Positions 1 to 64,000 of a stretch of DNA of 64,000 nucleotides are shown here, in pieces. Under the pieces are notes generated by a model. The model was not told the DNA's origin, ran no database searches, and saw only the letters and a list, made by a program, of their open reading frames with translations. The DNA is taken from assembly GCA_009760855.2 (NCBI GenBank), contig WPIO01000002.1, positions 10,674,501 through 10,738,500 of the forward strand, given 5' to 3'. A program made the translations under genes and the position numbers. Each line of letters begins with the position of its first letter. Position 1 is the stretch's first letter. The stretch is from Cristatella mucedo. Its lineage: Eukaryota > Bryozoa > Phylactolaemata > Cristatellidae.

Positions 1-2460
<2,460 letters not shown>

Positions 2461-2464
2461 TCGT

Positions 2465-2848
2465 AGACATAATAAGAATAGTGATACTATTAAGACACTT
2501 GCGTAGCGGTCTAAGAGAACTAAAGATCTAAAGAACAAAAGAGAACTATCTCTTTGTAGGCACTTAACATATGCTGGACAGAAAGTACGTCAATTATGAT
2601 TAGTGATAACGTCATTAGTCATGATTAGTGATAACGTGCTCACTGTCAGCATGTAGAACCACAAAAAAGAACAATTCACACGGACCCAGCAAATGCTGTG
2701 AACTAAGGTGCGTTTTAAGCTTCTTTTTATATTTCGTCAAGTGAGGGTATGTCATGACTTCAATCGAGAGTCAGAGCGAGGCTTTGGGAGCATACGAACT
2801 AAAGGCATGATCTCGAAGTATTTGAGGTTGGTTCGAGGTGTACTATAA
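2465..2848 (-). mobile_element. Old LINE-A 3'-end fragment
   Basis: On the minus strand this has the LINE-A 3' UTR followed by a decayed terminal hairpin and ATT-type tail. Diagnostic blocks shared with the 40.4-40.7 kb copy are the 'cggacccagcaaatgctgt' block, 'cttctttttatat', and 'gctttgggagcatacgaact'. It is strongly diverged and has no coding capacity. SINE-B abuts it on the right. Confidence 0.7.
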
Positions 2849-2852
2849 CAGC

Positions 2853-2992
2853 TTAATTCATTTGTATAGCGCTCTAAGTGAACTTAATCTCTATTCAGGC
2901 GCTTCACATACGCCACGGGGGGGGCTCGAGCCCACGACCTCGGCCAGACCTTGGTCGGGGCACCTTAACCACTGGGTCAAATCAGCTCGGCA
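2853..2992 (-). mobile_element. SINE-B, near full length
   Basis: Read on the minus strand it has a tRNA-like head: an A box resembling 'gacccagtggttaagg' and a B box 'gggctcgagccc'. It then has the 3' domain 'aagcgcctgaatagagatt...agcgctatacaaatgaatt'. The same order is seen at 49013-49154, 57634-57771 and 58349-58513. The 3' domain matches the LINE-A end. Confidence 0.85.
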
Positions 2993-3051
2993 CAGCTAAA
3001 GGAATTGATCCGAAACCGCAGGTATTATGATATTCTGTCTGAATGGAAATA

Positions 3052-4577
3052 TAGCGGTGCCTTGACTCGCGATCGTCCTAACTAGCGAGCTTTTCGAGAT
3101 ATACGAGCCGCCGATTTTTCGCTTTAATTTGAGAGATAAAATTTGGGCTACGAGACGGCTTCAGATGCCCCAGCGCTAGTTGACGCAGCGAGCACCGCAG
3201 CGAACATCCACCGCGAAACATCCGCCCAGCATACCCCGCGTCTCAATCGTTCAATGTAGGCGGTTAGCCCGTAGTGGAAGCATCGGTGCCGTGCTCGCAT
3301 CTGTGCGCTTGGTTATTTTGCAAAACTTCGCTTTCCAGACATGGATCCAAAGAAAGTGCTGTGAAGTGAAGGACAGTGGTGAGAAGAGAAAAAAGGAGCG
3401 GATGGCGTCATTGAATTAAAGACAGAAATTGTCGAAAAACATTACCGAGGTGTGAGTGTAATGGACGATTGGCGAAGCAGTAGCAAAGCGTAGCGCTTCT
3501 ACGATCTGCATCGTGCACTGAAGCAGAAGGAGTCGACCGACAAAGGCTATAGCGCCGTCCAAGGGAGTTAAAATAATCTCTAAACCGCGGACATCTATCC
3601 ATGAAAATATGAAGCTGCTGAGGATGTGGTTGACGGAAAGGCAGCTCTCAAGAGATATCGTGACGGAGGCTATAATCAGCGAGAATGCACTTGCTATTTA
3701 CGTTGATGTGCTGCAGCAGACGCCAGGCACTTCAACGGATGAGGCATCGGACTATCCGCTTGCAGCCAGTCGGGAGTGGTTTGAGAATTTTGAAACGAAG
3801 AAGATCAGCATTTACTCCGTTGTCTTGCATGGTGAGGCAACGAGCGGTGCGGACATGGACGAAGCTGAGGATTACCTCAAAACGTTTACTGGAATTATAG
3901 TAGCAAAAGGACACGTCCCCGGAAAGTCTTCAGCTGTGACGAGGCAGGACTCTTCTGGAAGAAGATGCAAAGACAGACTTGTGTAACTGCCGAGAAGAGA
4001 ATGCCAGGCCACAAACCCGTGAAGGATAGGCCACGCCTTGCTCTGTGTGCCAATGCGAGCGGCCACTGCAGGATTAAGATAAGCAGCTTTTCGTAAAAAA
4101 CCCAGCTTTCAAGTCACATACGATTCTGAAAGAAAAACTGCAGGTTATGTGGGTCGCGAACCCGAGAGCGTGGGAGACCACAAGGCAGTTCTTGTTGACT
4201 GGGTTAATTTGGTCTTTGGTCCTGACGTCAAGAAATATCCAGGAAAAAATCTCCAGAAATATCCCCAGAAAAAAGCTAGCCTTTCAAGCAAGCCCTTCTC
4301 ATCCTGGACAGTGCACCTGCTCCCCAACTAACCGCGAAGATGACATCCTCGATAGGTGCAAGTACATCAAGATTTTCTACCTTTCACCCAACCCTTTCAT
4401 CCTCTATCCTGCAGCCCATGAACCAGCAGGTGATTTTTTAATTTCAAGAAGCTCTTCACCAAGCGCCTGTTCCGCCGCTGCTTTGAGGTGACGGAGAGCA
4501 CAAATCTCACCCTTCGAGAGTTCTAGAAGGACCACTATAAAATAGTGACGTGCCTCAGAATTATTGATATGGCCTAG
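3052..4577 (+). mobile_element. Tigger/pogo DNA transposon remnant, 3' truncated
   Basis: The 5' end starts near 'ggtgccttgactcgcgatcg' and continues 'gagcttttcgagatatacgagc', a style of terminal sequence I recognise from Tigger elements. A decayed transposase follows from 3341. After about 4577 similarity stops, and no matching terminal inverted repeat is seen before the telomere-like array, so the 3' end appears lost. Class: Tc1/mariner superfamily, pogo group, normally moved by cut-and-paste transposition. Confidence 0.75.
3341..4577 (+). pseudogene. Decayed Tigger (pogo-family) transposase
   Basis: Fragments of a TIGD1-like transposase occur in the right order in shifting frames. The N-terminal helix-turn-helix part is near 3400-3540. 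The CENP-B-type DNA-binding part is at 3609-3920, including 'QQTPGTSTDEAS' and 'WFENF'. The start of the DDE catalytic domain is at 3923-4093, including 'CDEAGLFWKKM' and 'MPGHKPVKDR'. Next come 'DWVNLVFGP', then 'LLILDSAPA' near 4290-4320 (the second catalytic Asp region), and a C-terminal block up to 'RIIDMA' near 4574. At least four frameshifts and several stops separate these parts. The Asp of CDEAG and of LDSAP are still readable, but no functional protein can be made. Family assignment is by recognition of conserved blocks. Confidence 0.85.
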
Positions 4578-4656
4578 CGGGGTACGGACATTCCCCCACT
4601 GGTCATTTTACCCCGGACATTTCCCGTTGGAGTATGACAATCCCCCCGCCGGGGTA

Positions 4657-5067
4657 TTTGGTTTAGGGTTTAAGGATTTAGGGTCTTAGGGTCTTAGGGT
4701 CTTAGGGTTTTAGGGTTTTAGGGTTTAGGGTTTAGTGTTTAGGGTTTTGGGGTTTAGTGTTTGGGGTTTTAGCGTTTACGGTTTAGGGTTTTAGTGTTTA
4801 TAATTTAGGGTCTAGGGTTTAGTGTTTAGGGTTTGGGGTTTTAGGGTTTCAGGGTTTAGGGTTTAGTGTATAGGGTTTTAGGGTTAACGGTTTAGTGTTT
4901 AGGGTTTTTTATAGTTTAGGGTTTAGGACTTTAGGGTTTAGTGTTTAGGGTTTTAGGGTTTAGTGTCTAGGGTTTTAGCGTTTATGGTTTAGGGTTTTAG
5001 GGTTTAGGTTTTAGGGTTTAAGGTTTAGGGTTTAGAGTATAGGGTTTAGAATTTAGGGTTAAGGGTG
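4657..5067 (+). repeat. Degenerate telomere-like array (TTTAGGG/TTAGGG variants)
   Basis: About 410 bp of imperfect units such as TTTAGGG, TTTTAGGG, TCTTAGGG and TTTAGTG, all G-rich on the plus strand. Unit length varies between 6 and 8, so this is not a clean animal TTAGGG array. It abuts the 3' end of the truncated Tigger element, separated only by a C/G-block segment (4578-4656). It could be an interstitial telomeric relic or an unrelated minisatellite. Confidence 0.8.
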
Positions 5068-5469
5068 GGTTGCACTTCCGCCGCCTAAATCCACCCTTGC
5101 TCGTATTCCGCGCTTTAACCAGTGCCTATTAGGGCGTAAGGAAATCTCTTGAGATGGATTTATGCCCAGTAGACCCCAGAGGCTTCGCGCTCATATGCTG
5201 GAACACGCGGCACGCCGTAGCGCGCCCGCTTTAACGGGTACGAACGCGTACCTGGCGGTGTCGAGCAGGACCGAACTACGGCGGGACCAAACTGAATGGC
5301 TCGCCGACGCCGCAACCGCCCCCGCAGCCGTTGCAACCGCTGACGCCGCAGTCGCAGCTGCTGCCACCGCCGCTCGCTCCATTAGAAACCATCCTTCCAA
5401 TCCATCCATCCATCCTTCCAATTATACTAAGTTGATTTTATTTCAATAGAACGTGAACTTGATTTGATC

Positions 5470-5471
<2 letters not shown>
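5068..5471. other. CpG-rich unique sequence
   Basis: No recognised gene. An open frame at 5162-5449 (plus) is driven by GCC/GCA/CCG repeats (Ala/Pro-rich) and ends in a short (CATC)n stretch at about 5400-5420. An overlapping frame is open on the other strand. Nothing supports coding. Confidence 0.4.

Positions 5472-5535
<64 letters not shown>
5472..5535. repeat. (TA)n microsatellite
   Basis: About 64 bp of pure TA repeat, directly abutting the 5' end of a truncated LINE-B copy. Confidence 0.97.
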
Positions 5536-5538
<3 letters not shown>

Positions 5539-6574
5539 GAGATCCTTGCAAACAATCGCCCAGTTTCCCTTCTTCCTTTCTTGTCAGATTCTTGAAAAAG
5601 TTGTTGCTAAGCAGCTGGTTGCACATGTTGAAAAGAATGAAATCTCAGAAACATTTCAATCAGGATTCAAGAGGCAGCACTCCACTGAAACTGCTCTCCT
5701 CCGTATTAACAATGACATTCAACGTGGCAACGACGACGGGAATGTCACTGCCCTAGCTCTGCTAGATCTGTCAGCTGCCTTCGACACCTTTAATCTCGAT
5801 GTTCTACTTGAACGATTGAGAACAACGATCGGTCTGGCAGACGAGGCGCTGGCGTCGTTTAAATTGTACTTGTCTGATCGAGTTCAATCCGTGTCGTGTG
5901 GAGGTCAGGTCTCACACACGAGACCGGTCACCTATGGAGTCCTTCAGGGGTACGTCCTCGGTCCCTTGCTGTTCTCCATTAATACTCAACCTCTGGGAAA
6001 AGTGATTAAGGCCCATGGAATAGCATATTACTTTTATGCTGACAATACTCAGCTGTATTTGTCATTCAAACCGTCGGAATCTGCTGCAGCCACAGAGAAA
6101 CTGAATGCTTGCCTTGCCGACATTCGATCCTGGATGTCAGAAAACTTCTTGAAACTAAATGACAATAAAACCGAACTGCTGCTCATAGGACACCCTAAGC
6201 GTGTGGCTGGATTAAAAGGCTTTGCACTTCTAATAGTTGATGCTATTGTGCGACCATCACCACGTGCTCGAAATTTAGGTGTCGTTTTCGATAGCTGCCA
6301 AAATTTTAAAAGCTTCATTCAGAAGACTGCTTCTACAGCTAACGATCACGTCCGATCCCTATCCAAGATAAAGAGCTGTCTACCACTGTGGCATGCAAAC
6401 AATTTAACTAGCTCCTTAGTTCTGTCTCAGCTTGATTACTGTAATTCCCTCTTGGCTGGGCTACCAAAGAAAGCAACTAGGCCACTGCAGCTTACTATGA
6501 ATATGGCTGCAAGGCTAGTCTTCAAGTCTCAGAGGTTTCCATCTCCATCTAAAATGCTCCTGATTTGGCTGTAG
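5536..6574 (+). mobile_element. LINE-B, 5'- and 3'-truncated, reverse transcriptase ORF
   Basis: A 342-residue open frame (5546-6574) covers most of an L2/CR1-type reverse transcriptase. Blocks in order are 'FQSGFKRQHSTETALLRI' (fingers), 'LLDLSAAFDT' (catalytic motif A), 'GVLQGYVLGPLLFSI' (normally [10 protein letters not shown]), 'YADNTQLY' (motif C), 'ENFLKLNDNKTELLLIG' and 'LDYCNSLLAGLP'. Motif C is YADN instead of YADD, so a catalytic aspartate is lost. The endonuclease domain is absent. At about 5588 it carries the same 2-nt deletion as the 36.7 kb copy. A cytoplasmic/nuclear ribonucleoprotein role in target-primed reverse transcription is known for the family; this copy is dead. Confidence 0.93.
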
Positions 6575-6774
6575 TGGAATTTGAAATGTCTAACTACATA
6601 GGCTATCTATTAAATCCTTCGTATTTTGAGACGCCTAATATATCTTAATCGTCTTATGCAATTATGGGCTAGTTTGGGAAGTCCAATGGCCTGTTACCAT
6701 CTAAAAAAATTATCAGCTACGACTAAAGAACGGCACGGTTAAACTCATATTGCAGTTTTGTTAGAAACCCATAC

Positions 6775-6966
6775 TACATCGCTGCCACTAACCATGTTTG
6801 CATGCTGACCCTGTGCATTTCCCATCTCACCCACGTTATGCTTGCTGTTTATTGAGCATTCTACCGCTAACCATTCGATCGTGCTTCCTATGAGCAAATG
6901 TAAAGCCTAGAAAGAGATTGAGTTCTTAGAGGGCACTATAAAAAATTTGTTATTATTATTAAAATA
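6775..6966 (+). mobile_element. LINE-A 3'-end fragment
   Basis: It contains the LINE-A 3' UTR blocks 'gctgccactaaccatgtttgcatgctgaccctg' (in part) and the terminal 'cctagaaagagattgagttct' hairpin, then a (TTA)n tail. It begins about 200 bp after the LINE-B reading frame; the intervening 6575-6774 is AT-rich and unassigned. Confidence 0.8.
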
Positions 6967-7129
6967 TTTATAAAACTTGTCTGACAATCATACATTGTAT
7001 ATAGTACTTTTCAAAAGACAAATATATTAGAAATGGGATCGGAAGGGCTTTGACAATTTTGCATGCAAGAAAGAAATGACTGCAAACAATATCTAACCCG
7101 GATGTAAACCGGAAGCAACATATCTATAT

Positions 7130-7197
7130 AATAATAATAATGCTCTTGATAAAGCGCCCTCAGATAATTCAATTTCTTTCCAGGCGCTTTACATTTT
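7130..7197 (-). mobile_element. LINE-A 3' terminus (short)
   Basis: Minus-strand copy of only the terminal hairpin and tail. (AAT)n is followed by 'ataaagcgccct...tttccaggcgctttacat'. The outer arms AAAGCGCC and GGCGCTTT are intact, though the inner stem is changed. Confidence 0.8.
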
Positions 7198-7199
7198 TA

Positions 7200-8224
7200 T
7201 GTGGTTTCATTTATTTGATGTCATTGGCCCTGGTCGTTGTACGAGTGGGCTGTGACACTCGATGTGGTATGCGGTCGGGACGTGCTACTAGTGATCGTTG
7301 CGACGAGGGAGTCACGGTGGGGGGACTACGGTGGGCGAGAGGGGCGAAGAGAGTCGTGCTTCGCTTTGCTCTGTGAGTGGTGAAATATCCTGGCGGTGTT
7401 GCTCGTCGGCTAGCGTTCTGTGCTGTTCGCGACGATAACTCAAGCTACACTATAAAGAACAAAATTACCAATCTGCATGATTTGCGACTTGTATCCCAAC
7501 TTCTCCAACCTTAGTTGACCGACATGCATGCGTGAAGCTTGCTGAGGCTCGTATAACTTTTACACAGCTTCATTTCCAACGTAGGTTTGTGCCTTACAGA
7601 ATCTGTGACTTGGCTAATGCTTCACATATCGGAGTAAGATTTGAAATACAAGTTCAGCTCTACTTGTTTTAAACAACTCTAGATAAATTTCTGATTTTTA
7701 TTGGATACATTTTGCTGCACCTGATTACGGTAAATAAAGTTCGAGGACGTTTGATGACTATACAGCCAACTGCACGTATCGGAGTAAAATTTGAAATGCA
7801 AGTTCAGGTCTGCATGATTTAAAAGACTCTATATAGAATTCTGATTTTGGTTGGATATGTTTTGCTGTCAATGTCCATGATTACGGAAAATAAACTTCCG
7901 TGAAGTTTAATGACTGTACAGCCAACTGTACCAAACCCAAATCAGAAACTAAATTTGGTTGAACAACTTTTTTGTTCACTCGACAGCACCAGTGCCGCTT
8001 CTACCACAGTCTTCTACGGCCGTTGTTTTAATGGTATCACTGCAAAATAGCTGCAGCACGGTGAGCAAGTTGTGCGGCTTTTTAGGTAACCGTCTTTTCG
8101 TGTCACGTCGGAGGTTTGAGCAGCGATCACAAAGTGAGCACAAGGGTCTGAAGCACTTACACGTAGCCAGAAGCTGCAGGCACTAAGAGCAGAGCGAGCG
8201 AATGCAAATCCCAGAACTACATTA
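7200..8224. other. Unassigned sequence with a two-copy tandem duplication
   Basis: No recognised gene. A CpG-rich patch lies at 7240-7440. A tandem duplication lies at 7627-7930. The short open frames at 7959-8186 (plus) and 8014-8229 (minus) overlap and match nothing I know. Confidence 0.4.
7627..7930. repeat. Two-copy tandem duplication, about 150 bp unit
   Basis: 'tatcggagtaa' starts at 7627 and again at 7777. 'tacagccaac' occurs at 7761 and 7917. The order of all intermediate blocks is conserved ('atttgaaat', 'caagttcag', 'ttctgattt', 'gattacgg'), with small indels. Confidence 0.85.
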
Positions 8225-8460
8225 ACCAATGTAATAAAATGTAACGTATCTCAACTCCACAAAGCCACAAAAATAAGATGCTGTTACGCAGAAGAGTTAT
8301 CTATAGCATACTGAAAGTCTAAGAGGCTTTCAATACGCATTCGGTAAGCAACAGACTTAATCTTACGCAACAAAGAGAAAGTGAGGAGCATAGCTAAGTC
8401 ATTGGGGCAGTTGAGGTAGAGAGTGGCGTTGAAGTGGCAGTTCAGAATGGCTAGAAAGGA
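8225..8460 (-). mobile_element. LINE-B 3' UTR fragment
   Basis: The plus strand shows the reverse complement of the LINE-B 3' UTR: 'acgcattcggtaagcaacag', 'cgcaacaaagagaaagtgag', 'gcagttgaggtag'. The order and orientation agree with the 35 kb copy. The ACATT-type tail is at the left end. Confidence 0.8.
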
Positions 8461-8559
8461 TTTACCACAGTCCGCTTTAGACAGATGTTTAGAAGAAGCG
8501 AAGCCTGTGAGGAGCAGGTGGGTTTTACAGCATTTATAAATGTCTTCGAATCAGCAAAT

Positions 8560-9075
8560 GATTTCAGTCGGTCGTGAGTTCCAGGCTTAAGGACTAAAGA
8601 CGTGGTCTCCGAGAATTTTTGAGTTGGAAAATGGCACAACAAAAACTACCGGAGTCGCAAGAGTCAGTGATTTGTCAGAAGGCCTGATGAGAAAATTAAT
8701 TCAAATATGTCTACCGAAGCAAGAGTATGAAAGTAACTACAGGTGAGAGACAGAGTATTGAAGGCAGTGGATACACTAATACATGAGGTTCCTGTGCAGA
8801 TTGGTGAGAAACTGTATAATAAAGAGGTAGTTGCAGACAAGCTGCAGACAAGCCTAGCGGTCGAGCTTTGCGCCTACTGCAAACGTCTTATCGCATGGGC
8901 AGAAATACCTAAACGTAGTGATTTACTTAAATCTAGATTGGGTTTCACGAATGCGTGAAAGACCTTGCCTGTAGTGTCGTTATCTGAGCAAGCCCAAATC
9001 TTTTGCTTTGTTACGTGGGTGAAATTAGGCAGACTTGAGAATTGAGCTGATGTGCTCGTCTAATGATAAGTGATA
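8560..9075 (-). mobile_element. Old LINE-A fragment
   Basis: Minus-strand similarity to LINE-A C-terminal and 3' UTR sequence: 'gtgagttccaggcttaagga', 'cagattggtgagaaactg', 'gacaagcctagcggtcgag', then 'gaaattaggcagacttgag'. It is diverged beyond coding. The 71-residue frame at 8743-8958 on the other strand is a shadow. Confidence 0.65.
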
Positions 9076-9507
9076 TTTGAAGATAACACCCGCGAGAAGA
9101 CAACTATATCTCAAAAATTATCCAAAACCTTTGCTCCTTAGCAAAATCGGTTACCCCACGCGCACTGATGTATTAAAAAATAAGACCTGACAAATCGATA
9201 TTCCCGTTCACACAATTGCTTTAAGGTTGAAATTCCCGTTCATTTTTCTACACCACAAAGGGACGTCGTCGCGTTTGAGAGAACAGCTCATTTGATTTGG
9301 CAGAGAAGGAAATAGAAAATTTCGCTCTCAAGATTTTTCCGAGGCCACTCTTCCACCGTCATCCCCTAACTGCAGTACGCTAGCATTTAATGGTGCTTAT
9401 CAGTTGTTCGCTCTGGAAGCTAACAAAATAAGGCTGGCACTATTATGTATATCATCTATTTCACGGGCCGGAGATGAGATTATATTTAGTAAGTTTTACT
9501 TACCTTT
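9076..9507. other. No feature seen
   Basis: AT-rich unique sequence between LINE fragments. I see no coding signal, RNA gene or repeat. Confidence 0.4.
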
Positions 9508-9925
9508 AATAATAATGATAATATACTTGATAAAGCGCCCTCAGAGAATTCAATCTCTTTCTAGGCGCTTTACATTTGCTGCATGGAAGCATGATTGAAT
9601 GGTTAGTGGTAGCTTGCTCAATATATAACAAGAATAACATGGGGGTGACATGCACAGGGTCAGCATGCAAGTATGGTTAGTGGCAGCATAAGCACATGAA
9701 GGTCGAATCACGGGGACCCACTAAATGCTGCGATAAATAGGTGCGTTTTTAGTTTCTTTTTAAATGTGGTTAAGTCAGGAAATGCCGCGACGCAAGTCGG
9801 GAGTCAGTTCCGGGCTCTGGGAGCCTTTGTCTATAGATTTTGAAATCCATGTGCGTATGTCACCAGTGCATGCAGTAAGGGAGTTTAGTCTTGATTGTAG
9901 AACTCCACAACCAGCCTCTGTGAAC
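9508..9925 (-). mobile_element. LINE-A 3'-end fragment
   Basis: Minus-strand 3' UTR with well-preserved end: (AAT)n, 'ttgataaagcgccctcagag', 'tctttctaggcgctttacat', then 'gacatgcacagggtcagcat' and 'gtcgggagtcagttccgggc'. The similarity to the 40.4-40.7 kb copy is high. Confidence 0.87.
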
Positions 9926-10449
9926 GGTAAAATGGATTAGATTACATATATTGAGCAGCCTAGCCGCTCGCACGAGGTGCGACTTATTTCATCCATTCAA
10001 AGTGCACGCATCGGTTGACTGCTTTCAGTAACGTTGATTTGAGGCGTGGTTGCACGATATGGAATCGCGCTAAATATTTCGTTCTTTGTAATGCAAATCA
10101 GAAGTTTGGACAACCAAACAGCATCAGCCATAAAGAATGTGGTGCAGAATTTCCATAGTTACACATGCACAGATGTTCAACAAGCCGCAACTTACTAAAA
10201 TATTAGTCATAGCCTGGGCCTTCACAATTTTTTCTTAAGTAGAATCTTTAAATTTTCTATTCGAATAATGATTAATTCAGCCAGTTTTCGGTCGGTCTAA
10301 CTCAATAATCCTAGCCGCGTTTAATCGAACGGTTTTGCTGCTGATTTCAGTCGGTTTTTCCTCTAATCATCCGTAAAGTCACCCATAGTGTGTAGCTACT
10401 AGTTCGCCGCGATCGGGCTGTAAAAAATAGCTCAGCCTTAATAAATACT
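9926..10449. other. No feature seen
   Basis: Unique, moderately AT-rich sequence. No coding signal or recognised repeat. Confidence 0.4.
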
Positions 10450-10618
10450 AGCTGATTTAACAGCCTCTTTTGTATAGCGACAGAAGAGCCTTGACGACTA
10501 TCACCACCGCTTGCAGTAGCGATAAAGGATCGCCCACCGCAGGATTCGAACCCAAGACATCGGGACCGAGGTCGTGAAAAGCAACCGCCTTACCTAGTGT
10601 GCCACCACGGCTCACCAT
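10450..10618 (-). mobile_element. SINE-A, full length
   Basis: Minus-strand copy of the 170-bp SINE-A. The head reads 'gagccgtggtggcacactag', with A box TGGCACACTAGG; B box is GGTTCGAATCC. The body 'ggcgatcctttatcgc' and 'gcggtggtgatag' follows, then the tail 'aaagaggctgttaaatcagc'. Internal A and B boxes would act as a Pol III promoter. The tRNA of origin may be Leu/Ser-like, judging from the 'aaggcggttgc' D-arm region; that is inference. Confidence 0.9.
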
Positions 10619-10749
10619 ACCGGCTGTATCTCTGATTCCATTCTTCTTTATAAACACAAATGACTCGAATTATTAATTGCAAAAACTGGTTGCTCAACAT
10701 CGTCATCTTCCGCAGCATTAAAAAGGCCAGCACAATCGTTTTCTGAGGT

Positions 10750-10836
10750 CTTAATAATAATGATAACACACTTGATAAAGCGTCTTCCGAGAACTCAATC
10801 TCTTTCTTGGCGCTTTACATTTACTGCAAATGAAAA
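10750..10836 (-). mobile_element. LINE-A 3' terminus
   Basis: (AAT)n, 'cacttgataaagcgtcttcc', 'tctttcttggcgctttacat' on the plus strand, that is, a minus-strand LINE-A end of under 100 bp. Confidence 0.82.
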
Positions 10837-12065
10837 AAATCAAATCGTCTTGGTATTGTCCGCCATCTGTCTGTATCTGTCAGCTGCTGGTAAACGACAC
10901 GTTCATTTTCGGTCGACGTTAAACTCTCAGCGCCCAATGAATTCGCATACTCTTCATATCTTTTGCAATACCAGAAATTACGTGCGGTTTATCTCCATTC
11001 AAGCTCGATACAGGAACGTCTCCATCTATCTGTCAAGCGCATGTGCAGAAAGTGATTCATTATGATCTTGGGTTGAATAGGGTGTCACACTCAAAAGAAA
11101 AAAAATGGCACGAAGTGTCTACTTGATAAATATCCCTTTCACCAGTATCTTGACTACTGAAGGCATATATTTAAATCATTGCAACCAATCCTTCGCTTGA
11201 GTGAGGCAATTGCTCCAGCATCTCGTTGCTGCTTTATTGATAAATGATTTGGATAACACGAAAAAATTTAAGTTTAGCTGCAAAAACCGGCTTGGGTAAG
11301 GGAAGCATTGATGAAAAAGAAAAGTACGAATATTAGCATTTAGGATTTCCTTTCACAATTATCACTAGCCAACCACGAGATATAATTTCGATCAATTAGC
11401 CTATCGAAGCATAGAAAAGACCAAACTCGTTCCTTTTTTTTCAGGTGAATGCTCTGGGATTTGCCGAAATTTGTAGAAATTGAACAATAGAACCCGTTTA
11501 CGAACCGTAATAATGAAACTGCTGCAAGCTACTCTCATGGCCTCGCTCAGTCCCGTGACGAATACTACACACTGCATGATCTTCACCTGTGGTCCGACGA
11601 AGCTCTAAGGACAAAAGTATTTATATCTGTTACTTTTGGCAGCCGATACCATTTTCAAGTACCCTAGGAGAACTAAATCTCTGCATAGGCACTTTACATA
11701 TTCTACTGAATAGGAAGGAAAAACGTCGATGTTTAAGCGGTTACCCAGCTAGCCGGATCTTTTACGGCGCACGCTCGTACTGTTGGAATGGAGTCGATAC
11801 AATGGCAGGACTGTGGAAGCGGACTGACCAACTAACACGTTTGTTCGCGCTTGCTGCGTCGTCTTGCGCCCACATAGTGTGCTGTGTAGAGGACCTTACC
11901 TGTAGACTTGCTTAGTTCCCGTGTTGTAGTCGGCGCATGCGTTGCTATAAAGAGGTTTAACCCGACGGCCGCTCGTCTTACCCTAGCTCAGCGGCATGGC
12001 GAGTGGCAGCGTGGCCAGAGTATGATGGGCTTGGCGTGAAATAGCGTCCGATCCCCGGAACTCGG

Positions 12066-12066
<1 letters not shown>
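10837..12066. other. Mostly unassigned; one LINE-A end relic
   Basis: A decayed minus-strand LINE-A end lies at about 11655-11706 ('ccctaggagaactaaatctc', 'aggcactttacat'). From 11950 to 12070 the sequence is CpG-rich and has a tRNA-like A box (TAGCTCAGCGG near 11985) without a convincing B box. No gene is recognised. Confidence 0.4.

Positions 12067-12139
<73 letters not shown>
12067..12139. repeat. (CA)n microsatellite
   Basis: About 72 bp of CA repeat ending in a C-rich run. Confidence 0.97.
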
Positions 12140-14385
12140 CCGCACACACTATCTATTCTGCTTGCTTGGTGTAGTTTGTTCTTGTCTGCACTGCAGAAAG
12201 CCAGCCGATGCCCAACACCAACAGTTTAATACAACGCACGGAGCCCAAGGGCGCACGGCTCCTTACGGCCCCTCCCGTCTACCACTCGACTCCCCCCCCC
12301 CACAACTCCCCTGTCAGTCGGCGGAAGGACAAAGCCGGCCTGTGGATAAACCACAGCCGTCAGACCACAGCGAACCACAAACCACACTTTGCTCCTTTTT
12401 GTTCAACGTTTATTGCTGTAAGAGCTCGCCGGTTTACAGTAACGGGTGGAAAATACAGGCTTTGTAGGGAAATTAGTCTGCATACGTAAAAAATCACGAA
12501 GAACATCGACTTTGCTTTGCAGGGCCTGCATGTACTCTGACCTAGCTGGTAAACCCGCCCGGTTGACTGCTAAGACATTAAATCTAATTAAAATAATTAA
12601 ATTGATTCTTTCGCATCTGTTTGCGAACCCTCATTGATTTTCTTATAAGGAACCAACCGACGTGCTGTGATCATCCATCTTTAAATTTAAATTAACTATA
12701 TAGTAAGCCCCCTCCCGTAAAGTATCACGTGCGGATTTTAGTTATGCACCTCTATCGCTTACCAAAGGCAGGCAGCACAGCAAGGTATGTTTAATCTTAA
12801 CTATGAGATTACGTGCTGCAGCTGTACATGCAAATTGGGAAATAACCTCCAACTCCTCCTTTTTGACAAGACTCATCATTTTTGGACCATTATAGCAGCA
12901 CTTTAAATATCATAACGGGTATAATGTAACCACTACATCAGTTACTGTGACGTACTTACTGACTAACCTAGCTTGTTATAGGAATTCAAGCAAACGTTTG
13001 TCTCACCTAATGCATCTGCGTACTATGCAGATGCATTCGGCGAGACAAACTAATATCTGGAACAAATTAACAAAATAAGAAGAAAGTGGAAAGACAGTTA
13101 GGCAGTTTAAAAAATTGTCTACGGACAATCTATCACTCCTATTTCTCTAGATATAAGAATAAAAACTTAAGTCGCGATGCGAGGATGCTGACAGAGCTGC
13201 AGCATTCTAGAAAGATGTGAAGAAGCTTAGCTGTGAAAAAGCTAAATGTGAAGGAGGCCGAGGCTTAAACTGTTGTAGTGAGAGTCTTGGCTGGAGCCAC
13301 AATACAATCTGAGCCAGGTTCATCGTTCTGTCATTTTGAGGCATGGCCGCAGAAGCCTGAGATCATGCTAAAGCCATGGGTATCGCATTTACAGTCGCCC
13401 AGATTTTTTGAACTGGCTTTCTGACAAGATTTTTGTCTTACAGGTAAGTTAGAAGTCTCTCATTTTTGCACCGGAGGCGTATAGTCAGGAAAGCGATCTT
13501 TTCCACAGATAATCCAGAACTCGTGTGGTCGTCAACGAGAACGTCCAGATTGAGAGCACTTGAAGACGGTACTGAGGGCTGGACGAAAGGTCACGCTCTG
13601 TTCTTTTGGTTGTACTTTGTTTCCTATGCACAGAAGCTCAGCTTTCCGTAGAAGAAGCGACGACTTGTCAGGTCAATGGTGAACACAAGCGATATGGAAG
13701 TATCTGAGTTGCTATAAAATAAGTTGTACCGACGTATGCCTGCATCCCGCTAACTTGATTGTACGGGTAAGCGAGCAGAAAGCATTGGCTCGCGAGCAAT
13801 CAGAAAAGAGACAAAACGAGAAAGCATGCTGACAATACTTGACGTCAACCATATACAACCTATGAAGCAACTAGATCGTTCCAAGCCATCTAGTTTAGTA
13901 TCCCGTTCGATTAGTTCAGGTTAAGAAAAAAAAGCACTGTCGGCTGCTTACCACATCGTAGGAGCTGCAGCCGGCTTGACACTCAGCGTGGCGCCGGATG
14001 TTCCGCCGGGCGAGCGCCAGCTAGTGCCACTCGTACGATGCGACACGCTTGTACAACAGCAGCAGCAGCAGCTTCTTCTGACCACTCACACAGAGACTAG
14101 TCCGCGACAGCTCGCTCTCTCCTCTCAGGTCTTTCGGGGAGTGATGTTTTATTTTCTCTCGGCGACAAAAAGTATTCACTCCGCACCAATAGCGGCGTAA
14201 AACCGTCCGTCTGGATGGACATAATTTTCCTTTCCACTACTTCTAGGCATTTCGCCTTTACTCAACACGTGAACCACCCAATTCAATATGCGCTTCCTCG
14301 AATTTTGCCGAACGCATGTATCTGCTTACACTGTGCCTGCTGCTTGCGGCTGTTAGCAATAATTACTTGGTAATGCTTTATATAC
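12140..14385. other. Unassigned sequence containing one hairpin
   Basis: No recognised exon. Short open frames (12162-12489, 13466-13651, 13976-14200) match nothing I know. A near-perfect hairpin lies at 12996-13050. A (CAG)5 run and CpG-rich patch lie at about 13975-14210. Confidence 0.4.
12996..13050. repeat. Near-perfect 24-bp inverted repeat (hairpin)
   Basis: Arms 12996-13019 and 13027-13050 are complementary at 22 of 24 positions, with a 7-base loop (13020-13026). The outer ends are GTTTGTCTC and GAGACAAAC. The flanks do not continue the pairing. Its size is at the small end for a microRNA precursor. It could also be a palindromic MITE relic or simply a cruciform-forming site. Nothing in the sequence proves transcription. 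Confidence 0.75.
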
Positions 14386-14472
14386 AGCATCTTTAAAGTG
14401 CCTAGAAAGAGATTCAGTTCTCTGAGGGGACTGTACAAGTTTATTATTATTGTTATTATCATTATATTAAAT
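14386..14472 (+). mobile_element. LINE-A 3' terminus
   Basis: 'aaagtgcctagaaagagatt', 'cagttctctgaggggact', then (TTA)n. This is a plus-strand terminal hairpin and tail only. Confidence 0.8.
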
Positions 14473-17400
14473 TGAGACACTCGGCAATGACTCAGTTACC
14501 AGTCCTCGACCACTTCCCTTGTCCCTTAATCTTAAAACTAGTTCGTCTGTACGGATTTTATTTGCAAAATAGTCTCGGCATTATCACAATCATATCAATT
14601 TTCGTTGCCTTATTCGATCCCGGATTCATAGCGGCACTGAGTCCTATTTAATGTGTCCAGTATCACTGCTGACGATTCAACCATTCAGCCAAACATGCAT
14701 GCAATGGATGCACCCATTCGCAAGGCAGTCCTAAATAGGAGCTCGAATTAACCTCGTTAAACTCCTCAAGATAGAAGCCCAAACTATAATGCGGGGCTCT
14801 CCTGAGCGATGCTTCAGAAAAGTTGTGAGATTCGATAGTCGCCGCAGTTGTCATCAATGCGGTGTAATTAGCTCTAATTGCTAATATATTTACTTCAGAG
14901 TTTCATTTGGAAGTCTGTCGGATCACCTTGGCAATTGACGGAGCGATCGACTAGGCGGTTCTATCACTTTGGATTATTAAGGGCTGCAGCCCATTCAAGC
15001 TGAGATCGTACGGGTTATCTCCCCAAGGAAAGAATCCTGACGTAGTTCAAATTGTGATTTTGTGATGCGGAGATAATTTTTAAGTTTCAATAATACAAGC
15101 AGCCTATTTGTCTTATTTACGACAATATTTCAATTCGGTCGTTTGACCACATCCGCAAGATGGCTGCGCTCTGTAGGCATTATTCCGGAGTGTTGAATGA
15201 GGTTTCGCCCATAGAGCTGACGAGCCAGAGTACTAAGGTAATAGCAGTATTCGCGTTCGCTACTTTCTCCAGAAGTGAGCGGGCATTTTGTATTTTAAAA
15301 ACTGATGGAGAATATTCTTAACCCGCAATAGCTTGCAGCCATTATGCTCCTATCGAGCACATTCACAAGCAATGTAAGAGATCTGCTCTATTATCGTGAG
15401 CCTTGATGGTGAGTAGCTGGTTTTCATAGAGCTATATACGTAGTATGTTACCCAATTCCGCTATTAGCTCCTCCACGGTCAAATTCTACTTCGATGGTGG
15501 TCTAGGCGAACCGTAGATGTATAATCGGAGCAAACTCGTGCTTGCCTTCTAGGACTGAATTATTGAGTAGAAACTGAAGCAGCGAAGCGATTAAGAGACA
15601 GGTGGCATAGAAAAATTAGCAATAACTTAACTTGAAGTGATAGGCCTGGATGACTTTCAGGGAAGGTAAATGCGGACCCATAACCCATTACTGGTTAGCC
15701 CGCCAGGTCTCCAGTGGTCCAAAATTAACTGGTTCCGCTGCAATGGCGACGCCCGCTGTTGAATGACCGGGCGGTCGGGCGTGGAGAAAAATGTAACTCC
15801 GGCAACCAGCAAAATGGGTCGTAGCGCTGCTACGGGCCACCTCGGTCCTGAGCACGTTAGTATAACGTACGATCGCCCTTACTTTCCTTATTCTGTATAT
15901 CAGCATCGCGATCCATATTTGTTCTGTCAGATCTTTGCTGAAATATTCTTAGCGCAGTATCATCTCGGCAAGCCAAAGTGCCATCGATTTGCCCAAATGA
16001 GTATGCACCGGCCTACCTTACAGGAGAATAAATGATCTGCTCAGGCGGCGTAAGTTCTGCTCTCCAAGCACCTTGAAGGTTGCAGCATACAGCAAAGCTG
16101 CCAAGCATGACCAGAGCGTGCACACTCGGTGGCATAAAGCGAGTGCCACGAGTATTGGGTGCTAACCCCTTAATAACCGAGTCAAGTGTCGACTGTATAA
16201 GAGTTGTGGGAATAAGATTCACAACCTTTGACCAGCTGAATTAAAGTCGGAATGGCCGGCCACTTTTAGCTGAAAATAATTGTCTCCTCACAATCGACCT
16301 GAAACTTTAGCAGAACCAGTCTAACCCATGTAGCTAAGCTTTTGGCTAGTCGTTTAATTTTGTTGTTTTATATAAATTCGCAATGCTGACAACCTCTCGT
16401 TTGACTGGCTACATTGGCTGGCCTGCTGGACTTCCAAACTAGTGCTGCTGAGGCTGTGACTTTTCCATCTAGCTGCTTACATGTTTGTATGCTCGGGTTC
16501 AGTTCTCACCACCAGTCACTCTGCTTCATTGGGGCGCATACTTTCTTATTGCTTCGTGAAAGTGCACGATACTGCGTTCAGTATGTGCTTCCGGCTACCA
16601 TTTTTAGCTCCACCTGCCTTATATTTATTGCTGGCTGACTTGATTTTGATTAACGAACAGCAATATAGCTTTTTTCGAATGAGTACGGTGTTAGCGCAGC
16701 TCTGCTATCTATACTGACATAGTATAGCTCCTATTGTCACGTCCTTGTTATCTCTAAATCACAAATCGATAATTAGATCGATTCAGCTGTCATGGTTGCC
16801 TGTCCTTAGCAAAAAGCCTTCCAACGTTTGGGTAACTTTTTGGGTAACTCTTTGAGAACGTGATCTTTTTCTGGGCCCTTTGCATATGCTGTAAAGGAAC
16901 CGGGACCGTGTGGCCAATGGTAACATGTAAACAGTGCATGCCTGCCGCTTGCAGATATTCCTTCTTCTCGTGGCTTGATGCGCTCTATTGTCTATCGGCT
17001 GTCGAACGCCACAAAGCAAAGTTGCTTCGTTTGGTTTCGAAGCACTTGCAGTCGCTATGATGTATCCACACTTTGATCAGACTTGCTGCCTTAGTGGCAT
17101 GTCATGTTGAGCAATGCACCTGAGCGACATACCTGAGCATCGTTCAGTATATATATATAAATATATCGCTAAAGACTCGTCTGTGAACTGCAGCCCTCTT
17201 CATTATAGGTCTGCATGTAACGTTCGTGTGCCTGAACATTTGGCTGTACAAAAGTGCATGGAGACTCGGTAAGCAACCCTGATTTGCACATGGAAAATAG
17301 CCCTGGGGCAAAGTTTCAGCATGCACTGCTTATAGATATATATTGCCTTGCAACTGCCGCTACCATAGCCTGAGGTCACTGTTGGGTATGCACATTTTAG

Positions 17401-17508
17401 TTGGTTTAGCACAGTATTCGACATGTCATACTGAAGACTGGCATATGTATTAGATTTTCCAAAGTGCATTTGAACGTGCACATAAGAATAAATAGTAGTT
17501 ATTAAGTA
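14473..17508. other. No gene recognised
   Basis: Three kilobases of largely unique sequence. The only hint of a repeat is a decayed minus-strand LINE-A end at about 16845-16895 ('tttttctgggccctttgcat'). Short frames at 15763-16035, 16414-16638 and 17203-17526 resemble no known protein. Confidence 0.4.
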
Positions 17509-17676
17509 AGCCGTGATGGCACACAAGGTAGGGCGGTTGCTTTCACGACATCGGTCCCGAGGTCGCGCTCGATTCCTGCGGTGGGCGATCCTTTATCACC
17601 ACTGCAAGCGGTGGTGATAGCCGTAGAGGCTCTTCCGTCGCTATACAAAAAGAGGCTGTTTAATCAGCTGGGATTT
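17509..17676 (+). mobile_element. SINE-A, full length
   Basis: Head 'agccgtgatggcacacaagg', B box region 'cgctcgattcctgcggtggg', body 'aagcggtggtgatagccgta', tail 'gctatacaaaaagaggctgt', 'taatcagctggga'. The B box is slightly damaged (GCTCGATTCC). Confidence 0.9.
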
Positions 17677-17696
17677 ATAATTTATTTATTTAAGTA

Positions 17697-17765
17697 AAGG
17701 TCAGCTGATCAAACGACCTTATGTTGTGTAGCAGCAAAAGAGCCTTAACGATTATCATCACAGAT
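17697..17765 (-). mobile_element. SINE-A 3' fragment in inverted orientation
   Basis: 'gtcagctgatcaaacgacct' and 'cagcaaaagagccttaacga' are the reverse complement of the SINE-A tail. It lies about 20 bp from the full SINE-A copy in opposite orientation, separated by a (TTTA)n stretch, so the two tails form an inverted pair. Confidence 0.7.
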
Positions 17766-19016
17766 GTCTTTCTAGAGACTTGGCGATTAGGCTGGAAAGT
17801 GAGCATGAATGAATTAATTGGCGATAGCGTTCACCCGCATAGAAGGGGACCAGTCACATGGACTGAGCATATTCGGTGACGAACAGTGGGTGATTTAGGT
17901 GTTCTTTAAATGTTGTCAAGGCAGACGCTGCTACTGTATTGTCAAACGGTGGTGAGCTGCAGACTTTTCATGCATAGAAACTGCAGGCACGGTCACTAAA
18001 AGATTTAATTTAATTCTAGCAATAATGATTATAACAATAATAACAGTACCAATACATTTGCATAGCATCCAAGGGCATCTTTGAATCTTTTTCTGGGCAC
18101 TTCACATAAGCTGAAAAAGAAGCGGTTCAGTTGGTTAGTGATGAAAAATCTAAAATTTCAGCATGTAATAAACACTATCAACGATTTTCAGGAACCGCAC
18201 ACAAGAACGGCACTGGGGAACGACTGGGCCTTTAGCTTCTATTTTAATGTCAAGTCATGGGATGTCGGTCGGTAGAGAGTTTCAGACTTTAGGAACATAC
18301 AGGCATTGCCTCCAAAGAATGTGAGGTGGGTTAGACGCACAGCTAAACGACTTAGTCTGAAGAACGCAGGTTACAATGTGAAACGTGCAAGGAAGTATTT
18401 CCGATGAGTGGCACAACCTTGAAGTCAAAATGCTGCTTGATGGGGAGTCGGTGCCGGTTGGTGCAAAATTAGTAATGTGGCTGCTGTGACGTTCACGACA
18501 GGCAAGGCTAGCTGCAGCATTTTTTTCAGCAACAATACTTTATTGCATATGCAGGAAGACCTGCTTGTAGTGAGTTACGGATGCTTAGATGAGGTGTCCA
18601 ATGTGTGGACGAGCTCGAAGATGGTATCCTTATCTAAGCAAGCCTGAATTTTGCAATGTTTTACTGAGCTGAGAGTGTGAGCAGGCCAAAGTATGAAGCA
18701 GTGTGATCTGTGATCATCTAGTGATCATCTAGTGAACGGTCAGTTTGGAATAGGACATCCTGAGAGCAGCCTGCAGCGGCTGCAGGAGACAACGAGCCCA
18801 TCCATTGTGAGGCATGCATCTAATTTCCAAGTAACACTAGGTTAGCCTACAACTAGTAATTTGATTGTGTATCTATTTAATGTGAGAAAATTGTGTACTA
18901 CCCAAGTGTGTCAGCAATGTATGCTTTAAGGAGCTGAGAGTTTTGAGATGCTGGAAGGCAGGGAGCAAAGGTCAAAGCAAGAGTACAGCTATGTGTCATC
19001 TGCATAGAGATGGCAG
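17766..19016 (-). mobile_element. Old LINE-A copy, two pieces
   Basis: The minus-strand terminal hairpin relic is at about 18050-18110 ('tctttttctgggcacttcac'). C-terminal and RT-region similarity continues to about 19016: 'accttgaagtcaaaatgctg', 'gcaaggctagctgcag', 'gatggtatccttatctaagc', 'gaaggcagggagcaaaggtc'. A separate 3' UTR-like fragment precedes it (17800-17990). It has no coding capacity. Confidence 0.7.
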
Positions 19017-19045
19017 CTGGAATGCACACATGGTGGGTATTGGTA

Positions 19046-19520
19046 AGTCAACATTCCACAAGGCCCACCACGGCTTGGCTCCTCAATACCTAGCTGAACT
19101 GTTGCACCAGTTTCGGCCTCCTCCTGCACCCAGGTCCTGTGTGGACAATAAATTAGCTGTTCTATTCCTCCGCTTAAAGACCGTTGGCGACAGAAGCTTT
19201 AGCTCTGCATGTTCTAGGCTGTGGAACTCGCTTCCACGATTCTTACGCAACGAGCACTCACAGCCACAGCGGCTTTCGGTATGCATTCGGTAGCGAACAG
19301 ACTTTATCTCACGAAACAAAGAGAAAGCTGGAAGCTTAACAGGTTCAGGAGAGCAGTTGAGGTAGTGAGTGGCATTGAAGTAGCAGCTCAGGACCACTTG
19401 AAAGGATGAGCCATAGTCGGCAGCAAGAAAGTAGTTGGCTATACAAAACTCTCCTGCGTAACACCCACATACTCTTTGTGGAGTTACAGACGAAGATACA
19501 TTACATTCTTGAGAAAGTCG
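19046..19520 (+). mobile_element. LINE-B 3' end with an internal inversion
   Basis: The plus-strand C-terminal coding part runs 19046-19253 ('AHHGLAPQYLAELLHQF', 'SRLWNSLPRFL'). The segment 19254-19437 is then the reverse complement of the corresponding 3' UTR part of other LINE-B copies. The normal 3' end resumes at 19438 ('gctatacaaaactctcctgc', 'gtggagttacagacgaagat', 'acattacatt'). Four other copies (8.3, 35.3, 39.0 and 49.1 kb) have the uninverted order. The 116-residue frame at 18943-19293 is this LINE plus upstream non-LINE sequence. Confidence 0.85.
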
Positions 19521-21169
19521 TTGTACACTGGCAGTGCTGACTCGGTCGAATGAAATACTAAGTGACTATATTTGCTAGCTGTAGTGTTGTAATGTAATGC
19601 TGCATTTACATGTTCAGTCTTATGTATGATGAACCATTCAAGCTTGCCTTATTTCCAAGAAACCTTGCACACATGGGCATTTCTTCAATCAGACACCCTG
19701 TTAAGCCTCCAATCTTTCTTAGCTGAAGACGATTTTATCTGGTGTTCTGTGACAGGTGTCCATTGGAAAATTTTGCACTGCTTTTGCGTAGAATGTGTTT
19801 GGTTGGTTCATGTCTTTGAGAGTATTAGCCATTGCTTGTGCCGTCGTACTAGTTAGAAACGACCTGATTAAGTAGGGGAAACGAAAAATAGATGTGGTGA
19901 AATCAGCCGGCCATAGCACGATTATGTACATGGATGTACTCAGTGCTTGTCTGACCCTGTCCGTTTCAGCTGCAGACAAGCCTTGGCTGCAGAGGAGACC
20001 AGACCGTGCTGGTCGAATGCAGCAGCTCGCTGACAAAGACCCAGAAAACCTGAACAGTTATTCATTGATGGATATAAGTAATTTATTTTGTCTTGCTGGG
20101 GCTTGGTGAGGACGACGTTATCGTACACGGCATGACAATTGCATGTGAGTGCACCTGCAAGCAGATGGCAGGGACAGTGTGGTTTTGCGTGACAGGTAAG
20201 GTTTTGAGTGAAGCCTCGTAGTGACCTGCTTTCCTAGAGATGTAGTGTTGTGCTGATATATCAGATTTGGTCTTTTCCAGTGAATGGGAGTCACGTGCCA
20301 GTTTGCAGTGGCAGTTTAAGATGAATCGACATCAGCCCTATCGACACTATTTCCTCCACTGTCTGCCAAGCACTGTGCCAGCACTTCAAAGGCGATTATT
20401 TAAGGTTTGTTTAAATGTGATAAGCCGCAACGTGCATGATGTTTGCAAGTTACTTGGTTGCAAATGCCTTGTCCCAAAATCAAAATGAGAATGGTTTCTC
20501 CAGGTGCTGTGTTTTGCTGCTGGATGGGGAGTAACTCGGCGGAGTTCTATTGGAGACATAACCTCTCCAACTGCCTGGGTGAGCTGGACTTGAGAAGCTT
20601 TCGGTCACAAAGAAACCTTCAGGCAGCTCCCCCAGCAGCTTCGACCGAAAACTGTCGTGGAGCCTGGTTCTTCTAGCCTTCATTGACTGCATCAACACAC
20701 GTGGCTATATTTCCCTTGATGTTGCAGAAACCGCTAGGATGAGCAATGGTGCCGTTTTCCGAAGTATCGCAGTGCCTGCAGCCCTAGAAGCAGAAAGTAT
20801 GAATGTGCTCCCACCCAGACCGCTTCCCACTTGGCTGGACCTGCATTTCGCTTGATTGTCGCTAGTGACGCCTTCCCAGGGAAGAAATACGCCCAGAAGG
20901 CGTGCTGGATAAGAGATTTTGCATGCCGAGAAAGTGTGCAACGTTGGAGCCGTTGAGCATTCGTTCTGTACGACAACAAACCGATTTCTTATGTTTCACT
21001 TGGTCATCTTGCTTTCGCCCGCTAATATGGACGACATCGTAAAAAGCCAGCCACACTTTACAAAATGTTGCTTATTAAAAGGCTTGGACAGTAGCAGCAG
21101 CAGCGATTTTTCTACTCAAGCACCTCTTCACGGAAGTTAATGTTCGATGTGTTAAATTCACAGATAGCA
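19521..21169. other. No gene recognised
   Basis: Unique sequence. Frames at 19626-19856, 20267-20488 and 20443-20676 have ordinary composition but no motif I can name. A spliced host exon cannot be ruled out without protein comparison. Confidence 0.35.
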
Positions 21170-21232
21170 ATGATAATACATTTGATATAGTGCCCTCAGA
21201 GAACTCTCAAGTCTTTTTCTAGGTACTTTTTA
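21170..21232 (-). mobile_element. LINE-A 3' terminus
   Basis: 'aatgataatacatttgatat', 'agtgccctcagagaactctc', 'tctttttctaggtacttttt'. Minus-strand terminal hairpin relic. Confidence 0.72.
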
Positions 21233-21764
21233 CGGAAGTCTAGTCCTAATGATTGCAAATACTATGCCACTTGCTGTTTGACAGTGCCAAGACTCTTGCT
21301 TGCGGCAGCCCCAATTGCACAGAATGCAAATAAATGCAGAGCATTAGCGGCATGCCAACGGCAAGGCACTGGATGCAAAGCAACAAAACATTGACGTTGG
21401 TAGTGGCATCGGTACAGATCTGGGCAGCTACTTGGAAGCCTAATGAGATGAGTGGATCCTGGAAAAAAGGTGCCAGTGAGAGTATTGCTCGACATGACGG
21501 CACAGACTCGTCGAGCTTCCTGAGAGAGAGAGGGAGAGATCGGCAGCACTCAAGGGGCATGAAGGAGCTCAAACAAGCACAAATGCACGTGCTAATCCGG
21601 AGTCGCAAGCAAGATGAAGACCGCAACCCCAAGGCATTCGCGAGTTAATGGATGCCATTGCAATAAGCTAAAAATCCAACAGTGCCGTGCTAGGTTATAC
21701 CGATGACTTGGTCGTGAAGAGCCAAGGCAGTACCTCATGGGCTATTACGGCTGTATACCCTCGC
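21233..21764. other. No gene recognised
   Basis: Overlapping open frames occur on both strands (21246-21632 minus, 21334-21648 plus). Neither resembles a known family, and there is no supporting splice or start context. Confidence 0.35.
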
Positions 21765-21893
21765 TCGGTTAGGGCCAAAGGGTAAAAGAGCCATTAGCTA
21801 CCAGGGTCGTGGGCTCGAGCCCTGCGGCATAAGTAAAGCTCTTGGATAGAGATCGAGCTCTCTCTTGGAGCTATATAAATGAATTATATATAT
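21765..21893 (+). mobile_element. SINE-B
   Basis: B box 'gtgggctcgagccctgcgg', then 'gatagagatcgagctctctc' and 'ggagctatataaatgaatta'. The A-box part ('gttagggccaaagggtaaaa') is degraded. The 3' hairpin with inner AGAGAT/CTCTC is retained. Confidence 0.75.
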
Positions 21894-22018
21894 AGAGGTG
21901 TGTGAGCTATCGCGGGCGTGTGTGCATAGTTTGAGCGGCTCGCCTACCGATTGACTGAGTAAATGCACTAGACTGCACGACAAGGGGATTTCAGAGGCAT
22001 GCTGGAAGGAATATGGAT

Positions 22019-22157
22019 ACAAGTTATTTGTATAGTGCCCTGAAAATTGAATCTATCGAGTCACTTTACAAATCAGCCTCAAGACCTCGGTCATAAGGGG
22101 AGCACCTTAACCTCGGTCGTTAAAGGCAAGCACTGTAACCCCTGAGCCGAACCAGCG
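22019..22157 (-). mobile_element. SINE-B, decayed
   Basis: Minus-strand copy. The 3' end is 'gtatagtgccctgaaaattg' and the centre 'cagcctcaagacctcggtca'. The A-box side contains a partial internal duplication of the 'cctcggtc...caccttaacc' motif. Confidence 0.65.
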
Positions 22158-23573
22158 CTTCATGCGACCTCATATGCTAACGATTGTCGTCTTTTATTGT
22201 TTCATGTGGTCAGCAAGCCACTGTCTCGCTGCCACCATCTGCTGCTGTCTCAAAATCAGATTTAGCACTCGTTCATAGCAAGTAGTTTTCTTTTTTGGTA
22301 CGGGGGCCAAATGCACTCGACTAAATGATCCTGTCACGGTACATGCTTTCACAATACTAAGCCGGCCGAGCTAAACCAGGGCTCAGCCAGTATTGTATAC
22401 TCGAAATCTGGACTTTAGGGAGCATGGTAGAATGTCAAGGACTTTTTAATCGGCTCAGGAAAGCTCGAAAGCCTCTCTAAAAACATTAAACGTTATTCAC
22501 TTCAACAGTTCGCCTAGATAATTACACCACCCGGAAGCCTCTCCGAGACTCTGCGCTAGCGCACCAATCGGCAGTCCTCTGCTAAGTTTAACTGGTCTGA
22601 AATAAGAAAACTTAAAAATGCCGTATGGTCACCCGGGAAGACCGGTTCCGGCGCGAGGGGAGGGGAGCTGAAAGCTCAAGAGATACCACGTGCCCTAATC
22701 ACGTTATGACTAGCCATGTTGACTCGCTGTACAGTATGCCTAAATTGTCTTGAAAGAGATCTAGTTCTCTGTGTGTTGTATTAAATACCAGTGTTCCTAG
22801 TATTACTGCACGATTTTTCTCACTGCGGTCGAATGCTCAATCTTTCTCACTGCGGTCGAATGCTAGAACAACCAGGAACGACTTGGGCGAATGTTAATAT
22901 GTATGTTGGTGACTTGCCACGACCAGTGACCGTAGATCATCGCTATTTAGCAACCGTGCGAGCTGATTTAAAGAGTTGGTCGCGAGCGACGAGTTAACTT
23001 GTGGGTCACCTCGATAGAACCGACTTGAAATTGTTAGAAAGGGAGTTGCATACAATGCCGCTTTTACGTTCCTTCCACATCCGATAGGCCTCACCGAAGA
23101 CAGACCGTGAAGCTTAGCTTTACAAATGAGCAGCCCGGCAGACCTTTTAGATTTTCCACTAAATTTCTTTCTTTTGCAAAGACAACTATGGTCTTTTAGG
23201 CAGCAAGCTACGGCTCTACCTCTTTAAAATGGCTACACCCCATTATAGAAAGTTTGAATATCCACGAAGAAAGAGCGACGTCGCCTAGAAGTAAATCTAA
23301 AATGCGACTAATATTAAAATGATAGATCTATATTAAGAAGATATGAATACACGAAGCCCGAAGCTGGAGCCCGAAGGCCACCTCCCACCCTTCCCAAATC
23401 TTACGTATCCCATCGTAAAACATTGGGAGCCGCACCTGGTCTTAATGCAGAGATAATGCGCTCACACTTCACGACCGAACCGGGCACCAAAATATCTTTT
23501 CAATGCCGTGCGAGTTAACCATTCGCCTGCTTACTACTACCCTGTCAGCACTACTCAGAACCAAAAAAAACTA
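22158..23573. other. No gene recognised
   Basis: Contains a possible plus-strand LINE-A end relic at about 22745-22785 ('cttgaaagagatctagttct'). It also has a short direct repeat in which 'tttctcactgcggtcgaatg' occurs twice within 22817-22863. Otherwise unassigned. Confidence 0.4.
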
Positions 23574-23733
23574 TCAGTTTAAACAGCCTCTTCTAAATAG
23601 CCGCAGAAGAGCCTTAAAATGCTATCACCACTTCTCGCAGGGGCAATAAAAGATCGCCCACGGCAGGATTCGAATCCACGTCCTCGGAACCGAGGTCGTG
23701 AAGAGCAACCGCGTTACCTAGAGTGCAAATTAT
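23574..23733 (-). mobile_element. SINE-A, full length
   Basis: Minus-strand copy: tail 'agtttaaacagcctcttcta', body 'gcaataaaagatcgcccacg', B box 'aggattcgaatccacg', head 'gcgttacctagagtgcaaat'. It is more diverged than the 40.2 kb copy, and the terminal hairpin has several changes. Confidence 0.87.
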
Positions 23734-24744
23734 GATCAAAGGAGTACACTTAAGTACGAAAACAAACTTGGATGGTGAAATAAATGTTTGTGATAAACCT
23801 TTCTAGTGAGAATACTGGAGCATGACACTCGTAAACGGCTGCGTAATCGGCATTAGTAAGCTTAAAAAATACATATCACTGTTGTGAAAGTCCATAGAAA
23901 AATATGACTTCCGTTAATGCTCATCAGTGCTTTTCAAAAAGGTAGGTCATGCATTTAACGATACAGCAATGGGTTGCAAGGTGTGGAGTGCATTTTCAAT
24001 TTAGCTTTGTTCCAGGGTATAAAAATATAGCTAGAAAAAATGGCCATCATTCCTGACAAGCTTTGCTTTCGTGACCAGGCAACGATGAATTTGAAATTTA
24101 ACTATTTTATAGGAAATTATAGGTAACAATTGATGGCCAATACCTAGTGGTAAATTAAAAATTAATAGTTTCGTACAATCAAATGCATTTTTTGGAAGGA
24201 ATCAGGCCATTAAATCGTAATATAAACCCAATTAAATCGTCATAGAACGGAAAAAGGCTTAGTATGTAATATATATTTATTTATCTTTGAACAATACACG
24301 AAGTTGTATAGCGTTCGCTCGAAATATTTGAAAAAATTTCAGCACACAACTGACTATGTCCTAAGACTTGCTCACGAAGATATATTCTTAGTCGGTCGAA
24401 TAACGAGCAAAAACAACATAATCACATAATTAAGCAATCATTAAGTAAGAAAGCAAACTAGAAACATTCGATGCTGTCAACCCATGAAAGCATAAGCAAT
24501 GCATTTTAACGAATAAATGCCGGTGGACAAACCTGCGTTACGAAAAAGTTCAAGAATGCATGTAAAACTATGGATATTCCCAACCGTTACTAAGAAAGTA
24601 CGTAAGCACCCATAAATCACTAATATTAGCCACTAGTGAAAAGCCTAACGAAAGCATCGAACGAGTAGCTTAGTCGGACTTGATTCGCCGATCTTAGCAA
24701 AATGCCCCGAAGTGTGTTCACTCCGGAGCTTGACCTGAATGTCA
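23734..24744. other. AT-rich, no feature seen
   Basis: A kilobase of A+T-rich unique sequence without open frames of note or recognised repeats. Confidence 0.45.
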
Positions 24745-27115
24745 GCTGACATGTCTAGTACCCTTAGAGAACTAAATCTCTTTCCAGACACTTCGCAGAG
24801 GCTGTAAAGAAGCATGCAAATTTGCTCAGTGACAAAAAGCAGAGTTATCAACAAACATTAACACATAATTCGCAAGTACCCAGCAAATCTATGAGCAACA
24901 GTTGGGCTATTATCCTTTATATATCGTCAAGTCAGATTATGTGAGACGTCAGTTCCAGGCTTCGGGAGTATACAAAATAAAGGCATGGACTCCAAAGGAT
25001 TTGAGGTTGGTTAGAGGCACAGGCACAGCAAAATGACTTTTGGGGGAGATACATCTCAATCATAGAAGACAACAAGTCCTCTGGACCCTATTCCCACTGT
25101 CCTGCTCCTACGTTGCATTGATCTGCTGCTGCCATGCATAACTAACATCATTAATATGTCATTAGCCTCAGCTCATGTCCCAGCACCTTTCAAAAAAAAA
25201 GCTGTTGTCAGGCCACTTCTCAAGAAAGCGACACAAGACCAAGAGAACTTAAGCAACTACCGCCCAGTCTCCCTTCTACCATTCCTATCAAAGACACTGG
25301 AATGGGTCGTGGCAGACCAGCCAAACTCATATATCGAAACCTCACACCTTGCTAGTAAGTTTCAATCTGGCTTTAGAGCTAATCAATCCACAGAGTCAGC
25401 ATTGCTTCGGGTATACAACGACCTACTTAGGAATGCAGACATGGGTAGTGTCTCTGCTTGTTTTGCTCGATCTTTCGGCAGCTTGTGATACCATCGATCA
25501 CAAAGTTCTTCTAGAGCGCCTCTCATCTCGCCTGGGCATCACTGGCACTGCTCTGCAGTGGTTCAGATCCTATCTCAGTGGCAGACTCCTGAGTATTGAC
25601 GTGAATGGACAAAGATCATCCGAAAGTACCTCTGAAATATGGGGTACCTCAGGGCTCAGTGCTAGGTCCGGTTCTTTTCACGGTATATACTCTCCCTCTT
25701 GCTGATGTGATTGCCAAGCACAATGTAGGCTTTCACTTCTATGCGGATGACACTCAGTTGTACCTTTGCTTTGATCCCTCCCAGCCTTCGAGCACCTCAA
25801 ATTCTCTAAACTCACTAGCTGCATGCATTGATGATATCCGCACATGGATGGCAGCAAATTTTCTAAAACTAAACGATGATAAAACTAACCTACTAGTTAT
25901 GGGCAAACCCAGTGTGATCCAGAGATTGGAAAGGCTGATGCTCAAAATTGGCTCTGCCAGCATATCTCCAGTTGAATCAGCTCGAAATCTAGGTGTCATA
26001 TTCCAAAGCGACCTCTCGTTAGACGACGATGTCAGCTCCACAGTCAAATCTGCCTATTTTCAGATTCATAACATTGCTAAAATTCGGGCTTGTTTAGATA
26101 AGGATACCACATCTAAGTTGGTCCATGCATTCGTGACATCCCGTCTCGACTTCTGCAACTCACTGCTTACTGGCCTACCAGCATGTGCGATCAGGCGATT
26201 GCAGCTGGTCCAAAACTCTGCAGCTAGGCTTGTCTGTCGTGAGCATCGCAATTGCCACATTACTCCACTTCTCGCCGACCTGCACTGGCTACCAGTCAAG
26301 CAATGGATTGACTTCAAGGTTTTGTCGCTCTCTTTTAGGTCCCTTCATTCTATGGCTCCAGCCTATCTCTCAGATATATAACCCCATCAGGCCAAGCATA
26401 GTACCACATGCTTTTCGGAATCCAACAGTCTACAAATACCTCGTTCAAACCTTAAATCCTTTGGAGACCGTGCATTTAGTTCATATGCACCCAAAGCCTG
26501 GAACTCTCTCCCGACTTGCGTCAGAACATCCCTTGACCTGACCACATTTAAAAGGAACTTAAAACACCTATTTAGGACAGCATTTACTGGGTCCCTGTGA
26601 TTCGTCCTTGATGTGCTTATTCGTGCTGTCACTGTGCATGCTGCCACTAACCACATTTGCATGCTGACCCTGTGCATGTCACCCCTAACCATATTATTCA
26701 TTTCGTTTGTTTTTCAAGCATGATTTTACTTACCATTCAATTGCATTTCCCTTTGCAGCAAATGTAAAGCGCCTAGAAAGAGATTAAGTTCTCTGGGGGG
26801 GGGCGCTTTATCAAGTGCATTATTATTATTATTATTATTATTATACACTGCCTAGCTTGATGTGGATGTAGTTCGGATAGGTAGGCTAGAGCAGAGCAGG
26901 ACACTGAAGGGACATCAATGTGAGCGACGACACCTTGATATACATGTGCTGCTTAATGAAGAGTCAGTGCAGGTTAGTGATAGGTAGTGTAATGTGGCAA
27001 CTGCAAAGCTCATGGCAGTCAAGCCTGGCTGAAGAATTTTGCACCAACTGTAGGCACCTTATTATATAGCCAGGAATACTTGCTAGTAGTGAGCAACAGA
27101 AGTAGAGACGAGATG
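24745..27115 (-). mobile_element. Old LINE-A copy interrupted by a younger LINE-A
   Basis: Left part 24745-25048 has the terminal hairpin relic ('tagagaactaaatctctttc' in part) and 3' UTR. Right part 26845-27115 continues the same minus-strand element inward ('gacaccttgatatacatgtg', 'gcagtcaagcctggctgaag'). The gap is a plus-strand LINE-A insertion with possible 4-bp duplication ATAC at both edges (25049-25052 and 26841-26844). Confidence 0.78.
25053..26840 (+). mobile_element. LINE-A, 5'-truncated, RT frameshifted
   Basis: The coding part lies in three overlapping frames (25156-25488, 25349-25705, 25605-26381), so there are at least two frameshifts. RT blocks: 'YRPVSLLPFLSKTLE', 'FQSGFRANQSTESALLRV', 'LLDLSAACDTIDHKVLLERL' (motif A, Phe to Cys before Asp), '[20 protein letters not shown]', '[12 protein letters not shown]' (motif C intact), '[17 protein letters not shown]' and '[19 protein letters not shown]'. 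The 3' UTR ends with outer stem AAAGCGCC (26767-26774) / GGCGCTTT (26803-26810), inner stem AGAGA/TCTCT and a (TTA)n tail. No endonuclease domain is present. By its motifs it belongs to the L2/CR1 assemblage. Confidence 0.93.
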
Positions 27116-28119
27116 TCTCAAAATCCACGGACCAACTTTTTTGTGGTATGCCAGTCTAACGGTATAAGATGGATAGGCCACAGCACACATTCTTGACATG
27201 AGAGAATATGCAGCATCAGCCACCGGATGCCCCCTTCGCCGAGCATTAATGTAGCAACGCATTGCACGCGTGCTTCATCGTCCGATGGCTCGCCGAGTAA
27301 TTTAGAATATGTGACTACTGATAGCAGTACTGTGCTACTGCAAGACATCTAGGTGACACTCCGGGACAATCTCTCTTGGTTAAGTTCTTCCAACAATTAT
27401 TCTTTGGAAGTAATGGCTACATTCGGAGCATCTGTAAAATAAATAGCATGAACCAAGATGATCCTATTAATCCAAAAAGGCAGGTGCTTTCTTTTGTCGT
27501 AGTGTCTGGAAATATGCTGATGGGCCATGGAACTTGCAAATCATTAGATTATTGTATGTCTGGCTGATGTCTGGTGTCTGGCTTTACTGCTAATATAACA
27601 GTGGTGATCCACAGGCAACCATAGCAACAAGTAACAAGCAATGAGAAAGAATAAAGTCCCCGAAGTGAACAGGTGCCCATCCTAAAGCTGTCAGTTAAGC
27701 TACAAGAAAAGAAGAGTCAGCATCATATAAGGAACCCCTATCCTTACTACTGTCACTTTCAAACTTGCTTTGTAAATCACGAATGCAATGTTCAGGCATT
27801 CATCATGCGGTCTCTGTCTCTCTGAGTGTTCTCTGAATGAAGACAGTTTTCTTTTGACAGATATATTTTCGGATCATACATGCTTGCTCTAACAATAGCC
27901 GTGGTCGGTGCGTTTAGATTAGACGTGCACCTCGGAGCCTAGCAAGGTGGTTTTCCAAATGCCGTGTTCTAATTGTTCTAGATCCTTATAGCCTTGTCCT
28001 ATCAGACCTGCAATAGAAAAAATAACTTATCGTGCAGTGCAATTTACTGTACTTATATAATGGCTACTGGTTTGGTGTCAATTTTCCGAAGTTTGGCTCT
28101 TTGAAGGTACTTTCATCTT
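27116..28119. other. No gene recognised
   Basis: Unique sequence with short frames only (27376-27567). No recognised motif or repeat. Confidence 0.4.
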
Positions 28120-28860
28120 CTCAGGAAGATGTTACAGTCGGATTTAGGTAGAGTCCCTATTGATCCCCGAATCCTTCTAGAGAACTTGCTGTATCGACTT
28201 GCATCACTGGAACTGCACAGTAAAGGTTTAGGTCATATCTCAGTGTGAGATTTCGAGATTTGGTGCTAATGTGCAATAGGTCATTCCATGTGCCATAAAA
28301 GTATTATGTATGCCATAGATATGTGCATAGTCTACTTCTTTTCACAATTCAAGCTCTCCCTCTTGTCGATGCAATCGCCGAGCGCAATCTAACCTTACAC
28401 TTTCACACAGATATAAATCTGTACCCGTGCTCCAATCTCCCTGGCCGTCAAGCATGCCAAACTCTGTCTCAACTCCATTGCAGCAAGCATTGCTTATACT
28501 CGAACTTGGATGGCAGCAGACTGTAAAAAATTGAGTGAAGATGCAATCAACTTACTTGCTAGTGGCAAACCTATTGTTACTCGTACAAAGATTGGAAAGC
28601 ATGAATGCCAAAATGGCTCAGCAGGCAATCTCCTGCAGTGTCTACATGTCATTCCGGTGTACTGCTTCAAATTGACTTGTTTCTTGTCGATCTAATCAGC
28701 TCCACAGTCAAGTCTGTTCACTGTAAACTATAAACCACCACAAACATTTGGGCTTAATTTGAGCAGGATACAACAGCCAAGCTGGTTCAAGCACTTGTGA
28801 CATTCAATGTAAGAAAAATAACAATCGGGAAATTTTAGGGCATAACTAAACTACACGGAA
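28120..28860 (+). mobile_element. Highly decayed LINE-A copy
   Basis: Plus-strand remnants in order: 'aggtcatatctcagtg', then 'LLFTIQALPLVDAIAERN' with 'LHFHTDINLYPCSN' where motif C should be (YADDTQLY lost), then a remnant of the [13 protein letters not shown] block and 'cagctccacagtcaagtctg'. Only short blocks survive. Confidence 0.65.
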
Positions 28861-30875
28861 AAAATGCTGAACCTAAACTCGGATGGCATGACTACCTTAC
28901 TCGATATTGCGATTTCCACATTCAACGCCTGCAGAGGTTGTGGGCAGTCGTGCAGTGTGGGACAGCAATAGATGCAATGTGAAGAATGCAGAATTGCCTA
29001 GAAGGCTACCAGGATAAATCAGGTCTTCATATGTGTACTTACTAAATTATCACAGTGCAGGGTGCTCTCACTTCACAGCCCAGCTCCTGGGCCCGAGTCC
29101 TTCAGCAGGCAATTACTAATTCCGCACTGACAGGTTGAGTGGCAGCAACCAAGCTTCTTCACTAACTATATAAATGAGGCTGCTGAATCGACTGAACTTT
29201 ACTTTAGGCTAAAAACCGTGCTATTAACAGCAATCGCGTTTAGCTGCATTTACCTTCGTAATATTCTCAATTTCATGTGAACTATTTTATATGTGTATAG
29301 GTCTATTCAGATTACTTGTCTCCTGATAGAAAACTAGTTACCATGGGAGGGTGGAGTGGTGTCAACAGTTCAAGGCTGTAGCCGAGATGTAGAATGGCTC
29401 AAAAGTAAGTTTACATGGTATTCCTTCAGCTACTCCCAAAAAGAGCTTTATTTGGCATCAGGTCTCGGTAGATGCAGGTGTGATATGTATTTGTTTTCTA
29501 AATACCTTGCATCAGTAGCCAATCTGTTTGCCACTATAGTGCCAGCCGGTAAAGGTACGTTTCACGGTCTGGATAGTATACAACCCAGGAACAGCTTTGT
29601 ATTTTTTTTTATCTTGGAGGTCTTGAAGACTGTGGGTCTGGTGGCCATTGATAACGGTTGTTTGCAGAAAGCAAATAGCCAATGCTGTGCGCTTATTTCT
29701 AGCCTATGATATCAAAATGAGTAAAGTGCAGTGTGCTCTTGTATCTTTTGGCTAGCTCTCTAATAGTGGTGGCTTTTTTGAGTTTATTTGCAGTGTTTTT
29801 GAGCAATGTTATGGACTTGGTCAACTAGAAAACTGTACTGGCCCAAACGGCCCCCACGTGGTTTCAGCCAGGGAGTGCTCTAACGCTCCTGGCTCTAGCA
29901 GTTGCCTTGCAGTAACTTCAAGCCTGTAGATTTCTTGGGCCCTCATCAGCTCAACGAATACCCCATCATGCACCAGGTGGTACCACTTCTACTAAAGATA
30001 TTTCCAGTAGGTTATGTAAACAGTGTGAACCGAATGATAAATGCCAGCACCTGAAAAAAATCACCGACAACCAAAAAGATTTGCATCGGCAAGTTTTCCC
30101 TAGCTGGGTCACACCTGAGGTACCTATCGGCTAAAACAATCGTGGCCTTGACTAAATACCCAATGCAACGCAACTAAAGTAATTGTACTATGCAGAAAAC
30201 AGCGGTGTGACTAAATGGGAGAGGTAGCAGTACCGAACATTGAAAAAAGGGAAACCGAGAGCGGTAAATCGATCACAGTCAGAGACACTGTCAGCTTGTA
30301 CGCTGCTTTATTCTAAGCTAGCAAAAAGTGATCGGATCATCTTCATTAGGACTCGCCAAATACCGTCGGCGTGAGATTGGAACCACCCAACGCTGCGTTG
30401 CTGCATTGCGCCCCAAAAGTTATCAACAAGCAAACCTATTGCAGAGCGCGGTCAAAGGGAATAAGGTCGGAGCATCAATTTAGTGCTCAGTGCACGGCCA
30501 ATAGGTGAAGAGCGCCTTCGGAAGGTGCAAGCTGCGCGGTTTCCCAACGCTAGCAGGAGAACGGCTGACAACGGCAGAGGCGCCGAGCGGATGTGCTAAC
30601 CTTTGCCCTATCCCTGATAAAACGTTGCGACATTAAAAAAATTATGACTTCGATTTCTAATCAAATAAATAGACTTTTCGGATATTCAAAAAATTAAAAA
30701 GCATTATTTCAGTGTTACCGCTGCATTGTGGCCGTGATATATATAGCTTGCTTTCGGCCATGCTACTTCCTTTCCAATGGAGCCGGCATGGTGTAATGGT
30801 CGTAGGACGGCCGCTTTGTAAGACTCGTTGTTTCACGTAAGTTAGATCGCGATGCTTGGCAATGCGCCGATCATA
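28861..30875. other. No gene recognised
   Basis: A 117-residue frame at 29356-29709 has no motif I know. A weak tRNA-like A box lies at about 30785 ('gcatggtgtaatggtcg') without a B box. CpG-richer sequence occurs at 30400-30620. Confidence 0.35.
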
Positions 30876-31479
30876 GTTGCTATGATGACCTAATGGTTCA
30901 CGGACTAGAGTCTCTGAAATATCGTGTAGACTCCAGCCATATCTTCTGAGCAGGTTGTGAAACATGTGCAAGGGAATTTAGGTGCGTATTTGGCGTTAAG
31001 AAGTGTGATGTTCTTGTAGGTTTCATTAAAGGCCGCAGACGGTTTTTTATAGCGAAGCAACGGTATGTGACTCTTAATTGCGCGAGTAACTTTGCTGCCA
31101 TTTTAGTAACGTTTCAGTAACCTTGTTCATTGATCTGATTACCGCCTTTGGCTTCTGCTTTCGGCTGCATGATTTTGGTTGCTATGATGACCTAATGGTT
31201 CACGGACTAGAGTCTCTGAATTATCTGTAGACTCAAGCCATATCTTCTGAGCAAGTTGTGACATATGTGTAAGTTAGCCCAGTGGAGTGCTTAGTCTTAT
31301 AAAATTGTGATCTATTTTTAGGCTACATTAGAGGCTGCTGACGTTCTATATAGCGAAGCAACGGTATGTAACTTTAAATTCCACGAATTATTTCGCTGCT
31401 GTTTAGTTATATCGGTAACGCTAACTTTTGCATTGATTTGATCACCGCCTTTGGCCTGTGCTCTCGGCGGTATGAAGCA
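30876..31479. repeat. Two-copy tandem duplication, about 302 bp unit
   Basis: 'gttgctatgatgacctaatg' begins at 30876 and again at 31178. The blocks 'gttcacggactagagtctct', 'gccatatcttctgagca', 'tagcgaagcaacggtatgt' and 'accgcctttgg' follow in the same order in both. The copies differ by substitutions and small indels. No relation to the LINEs or SINEs is seen. Confidence 0.9.
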
Positions 31480-33464
31480 GTGCATATATAATTTGGCCTG
31501 AACCCTACTAGTAAGCTTCTGTCGAAGTGCTGGTTTCTTAGTGCACCGTACATTCACTGTATAGTAATTACTATGGTAAATATTTGCACTATTTGCCTTC
31601 ATTTTTAGGTGCCGTGATGTCGTTGCTGACAAAGGTTTGTATGCGTGCCTTAATTTCTTGAATGTTTTTCTGCGAATAAATCATGTTCGAAATTATTCGC
31701 CTTGTAATTGTATCAATGACGTGCGGTGGCATTTTTAACATGGCAGCTTGTAATGCGTCCCAAATTAAAATGGGCCATAGCTAACCAATAACCGTGTCAG
31801 AATAAGTATAACGGTATAGCGTCGTCAAAACAAATCTGGAGCCATGTAAGTAATCTGCACAGGATAACTCCTAAAAATTGGTTCGATGACAACCATTACG
31901 TAGTTATGCATGACATGCACAGGGTCGTCATATCATGAGTATGGTCAGTATCGGCAAGCATAATAACACTTGACTAATCCGACGATCAAAGACCTAATGC
32001 CTAGATTTAGCCTGACAGTCTAATTGGGTAGTAAAGAAATTAAATAGGAAAAAATTTAAACAGCTCCACGGTACCCGATATTTAAGAGGCTCCGAATGAT
32101 TTGTCCCTAAACATCGGTAATTTAGGGCCTCCCACCATGTGTAACCTATCAGTTCAGTACTGGTGTTGCCCTTGCGAGGTAAGAGGTGCCCGAGAATGAA
32201 TCAGTGATTGTATCAAGAGGTGCTGACAGATCAAATATCTGTATCTAGCCGAGTTAAACTACCGTAGTGCATTCCCAAGTAGGTCGTTATTAACCCAACT
32301 GTTGCCTTCTTTAGAACCGGCTTTATCAAAGCTTTTTTGTAAGGGTCTGTGACTTGACTTTAGGTAAACCTGGCATTTTCTATCCCAGCTATGCATGGCG
32401 GTGGCAGTTGTGCATGGTACGAGCGAACCCATGATGTTAATCAAATTTATCCGTTGGATATAGTCGGTTTGCTGCATTAGTTGAATGTTATTGTAAGTAT
32501 ATATATATATATCTATGGTAGCACCTACCTTAAACAGCACAGACGAGGACCTATTGATATCCCCCGAAATTTATCATAAATTTGTTGTATTTTTTAGACG
32601 TATTTACTCAATGTGCCTACCTTTGGCTGGGTATGCAGCATCAGTGAAAGCTAAGAAATTGCTGAGGTACCCTAGTTTAGCTAGTTGGGCAAAGCGAACA
32701 GAAAGGAGTGCTGTTCCAAGTAGTCCCGTTTTTTGTTCGTATTAAAAGTTACGAGTCCGGTACAACAAATGTCAGCTACCTGCTGTAATCATGTGCCGTA
32801 CACATTAAAAGCTAACAGGAGCACATTTCAGTAGAGGTCTATTAGTATATAGCAAGATAATGTGATGCACAGCTACAACGATGATGCCCCACCGAGAACT
32901 CAGCCAGGCGGAGAACTTATATATGGATATGACCCGCTTGAGCTCTCGGCCTTCTCGTTTCTTCACCCTGCTGACGTCCGGTCCGAAGATCGACTAGGCA
33001 TCAGTCGAATAGACCGAAACTTAGGCGAAATTAAGACGTTATGGCAAAAGTATGTAACGTGTTTAGCCGCGTATCTAAGCTCGGTGCCTGGTTGAAAAAG
33101 AAAATTCGTCTGCACGAGGGCTCATACTAGGTACTTACAAATTCTGCAGTAGTGCACCATACAGTTTTCATCAAGTTGGCAAGTATTACTTAGTGCACCA
33201 GCTGCTGCTCGCCTCTCCTTAGCTGCCCAATCTCAGCATCTTATGAATGTAACCACACCTGAAGCTAACACTACACATTTGCACAACTACCCAAAGGTGC
33301 AAATTGACTCATCGCTCCGTAAGATTTCGAGGCAATCTTAGTGAGTCCTGGTATTTTTGGTTGGTCAATACCATTGCAAACGAGCCACTTGGTGCTTAAC
33401 GGACAGAAGTGGTTTTTTTTTACTGCAAGCAGTCTTGTCGACACCTATTTCTACCAGCTCGCTT
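31480..33464. other. Mostly unassigned
   Basis: A short LINE-A 3' UTR relic occurs at about 31913-31965 ('gacatgcacagggtcgtcat', 'gagtatggtcagtatcggca'). Nothing else is recognised; the open frames (32515-32745, 32862-33095) have no known motif. Confidence 0.4.
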
Positions 33465-33631
33465 GAGCCGTGATAGCACATTAGGTAAGGCGGTGGCTTT
33501 CACGGCTAAGGTCGCGGGTTCGATTCCGTCGGTGGGCGATTCTTTATCGCCACTGCAAGCAGTGGTGATTGCCGTAAAGGCTCTTCTGTCGCTATACAAA
33601 AGAAGCTGTTTAATCAGCTAGGAATTTTTCT
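33465..33631 (+). mobile_element. SINE-A, full length
   Basis: Head 'gagccgtgatagcacattag', B box 'gggttcgattccgtcggtgg', body 'aagcagtggtgattgccgta', tail 'gctatacaaaagaagctgtt', 'taatcagctagga'. A/B boxes and terminal hairpin are retained. Confidence 0.92.
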
Positions 33632-35144
33632 CAGCAGGAGCTTGCAGGCATTGAGCTCGCCGAGGCAAAACGATGCACTTGGCTTAACCTTTCGTCGAGT
33701 GTCCTTGCGGTTGTAGGCTGCCGTGTCTCTAAACGTTTTCGACGATACTGGTCACAGCTTTCTTCCTCAGGTCTGATCTCACCAAAGTCTCGCTAATTCG
33801 CAATATTAAAGCAATTGTGATATGGCAAAGCCCGGTAACCTGCTAACCCCACATTCACTCCCGTATATTTTTTTGGCAGTTAATTAGATGGTCTGAGGCT
33901 TGCCGGTTGGCAATAGCTTGAGGAGATTAGCAAGCAAAGTTTTTTTCGTAATACTTCGCATGCCAAAAGTACCTCCAAAAAATGCAATGCAGCCGTTTTC
34001 ATGGTCCTGTAAAATAGGGTCCGCCATTTGTAAATGGCCTATTAGGGTTGGAACTCGTTTTCTCAATGTTTGTTTTTCGGTTTTTCAAGATTGCAGTAGG
34101 TAGAGGACACATTAATTGGGTGCACGCGTTCTTGGTGCTCCGGTCCAATGTTTCGGGATCGCTGATACTTTTTTGCTGGGGTGAATTTAGAACTTCTGAG
34201 AGTGCAACAGTTTTGCAATGCATAGCACTGGTCTACTCGCCCCCATCAACCCCCCCCCCCTGGCAAGTTTCTAATAGAAAACTGACGGTACAAGGCCAGC
34301 TTGCCGGTCATGTTGTCAACAGCTTACCCCTGTGTCTAGCAAATGTCACAAATAGGCTAATACTGATTCCGAACTAGATGATATTTGGAATGTGCGTTAG
34401 TAAGCACCTGCGTATAATTTTAACCGTTTCAGGTGCTTATAAGACTTCGACATAAAGTGTTGATTGAAAGCTGCCCTTTTGATTAGCCAGCCGGTGTGTC
34501 AGCAGGCTGCCACTGTGTATTGCAAATGTTGCAGATAGGCTAATAGGGTTTTGATGACAGCGATTATTTGGCTTACTTGTTTCGCCGAGTCTCATGCTTC
34601 GAGATCCTCCCTTACTACTTCGAAATTGCCCCAGCAATCTGGCCTAGCAGCTATGTAAATTCCATATTTCGGCCAGTACTCCACCGATCGACGTGAAATT
34701 TGAAATGTGGGTCGTGCTCTGCTTGTGCACCGCTTGTACGAGTTCATTTCCCGTTTACGTTGGATAGGTAGTGCGATACTTTTCCCTACGCGTCCTTAAA
34801 CTTGATAATCTGCTTTCAACCTTCTCGGCTAAGCGTTATATTTTTACATCTTTTCTAGGCTGGGCAAGTGGTAAGCCAAGTATCCTGCATTTTTTGAGAA
34901 GTGGGGATTTTCCTTTTAATTTTGAATATATTTGAATGTGCTGATTTCTCCAGACTCCAATGTTAAGGATATCAACTGTGACCTTCACCAGCCCAAGGAC
35001 GTCAAAAGCTCAGCATCCGACCTATTGCTACATCAAAAGATAGTTAAGGGGACAACTCAATTTTGTCAGATGAGGCTAAGTAAATCTGCCTCGTAGCACG
35101 CTTAAGGACGTTGCTTCGGGCTCCCTAGATTTGGCTACCATTCC
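33632..35144. other. No gene recognised
   Basis: Unique sequence. A weak, diverged direct repeat is visible: 'gcaaatgtcacaaataggct' near 34340 and 'gcaaatgttgcagataggct' near 34520. Open frames on both strands overlap and match nothing known. Confidence 0.4.
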
Positions 35145-37115
35145 TTTCTAGATGCGACCTAATATAAAGTAATGTAATGTATCTCCGTCTGTAACTCCAC
35201 AAAGTAATCAATACTATGTGAGTATTACGCAGGAGAGTTTTGTATAGCCACTCACAGCCTAAGCCGCTTTCGGTACGCATTCGGTAGCCAACAGACTTTG
35301 TCTCACGCAACAAAGAGAAAGTGGGAAGCATAGCAGAATCGGGAGAGCAGTTGAGGTAGTGAGTAGCATGGAAGTAACAGCTCAGGACCGCTGAAAAAGA
35401 TTAGCAGGCAGCAGGAAAGTAGTTGTCGTTGCATAAGAATTGTGGAAGCAAGTTCCACAGTCGAAGACCTGCAGAGCTAAAGCCTCTTGTCGCCAAAGAT
35501 CTTTAAGCGGAGGAATGAAGCGGCTAATTTACTGTCCACACGGGACCTGAGGGCTCGAAGAGGCTGAAACTGGTGCAGCAGTCCAGCTAGGTAAGAAGGA
35601 GCCAAGCCGTGGCGGGCCTTGTGGGTCAGCGTAAGAGCTTTGCTCGGGTCAGCGTAAGAACTTTGCTCTGTATCAATTGATCAACCGGCATCCATCCTAG
35701 CTCTTTTAGCAGAGGAGACACGTGCTCAAACCTCTGGGACTTGAAGACTAGCCTTGCAGCCATATTCATAGTCAGCTGTAGTGGCCTAGTTGCTTTCCTT
35801 GGTAGCCCAGCCAAAACGGAATTACAATAATCAAGACGAGACAGAACTAAGGAGCTTGTTAAATTCTTTGCAAGCCACTGTGGAAGACACCTCCTAATCT
35901 TTGATAGGGATCGGACATGATGGCTAGCTGTAGAAGCAGTCTTCTGAATGGAGCTCTTAAAATGTAGGCAGCTGTCGAAAACGACACCTAAATTTTGAGC
36001 ACATGGTGATGGTCGCACAACAACATTACCTATTAGAAGAGCAAAGCCTTTAAATCCAGCCACACGCTTAGGGTGTCATATGAGCAGCAGTTCGGTATTA
36101 TCGTCATTTAATTTCAGGAAGTTTTCCGACATCCAGGATTGAATGTCGGCAAGGCAAGCATTCAGTTTCTCTGTGGCTGCAGCAGATTCCGACGGTTTGA
36201 ATGACAAATACAGCTGAGTATCGTCAGCATAAAAGTGATATCCTATTCCACCGGCCTTAATCACTTTTCCCAGAGGTTGAGTATAAATAGAGAACAGCAA
36301 GGGACCGAGTAAAGTACCTTGAGGGACTCCACAGGTGACCTGTCTCGTGTGTGAGACCTGACCCCCACACGAAACGGATTGAACACGATCAGACGAGTAC
36401 GATTTAAATCACGCCAGTGCTTCGTCTGCCAGACCTATCGTTGTTCTCAATCGTTCAAGTAGAACATCGTGATCAATTATGTCGAAGGCAGCTGACAGAT
36501 CTCGCAGCTAGGGCAGTGACATTCCCGTCATCGTTGCCACGTAGAACGTCATTGTTAACACGGAGGAGAGCAGTTTCAGTGGAGTACTGCCACTTGAATC
36601 CTGATTGAAATGTTTCTGACATTTCATTCTTTTCAGTATGTGCAACCAGCTGCTTTGCAACAATTTTTTCAAGAATCTGACAAGAAAGGAAGAAGGGAAA
36701 CTGGGTGATAGTTTGCAAGGACCTTTGTATCTAATCCAGGCTTTTTAAATATGGGTCTAGCGATTGTCGATTTGAAGGACTTGGAGACGACCCGTTTTCC
36801 CAAAGAAGCATTAAAACTCTTGGTTACGGCAGGGCTAAGTGGGTCTGCCAGTGAAGACCACAGAGATGATGGTAAAGGGTCTTCAGGAGACGAGCTCTTT
36901 TTGCTAGACCTTATTAAGGTAGCCACATCACATGCAGAAACCTCGGGAAACATTTAATGAAGATCACAGTATGTGATACCGAAATTGCTTTAGTCGGAGG
37001 GGGCTTTATGGACGTACGAATGTGCTCAATTTTTTCAGTAAAGAAGGCTGAAAACTTTTTGGCTGAGCCCTAATATCTGGGGAGTCAGACCTCAGGCCTC
37101 CAGACAGTGCCCCTT
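35145..37115 (-). mobile_element. LINE-B, longest copy, broken RT
   Basis: Minus-strand element with RT in several frames (36669-36953, 36473-36718, 36076-36300, 35626-36063). Blocks: 'ANYHPVSLLPFLS', 'FQSGFKWQYSTETALLRV', '[19 protein letters not shown]' (catalytic YADD kept), '[17 protein letters not shown]', 'LDYCNSVLAGLP' and 'LVFKSQRFEHVSPLLKELGW'. The 3' UTR runs to an ACATT-type tail at 35145-35190. Motif A is destroyed ('ALAARSVSCLRHN'). At about 36690 it has the same 2-nt deletion as the 5.6 kb copy. A 20-bp tandem duplication ('gtcagcgtaagaactttgct') lies at about 35627-35670. Confidence 0.92.
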
Positions 37116-37994
37116 GGGGGCAGATACTATATTTCGGCATCAGGACAGGAGAAATATCAATCGTGAGTCACACTTTATGTCACTTCGGTCGCCCTCCCAT
37201 TCAAAGTTCAGGCTCAGTCTCCTTGCTGAAAAATACCGAGCTCGGGTATGGGCAGCACTGAGCAGAGCTGGCACTTGAGTAGAGCTGCGAGCGAAGCTGG
37301 AACACGAAGCCACCAATAGGCATCTCAGTTTAGTCACCTGTATTTTCGCATGTCTGCTCATCAATGAGCCAGAAGTCGTGCTAACAGCTGCCAGCGGTGG
37401 CGCTGCTGCAGTTTCGCATTGCACCAGCCACCTGAATACTGGAGCGGAACTTTCTGTTCCTCCAACTTCTGATTGGGCATCTGGCTTGGTAGGGTGATAA
37501 GTCATCCTTCAGACACTGCACGTCAAGGATAACGTCGTTCGGAGGTAAGAATGGATTCCAAGACGATTTGATAAGGATAAACTCTTGGAGAAACAAATCC
37601 CATGCCCTCTGGTTAGATCCTGTGTGGTCAGTCGAAATGGATGAATGCAAGCGACATTTACCTCCGATTCAACTTCTCGAGTACGAAGTGTGTGCATAGT
37701 GTGGTGCTAAGAGCAACATTCATTGCCTGGAGAAAGCTACATATTTTTCCCTCTTGGATAAACAGTGGCTTTGTCTACTATTTCCCACCTCAAAGAGCAT
37801 TGTCTGCTGCTACTTCCTCAGCGATCGATGTGAATTGCATATACAGCTTAGAAACTCGATTGATTAACGATCCTTTTATCTTCGCTCGAGTCGCGTAAAG
37901 ACAGAAATGCATATATGTAGCCCTTCTTCCTCAAAAAATATGGTGGATCAGATGATTGATACCCGATTAACTTCTAATACTACCTAGCTTTCAT
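37116..37994. other. No gene recognised
   Basis: A 121-residue frame at 37140-37505 (minus) and others overlap. No motif or repeat is recognised. Confidence 0.35.
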
Positions 37995-39165
37995 CGAGTC
38001 GTTCTGACAGACGAGGCACTGGCTTTGTTCTAATCGTACTTGCCAGATCATGTTCAATCCGTGTCGTGTAGTTGTCAAGCCTCATCCAGCAGACCGTCAC
38101 AGCTTGAGTTCCGTAAGATTTTTTCTTGGTCCTTTGCTTTTCTCAAATTATATCGAGCCTTTGGGGAAAGCGATTCAGGCGCGTGGGATCGACTCTTACT
38201 ACTGTGCAGATTTTATTTGTCATTAAACCATCAAAATCCGCTGCAGCGTAGGTGATTAACTGAATGCTTGCCTTGCAACATTCGATTCCGGATGTCGGGC
38301 TATTCCCTTACACTAAACGACCATGAAACTAAATTTCTACTCGTACCCAAGCGTTCGGCTGGACTAGGAGACTTTGCTTATCTAATTGGTGACACTGTTT
38401 TGCGACTGTCACCACGTGATCGGAGTTTAGGTGTCCTCGTTGATAACTGCTTAAATTTTGAAAGTTTCATCAAAAAGACTGCCTCCAGAGCTAGCCATCA
38501 TGTTCAATCCCTATCTAAGATTAGGGACTGGCTATCACGATGGCTTGCAAGCAATTTAGTAAGCTCCATGAATCTGCCTCAGCTAGATCCTTGCAATTCC
38601 ATTTTGGCTTATGTCACTGCAGCTGGTGAGGAATATGGCTGCAAGGCTAGTCAACAAGTCCCAGAGCTTCAGCGTCTCGTGTCTCCTTTGCTGAAGGAGC
38701 TGCGACGGCTCATGGTTAATCAACAGATACAGTGAAGATTCTTTCGCTGACCCAGGAGACCCGCTGAGGCTGGCTCTTTCATACCGAGCTGAACTGATAC
38801 ACCAATTTCAGCCTCTTTGTGTCCCCAGGTCCTCAGTGGGTTAATGAAATAGCTTTTCCATTCTTCTCTTGAAGACCCTCGGAGACAGCAGCTTTGGTTT
38901 CTCTGCAAGTCCCAGCCGGCGGAACTCACTTCCACAACTCTTTCGTCGACCCTCCTGCTGCCTCCGAGTGTGGCACATCCTTTCCAGCAGACCCGAGCTG
39001 CCTTTTTCACGCTACGCAAAGTCTGTTGGCTACCGTTTGGGCACCTAAAGCCGCAGAGGCTTTGAGAGCCCTATAGAATGCTCTCCTGTGTAATACTTAA
39101 TAAGTCCTCGGGGCTTTCCGGAGTTACAGAAGGAGATACACAGCATTTTATTACTTACATAGTTA
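37995..39165 (+). mobile_element. LINE-B, 5'-truncated and decayed
   Basis: Starts near 'ctgacagacgaggcactggc'. RT remnants: 'DHVQSVSC', a C-motif region reduced to 'YYCADFICH', then one frame (38268-38735) with 'YSLTLNDHETKFLLVPK', 'RDRSLGVLVDNCLNFESFIKKTASRASHHVQSLSKIR' (shown at 38430-38525 in part) and 'VSPLLKELRRL'. The 3' UTR 'cgcaaagtctgttggctacc' and 'ggagttacagaaggagatac' is in the normal orientation. Confidence 0.87.
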
Positions 39166-39479
39166 ATCGTTAGTTGATGGTAAGTCGGAATATGTTTACT
39201 TTGAATTTTGTGACCTGCTCAGACACTTTTTAGCTTTAATCCGGACTTTCTAAAATGTTCTAGGAAGTCCTGGCTATTTTAAAGGGTCTAGATTGCCGCT
39301 GGAGAAGCGTCTTTTTAACGAACTCAATTGGCCTATCCAAAGTCTCCACAAGTCTTTCTCCACGGTTGGGCATCTAGTACATGCGTATGCACGGGTTTTG
39401 TACAAGAACGAGTATGTTTGTCCAGAATATAGAGGTGTATACACAAGCTTCGTACGTTCATGCTTATACTTAACATATA

Positions 39480-39480
39480 C

Positions 39481-39525
<45 letters not shown>

Positions 39526-39643
39526 TATATATATATGGTATATATATATACGTACGTATATACATATACATACACAAATTTATGTATAAAACATATATAT
39601 ATATATATATGTGTGTATATGTGTGTGTGCGTGTGTGCTTGTG

Positions 39644-39681
<38 letters not shown>

Positions 39682-39703
39682 GCGCGCGCGCGTGCGTGCG
39701 TGC

Positions 39704-39790
<87 letters not shown>
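39480..39790. repeat. Compound (TA)n / (GT)n microsatellite
   Basis: CA and TA repeats run to about 39610. They are followed by (GT)n at about 39640-39676, a (GC)-rich break, and a pure (TG)n tract from about 39706 to 39788. It causes false Cys-Val and Thr-His open frames. Confidence 0.96.
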
Positions 39791-39792
<2 letters not shown>

Positions 39793-40224
39793 ATGTGCAG
39801 TGCATCAATGCAGGTTTAAAGCTCCTGAAATTTCTAGAGCGAACGTTTCATCATCGCGGGAATGCAAAATTACACTGCAGCTATCCTTATGCTTGCTTGT
39901 TGATTAAGCTTGCTGTTATTTTGCAGGCTCGCTCTGCTTCATCGTTACCAAAAATCTCCGTCCAATCGCACCGGCTTGCCAAGAAACGAACAGATGAGTA
40001 GCTAGGACTAGATGATCTGGAGCCAGAATTCCGGGGGGGGGAGATGGGTGGTTGGTTGGCTCGTCTCCAGAGAGCGACGCGAGCCTGGCCGTGACCGGCA
40101 GATCGTCTCCCGTGGAGTGAGCATCCCTCCGGAGACTTCAGCGCTTCATAATAATAATATAATAATAATTCACTTGATAAAGCGCCCTCAGAGAACTTAA
40201 TCTCTCTCTAGGCGCTTTACATTT

Positions 40225-40397
40225 GAGCCATGATGGCACACTAGGTAAGGCGGTTGCTTTCACGACTTCCGTCCCGAGGTCGTGGGTTCGATTCCTGTGG
40301 TGGGCGATTCTTTATCGCCACTGCAAGCGGTGGTGATAGCCGTAAAGGCTCTTCTGTCGCTATACAAAAAGAGGCTGTTTAATCAGCTAGGATTTTT
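40225..40397 (+). mobile_element. SINE-A nested in LINE-A 3' UTR
   Basis: Best-preserved SINE-A. Head 'gagccatgatggcacactag', A box TGGCACACTAGG, B box GGTTCGATTCC, body 'ctttatcgccactgcaagcg', tail 'ctatacaaaaagaggctgtt', 'taatcagctagga' plus T run. It is bounded by a 9-bp direct repeat TTTACATTT (40216-40224 and 40398-40406), the LINE-A sequence at the insertion point. It therefore entered after this LINE-A copy. Confidence 0.95.
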
Positions 40398-40735
40398 TTT
40401 ACATTTGCTGCAAAGTGAAATGCAATTGAATGGTAAGTAAAATCATGCTTGAAAAACAAACGAAATGAATAATATGGTTAGGGGTGACATGCACAGGGTC
40501 AGCATGCAAATGTGGTTAGTGGCAGCATGCACAGTGTCAGCACGCAAAAGCACATCAAGGACGAATCACAGGGACCCACTAAATGCTGTCCTAAATAGGT
40601 GTGTTTTTAGGTTCCTTTTAAATGTGGTCAGGTCAGGGGATGTTCTGACGCAGGTCGGGAGGGAGTTCCAGGCTTTGGGAGCATATGAACTAAATGCACG
40701 GTTTCCAAAGGATTTAAGGTTTGTATGAGGTATTT

Positions 40736-42367
40736 CTAGACTGTTGGATTCCGAAAAACGGGTGGTACGATGCTTGGCCTGATGGGGTAATGATCTGACT
40801 GATAGGCTGGAGCCATAGAATGAAGGGACCTAAAAGTGAGCGACAAAACCTTGAAGTCAATCCGTTGCTTGACTGGTAGCCAGTGCAGGTCGGCGAGAAG
40901 TGGAGTAATGTGGCAATTGCGATGCTCACACCAGACAAGCCTAGCTGCAGAGTTTTGCACCAGCTGCAATCGCCTGATCGCACATGCTGGTAGGCCAGTA
41001 AGCAGTGAGTTGCAGAAGTCGAGACGGGATGTCACGAATGCATGGACCAACTTAGATGTGGTATCCTTATCTAAACAAGCCCGAATTTTAGCAATGTTAT
41101 GAATCTGAAAATAGGCAGATTTGACTGTGGAGCTGACATCGTCGTCTAACGAGAGGTCGCTTTGGAATATGACACCTAGATTTCGAGCTGATTCAACTGG
41201 AGATATGCTGGCAGGGCCAATTTTGAGCATCAGCCTTTCCAATCTCTGGATCACACTGGGTTTGCCCATAACTAGTAGGTTAGTTTTATCATCGTTAAGT
41301 TTTAGAAAATTTGCTGCCATCCATGTGCGGATATCATCAATGCATGCAGCTAGTGAGTTTAGAGAATTTGAGGTGCTCGAAGGCTGGGAGGGATCAAAGC
41401 AAAGGTACAACTGAGTGTCATTCGCGTATAAGTGAAAGCCTACATTGTGCTTGGCAATCACATCAGCAAGAGGGAGAGTATAAACCGTGAAAAGAACCGG
41501 ACCTAGCACGGAGCCCTGAGGTACTCCATATTTCAGAGGTACTTCAGATGATCTTTGTCCATTCACGTCAATACTCTGGAGTCTGCCACTGAGATAGGAC
41601 CTGAACCACTGCAGAGCAGTGCCAGTGATGCCCAGGCGAGATGAGAGGCGCTCTAGAAGAACTTTGTGATCGATGGTATCAAAAGCTGCGGAAAGATCGA
41701 GCAAATCAAGCAGAGACACTCTACCCGGGTCTGCATTCCTAAGTAGGTCGTTGTATACCCGAAGCAATGCTGACTCTGTGGAGTGATTAGCTCTAAAGCC
41801 AGACTGGAACTTACTAGCAAGGTGTGAGGTTTCGATATACGAGTTCAGCTGGTCTGCCACGACCTGTTCGAGTGTCTTTGATAGGAATGGTAGAAGGGAA
41901 ACTGGGGGGTAGTTGCTTAAGTTCTCTTGGTCAAGTGTAGCTTTCTTGAGAAGTGGTCTGACTACAGCTTTCTTGAAAGGTGCTGGGACATGAGCTGAGG
42001 CTAATGACATATTAATGATGTTAGTTATGCATGGCAGCAGCAGATCAATGCAACGTAGGAGCAGGACAGTGGGAATAGGGTCCAGAGGACTTGTTGTCTT
42101 CTTTGATTGAGATATGAACTTTAGGACTAGATGATTAGTGACCTGCTTAAATGCAGACATTGAGGTGCAGCCAGGAACCGAGGAACAGCATTCTAGTGGG
42201 GAGGTTGTCATCGCAGGGATGGATTCCCTGATCTTGTCTATCTTCTGCACAAGGAATCGAGAGAAGCGATCGGCTAGATCATCATTAGGATCATCAGGTA
42301 AGGAGCTAATCTGGGAACGGTTGAGGAAATGGTTTATTGTCGACATCAGCATTTTTGGATTGTGCAT
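40736..42367 (-). CDS. LINE-A reverse transcriptase ORF (inactive copy)
   Basis: A 543-codon frame; in-frame sequence continues upstream without a Met to about 42472. Residue ranges are rough. 1-110: linker region. 110-160: 'FKKAVVRPLLKKATLDQENL' and 'PVSLLPFLSKTLEQVV'. 185-200: 'FQSGFRANHSTESALLRV'. 215-235: 'LLDLSAAFDTIDHKVLLERL' (motif A Asp). 280-300: '[14 protein letters not shown]'. About 315: '[11 protein letters not shown]'. 345-365: '[17 protein letters not shown]'. 440-460: '[12 protein letters not shown]'. In motif C the first Asp of YADD is Asn, which should abolish polymerisation. The frame ends in TAG where the 25 kb copy has TAC, so the C-terminal 'SYAPKAWNSLP' region is out of the product. 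Start codon choice is arbitrary. Confidence 0.88.
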   Translation of the reverse strand: MHNPKMLMSTINHFLNRSQISSLPDDPNDDLADRFSRFLVQKIDKIRESIPAMTTSPLECCSSVPGCTSMSAFKQVTNHLVLKFISQSKKTTSPLDPIPTVLLLRCIDLLLPCITNIINMSLASAHVPAPFKKAVVRPLLKKATLDQENLSNYPPVSLLPFLSKTLEQVVADQLNSYIETSHLASKFQSGFRANHSTESALLRVYNDLLRNADPGRVSLLDLLDLSAAFDTIDHKVLLERLSSRLGITGTALQWFRSYLSGRLQSIDVNGQRSSEVPLKYGVPQGSVLGPVLFTVYTLPLADVIAKHNVGFHLYANDTQLYLCFDPSQPSSTSNSLNSLAACIDDIRTWMAANFLKLNDDKTNLLVMGKPSVIQRLERLMLKIGPASISPVESARNLGVIFQSDLSLDDDVSSTVKSAYFQIHNIAKIRACLDKDTTSKLVHAFVTSRLDFCNSLLTGLPACAIRRLQLVQNSAARLVWCEHRNCHITPLLADLHWLPVKQRIDFKVLSLTFRSLHSMAPAYQSDHYPIRPSIVPPVFRNPTV

Positions 42368-42474
42368 CTGTGATTCAACAATGTTTTTATAAAAACTAGA
42401 CTTAGCCTTTGCTAGGATCGATTGGTACGACCTACAGTAGTCTTCATATGCCTGTTCATAAAATGGTCTGACGT

Positions 42475-43354
42475 TTCAGCGGCATTTGGCGCCAACACTT
42501 TCGATCGCGCGAAGCGTTGGTTAGCAGCATGCTGCATCGGTGGGGTACGGGCCTCGGGGCTACCCTCGCGGCCTCGGACCCCCACAGCTTCGAGACGGAC
42601 CGGACCGGACCGGACGCTTCGCTGCGCGACCGTGTAAGTTGCGAGCAAGGCTGCGTGTCTTTTAGGCTGCTCAGCCGCGACTCAAAGCCAGCCCAACTTC
42701 ATGACGATTTATGGATCGGGAGCTGCGAGATCTAAAATGCCAGAGGCAGATGGAGCTAGCGCAGCCTGCAGCCAGCGCGGACCGCAGAGCATCGACTTCC
42801 TTGACAGTGGGCTGTGAAGCCTACCAACCACCGGCGGGAGGAGGAGGCGCCAAGTAACTCCATCGGGATGAGCCCAACAGTAGGGGGTCCGCGGCAGGTT
42901 AACGGTCCGCCTCCCTATTATGGGACTTCCGGATCATTTGCGGCGACTGAATAGCGCATTTCTCGGCTCACAATTCGAGCTGCCAGCCCCACGCGAATGC
43001 GAAGCCAAGCATTTGTCCGCGATCAAACCGAGGAGGGGGTGTGACACCTGCCGTTTCGCGGATTAAGAGGCCAGTTCTCCCTCCGGTCTCCCTATCCGCA
43101 ACCCCTCCCAATTAGCAGCTCGGCGACCCGAGGTCAGGAAAGTCAAATGCCCATAAGCCCAAGCATCCGCCCAGTTGTCGGGCGATACTAGTGCTGGCGG
43201 ACGTAGCGTAGCGCTGGATTCTTTCCGTACGGCTGCCGATTACGATGTTCGAGTATCGCTTGGAATTCGGATTTTAAGGACTTCTGCTTCGCAGTACGAC
43301 GGTGTCGTCTTGAGTGTTCGTCTCGTTGTCATTTGCGTCATTTAAAGAGCACTG
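42475..43354 (+). promoter_or_regulatory. Likely promoter and 5' UTR of the misshapen-family kinase gene
   Basis: G+C- and CpG-rich sequence begins at the LINE-A edge and runs past exon 1 to about 43930. It holds short CCGGA repeats at 42595-42615. No TATA box is obvious. The start of transcription cannot be placed. An in-frame TAA at 43343-43345 shows that the coding ATG at 43355 is the first usable one in its frame. Before the LINE-A insertion, the CpG-rich block at 40012-40136 would have been contiguous with this one. Confidence 0.5.
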
Positions 43355-43408
43355 ATGGCTCAAAGCTTGAACGCGAATCTCGGCGACATAGACCTCAGCC
43401 AGCTAAAG
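43355..43408 (+). CDS. Misshapen/MAP4K4-TNIK-MINK1 kinase, coding exon 1
   Basis: This exon encodes 18 residues, MAQSLNANLGDIDLSQLK, and ends exactly at a GTAAGG splice donor (43409). The 'DIDLSxL' ending followed by exon 2 '[18 protein letters not shown]' is the conserved N-terminus of the GCK-IV family of Ste20 kinases (misshapen in flies; MAP4K4, TNIK and MINK1 in vertebrates). These cytoplasmic kinases act upstream of JNK and on the cytoskeleton. Start choice: an in-frame TAA lies four codons upstream, +4 is G, and the length matches the family's 17-20-residue leader. Phase is 0. The non-vertebrate context suggests a single pre-duplication orthologue, so the symbol is a family label. Confidence 0.9.
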
Positions 43409-44388
43409 GTAAGGCAACTGCTGTGAATGCATAAATTGGACGGGTCGACGCGAGAGGGAGAGGCGCATGACAGCTGCTGCACTATCGCGGCCTACGGGGT
43501 GCACTACCTCGTAAGAGGAGGAATCGATTCTGCCGCCGCAGCTGGTGGCGGGGGGGGGGGGATGCTGCGTTGGGTTATGCTGCGAGTCATGAAATGCCCT
43601 GACGTGGGTTGGCCCCGGCGTTTAAACGGGCGGAGATGTGCTGTCGCTAACTGGTCGGGTGGCAATCTGGCTTCTCCGATTGTCCGGCAGAGAGCTGCCT
43701 CACCTCCGATGAAAGATTTGTAGGTCAGCCAGCCCAACGTTGGTAGTCCAGTTATTTGATGTCGCCTGTGTGCTGCGACCGCCGACCGACTCCGCACGGC
43801 GGCGGCTGCGCACGATCAAACCTACCGCGCCCCGCCGTCGTCGGCAAGCGATGCCTTCTGCCGCAGATTCGGGTCTTCGAAGGTTGCTCGTGCGACTGCC
43901 GATGCCGTAAGGCCGCAATCGATAGATAGTCTTATGTGTTTCTAATTGACTGTCGCAGATTTGGAATCTTGTTGTCTCTGTATGTATGCGGTCCTCTGGA
44001 TCGGCGGTAGCTTTTTGGAATTATCGGCCGCGGCTTCGACCGTGTCCGGATGCTGAAAGCGTAAAACGTTTGAGCTTCTCTCATTGGTGACTTTTCTTTG
44101 TACACAGAGCGCCTTTCTTAGCACTTTTATTGGTTCATACTGTGACTCTTGTGACTCTCTGTGACTCTCTGGTGACTCTCTTTTCCCGCAGACTCTATCT
44201 GTATCTCTCCTTCCTGCCCTCTCCTCTTCCACTCGCCTCGCCTGTCTCTCACTATTTTTGCATCGTGCTTCCGTCCCCTCATGTCCTTCACATCCTCCTC
44301 ATTCTGCTGCTGTTTGACCTCTTGGATTTTTGATGAGACCCAATTCTAGCTTTCGTCAGCCTTTTGGCTATGGATTTGTGGCTGTGCG

Positions 44389-44440
44389 AGTGTGTGTGTG
44401 TGTGTGTGTGTTGTGTGTATGTGTGTGTGTATGTGTGGGG
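44389..44440. repeat. (TG)n microsatellite
   Basis: About 50 bp of interrupted TG repeat in intron 1. Confidence 0.93.
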
Positions 44441-44507
44441 CGGGTGCTCAGCTATTGGGTGGCAGCTAAGCAATTTATAATAATAATAAATAGTAGAATG
44501 ATTGCCC

Positions 44508-44580
44508 CTGGGTCATAGCTCAGCAGGTAAGGTGCTTACCCAGGTCGTGGGTTCGAATCCTGCAGTGGGCAATCCTATAG
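44508..44580 (+). mobile_element. tRNA-derived SINE head with intact A and B boxes
   Basis: 'gtcatagctcagcaggtaag' contains a perfect A box (TAGCTCAGCAGG), and 'gtgggttcgaatcctgcag' a perfect B box (GGTTCGAATCC). The distance between the boxes is about 8-9 bases too short for a normal tRNA, and no acceptor stem forms. It is therefore a SINE head and not a tRNA gene. It is related to the heads at 59690 and of SINE-B. It is followed by old LINE-A sequence. Confidence 0.75.
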
Positions 44581-44619
44581 CATGTCGGTTGGTTTGTGCA
44601 CAAACAGTGTCTGCCACTT

Positions 44620-45565
44620 ACGACAAATAACGGGACAAAACAATGCTGTGAGGTAGGTTCTAGCTTCTTTTTAAATGACGTCAAGTCAGGGGATGTTGTG
44701 ACGTAGCAGTCTGGAGTAAGTTGCAGTCTTTGGGAGCACACGAAGGAGTTTGAACACGGTCTCCAAAGGATTTGAGCTGTTATTGGCACAGCTGATCAAC
44801 TTGAGTCAGAGTAGAGTATGCTTCGATGCTAAACCTGATTAGGACGCATTTCGGATAGATATACGCTGGGCAAGAGAACAAAGTGAATGGCAGAGCCGTG
44901 AAAACGATACACTGCATGGTGGGGAGCCAGTTTAGGTCGAGAGCAGTGATGAGTATTAGTTTCGGTGCTCACAACTAACAAGCCTAGCTGCCGAGTTTTG
45001 CTCCAATTACAAGCCTCTTATTGCATAGGCCGGAAAATCGGCAGATGCTGACAGCAAAAGTCTAGACGAGATGTCATTTATGGATGAGCTTGGCTGTGGC
45101 ATCTTTATCAAAGCAAGTCCAAATTTTTGCAATGTTGCTCTGTTGAAATTAGGCAGCTTGTGGCTGTGGAGCTGATTTGGTCGTTAAGTGAAACCCACAT
45201 TGAGGGTTAGGCTTTCCGGTTTCCACATGAAACAATGGTTTTCCAATCATGTTGATTTTATCGTCTGTCAAGTCGAGGAGGTTTGCTACCATCTAATCGC
45301 TAATGTCAGCTATACACACTACAAAGTAGTTGAGAGAGCACCTCATGCCTGAAGGTCGGGAGGGATCGAAGCTCAGGTATAACAGTTTTTATCGTCTACA
45401 AAAAATGACAGCTTCGATTTTGCTTGATAACATCGGTTTGAGGTAGAGTATAATTTGTGAAACGAAGTGGACATAAAGCAAATCCCGTGGATACCCCATG
45501 CTTAAAAGGCTCAGTCGATGACCGTCGACTGTTGACATCTGCTCCCTGAAATCTCCCCACTGTGG
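44620..45565 (-). mobile_element. Old LINE-A copy
   Basis: Minus-strand similarity in order: 'ttctttttaaatgacgtcaa', 'tcaggggatgttgtgacgta', 'tctccaaaggatttgagctg', 'caagcctagctgccgagttt', 'catctttatcaaagcaagtc', 'gaaggtcgggagggatcgaa', 'aaggctcagtcgatgaccgt'. It spans the 3' UTR into the RT domain. No open frame survives. Confidence 0.8.
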
Positions 45566-46557
45566 TAGTACTGAAACCGACTGTAGTGAAGTGTTTCTTG
45601 ATGCATAGGCACTCAAAAACGAAGACTGCACTGGCGCTTAAAGACCAGTTTGCCCTCGGACATTGTTCACCTACCTAGGGACGTTGTTCACTTGCTAGGG
45701 ATCGCCTGGCTACCCATGGCACCACCGGAAAGCACTACCAATGTGCCTAGGTCGTACCTCCCCTCTGGTAACGATGATGGCAGCCAATCCACGCAGGCTG
45801 TGTCGTTGCATGATGTTGTATGCATTGCTCTTAAGTATGCGTGACCCGAGCTGGTATTTCCTTAGGGGCCCATTTACTAAAGAAATGTGGGAGCAGTGCA
45901 CTGGAGATGCTTGGCACCCCAGCTTCTGTCGAATGAGCCTGTTGTGGATGCTCCCTTGGCTTTGAGAGCAGTATTAATTGTCACTGCTTTTATAGGCCAG
46001 TGTGCTCAGCGCTTGCGTGGAGGCATGCCCTTCGAAGGTACGATGGTTTTAGAGATGGTTCTCGGATGGGAGGTAAGGCCAATATTGCTGGTTCTGTCGT
46101 TAGGCTGGAGGAGGACGAGCTCATTGTGAGTTTTCCTGCTGAGCATTCCAGGAAATGAGAGGTGAAGCCTGCCGAGAACTAGCTTGCTGTCTGTCCCTTG
46201 CTAATGGCAGCCATCCGGCCGGCCGGTGGGGGCATTGGCAAATAAGGCACGGTGGTGCGTGCAGGAGCAATTGGCACGTACTTGGAATGAGGGGATGCTG
46301 CAAGACGACGTGAGCTCGCAAGGGATATCTGAATGAGGGAGCCCCGAGTGTTGGATTGGCAAGCTTAAACTTGTGTGCAAGCAGCCAGCATAGGCATAGC
46401 AGGAAGCTGCCGCCTGCCAGCTGAGCTTGCTTGGCAATAGTGGGAGTGGAGCCGAGTTGGCTCCGAGCAACCCAGAGTCAATGGCTGCTGCATGGAGAAG
46501 CCAGCAGGTGAATCAGCTAGTTGATTGTAGAGTGCCACAGACCTCCTTACTCATCCC
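45566..46557. other. Intronic unique sequence
   Basis: No repeat or exon recognised. Short frames on both strands overlap. Confidence 0.4.
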
Positions 46558-46712
46558 CAGCTGCAGCAGCACTGGCAGCCAAAGCAGCAGCGCCAGCAGC
46601 CACAGTAGCAGCACCGGCACCCACAGCACCAGCACCAGCAGCCACAGCAGGACCACCGGCACCCACAGCAATAGCACCAGCAGCCACAGAAGGACCAGCA
46701 GCATCAGTAGCA
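46558..46712 (+). repeat. 21-bp minisatellite with alternating variants (42-bp higher-order unit)
   Basis: Successive 21-mers end alternately in 'ccggcacccacag' and 'ccagcagccacag', so two unit types alternate. It is flanked by a looser CAG/CCAGCAG-rich zone. It produces Ala/Pro-rich, Ser/Thr-rich and Leu/Val-rich frames on the two strands, none of which is supported as coding. Confidence 0.8.
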
Positions 46713-48581
46713 GACAACTCTAGTTTTGCTGCCAGCCTGCTGCAGCATGTTTTTCTAATCGACTGGCAGCAGAGTGGCCGAAGTCTGACCATTATAAGAG
46801 ACCCCTTTGACCACGACAAGCAGGGGGTGGGGCCCCTGCTGGCTGCTGGCCGGGCAGCAGCCAGCAGCTAGCAGAGGTTCCAGCTGGTGTTCCCAGGTTG
46901 CATCGGCTGCTAATGATGGATGGGTCATGTCCTGTGAGACGGCCCAATGACAGTTTACTAGCTTGTTGTATAGCTTCTTAACTTTGTTTCCAGGCAGACT
47001 TGAGCCCAAGCGAAAGCCTGCCGAGAGCATTACCTGGGTAGTAGGTATCTAGTTAGTATAACACCCAAGGATCGATGCAATGTCGAGGCTGTGGCCTCTG
47101 CTGTTGCTGGGCCTGTCTACCGAATTTCTTTCCACGGAGAAAGGGTAGGAGCTCCTGGTTGGTTTGTCGTGTGTCAGCTAGCTGCAAACTTGACAGCAGC
47201 AGCAGCAGCAGCTGTTACTGCAGAAGCTGTGGTGCGTTCGAGGGGGATTTAGTTTTTTTTATCGCCAGTTCAATAAAAGCTTAGTCTTGTGGACTCTTGT
47301 TCTCTTAATCATGTCTACTGCCAACTCCCCCCCTGTTAAAACCGTGGACACGGGTAGAGCATTTCTGGCTTATCCTTATAGGGGGGGGGGGTGTTTAAAC
47401 TGCTGTTTAAGCATTGGTCGCCATATTTGCCAATGCCGTATCTCGGTAATGGTGTACTTTATGCTACTGCTTGCGCTGGCTGCTTCTGCATATATGAGTG
47501 TGGGCCGAGCCGTGGCCTATCGCAGATCTTTATCGAGGGCTACCAGCGACAGTTAAGTTATTTCTGCCTTCAAACAATTAGCTGTGTCCAATCTGGCTGG
47601 CTGGCTGCACCGGCTGTGTCTGATAACTTCGCGTGCGGGGGGGGGGGGGGGGGGCAAATATACCGTGAATGCTTCTTCATTCAGCTTCTCCAGCCTGGCT
47701 GCCATCTTCCTATTCTGAGCCTGCGTGGCTCACTTCTTGCCTATGCCACTAGCCTCGGTGGAGCCGGTCTTGGTGGACAGTGGGAAGAGAAGCCCTGCTT
47801 GGCAACCCTCTTTCATTTCTACGTTCATCCTCACCTTATTGAGCAACAGCAGTGTGGTCCAGCTTAAGCAGCAGGCATGCATCGGTAGAACCTCGATCTA
47901 GGTTACCGTAGGACTGCCGGCGTTGGAGCAGTGAAGCAGATCACAACTGTTAGACACTGCTGCCGCTGCTACCTGGAGTCCAGTGAAGGCAGCAGCTGTA
48001 GCATGTCCCATCATGCCACCGTATCCCACCCACCCACGTGATGCCACTCCGGTGGTGGCTTCGTGGTTAAAGGGATGCCTCGCGACACTGCTGGGCAGGG
48101 CCACGTCGAGTGCTGAGTGTATGCTCACAGCGCCTCACAGCCCGTGGGGTTTGGCAGCCTGTGGAAGGAGTTTCTCGAAGGGCTAAATATATATCGACCT
48201 AGGTGGAGTGAGTCAGTGATAGGAAAACCGCTCGGGGTGGGTGTGGGAAGCATGCCTGGCCGCAAGCAAGCCGGCCCGGCCCCTTCCAAGATGTCAGTGA
48301 CACTCAGCAACGGCCACCAACGATGGGGCTTGGTGGGCTCGGCAGAACTGGCTCAAGTTCACCACCGTGCTGCTGCTGCTGCTGGAGCTGGAGCTCGTCT
48401 TGTGCTGCCGTTATCACCCGCAAATTGACCACAACCGGCTTCATATCTGGCAATGACAATGCCTCTGACTGAGCATGTATAGTGGTGAATAAGGATGACC
48501 TTAGTGAGGGGTGAATTAGGATGACTTTAGTGAGCTCGAGTTTACCTCTAGCAAGGTTTAGGGAGTAACTTCCTTGCAGTG
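46713..48581. other. Intronic sequence rich in CTG/CAG and G-runs
   Basis: Contains (AGC)6 at about 47199, G11 near 47383-47393, G18 at 47637-47654 and (CTG)5 near 48367. Open frames up to 158 residues (47391-47867, 47983-48428) lack any recognised motif. Confidence 0.45.
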
Positions 48582-48785
48582 GCCTATAATAATAATAATA
48601 CACTTGATAAAGCACCCTCAGAGAACTCAATCTCTTTCTAGGCACTTTAATTTACTGCAAGGAAACACCATCGAATGGGGAGTGGAAATATCATGCTTGA
48701 TAAACAACATGAATAACATGGTTAGGGGTGACATGCACAGGGTCAGCATGCAAATGTGGTTAGTGGCAGCATGCAATGTTGCATA
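48582..48785 (-). mobile_element. LINE-A 3'-end fragment
   Basis: (AAT)n, 'cacttgataaagcaccctca', 'tctttctaggcactttaatt', then 'ggttaggggtgacatgcaca' and 'gggtcagcatgcaaatgtgg'. Close to the 40 kb copy. The outer stem now reads AAAGCACC/GGCACTTT, where the second-strand change may be a compensatory pair (C-G to T-A). Confidence 0.88.
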
Positions 48786-48867
48786 AAGTCGTTTAGTGCA
48801 GATTCGAGTGAGGTGCTTCTCCTCCTTCTCTGTGTTTGTCGAATAGATGGCTCCATTCTGTAATGTA

Positions 48868-49345
48868 TTTTAATGTATCACCAGCTATACCCAAAAATTC
48901 ATAATGACTCTATTGGGTGTTTTTACAGGAGAGTTTTCTATATCGAATTCAAAGCCTAAGCAGCTGTCGGTACGCATGCCATAGCCAACAGCTTTCATCT
49001 CACGCAACAAGAAAAATATAACTCATTTTTATAGCACCCCAAGAGAACTTAATCTCAATTCAGGCGCTTCACATATGCCTCAAGGCTCGAGCACACGACC
49101 TCAGCCAGACCTTGGTCGGGGACGAGCACCTTAACCTGCTGGACCAAACCAGCTCAAGAGAAAGTGAGAAGAGTAGCTGAATTCGGAGTGTAGGCGAGGT
49201 GGTAGTTGTGAGTAGCATTGAAGTAGCTGCTCAGGACGGCTGGATAGGTTGTGCCACTGTCGGCAGCAGTAAAGTAGTTACCAGTGCTTAAGAATTGTAG
49301 AAGTGAGTTCTACAGTCTAGGATCTGTAGATTACTACCAGTGGCT
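48868..49345 (-). mobile_element. LINE-B 3' UTR, interrupted by SINE-B
   Basis: Minus-strand LINE-B end: 'gtgtttttacaggagagttt', 'gtacgcatgccatagccaac', 'ctcacgcaacaa', then after the SINE 'agagaaagtgagaagagtag', 'gtgagtagcattgaagtagc', 'agtaaagtagttaccagtgc'. Normal, uninverted orientation. Confidence 0.85.
49013..49154 (-). mobile_element. SINE-B nested in LINE-B
   Basis: On the minus strand: 'gagctggtttggtccagcag', 'gttaaggtgctcg', B box region 'cgtgtgctcgagccttgagg', 3' domain 'gaagcgcctgaattgagatt', 'aagttctcttggggtgctat'. It is bounded by a 5-bp direct repeat CAAGA (49008-49012 and 49155-49159), matching the uninterrupted LINE-B sequence 'caacaaagagaaag' at that point. Confidence 0.9.
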
Positions 49346-50278
49346 CACAGCACAGCATGGGCAGGTGACAGCCAAACCTGAGGCTCAACTTTTCTTCAAT
49401 AAGTATTCAAATTAAAATGACACGATTGCATGACATGCACATAGGCATGTCGATCTAGGCGCTCCGCGTGCTCACTCATTCAGCAGCTAGGCAATAGAGC
49501 TAACTGAAGGATGGAACCAGACCCACATGGCACTACGCAGCGCGGATTGCTGTCAGGGAACAAGCCGGCTCTAGTGCTCGAGTGTTGTGAGCTGCCTGTA
49601 CCACTACTGTTCGTCGATGATCTGCCGACAAGGGCTACATTGGGAGTTTTCGATTCGTCCGAATCATCATGCACAGTTTCGGATTCCGACGTTCGGCCAG
49701 TATTGCTGACTTAGGAACAGCAGCTACCCTTCCCCCCAGATCCCTCCTGGGGGGGGGGAGGGGAGGGGTTAATCAATTGGGGCTGTGCTCATAATGCTGT
49801 TGTACAAGCCTATTTAAGAGTGAGTCATATCGTACGACAGTTTTGCATCCTCACCATTGCATGCCACTCATACCTTGACGTTGAGACAAAACTGGCCCTC
49901 GTGCTGCCTGAGATTGCAGCTTGGTGTTATCTAAGAACTATAGTCGAACCTCTTTGATTGAATACCCTCCACCACGGGACCCTCTGTCCGATGGTTTTTA
50001 TGAGACTAGTGCAGCAAGCTGAGTTTTCGGTAGTAGAACCGCTTCCAAAAACGAAGAGGATAGACGTATATAATAGCAAGAACCACACATCACCCTGGAA
50101 ATACATTTTATTAATTTTATGTACCTCATAAATGGGTTAAAGGCATATTTGCAAGCAGTCCACCACACGCCAAACGGTGGCCGACTGGCATTCTTTTGAT
50201 TTCTTACTAGATCTGATGCAAAGGATACTGCATGTTATCTCTTACATGCTGCATGTTTTGATAACAACCACTATCAAA
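49346..50278. other. Intronic unique sequence
   Basis: A frame at 49511-49714 (plus) and its antisense shadow have no known motif. A G-rich run lies at 49749-49769. Nothing else is recognised. Confidence 0.4.
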
Positions 50279-51075
50279 ATAATGATAATAATGCATTTGT
50301 ATTGCACCCCAAGAGAACCAAGTGTCTTTCTTGACCTTTAACAAATGATGAAAATGAAACATGCAAGCTGTTTAGTGATTGCAGCATTGACATTTGTAGC
50401 CTTGCCGTCTAAGCATGCACACAAATGCTGTTATGAACAGCTGAGATTTTAGCTTCTCTTTAAATGGCCTCAAGTCAGGGGATTTTATGATGTAAGTCGA
50501 TGGCCAGTGTCAGGTTTTGGGTGCGCAGGAGCTGAAGGCACGATCTCCACAAGATTTAAGGCTGGTTGGAGCCCTTATTTTCCCGAGCCCTGAGTTTTCG
50601 CAATGGTAGCTGACCGTAGACAGGATTGACCGTGGAGCTGAGATGTAGTCATCTAGCAAAAGATTATTTTGGTGCAGGACACCCAGATTGCACGCAGGGG
50701 CTACAGGATAGGGTGTGGCCGAGCCAGTGGTTTGAATTAGGCTATCTAGTTTCCGAATGACACTTGGTTTTAAAGGGCTGTTCCAACATGCAGTTTCGAA
50801 AAGTTTGCTTTCTGATAAAGCTCGAATGTCGGCAGCAGTACGAGCTGCCACGGAGTTGAGGATTGAGAATTTGAGGTGCTCGATTGAAGGGAAGCATCAA
50901 AGCATAGATATCCCTGTTTGTCATCTGCCAGGAAATGAGGGCCCGATTGTGCTCGATGGAACGTGATGGCTAGAAAAAAGTGTGCACTGTGAAACAAAAG
51001 TGAACCAAAAACAGATCCCCGTGTTACCCAACCTTTAATGGCTCACCGAATGACTGTTAGTCGTTGGCTTGTACC
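50279..51075 (-). mobile_element. Old LINE-A copy
   Basis: Minus strand: tail and hairpin relic at 50279-50345 ('gataataatgcatttgtatt', 'gcaccccaagagaacc'), 3' UTR 'cttctctttaaatggcctca', then RT-region relics 'gaccgtggagctgagatgta', 'attgagaatttgaggtgctc' and 'ctttaatggctcaccgaatg'. The 113-residue frame 50510-50851 is a fragment of its degraded ORF. Confidence 0.78.
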
Positions 51076-51146
51076 GTTGAAACCTCACACTAGGATTGGA
51101 CCTACACCTTTGCTGTGCCAGTGGTGGTTATGCCCAGTGAGACTAC

Positions 51147-51148
<2 letters not shown>

Positions 51149-51238
<90 letters not shown>

Positions 51239-51250
51239 GAGAGAGAGAGA
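51149..51250. repeat. (GA)n microsatellite
   Basis: About 100 bp of GA repeat with one interruption. False Arg-Glu frames arise from it. Confidence 0.97.
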
Positions 51251-54200
51251 TGAAGCATGAAGCTGCTGCCATGGTTGACTCGCTATATAAGCTTCACTTA
51301 CATGTACAGTTTCTTATGTATAAACACCGGAAATTGTACCGAGAGCATTTTTCTGGCGCTGGAAGAGGCCGCGCTTCACAGGGTGGGGGGCACCAGACTT
51401 GACTTGGTCCCGGCGGGCATCCAGCTTATACATAAAGGCGCTGGGGAAGTCATTCAAAAGCGTGTTTGTTAGCCGACTGAGCCTAGAGGTAGAAAAATTT
51501 TGAGTGGATAGCAAGTGGAAGACAGGGAAACCCAAGAGCTTTGCTGAAGCTCCAGCTGGCGACCTTCGGTTGGATAGCTTGCCTTGGATTGGCTGCTAGT
51601 CACCCGGAGACTAGAGTAGGGCTTCCATGTGTTTGTTGTTCGCAGAGCACCTTCAAATAATGAAGGATAACAACTTGTGCAAAATACATTTGGTAAAGCA
51701 TAAGAAGACCGATTGCCAGGTATGGCTGCACTGGTAAAATTTCCATTTTGCTTTGTTGGCAAAGACAATACCCAACTTACGTGTAAGAGTGAGTTGAAAA
51801 AAAAAGTTATATTAACATATCAAAGGAGGCTGTTCATTAAGCCCAGCAAAACGTTGGTTGGTATATATATATCTCTATGGCTGATTTATTTTAAGAGTCC
51901 ATGCCATTTCTCTCAGTTACTTAGGCCCATTGCATGAAAGGCCCCTTCAGTCGTCCTTTCATGGTGCAGTCGTGGGGGACCTCCTAAGCATCTTGAACTA
52001 GGTGCCAAAGCGTACCAGAAGAAGCCGACCCTCATTTTGTCGTTAGGGAAACCCCCTCCCCTCGCGCACACAGCGACTGTACTGACACAAGAGCCAAAAA
52101 TGTAAACAAAAAACAATTGAGGTCTAGATAGCTAGCCCTTGAAACGCCATGCTTAAACGCAACAAATCCATAGCAATCGTGCATGGTTATTCTTTTACAG
52201 TTTTTGCACACACTGCACTAACTAACAGTGACAGCTATTCCATTTTGACTGCTGCAGTCACGATTTAGCAGATCCGGTGGCCACAACTGGATTTCCAACT
52301 CCGGTTCATCACTTCATGCATTTGTATTGATGGAACAAGACTTTTGAGAAGGAGTTTAGGTACATATGTGTGCACCCTCTCTTAGCAGTGACCAGTTAGC
52401 ACCCCTGTCAGGGGCTAGGGTGGTTGGATCATTAATGTACGATTTGGTCGTGGGTTTATCAGTTAGTATCCAACACGTTGCTGTTTAATTGGGTAGTTGG
52501 TCAGGCAAGAGATGTGCCACAATCTGGCTTTGCCTCCCTGAGGCATTTGCATAATATTGATCACCTATGACCCAACATGCAAACATCACCTTCGGATGTG
52601 CTTGCATGCACTTGTCAAGCCTGTGGAGTTGGTGTCCTTGAGTCGTGACATGGGAGACCTCTGCTGCTGCTGCTTAGCTGACTTTTTCTGCTAGTGACAT
52701 CTGCCAGTCGCAGTGCTTCACACCTCGTTTAGAGGCTCTGCCACCTGCTGCCCCATTCCACTTGCCATAGCTGCAAAGTAATCATCAAGTGGGGGAGGGG
52801 AACAATCTTTGACAGGCAGCTAAGCTGTGCTGATCTGATCTTACGTGTGTCTGCTCTTCTTATTGTCATTTTGTGGCTAGCAAAAGCTATTACTGATCGT
52901 CAAGACGACAGTTATGGGAGTGACTAGGTGACCTTGATTTCCACTTTGTAGTAGCCCACCCCTCCCTTTAAAGGCACAAGTACTAGCATGTGGCAGCTTC
53001 TTTTGTGGATTTGGATAACTATTGAGATCCAATGACTGCTCACTCAAGACTGCTGTGAGGTTTTGGAAATTTGGGCATGCCAAATAGATCACAGGTTCCG
53101 GCCATGCTGATTGACTCGCTTGCTAATCTCCTTTCATTCATTCATATTGGGATCATGGTGGCAATGAAGGTAGGTAGTGCTGGCACTGGTGGGCACCTTC
53201 TCATTGCTGTGGTTACGAGTCACGAGGAAAATCTTACTGGCATGCCCTCCAGGGGTGCAGCCGATCAGCTCAAACATGGTTTTTCAATTGACAGATGGTG
53301 AATGCTGTACCTGCTGTACGCTTTTAAGTTAGGATTTGGCTGGAGCTGTTTCGGTCAGACGTAAACTAGTGGCTTCTAGCTGCTTTAGGGGATGATGGAC
53401 TGATCGATATGCAGCACATTAGTAAGCTTGAGCTGTTTTTTTGACATGACCACGCCGATCGATCATAGGGTTAGAGCACAGCTTACCATCTTCATTATTT
53501 GCTCGCGATGAATGACAATTATCAATAGTGCACAGTGCAGCAAGGACTGTGGCAGGTGCTGTATGCTAGGGTCGAGAGACTGTCCAGGAGGCACTCGAGT
53601 GCATGTGAGTGGATGAATGCACACTAAGCTCGGATAACGGCCAGTGAAGCACAAAGTGCTCATCGCCTTGTCTTTCCTATTGCTGTTGTCGTTCCTGATG
53701 TTCCTGGCTGTCACACATATTCTAAGGTAGCCGTGTGCAACTTGATTTATTTGACTTATTCTAGTGTCCGGTTACGTTTGGGGGGGTGATCATAGCCTTT
53801 TCGGGGGTAGCCTAGTCCTTCCAGGGGTGGCAGCTTATTCTGTGTGTTGGCAGCCCCTAGCTCCGTGGGGCCGTGAGGAACTGACCGATGCCGAATGCTT
53901 GTAGACACTTTCACCGAAGGCACACTAAAGCCTGAGTTTCGGTAAGAAGAGTGCTAGCAACCAGTGCTTGCCTTGCTTGCTGCTTGATCCTTGACCTCTG
54001 ACCAAACTGCCCTCACCCCTCCTGGATGGAGGGGAGAAGCAGCCAGCATGCTGCTTGCTGATGCTAGAAATCGATTTATGTTGGGAGTGTGGTCAAATAG
54101 GTACCGAAAGATACTCCAGCAGCTGCAAGCACTGTCCGACGAATCCCGGGAGAGGACAGATGAATGGCAAGAACCTTGAGTGATGCAGTTTGGCAGGAGG

Positions 54201-54466
54201 TCGACATTGAAAGACTGCCTGCACTGTGTCCCCAAAACAGTCATTGCCAAACAGAAAGGCTAGAAAGAGTTGTTGGCTAGCGACCGTGGACGGCTGGCAT
54301 CAGCAGCAACGGCAAGGCTGCTGAGGCTGTATGTGTGCTGATCCCGAAGGAGAGAGAGAAAAATGACAGATAAGCAGGGTGGGATTGAGCGGAATACAAG
54401 AGAGGTATACAAAGATGGTGAACAAGTGGCAAAAGTAGAAGCAGAGAAACAAGGCACAGAGGTGTA

Positions 54467-54469
<3 letters not shown>
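51251..54469. other. Intronic sequence without recognised features
   Basis: About 3.2 kb without a LINE, SINE or exon that I can identify. Frames of 60-100 residues on both strands are unsupported. Confidence 0.4.

Positions 54470-54552
<83 letters not shown>
54470..54552. repeat. (GA)n microsatellite
   Basis: About 82 bp of GA repeat on the plus strand, opposite in strand sense to the (CT)n tract 630 bp downstream. Confidence 0.97.
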
Positions 54553-54556
<4 letters not shown>

Positions 54557-55180
54557 GCTTAAGTAGTAGCAAACCGTGAACCCGTCAGATTGGACTCGCT
54601 CACAGGGCACCAGAACTTTTTCGGTCAAATTTTCCCTCAACCTCCTGTTACGATGTGCATTGCAGGCTTGGTCATTGCACATTGTCACTGCATTCGTGAT
54701 ACAGACAGAGTCTGTCTTGTCCTAAGGTAACGTATTCCTGCACAGATTTTTAGAGCTCTTGACCACATGCATAGAGCATGTTCAGGCATGTTCACACTCA
54801 TGCTTGTGGCACTGGTTTGAACATCCTCATTTGTGGCCAGGAGCATGATAAGTTAGCATACTCAAGCTAGCCGATAGTTGGGCATCACCTGAGTTGAGCT
54901 GCTCAAGGGTTACCTGTACCGAGTATGACTTATGCCTACTGCAGGAAAAAGAGACTAGTGTATGCATGTATCGCTGTCAGATTGCCCGGCGCCTTGCAAA
55001 AAAGTCGGGCGAGATCGTTGCCAGCCAGCCAAATGGAGGTATATTGCATGTCGCTATTAGATCTGGCCATTTCTCCATGGTGTTCTTAGTGACAGTCTTC
55101 TCAGTGGCTTCTGAACACTAGGTCCCACTCAGAAGCTTTCAAGATGGAAGAATGCCCTGTAGCCGTGCAATGACAAACTA

Positions 55181-55189
55181 CTCTCTCTC

Positions 55190-55250
<61 letters not shown>
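55181..55250. repeat. (CT)n microsatellite
   Basis: About 70 bp of CT repeat with one CC interruption. Confidence 0.97.
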
Positions 55251-55251
<1 letters not shown>

Positions 55252-55559
55252 CCACGCGTTCTTTTATCCTAAGGCATGGCTATCCGAAAGGCATTTGCAA
55301 CAAACTAGCTACTTTCGTAATGTTGAAACTCGATGCTAGTCGGGTTTGCTCCTCTGACGAACAGCAGTGTGCCTTTGCTTAGATGCCCCAGGTTTTATGC
55401 AGGCATCAGCTAGAAATCATAAATCTGAAAAAGCATTCCTAAGATTCATAACAGATGATAATGTTGGCTATCCACCATCTCTATATCTGCTACCATGTAA
55501 TATCAGCACCATACCTAGGGATTCTCTCAAGTGATTTAGATAGTTTTGACTGTATCGTA

Positions 55560-56650
55560 ATCAAGATTGGAAAGTTCAGAGTCCACTCCTAGTTCAGATT
55601 TAGGGCAATTCACTTCACCGAGTCAGCTTTCCTGCTAATGACTTTCCTGTGTAATGACTTTTTTAAGCTTGGTGACTTATATAGAGTTACTCTGCTGGAT
55701 CTATGGGCAGCCTTTGATACCGCCTCGGATCATCAAATCCTTCTTAAACGCCCATCGCCCAGGCATGTCTGGAATTGCACTGCGATGATTTAAGTCCTAT
55801 CTCAGTGGACGATTTTCGAGCATGTTAAGAGCCATGTTAAGAGCCAGTAGCCATTGGTGGAGCCGTTTAGGGTACCCCACGGATCTCATCTAGTTGGAAT
55901 GATTTTGACAATTTATACTCTCCCACTTGCCAATGTAATTGCCGAGTGCAATCGAGGCTTTCATTTCTTTGCAGGTGAAACCCAGCACACAGCTGTACCT
56001 GTGTGTTGACACTCCATGCCTGCTAGTGTGTCATACCCTCTTAACTACATTGCAGGCTCTATTGCCCGCATTCATAATTACGTGTCAGCATACTCCCTCA
56101 AATTCAATGGCAGTAAACCAATTAAAAGGTATTGGCACTTTTGGTGTTACTCGGAAAATTTGTATATGCCTAACCCACAAAATTAGCTCAGGCAACTCAT
56201 GCTGCGTGGCTTTTTCATGGAATCTGTGTGTCCTATTCCAATTTGACCTTTCTCTGGATGACCACACCAGCTCCACAGTCAAATCTGTCCGCTTTCATGT
56301 AACAGCATTGCCAAAATTTGGGCGTACTTAAATGACGTTGCCGCTGCCAAGTTAATCCTTGTATTTTGACACCCATCTTGAGGTATTTAATTCACTGCTT
56401 ATAGGTCTTTCTGCCTATGCAATACCATCACAGTGTTGGTGCAAAACTCTGTATTTAAGCTTGTCTGTTCTGAACATATCAATTTCCATATTGCATCACT
56501 TCTCACTTACCTACACTGTGTCCCCACCAAGCACTATATCGACATACACAATCTGCCACTCTCTTTTAGGTCCTTTTATTCTCTCCGACTTCTTTATTTG
56601 AAATACTTTCCCTTCAGGCTTCCCATCATATGCCACCCACTCAGCTGACA
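55560..56650 (+). mobile_element. Highly decayed LINE-A copy
   Basis: Plus-strand RT remnants in order: 'caccgagtcagctttcctgc', 'LLDLWAAFDTAS' (motif A relic near 55700), 'IYTLPLANVIAECNRGFHFF' in place of the motif C approach (55914-55972), 'FDLSLDDHTSSTVKSVRFH' (56239-56296), and a C-terminal relic up to about 56600. Motif C itself is lost. Many frameshifts and stops. Confidence 0.82.
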
Positions 56651-57633
56651 CTAGAAATAGATAAGCGATCCATGGCTGAGGCTTGTTATTTGCAAGTGTC
56701 TGATATGCTTGCTCAGCCGATCCCCACATGATGGGTGGGATTCACTGGTAAGCATCGGCAAGTCAGGATTGTTCTGCTTTGTTCTGTAGCCACTCGGCCC
56801 TTTGCTAGGGAAACTGCCACCGGCTCTCATATCACCCCATCGTAGCAACCTTAGCACTGATAAACGGGTTTGTCAGCAGTGGCAGCTGCATCGTCCTATG
56901 CCTGTCGCTGCCGTCGCAGCTCTGTCACATGGCATGTGCAATTATGCTAGACATGCTAGACTGCATCCATTAGCCGCCTGCCTCAGATATTGGCACGCTT
57001 ATCTTACAGTGCACCGGTTAGAATCCCACTCTCTCGGGATATGAGCTGGTACCACTGGCTTGCACCAGTTGTCTGCCTTTTGTGAGAACAGTTAAGTTTC
57101 GCTCCCATGTGACAAGCATTGCATGCCCTCAGCTTACTTGCAATGCAATGCACCAGCGTGTCTACTACTGAAAAGGCAGCCGGTGCCATTCCGCTCGTGG
57201 TCCAAGCCCACTCTTGATTCAAGCATGCTTCTGCTGGCTATGGACTTGTGGGCTTGGGTCAGTTATCGACAGTACAGAACGAACAACTACGACCTGGTGA
57301 GAGCCGTGATTTATGGCTGTGTCCTACCAATGCGAATGGGCTTATCTCCTCTGTATCAGAGACAATTATCAGAAGACAGTTACTAGATCCGGCTACCAGC
57401 ACCGGGCAGGCTTTAGAAACTCAAATCTGTTTTGAGTTCCTTTGCTAACTTGACAGCCAATGCTCCATATGTATTTATGGTGCCTTGCATACTGTACCTT
57501 GCATAGAGCACAGTTGCCATCCAGGAGCCTCCCGGCAATGGCTTGTGGCCTGTGCACTCCGACCGAGGTCAGGCAATTGAAAATACTAATGAGACATTTG
57601 TTTGGTGACCTAGAATAACTAAATCGCTGCCAA
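56651..57633. other. Intronic sequence without recognised features
   Basis: No repeat or exon recognised. Short frames on both strands are unsupported. Confidence 0.4.
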
Positions 57634-57771
57634 GCTGGTTTGGTCCAGTGGTTAAGGTGCTTGCACCGACCAGGTTCTGGTTGAGGTCGTGGGCTCGAGC
57701 CCCGAGGCACATGTGAAGCGCCTGAATAGAGATTAAGTTCTCTTAGGGTGCTATACAATGAATTATATATA
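57634..57771 (+). mobile_element. SINE-B, reference copy
   Basis: Head 'gctggtttggtccagtggtt', 'aaggtgcttgcacc' (A box TGGTCCAGTGG); B box 'gtgggctcgagccccgagg'; 3' domain 'gaagcgcctgaatagagatt', 'aagttctcttagggtgctat', 'acaatgaattatatat'. The inner hairpin AGAGATTAAGTTCTCT (57728-57743) is identical to LINE-A. The outer arms AGCGCC/GGTGCT pair with one G-U. Confidence 0.93.
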
Positions 57772-58720
57772 CGTATGCTGGCAAGGAAGCATGTCAAATT
57801 GGTTAGTTATAGCAAGCACAGAGGGTCAGCGTGCATAAGCCCACAAAGACAATTCACACGGACCGAGCAAATGCTGTCCAGAACCGGTGGGCTTTTACCT
57901 TCTCTATATGTCATGGGGATCTCATTACATCAATGGTTAGTTAGTTCCATGCTTTGGGAGCATGCGAACTGAAAACAATGTATCCAAAGAATTTGAGGTA
58001 GGTTGATCGAGGTACAGCTGAGTGACTTAGAAGAATCTGTGGGTCTATGTAGGCCATAGCAAGAGAATGAGGGAACCTAACAGTGGGTGACAGAATTTAA
58101 AGTCGACATGCTGCTTGATGGGGAACCAGTTCAGATTGGTGAGTAATGTGGCAGTTTCGATGGACACTTCAGGCAAGCCTAACTGCAGATTTTCGGGTAA
58201 ACTCTAAGCATTTTATTGCACAGGCATGAAGATCTGTGAGTATTGAGTTGCAGAAGTCTAGACAGGATGCCACAAATGTGTGGACCAGCTTGGTAATGGC
58301 ATCCTTATCTAAGAAGGTGGGCATTTGCAATTGTGCATAGCTGAAAGTGCCGCTCTGGTTTGGCGCAACGGTTAAGGTGCTTCAATCGATCAAGGTCAAG
58401 GTGAATGTATTTGATGACTGAGGTCGCTGACTTGAGCCCCGTGATATATTTGAAGTGCCCGAATAAAGATCAAGTTCTCCCAGGGTTCTATACAAAGGAA
58501 TTATATTTATTTCTATAGGCAGGCTTGACTGTAAAGTTGACGTTGTGATCATCTAGTGAAAGGTCGTTGTGGAACAGGACAGCCCTGATTTCTGTCAGCT
58601 GGCCTGATTTGATGTGGTGGTTGATTAAGCGAGCAGGTCCCATGAATAGCCGTGATTTACTGCGATCATCTGTAACAACTTTGAGAAGCTCACATACCGT
58701 ATTATGCAGCACAGTGTCTA
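57772..58720 (-). mobile_element. Old LINE-A copy interrupted by SINE-B
   Basis: Minus strand: 'acggaccgagcaaatgctgt', 'gttccatgctttgggagcat', 'aaagtcgacatgctgcttga', 'caggcaagcctaactgcaga', 'gcatccttatctaagaaggt'. After the SINE it continues with 'ggcaggcttgactgtaaagt' and 'tcatctagtgaaaggtcgtt'. The coding capacity is gone. Confidence 0.82.
58349..58513 (+). mobile_element. SINE-B nested in old LINE-A
   Basis: Head 'gctctggtttggcgcaacgg', 'ttaaggtgcttc'; an internal expansion near 58390-58420; B box damaged ('tgacttgagccccgtg'); 3' domain 'gaagtgcccgaataaagatc', 'aagttctcccagggttctat'. The surrounding LINE-A sequence resumes directly after it. The target duplication is not clear. Confidence 0.82.
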
Positions 58721-60206
<1,486 letters not shown>

Positions 60207-62699
60207 TGATACTGGCGATACTGTAGTGAAGCAGCCAGTGCTCGTCTGCTACTTTCTAGGCAACCATCCCGAAACCAAAATGGCCCCGAGGAAAGTTAAA
60301 TTAGGCATTAATGACATTAGGTGTTCCGACTGCTGGGGTCATGGCCATTTGTATGCTCATCTGTCTTTCTGACCACCTGCTGTTGTTAGCTGTCAGCTGA
60401 TCTCCCTCCCGCCTCTGCTTTCCTCTCTCTTTCTCTCTCCCTCTCTCTGTTGCCCCTTTTCCGCCCACTCCTGGCTCTCTTTCCAATTTGAAGAGAGAAA
60501 ATATGTGTTGCATAAGGATTGTGTGATTTCCACTGTCCAGGACCCTCACAGCATAAGCTTTTAATCACCGGCATGCCTCTCCCCCATCTCCTCGCTCTCT
60601 GTCTCACACACTCTTTCACTCTCTCTCTCACACTCACTCTTTCTTTCTCCTACCTTCTGTCTGTACCTCTATATCTGCTTGTCTCCATCTCTGACTCTCA
60701 ATCTGTCTCTCGATCGGGCACTCGTTCTGTCTCACTTATTGCAGCTCTGGTTCAACCAACATTTATTTACTGCCTGTTATGCCCGGTGTCTCTCCCCCCC
60801 CCCGAATGTGACTCGGAATTAAAGTTGCGACCGATTGCTCTAGTTGATGCTAACTGTGCTTACCCCCGCCGGAAGTTTTATGCCTGCATGCAAATACTGA
60901 GCAGCTTGATGGCATAGGAGCCAGCAAGCTCTTTTGTTCTGGGTGAGGTGCCAAGGGATGGGATGGGGTGGCTGGCTGGGGGGGGGATAGGGTTGCTTAA
61001 TTAAGCAGGCATGCCAGCAACAGATAGTGGTAGCAAATCTTTCTTGGTGCACGACCACAGCTCATTGCTGTGCTTGAACCCTGAGCTGCTGCACGATGAC
61101 TGATGCAGGCTGATGTCTGCCCCTGCTGAGCGATCTATCTAGTTGTATATGGTGCACCGTGCTGGGAGCCCATGTATTGGCTGCTCTAGTGAGTCATTGA
61201 TGGAGAGGTGGTGCAGCATTGTGCAGCCTGGTGCTGGCAGCCAGATCTTCTGGTCACGGCTTCTGTTCCATTCCCGAGCCTACATTTTCATCATTTTCGT
61301 CGTCTTGGTTAGTCATTTGCCATTTCTTTCCTTGGAGCTTTTTTTGTTGTTGAAAGACTCCGGATCCATAGCGGGCTGGCTGGGTGGCATGTCGGTGGCG
61401 AGCTGGCATTGGCAAGTCGATCGCCACCTCTTTACCTTTGGTGCTTTTCAGGTCTTTAGGCTCGGCGGCGGCGGCGGTTGGGGGGCAGAGGAAGAGGAAG
61501 AGAAATGCACTTCGTGGCCTTCCTGGTAACTTACTGGCTGTTAAAAAGCAGGTTAGCGGAAGAGTAGGAGGAGGAGGAGGAGGGATCCCGAGGTTTTTGG
61601 CACTGATGTGGTAGCAACTGACGCCTGGGAAGTGAGTGAAGTGGGTGAAGTTGAAGCGGGAGAAGTTGGCATCGTTTGCATAAGAACTTCTGAAGCAAGC
61701 TGTCGGTAGCATGGAAACAGCAGAATATTCAGTATGCCAGTTGCTCATTATCTCGAAGAGAAAGGGAGAGCCGGCTCCAATATTGTTTGCTGAGAAGCCC
61801 GAATGCTGCAAGTGGCGGCCAAAGCCGCCTCAGCCTGCTGGACACCGCTGGAAGGAGTGTGGAGAGACCAGCCTGTGCCAGGGGAGGCTGCACGCCTACT
61901 AGCCTGGTGCCGGCCTGGTACGGAAGCCACGGTGCTAATATTTGGCCGCATTTTTGTGCAAGCTGTCGTTGACCATGCTTTTGCAGCCGCTGCACTAATA
62001 GGGTTTATTCGCTGACCTTGGTCTAGCGTTTTCAGACAGTCCTAAAATAATAATATTATAAAATAATAATAATATAGCACAGCCTGCCATCAGTTTCTGT
62101 GAAGTCCGCATTCGTAATGTAAATGAAGTGGCTGCGCACCAAGAATGCAGATATAGATAGCCAGTTGTTGGGTTGCTGAGTATGCCACACCGTGTGTTTC
62201 ATATTTGCTGTTCAGCAAGTCTACACGTCCATGTGTAGCACACTGTCATTGAGTGGGATGTTTTTTTCCCTCTGCTTTCCCATTGTCGTACATCGAGCTT
62301 GATTTGTTGGGCTCTGCTGCTCTGCTGATGTGATCACCGAACTGCAAACAGACATGACAGCAGGCCATGCACGTGTCACACATTTTCCATATCCCGGGTG
62401 GTGGGGGTGTGGCAGTGAGGCTGGGCTCAAATGTTCGAAGCCTGATGGCACGACTGAGGTTCTGTAAAGTAGAACAAGAATAGACGGTGGTCCCCTATTT
62501 GCACTACTGATTTTAACCGGGAGAGGTGGGATGGCAGGTCCGAGAGATGTCCGTGACTCGAACGAGCACTGTCTTTACCGAGTTGCCGAAGGTTGTGTAT
62601 TAAGGCCCACGGGCAGCTCGACATTCTTCTATCTTTCTACCGCTGTGGTATCCCTACAGGGTTGCTTTGTGCTATGGAAATCCGGTGACGGCGCACGTG

Positions 62700-62870
62700 T
62701 TTGTGCATTTGTGGTATGGTGTGCATATGGTGTGTGTGTGTGCCCTCGTGTGAGTGCGTGCATGTGTTTGCACACATGCAAGTGTGTGCTCGAACGCTTG
62801 CATTTGTGTGTACGCACATGTGCTCTCACGTGTGCTCTAGCTACTGGGTACTCTCGCGTGTGTTGTTGAT
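62700..62870. repeat. Degenerate TG-rich tract
   Basis: An interrupted TG/GC purine-pyrimidine alternating stretch, probably an old (TG)n microsatellite. Confidence 0.7.
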
Positions 62871-63740
62871 GTTAGCTGCTGCACGGACGCTGCATCAGCC
62901 ACAGACGCGATGAGACGCGATGGCATGCTCGGCGGCGAGTACGATGCGTTTATTGCTTCACGTCTAGCAGCAAGCAGCCACCGAGTTCACGCTGAGCCGG
63001 GCCTTGGCTGCCTATCGTGCATAGGAGGTGGGAGTATAGCTCGAGTTTGGAGAGGTGGTGCCACATTGGATTGATTTACCCGGTGGCTGCTGGAGGCTGG
63101 GCCGAACAAAGGGTCGTGATAGATGGCAGCAGAGTGCTGCTGCTGCTGCATGTTTGCTCTATCAGTTGCTTCCTTAATGTCTCGGTGAAGGCGACAGTGA
63201 GTGACACAACGAGCTGGATGAGATGAGCACGAGCTAATAGCTTTCTATGTCTGCTGCCGACTGCAACAGTTGTCCCAGCAGAGTGCTTGGAAAGTTATTC
63301 GAGCATAGGGTCAGCAGTGTTCAGTCTAGAATTACACGGGTAATTAAGGCACCTTGTGCTCAACTCATTGCTTCTTAAGATGCAGGCTACAGGGCCCTCG
63401 AGAACCCAGATCCCAGGTCCCAGGCTATTAATCGGCTGGCCAGACGGTAGTCGAAGTCACGTGCTGCTGGCTGCTAGCTCGGTACGGTCCTCCTATGTGG
63501 TTGTCAGGTGTGGGGTGCTGCTGCTGCTGCTGGGGGTGGGGGTAGGGTGTGCGTTAGGGCAGTTAGCCTACTGGGGAATTTTTTCGTGCATTAATCACTG
63601 TAGTCACTGCATCTAAGTGATTACTTGGTTGAACATGAACCCGAGGAGAGAAGCTGCCATGCAGAGGTGGTTACCCTTATAAAGGGGTGAAGGCATTAAT
63701 TTGCTGCTATAGTGCCCTGATTCATTAAGTTACCTCAGTA

Positions 63741-63747
63741 GTTGTGT

Positions 63748-63804
<57 letters not shown>

Positions 63805-63806
63805 CA
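63741..63806. repeat. (GT)n microsatellite
   Basis: About 60 bp of GT repeat with a short GC interruption. Confidence 0.95.
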
Positions 63807-64000
63807 GCGCGAATATGTGCATGAGAGCGCAATGCTGGCATAGATAAATATCATGCCGGCCGGCTTGTGTGTAACTCGGTTTGGTGAAATCACAACCGGA
63901 AGGAAAACACACTGCTGTGGTAGACCAGTGCAAGCAATTCACCCAAATGTGCTGTGCTGTGCCTCTTATTTCTCACCTCCCTTGCCGACTCGTTCTCTGC

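Follow-up and report, generated by a model that had tools for sequence, protein, structure and literature searches.

Partnerships in which a SINE carries the 3' end of a LINE are a well-known strategy: the available part of PMC3747384 lists 58 SINEs whose 3' end is common to a partner LINE, many of these LINEs being of the L2 or CR1 type, with the mosquito Gecko and an I element as the sole protostome pair in its Table 1 (2013), and, according to the available part of PMC10294476, three of the eight families of bivalve SINEs have a known LINE donor. The closest described systems are the stringent L2-clade elements UnaL2 (eel) and ZfL2-1 and ZfL2-2 (zebrafish), which, like the element that we call LINE-A, combine a protein containing an endonuclease (EN) and a reverse transcriptase (RT) with a 3' stem-loop. 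UnaSINE1/2 share the tail of UnaL2 (Table 1 of PMC3747384, in its available part), as SINE-B shares that of LINE-A. In MIR/L2, SINE2-8_SP/L2-1_SP and Nve-Nin-DC-SINE-1/L2-22_NV, compared here by their description in the same part of that paper, a tRNA-type promoter is joined to the tail of an L2/CR1-type LINE, and the tail of SINE-B, like those of MIR and of other SINEs in Table 1, appears to come from a LINE of this type. For zebrafish L2, the available text of PMC4176376 reports that a region between EN and RT binds the tail stem-loop, that the basic residues K379, R383, R387 and K390 of ZfL2-1 are required for this binding, that residues adjoining the basic ones confer specificity for the loop, and that a W-to-A change at the W389 place abolished binding by ZfL2-2. 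The loops of UnaL2 and ZfL2 are said in that text to be family-specific, and the likeness to LINE-A excludes the loop letters.

We analyzed a 64-kb stretch of the Cristatella mucedo genome (572 Mb), referred to as a whole as the window, in which SINE-B and LINE-A have the same 3'-terminal hairpin (Table 1). The earlier note placed both hairpins correctly to within a base (SINE-B exactly; the left arm of LINE-A begins at 26766, not 26767), and the arms, inner stem and loop that it described are present, although the pairing extends further, to about 60 nt in three helices. Among the additional SINE-B copies that it named, those at 2.9 and 49.1 kb are as claimed, whereas the one at 21.8 kb exists but is old and diverged. 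The LINE-A tail of the window has a run of nine Gs where most other copies have GAGGG.

Table 1. Annotated elements in the 64-kb window
Feature	Position	Strand	Remarks
SINE-B copy	57629..57765	+	box A/B head 57629-57706, LINE-type 3' tail 57707-57765; approximate ends
SINE-B apical hairpin AGAGA/UUAAGU/UCUCU	57728..57743	+	
SINE-B middle stem arms	AAGCGCC 57716-57722, GGTGCT 57747-57752	+	
LINE-A copy, truncated, frame-broken	25066..26844	+	RT frames, 3' UTR, (ATT)n end; approximate left end
LINE-A 3' tail	26757..26819	+	hairpin 26779-26794
LINE-A middle stem arms	AAAGCGCC 26766-26773, GGCGCTTT 26802-26809	+	
LINE-A RT frame P0001, 579 aa	40736..42475	-	PF00078, E 6e-27
Exact hairpin of the minus-strand LINE-A copy with the 579-aa frame	40190..40205	-	SINE-C insertion separates hairpin from 3' UTR
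SINE-C, second box-B-bearing SINE, inside LINE-A tail	40226..40397	+	by eye
SINE-B copy	2850..2990	-	hairpin 2877-2892; approximate ends
SINE-B copy	49020..49157	-	hairpin 49042-49057; approximate ends
SINE-B-like copy, old, diverged	21770..21900	+	hairpin AGAGATCGAGCTCTCT at 21848; approximate ends
SINE-B-like copy, old, longer head	58360..58510	+	hairpin at 58465; approximate ends
LINE-A 3' end, loop UUGAAU	9500..9600	-	hairpin 9543-9558
LINE-A 3' end, loop UUGAGU	48590..48680	-	hairpin 48620-48635

The relationship between the two families extends well beyond the hairpin. Their consensus tails, derived from sampled copies rather than the whole genome (and, for LINE-A, from copies selected by their 3' end), are identical at 51 of 62 positions and at all 16 positions of the hairpin; on these samples, therefore, the idea that the two 3' ends do not align can be set aside. 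The tail of about 60 nt is predicted to fold, in LINE-A and SINE-B alike, into a long rod of basal, middle and apical helices, with AGCGCCU/GGGCGCU as the middle helix, AGAGA/UCUCU as the apical helix and UUAAGU as the loop. Fold scores are strong for both consensuses (z of -5.71 for LINE-A and -5.34 for SINE-B) and weaker for the window copy (-3.98) and for a SINE copy whose apical stem is mismatched (-3.12).

We then asked how often the hairpin follows the body of each element when the tail itself is kept out of the query. A LINE query consisting of the 3' UTR up to the start of the tail gave 34 matches, reduced to 25 by removing five with tail letters the same as those of another match, two cut by a locus end and two that stop short of the 3' end; a recognizable hairpin (judged by eye) lies downstream in 23 of these 25, the exceptions being L014, in which the apical stem is degraded, and a copy whose tail is split by an insertion. 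The corresponding SINE head query gave 46 matches, of which ten were removed (eight with identical tails, two cut), and the hairpin, again by eye, lies downstream of the head in all 36 distinct tails. As to the loci themselves, L001-L008 were selected by the hairpin, and the SINE query that yielded the matched parts of L009-L038 included the tail, so that the sample free of such selection consists of the window, the flanks and six 10-kb stretches.

Genome-wide, the 16-nt hairpin AGAGATTAAGTTCTCT has 27,242 exact matches (13,527 + 13,715), and its reversed sequence, used as a control, has none across the 572 Mb. Within the window it occurs 12 times at two or fewer mismatches; 100 shuffles gave 0.05 occurrences on average. 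Exact 33-nt flanks place 12,307 copies in a LINE-type context (CCTAGARAGAGATT...GAGGGYRCTT) and 3,475 in a SINE-type context (CCTGAAT...TRGGGYRCTA), class counts that cover 15,782 of the exact hairpins, the other 11,460 being without exact flanks. A sample comprising the window, 38 loci and six 10-kb stretches set by round coordinates alone contains 73 distinct matches at three or fewer mismatches (38 SINE, 29 LINE and 6 fitting neither class); the six stretches by themselves contribute seven LINE matches, no SINE match and one of neither class.

The covariation test proposed in the earlier note gave a weak result, marginal for the LINE pairs and nothing beyond shuffles for the SINE pairs. In an alignment of 24 LINE tails (excluding the insertion-split copy), 92.6% of cells are paired, a value reached by 9 of 500 shuffles, but the covariation score is equalled by 26 and the number of both-side changes by 63 of the 500, and a control slid by -2 comes near the real covariation score (0.086 versus 0.091). 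In the 36 SINE tails 95.2% of cells are paired, with 381, 412 and 393 of 500 shuffles reaching the covariation score, the paired cells and the both-side changes, respectively. Slid controls pair far less in both families (at most 62.7% for LINE and 59.5% for SINE). In the middle stem, the C-G/U-A pair was counted by eye in the first 100 copies among the matches listed for each family, and Fisher's test gives p = 0.25 (LINE), 0.05 (SINE) and 0.03 (pooled). Because copies mutate after insertion, they allow only a low-powered test of this kind; compensatory change was not obtained as proof of the stem, and the modeled stem draws its support from predicted fold energy and the shared tail.

Stop-to-stop frames of 1068 codons are present in all four LINE-A copies examined (five are listed with that length), and the same four copies have 178 nt between stop and hairpin and an (ATT)n end; in the one copy compared with Pfam, PF03372 (endonuclease) and PF00078 (RT) lie in a single open frame. 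A search for relatives of the 579-aa RT frame of the window gave 145,770 first-look candidates, of which 75 were scored, the 74 other than the frame itself being 91-94% identical to it. That the frames are open and alike suggests recent LINE-A activity. The region between EN and RT reads LWFTTDIKLAKSTKRKLEKAYKRSG, anchored by eye on W370 of ZfL2-1; with the cTBR residues placed by eye from published spacing rather than by alignment, LINE-A is basic at K376, K379, R383, K387, K390 and R391 (ZfL2-1 numbering) and retains E386, so that all four required places are basic, as in UnaL2 and ZfL2. LINE-A differs from ZfL2 at two conserved cTBR residues, P369 being L and W389 being Y. The latter counts against tail binding by LINE-A, because W-to-A at this place abolished binding in ZfL2-2, although Y is aromatic, like W. 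We thus regard the region as a potential, putative tail-binding region and, from this region and by eye, infer that LINE-A is an L2-clade LINE.

The SINE-B consensus is 131 nt counted from AGCTGG, and its head adjoins the tail directly, a central domain not being apparent by eye. Within the head, TGGTCCAGCGG and GGCTCGAGCCC are what we take, by eye and against box A and box B consensuses, to be a box A-like signal (11 of 11 places) and a box B-like signal (9 of 11). The description of SINE-B as tRNA-headed draws on these signals and does not extend to recognition of the head as a tRNA: one copy compared with Rfam at E 10 matched no tRNA family, ARAGORN found no tRNA in the window, and comparison with 20 tRNAs of the genome gave a best z of 3.7 with several amino acids close together and no clear winner. 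No source tRNA could be named by these comparisons. Contig C3 carries 11 of the 60 tRNA matches listed, along about 1.3 Mb of that one contig, and may represent a contaminant or the genome of a bacterial symbiont.

Several properties of SINE-B count against the pairing or are variable. The 3' repeats differ, (ATT)n in LINE-A versus TTATAT/(TA)n in SINE-B. A common 3' repeat occurs in some pairs and is not used here to define one; for TS SINE, the available part of PMC3747384 gives one example of a 3' repeat common to SINE and LINE. Target-site duplications of at least 8 nt flank 3 of 38 SINE-B copies (one is 20 nt), against a mean of 0.43 and a highest value of 3 in 200 shuffled pairings, and most copies are without a clear duplication. 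A minor SINE-B set has a different base in the apical stem (196 of 3,671 genome-wide), which also counts against the pairing. Six copies (L010, L011, L023, L028, L029 and L031) have apical AGTGA or AGCGA, five of these end in the manner of GAACTATA, and the mismatch in their stem perhaps marks a minor subfamily; as a major subfamily such copies were rejected, since they number six among the sampled tails but 196 of 3,671 in the genome.

Given the shared tail, the predicted fold, the loop match, the open LINE frames, the basic places in the binding region and the overlap in copy divergence, we consider it highly probable that SINE-B is mobilized in trans by the LINE-A lineage through the shared stem-loop. 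SINE-B would be a non-autonomous retrotransposon transcribed by RNA polymerase III from the box A/B-like signals of its head, its last 60 nt or so having presumably been derived from a LINE-A-lineage element, namely from its 3' end. By analogy with zebrafish L2, the basic region that separates EN from RT would allow the LINE protein to bind the stem-loop in its own RNA, and the protein would nick DNA and prime reverse transcription at that end; SINE-B RNA, in which a GC-rich middle stem carries an identical apical stem and UUAAGU loop, would then be copied in trans. The claim that LINE-A mobilizes SINE-B is thus sustained as to the lineage and softened as to the donor, since older relatives are its equals in this respect, and the subfamily acting on SINE-B RNA may be any of these.

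A credible alternative, to which we give real though lesser weight, is that SINE-B is really partnered by another LINE subfamily of the lineage, unseen or older, rather than by present-day LINE-A, whose hairpin would be alike by common descent only. SINE-B reads GCATATG and has no extra U before CAAATG, where LINE-A has GCAAATG and CTTTATCAAGTG; SINE-B is without both of these, which hints, and does no more than hint, at a departure of its tail from the LINE lineage before they arose. We examined old LINE copies (LINE-A2) found with a 34-place pattern over the 5' half of the tail (130 exact matches, ten loci read). In 8 of the 10 loci the end is of the ACAAA type, like that of SINE-B, in the half untouched by the pattern (by eye), but the pattern itself fixes GYATATG and GTGCC, so that the GCATATG and GTGCC of LINE-A2 were built in, and the end served as a filter for its consensus. 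Sixteen old copies outside the pattern have a GCATATG consensus together with a UUGAGU loop and the extra U. Identity to the SINE-B tail (51 of 62 for LINE-A, 52 for LINE-A2 and 52 for the old copies outside the pattern) fails to separate the candidates; LINE-A2 was accordingly rejected as a clearly closer donor, and by these tail sequences the older relatives of LINE-A appear as good a donor as LINE-A itself. The computed LINE-A2 consensus has one apical pair fewer than a variant one letter removed from it (-18.4 versus -21.1 kcal/mol), and the LINE-A2 tail one letter off the computed consensus has a z of -4.54. The difference between the 3' repeats of SINE-B and LINE-A favors an older or unseen partner, but (ATT)n is the terminal repeat of the old copies too, and copies with such ends are far more diverged, with a median of 35.9% (n = 16, poorly aligned).

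Loop and age bear on the same alternative. The variable loop base is 86 A, 9 T and 5 G in 100 SINE tails, 56 A, 42 G, 1 T and 1 C in 100 LINE tails, and 58 A, 23 G, 12 T and 7 C in 100 LINE-A2 tails, in each case among the matches listed; for G, the SINE and LINE tails differ with p = 3e-10. Median divergence from the family's own consensus, excluding loci that had been selected through the hairpin, a SINE query or frame length and with outliers in every group (misalignment or older subfamilies), is 8.3% for SINE-B (n = 12), 4.5% for LINE-A with loop UUAAGU (n = 7) and 12.4% for LINE-A with loop UUGAGU (n = 11), so that SINE-B overlaps both LINE-A groups in age while its loop is that of the younger. 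SINE-B copies appear older than the UUAAGU copies, which favors an older partner; some of SINE-B may predate the LINE that matches it in loop, and this counts against the pairing. An apparent contemporaneity of SINE-B with UUAAGU LINE-A was discarded, the median of 6.4% behind it having included chosen loci (4.5% without them). The near-uniform UUAAGU of SINE-B, despite flanks like those of older LINEs and an intermediate age, raises the speculative and rather unlikely possibility that SINE-B acquired or kept the loop read by the active LINE protein, tracking the recognition loop of its LINE.

We think it improbable that the tail was captured once and that SINE-B now moves by a relaxed mechanism needing only an AT-rich 3' end. 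The variable AT-rich 3' ends, the scarcity of clear target-site duplications and some apical mismatches speak for such a mechanism, but the main loop base is kept in most of the SINE tails listed and the consensus folds strongly; because selection is not expected to act on individual copies once they have inserted, this would reflect the masters that were copied. The view that chance or base composition produced the hairpin, or that it belongs to unrelated repeats, gains something from the matches of neither class and the hairpins without exact flanks, but the shuffles and the reversed control rule out chance or composition bias as its source and, with a LINE-D 3' end that has no hairpin in three copies, leave this explanation a negligible probability, in agreement with the claim that the hairpin is not simple sequence bias.

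Another L2-like LINE, LINE-D, is also abundant in this genome (5468-6574 and 35626-36075 in the window; loci L049-L051), with frames of up to 1107 codons and 82-86% identity to the window frame in 118 other scored matches. The hairpin is absent from the LINE-D 3' end in three copies, where the end reads ...GGAGTTACTGACGGAGATACAT, and we thus rejected the proposal that the hairpin is universal to the L2-like LINEs of this genome. SINE-C, read by eye, has no such hairpin either and is flanked by a perfect 10-nt duplication, CAAATGTAAA, at 40398-40407 and 40216-40225. Its CGCTATACAAA resembles the LINE-D 3' region (by eye), and LINE-D might for this reason be the SINE-C partner. Elsewhere in the window, at positions 4660-5066, GGTTTAG is repeated about 55 times in an interstitial array that resembles a telomere.

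The mitochondrial contig (C688; loci L085 and L086) is 21,008 bases long and, over 17,000 bases read by eye, carries on one strand the protein genes COX1 and ND3, then ND1, ND6, CYTB, ND4L, ND4 and ND5. We take the block from ND1 to ND5 to be an order common in lophotrochozoans. If this likeness holds, the host would be a protostome. SINE-B and LINE-A would then add a pair to a list with one protostome entry (Table 1, in the available part of PMC3747384). The letters of the tail had no match in the paper texts searched, Repbase and Dfam being outside that search, and the pair is possibly undescribed.

Apart from its loop, SINE-B represents an ordinary and well-understood kind of parasitism. 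For zebrafish L2 elements the choice of the RNA to be copied has been claimed to depend on the loop (PMC4176376, in its available text), and the abundant side-by-side copies in this genome, with two LINE loops versus essentially one SINE loop, provide a natural test of loop specificity. Loop tracking, if true, would be a natural genomic record of a parasite following the recognition loop of its LINE.
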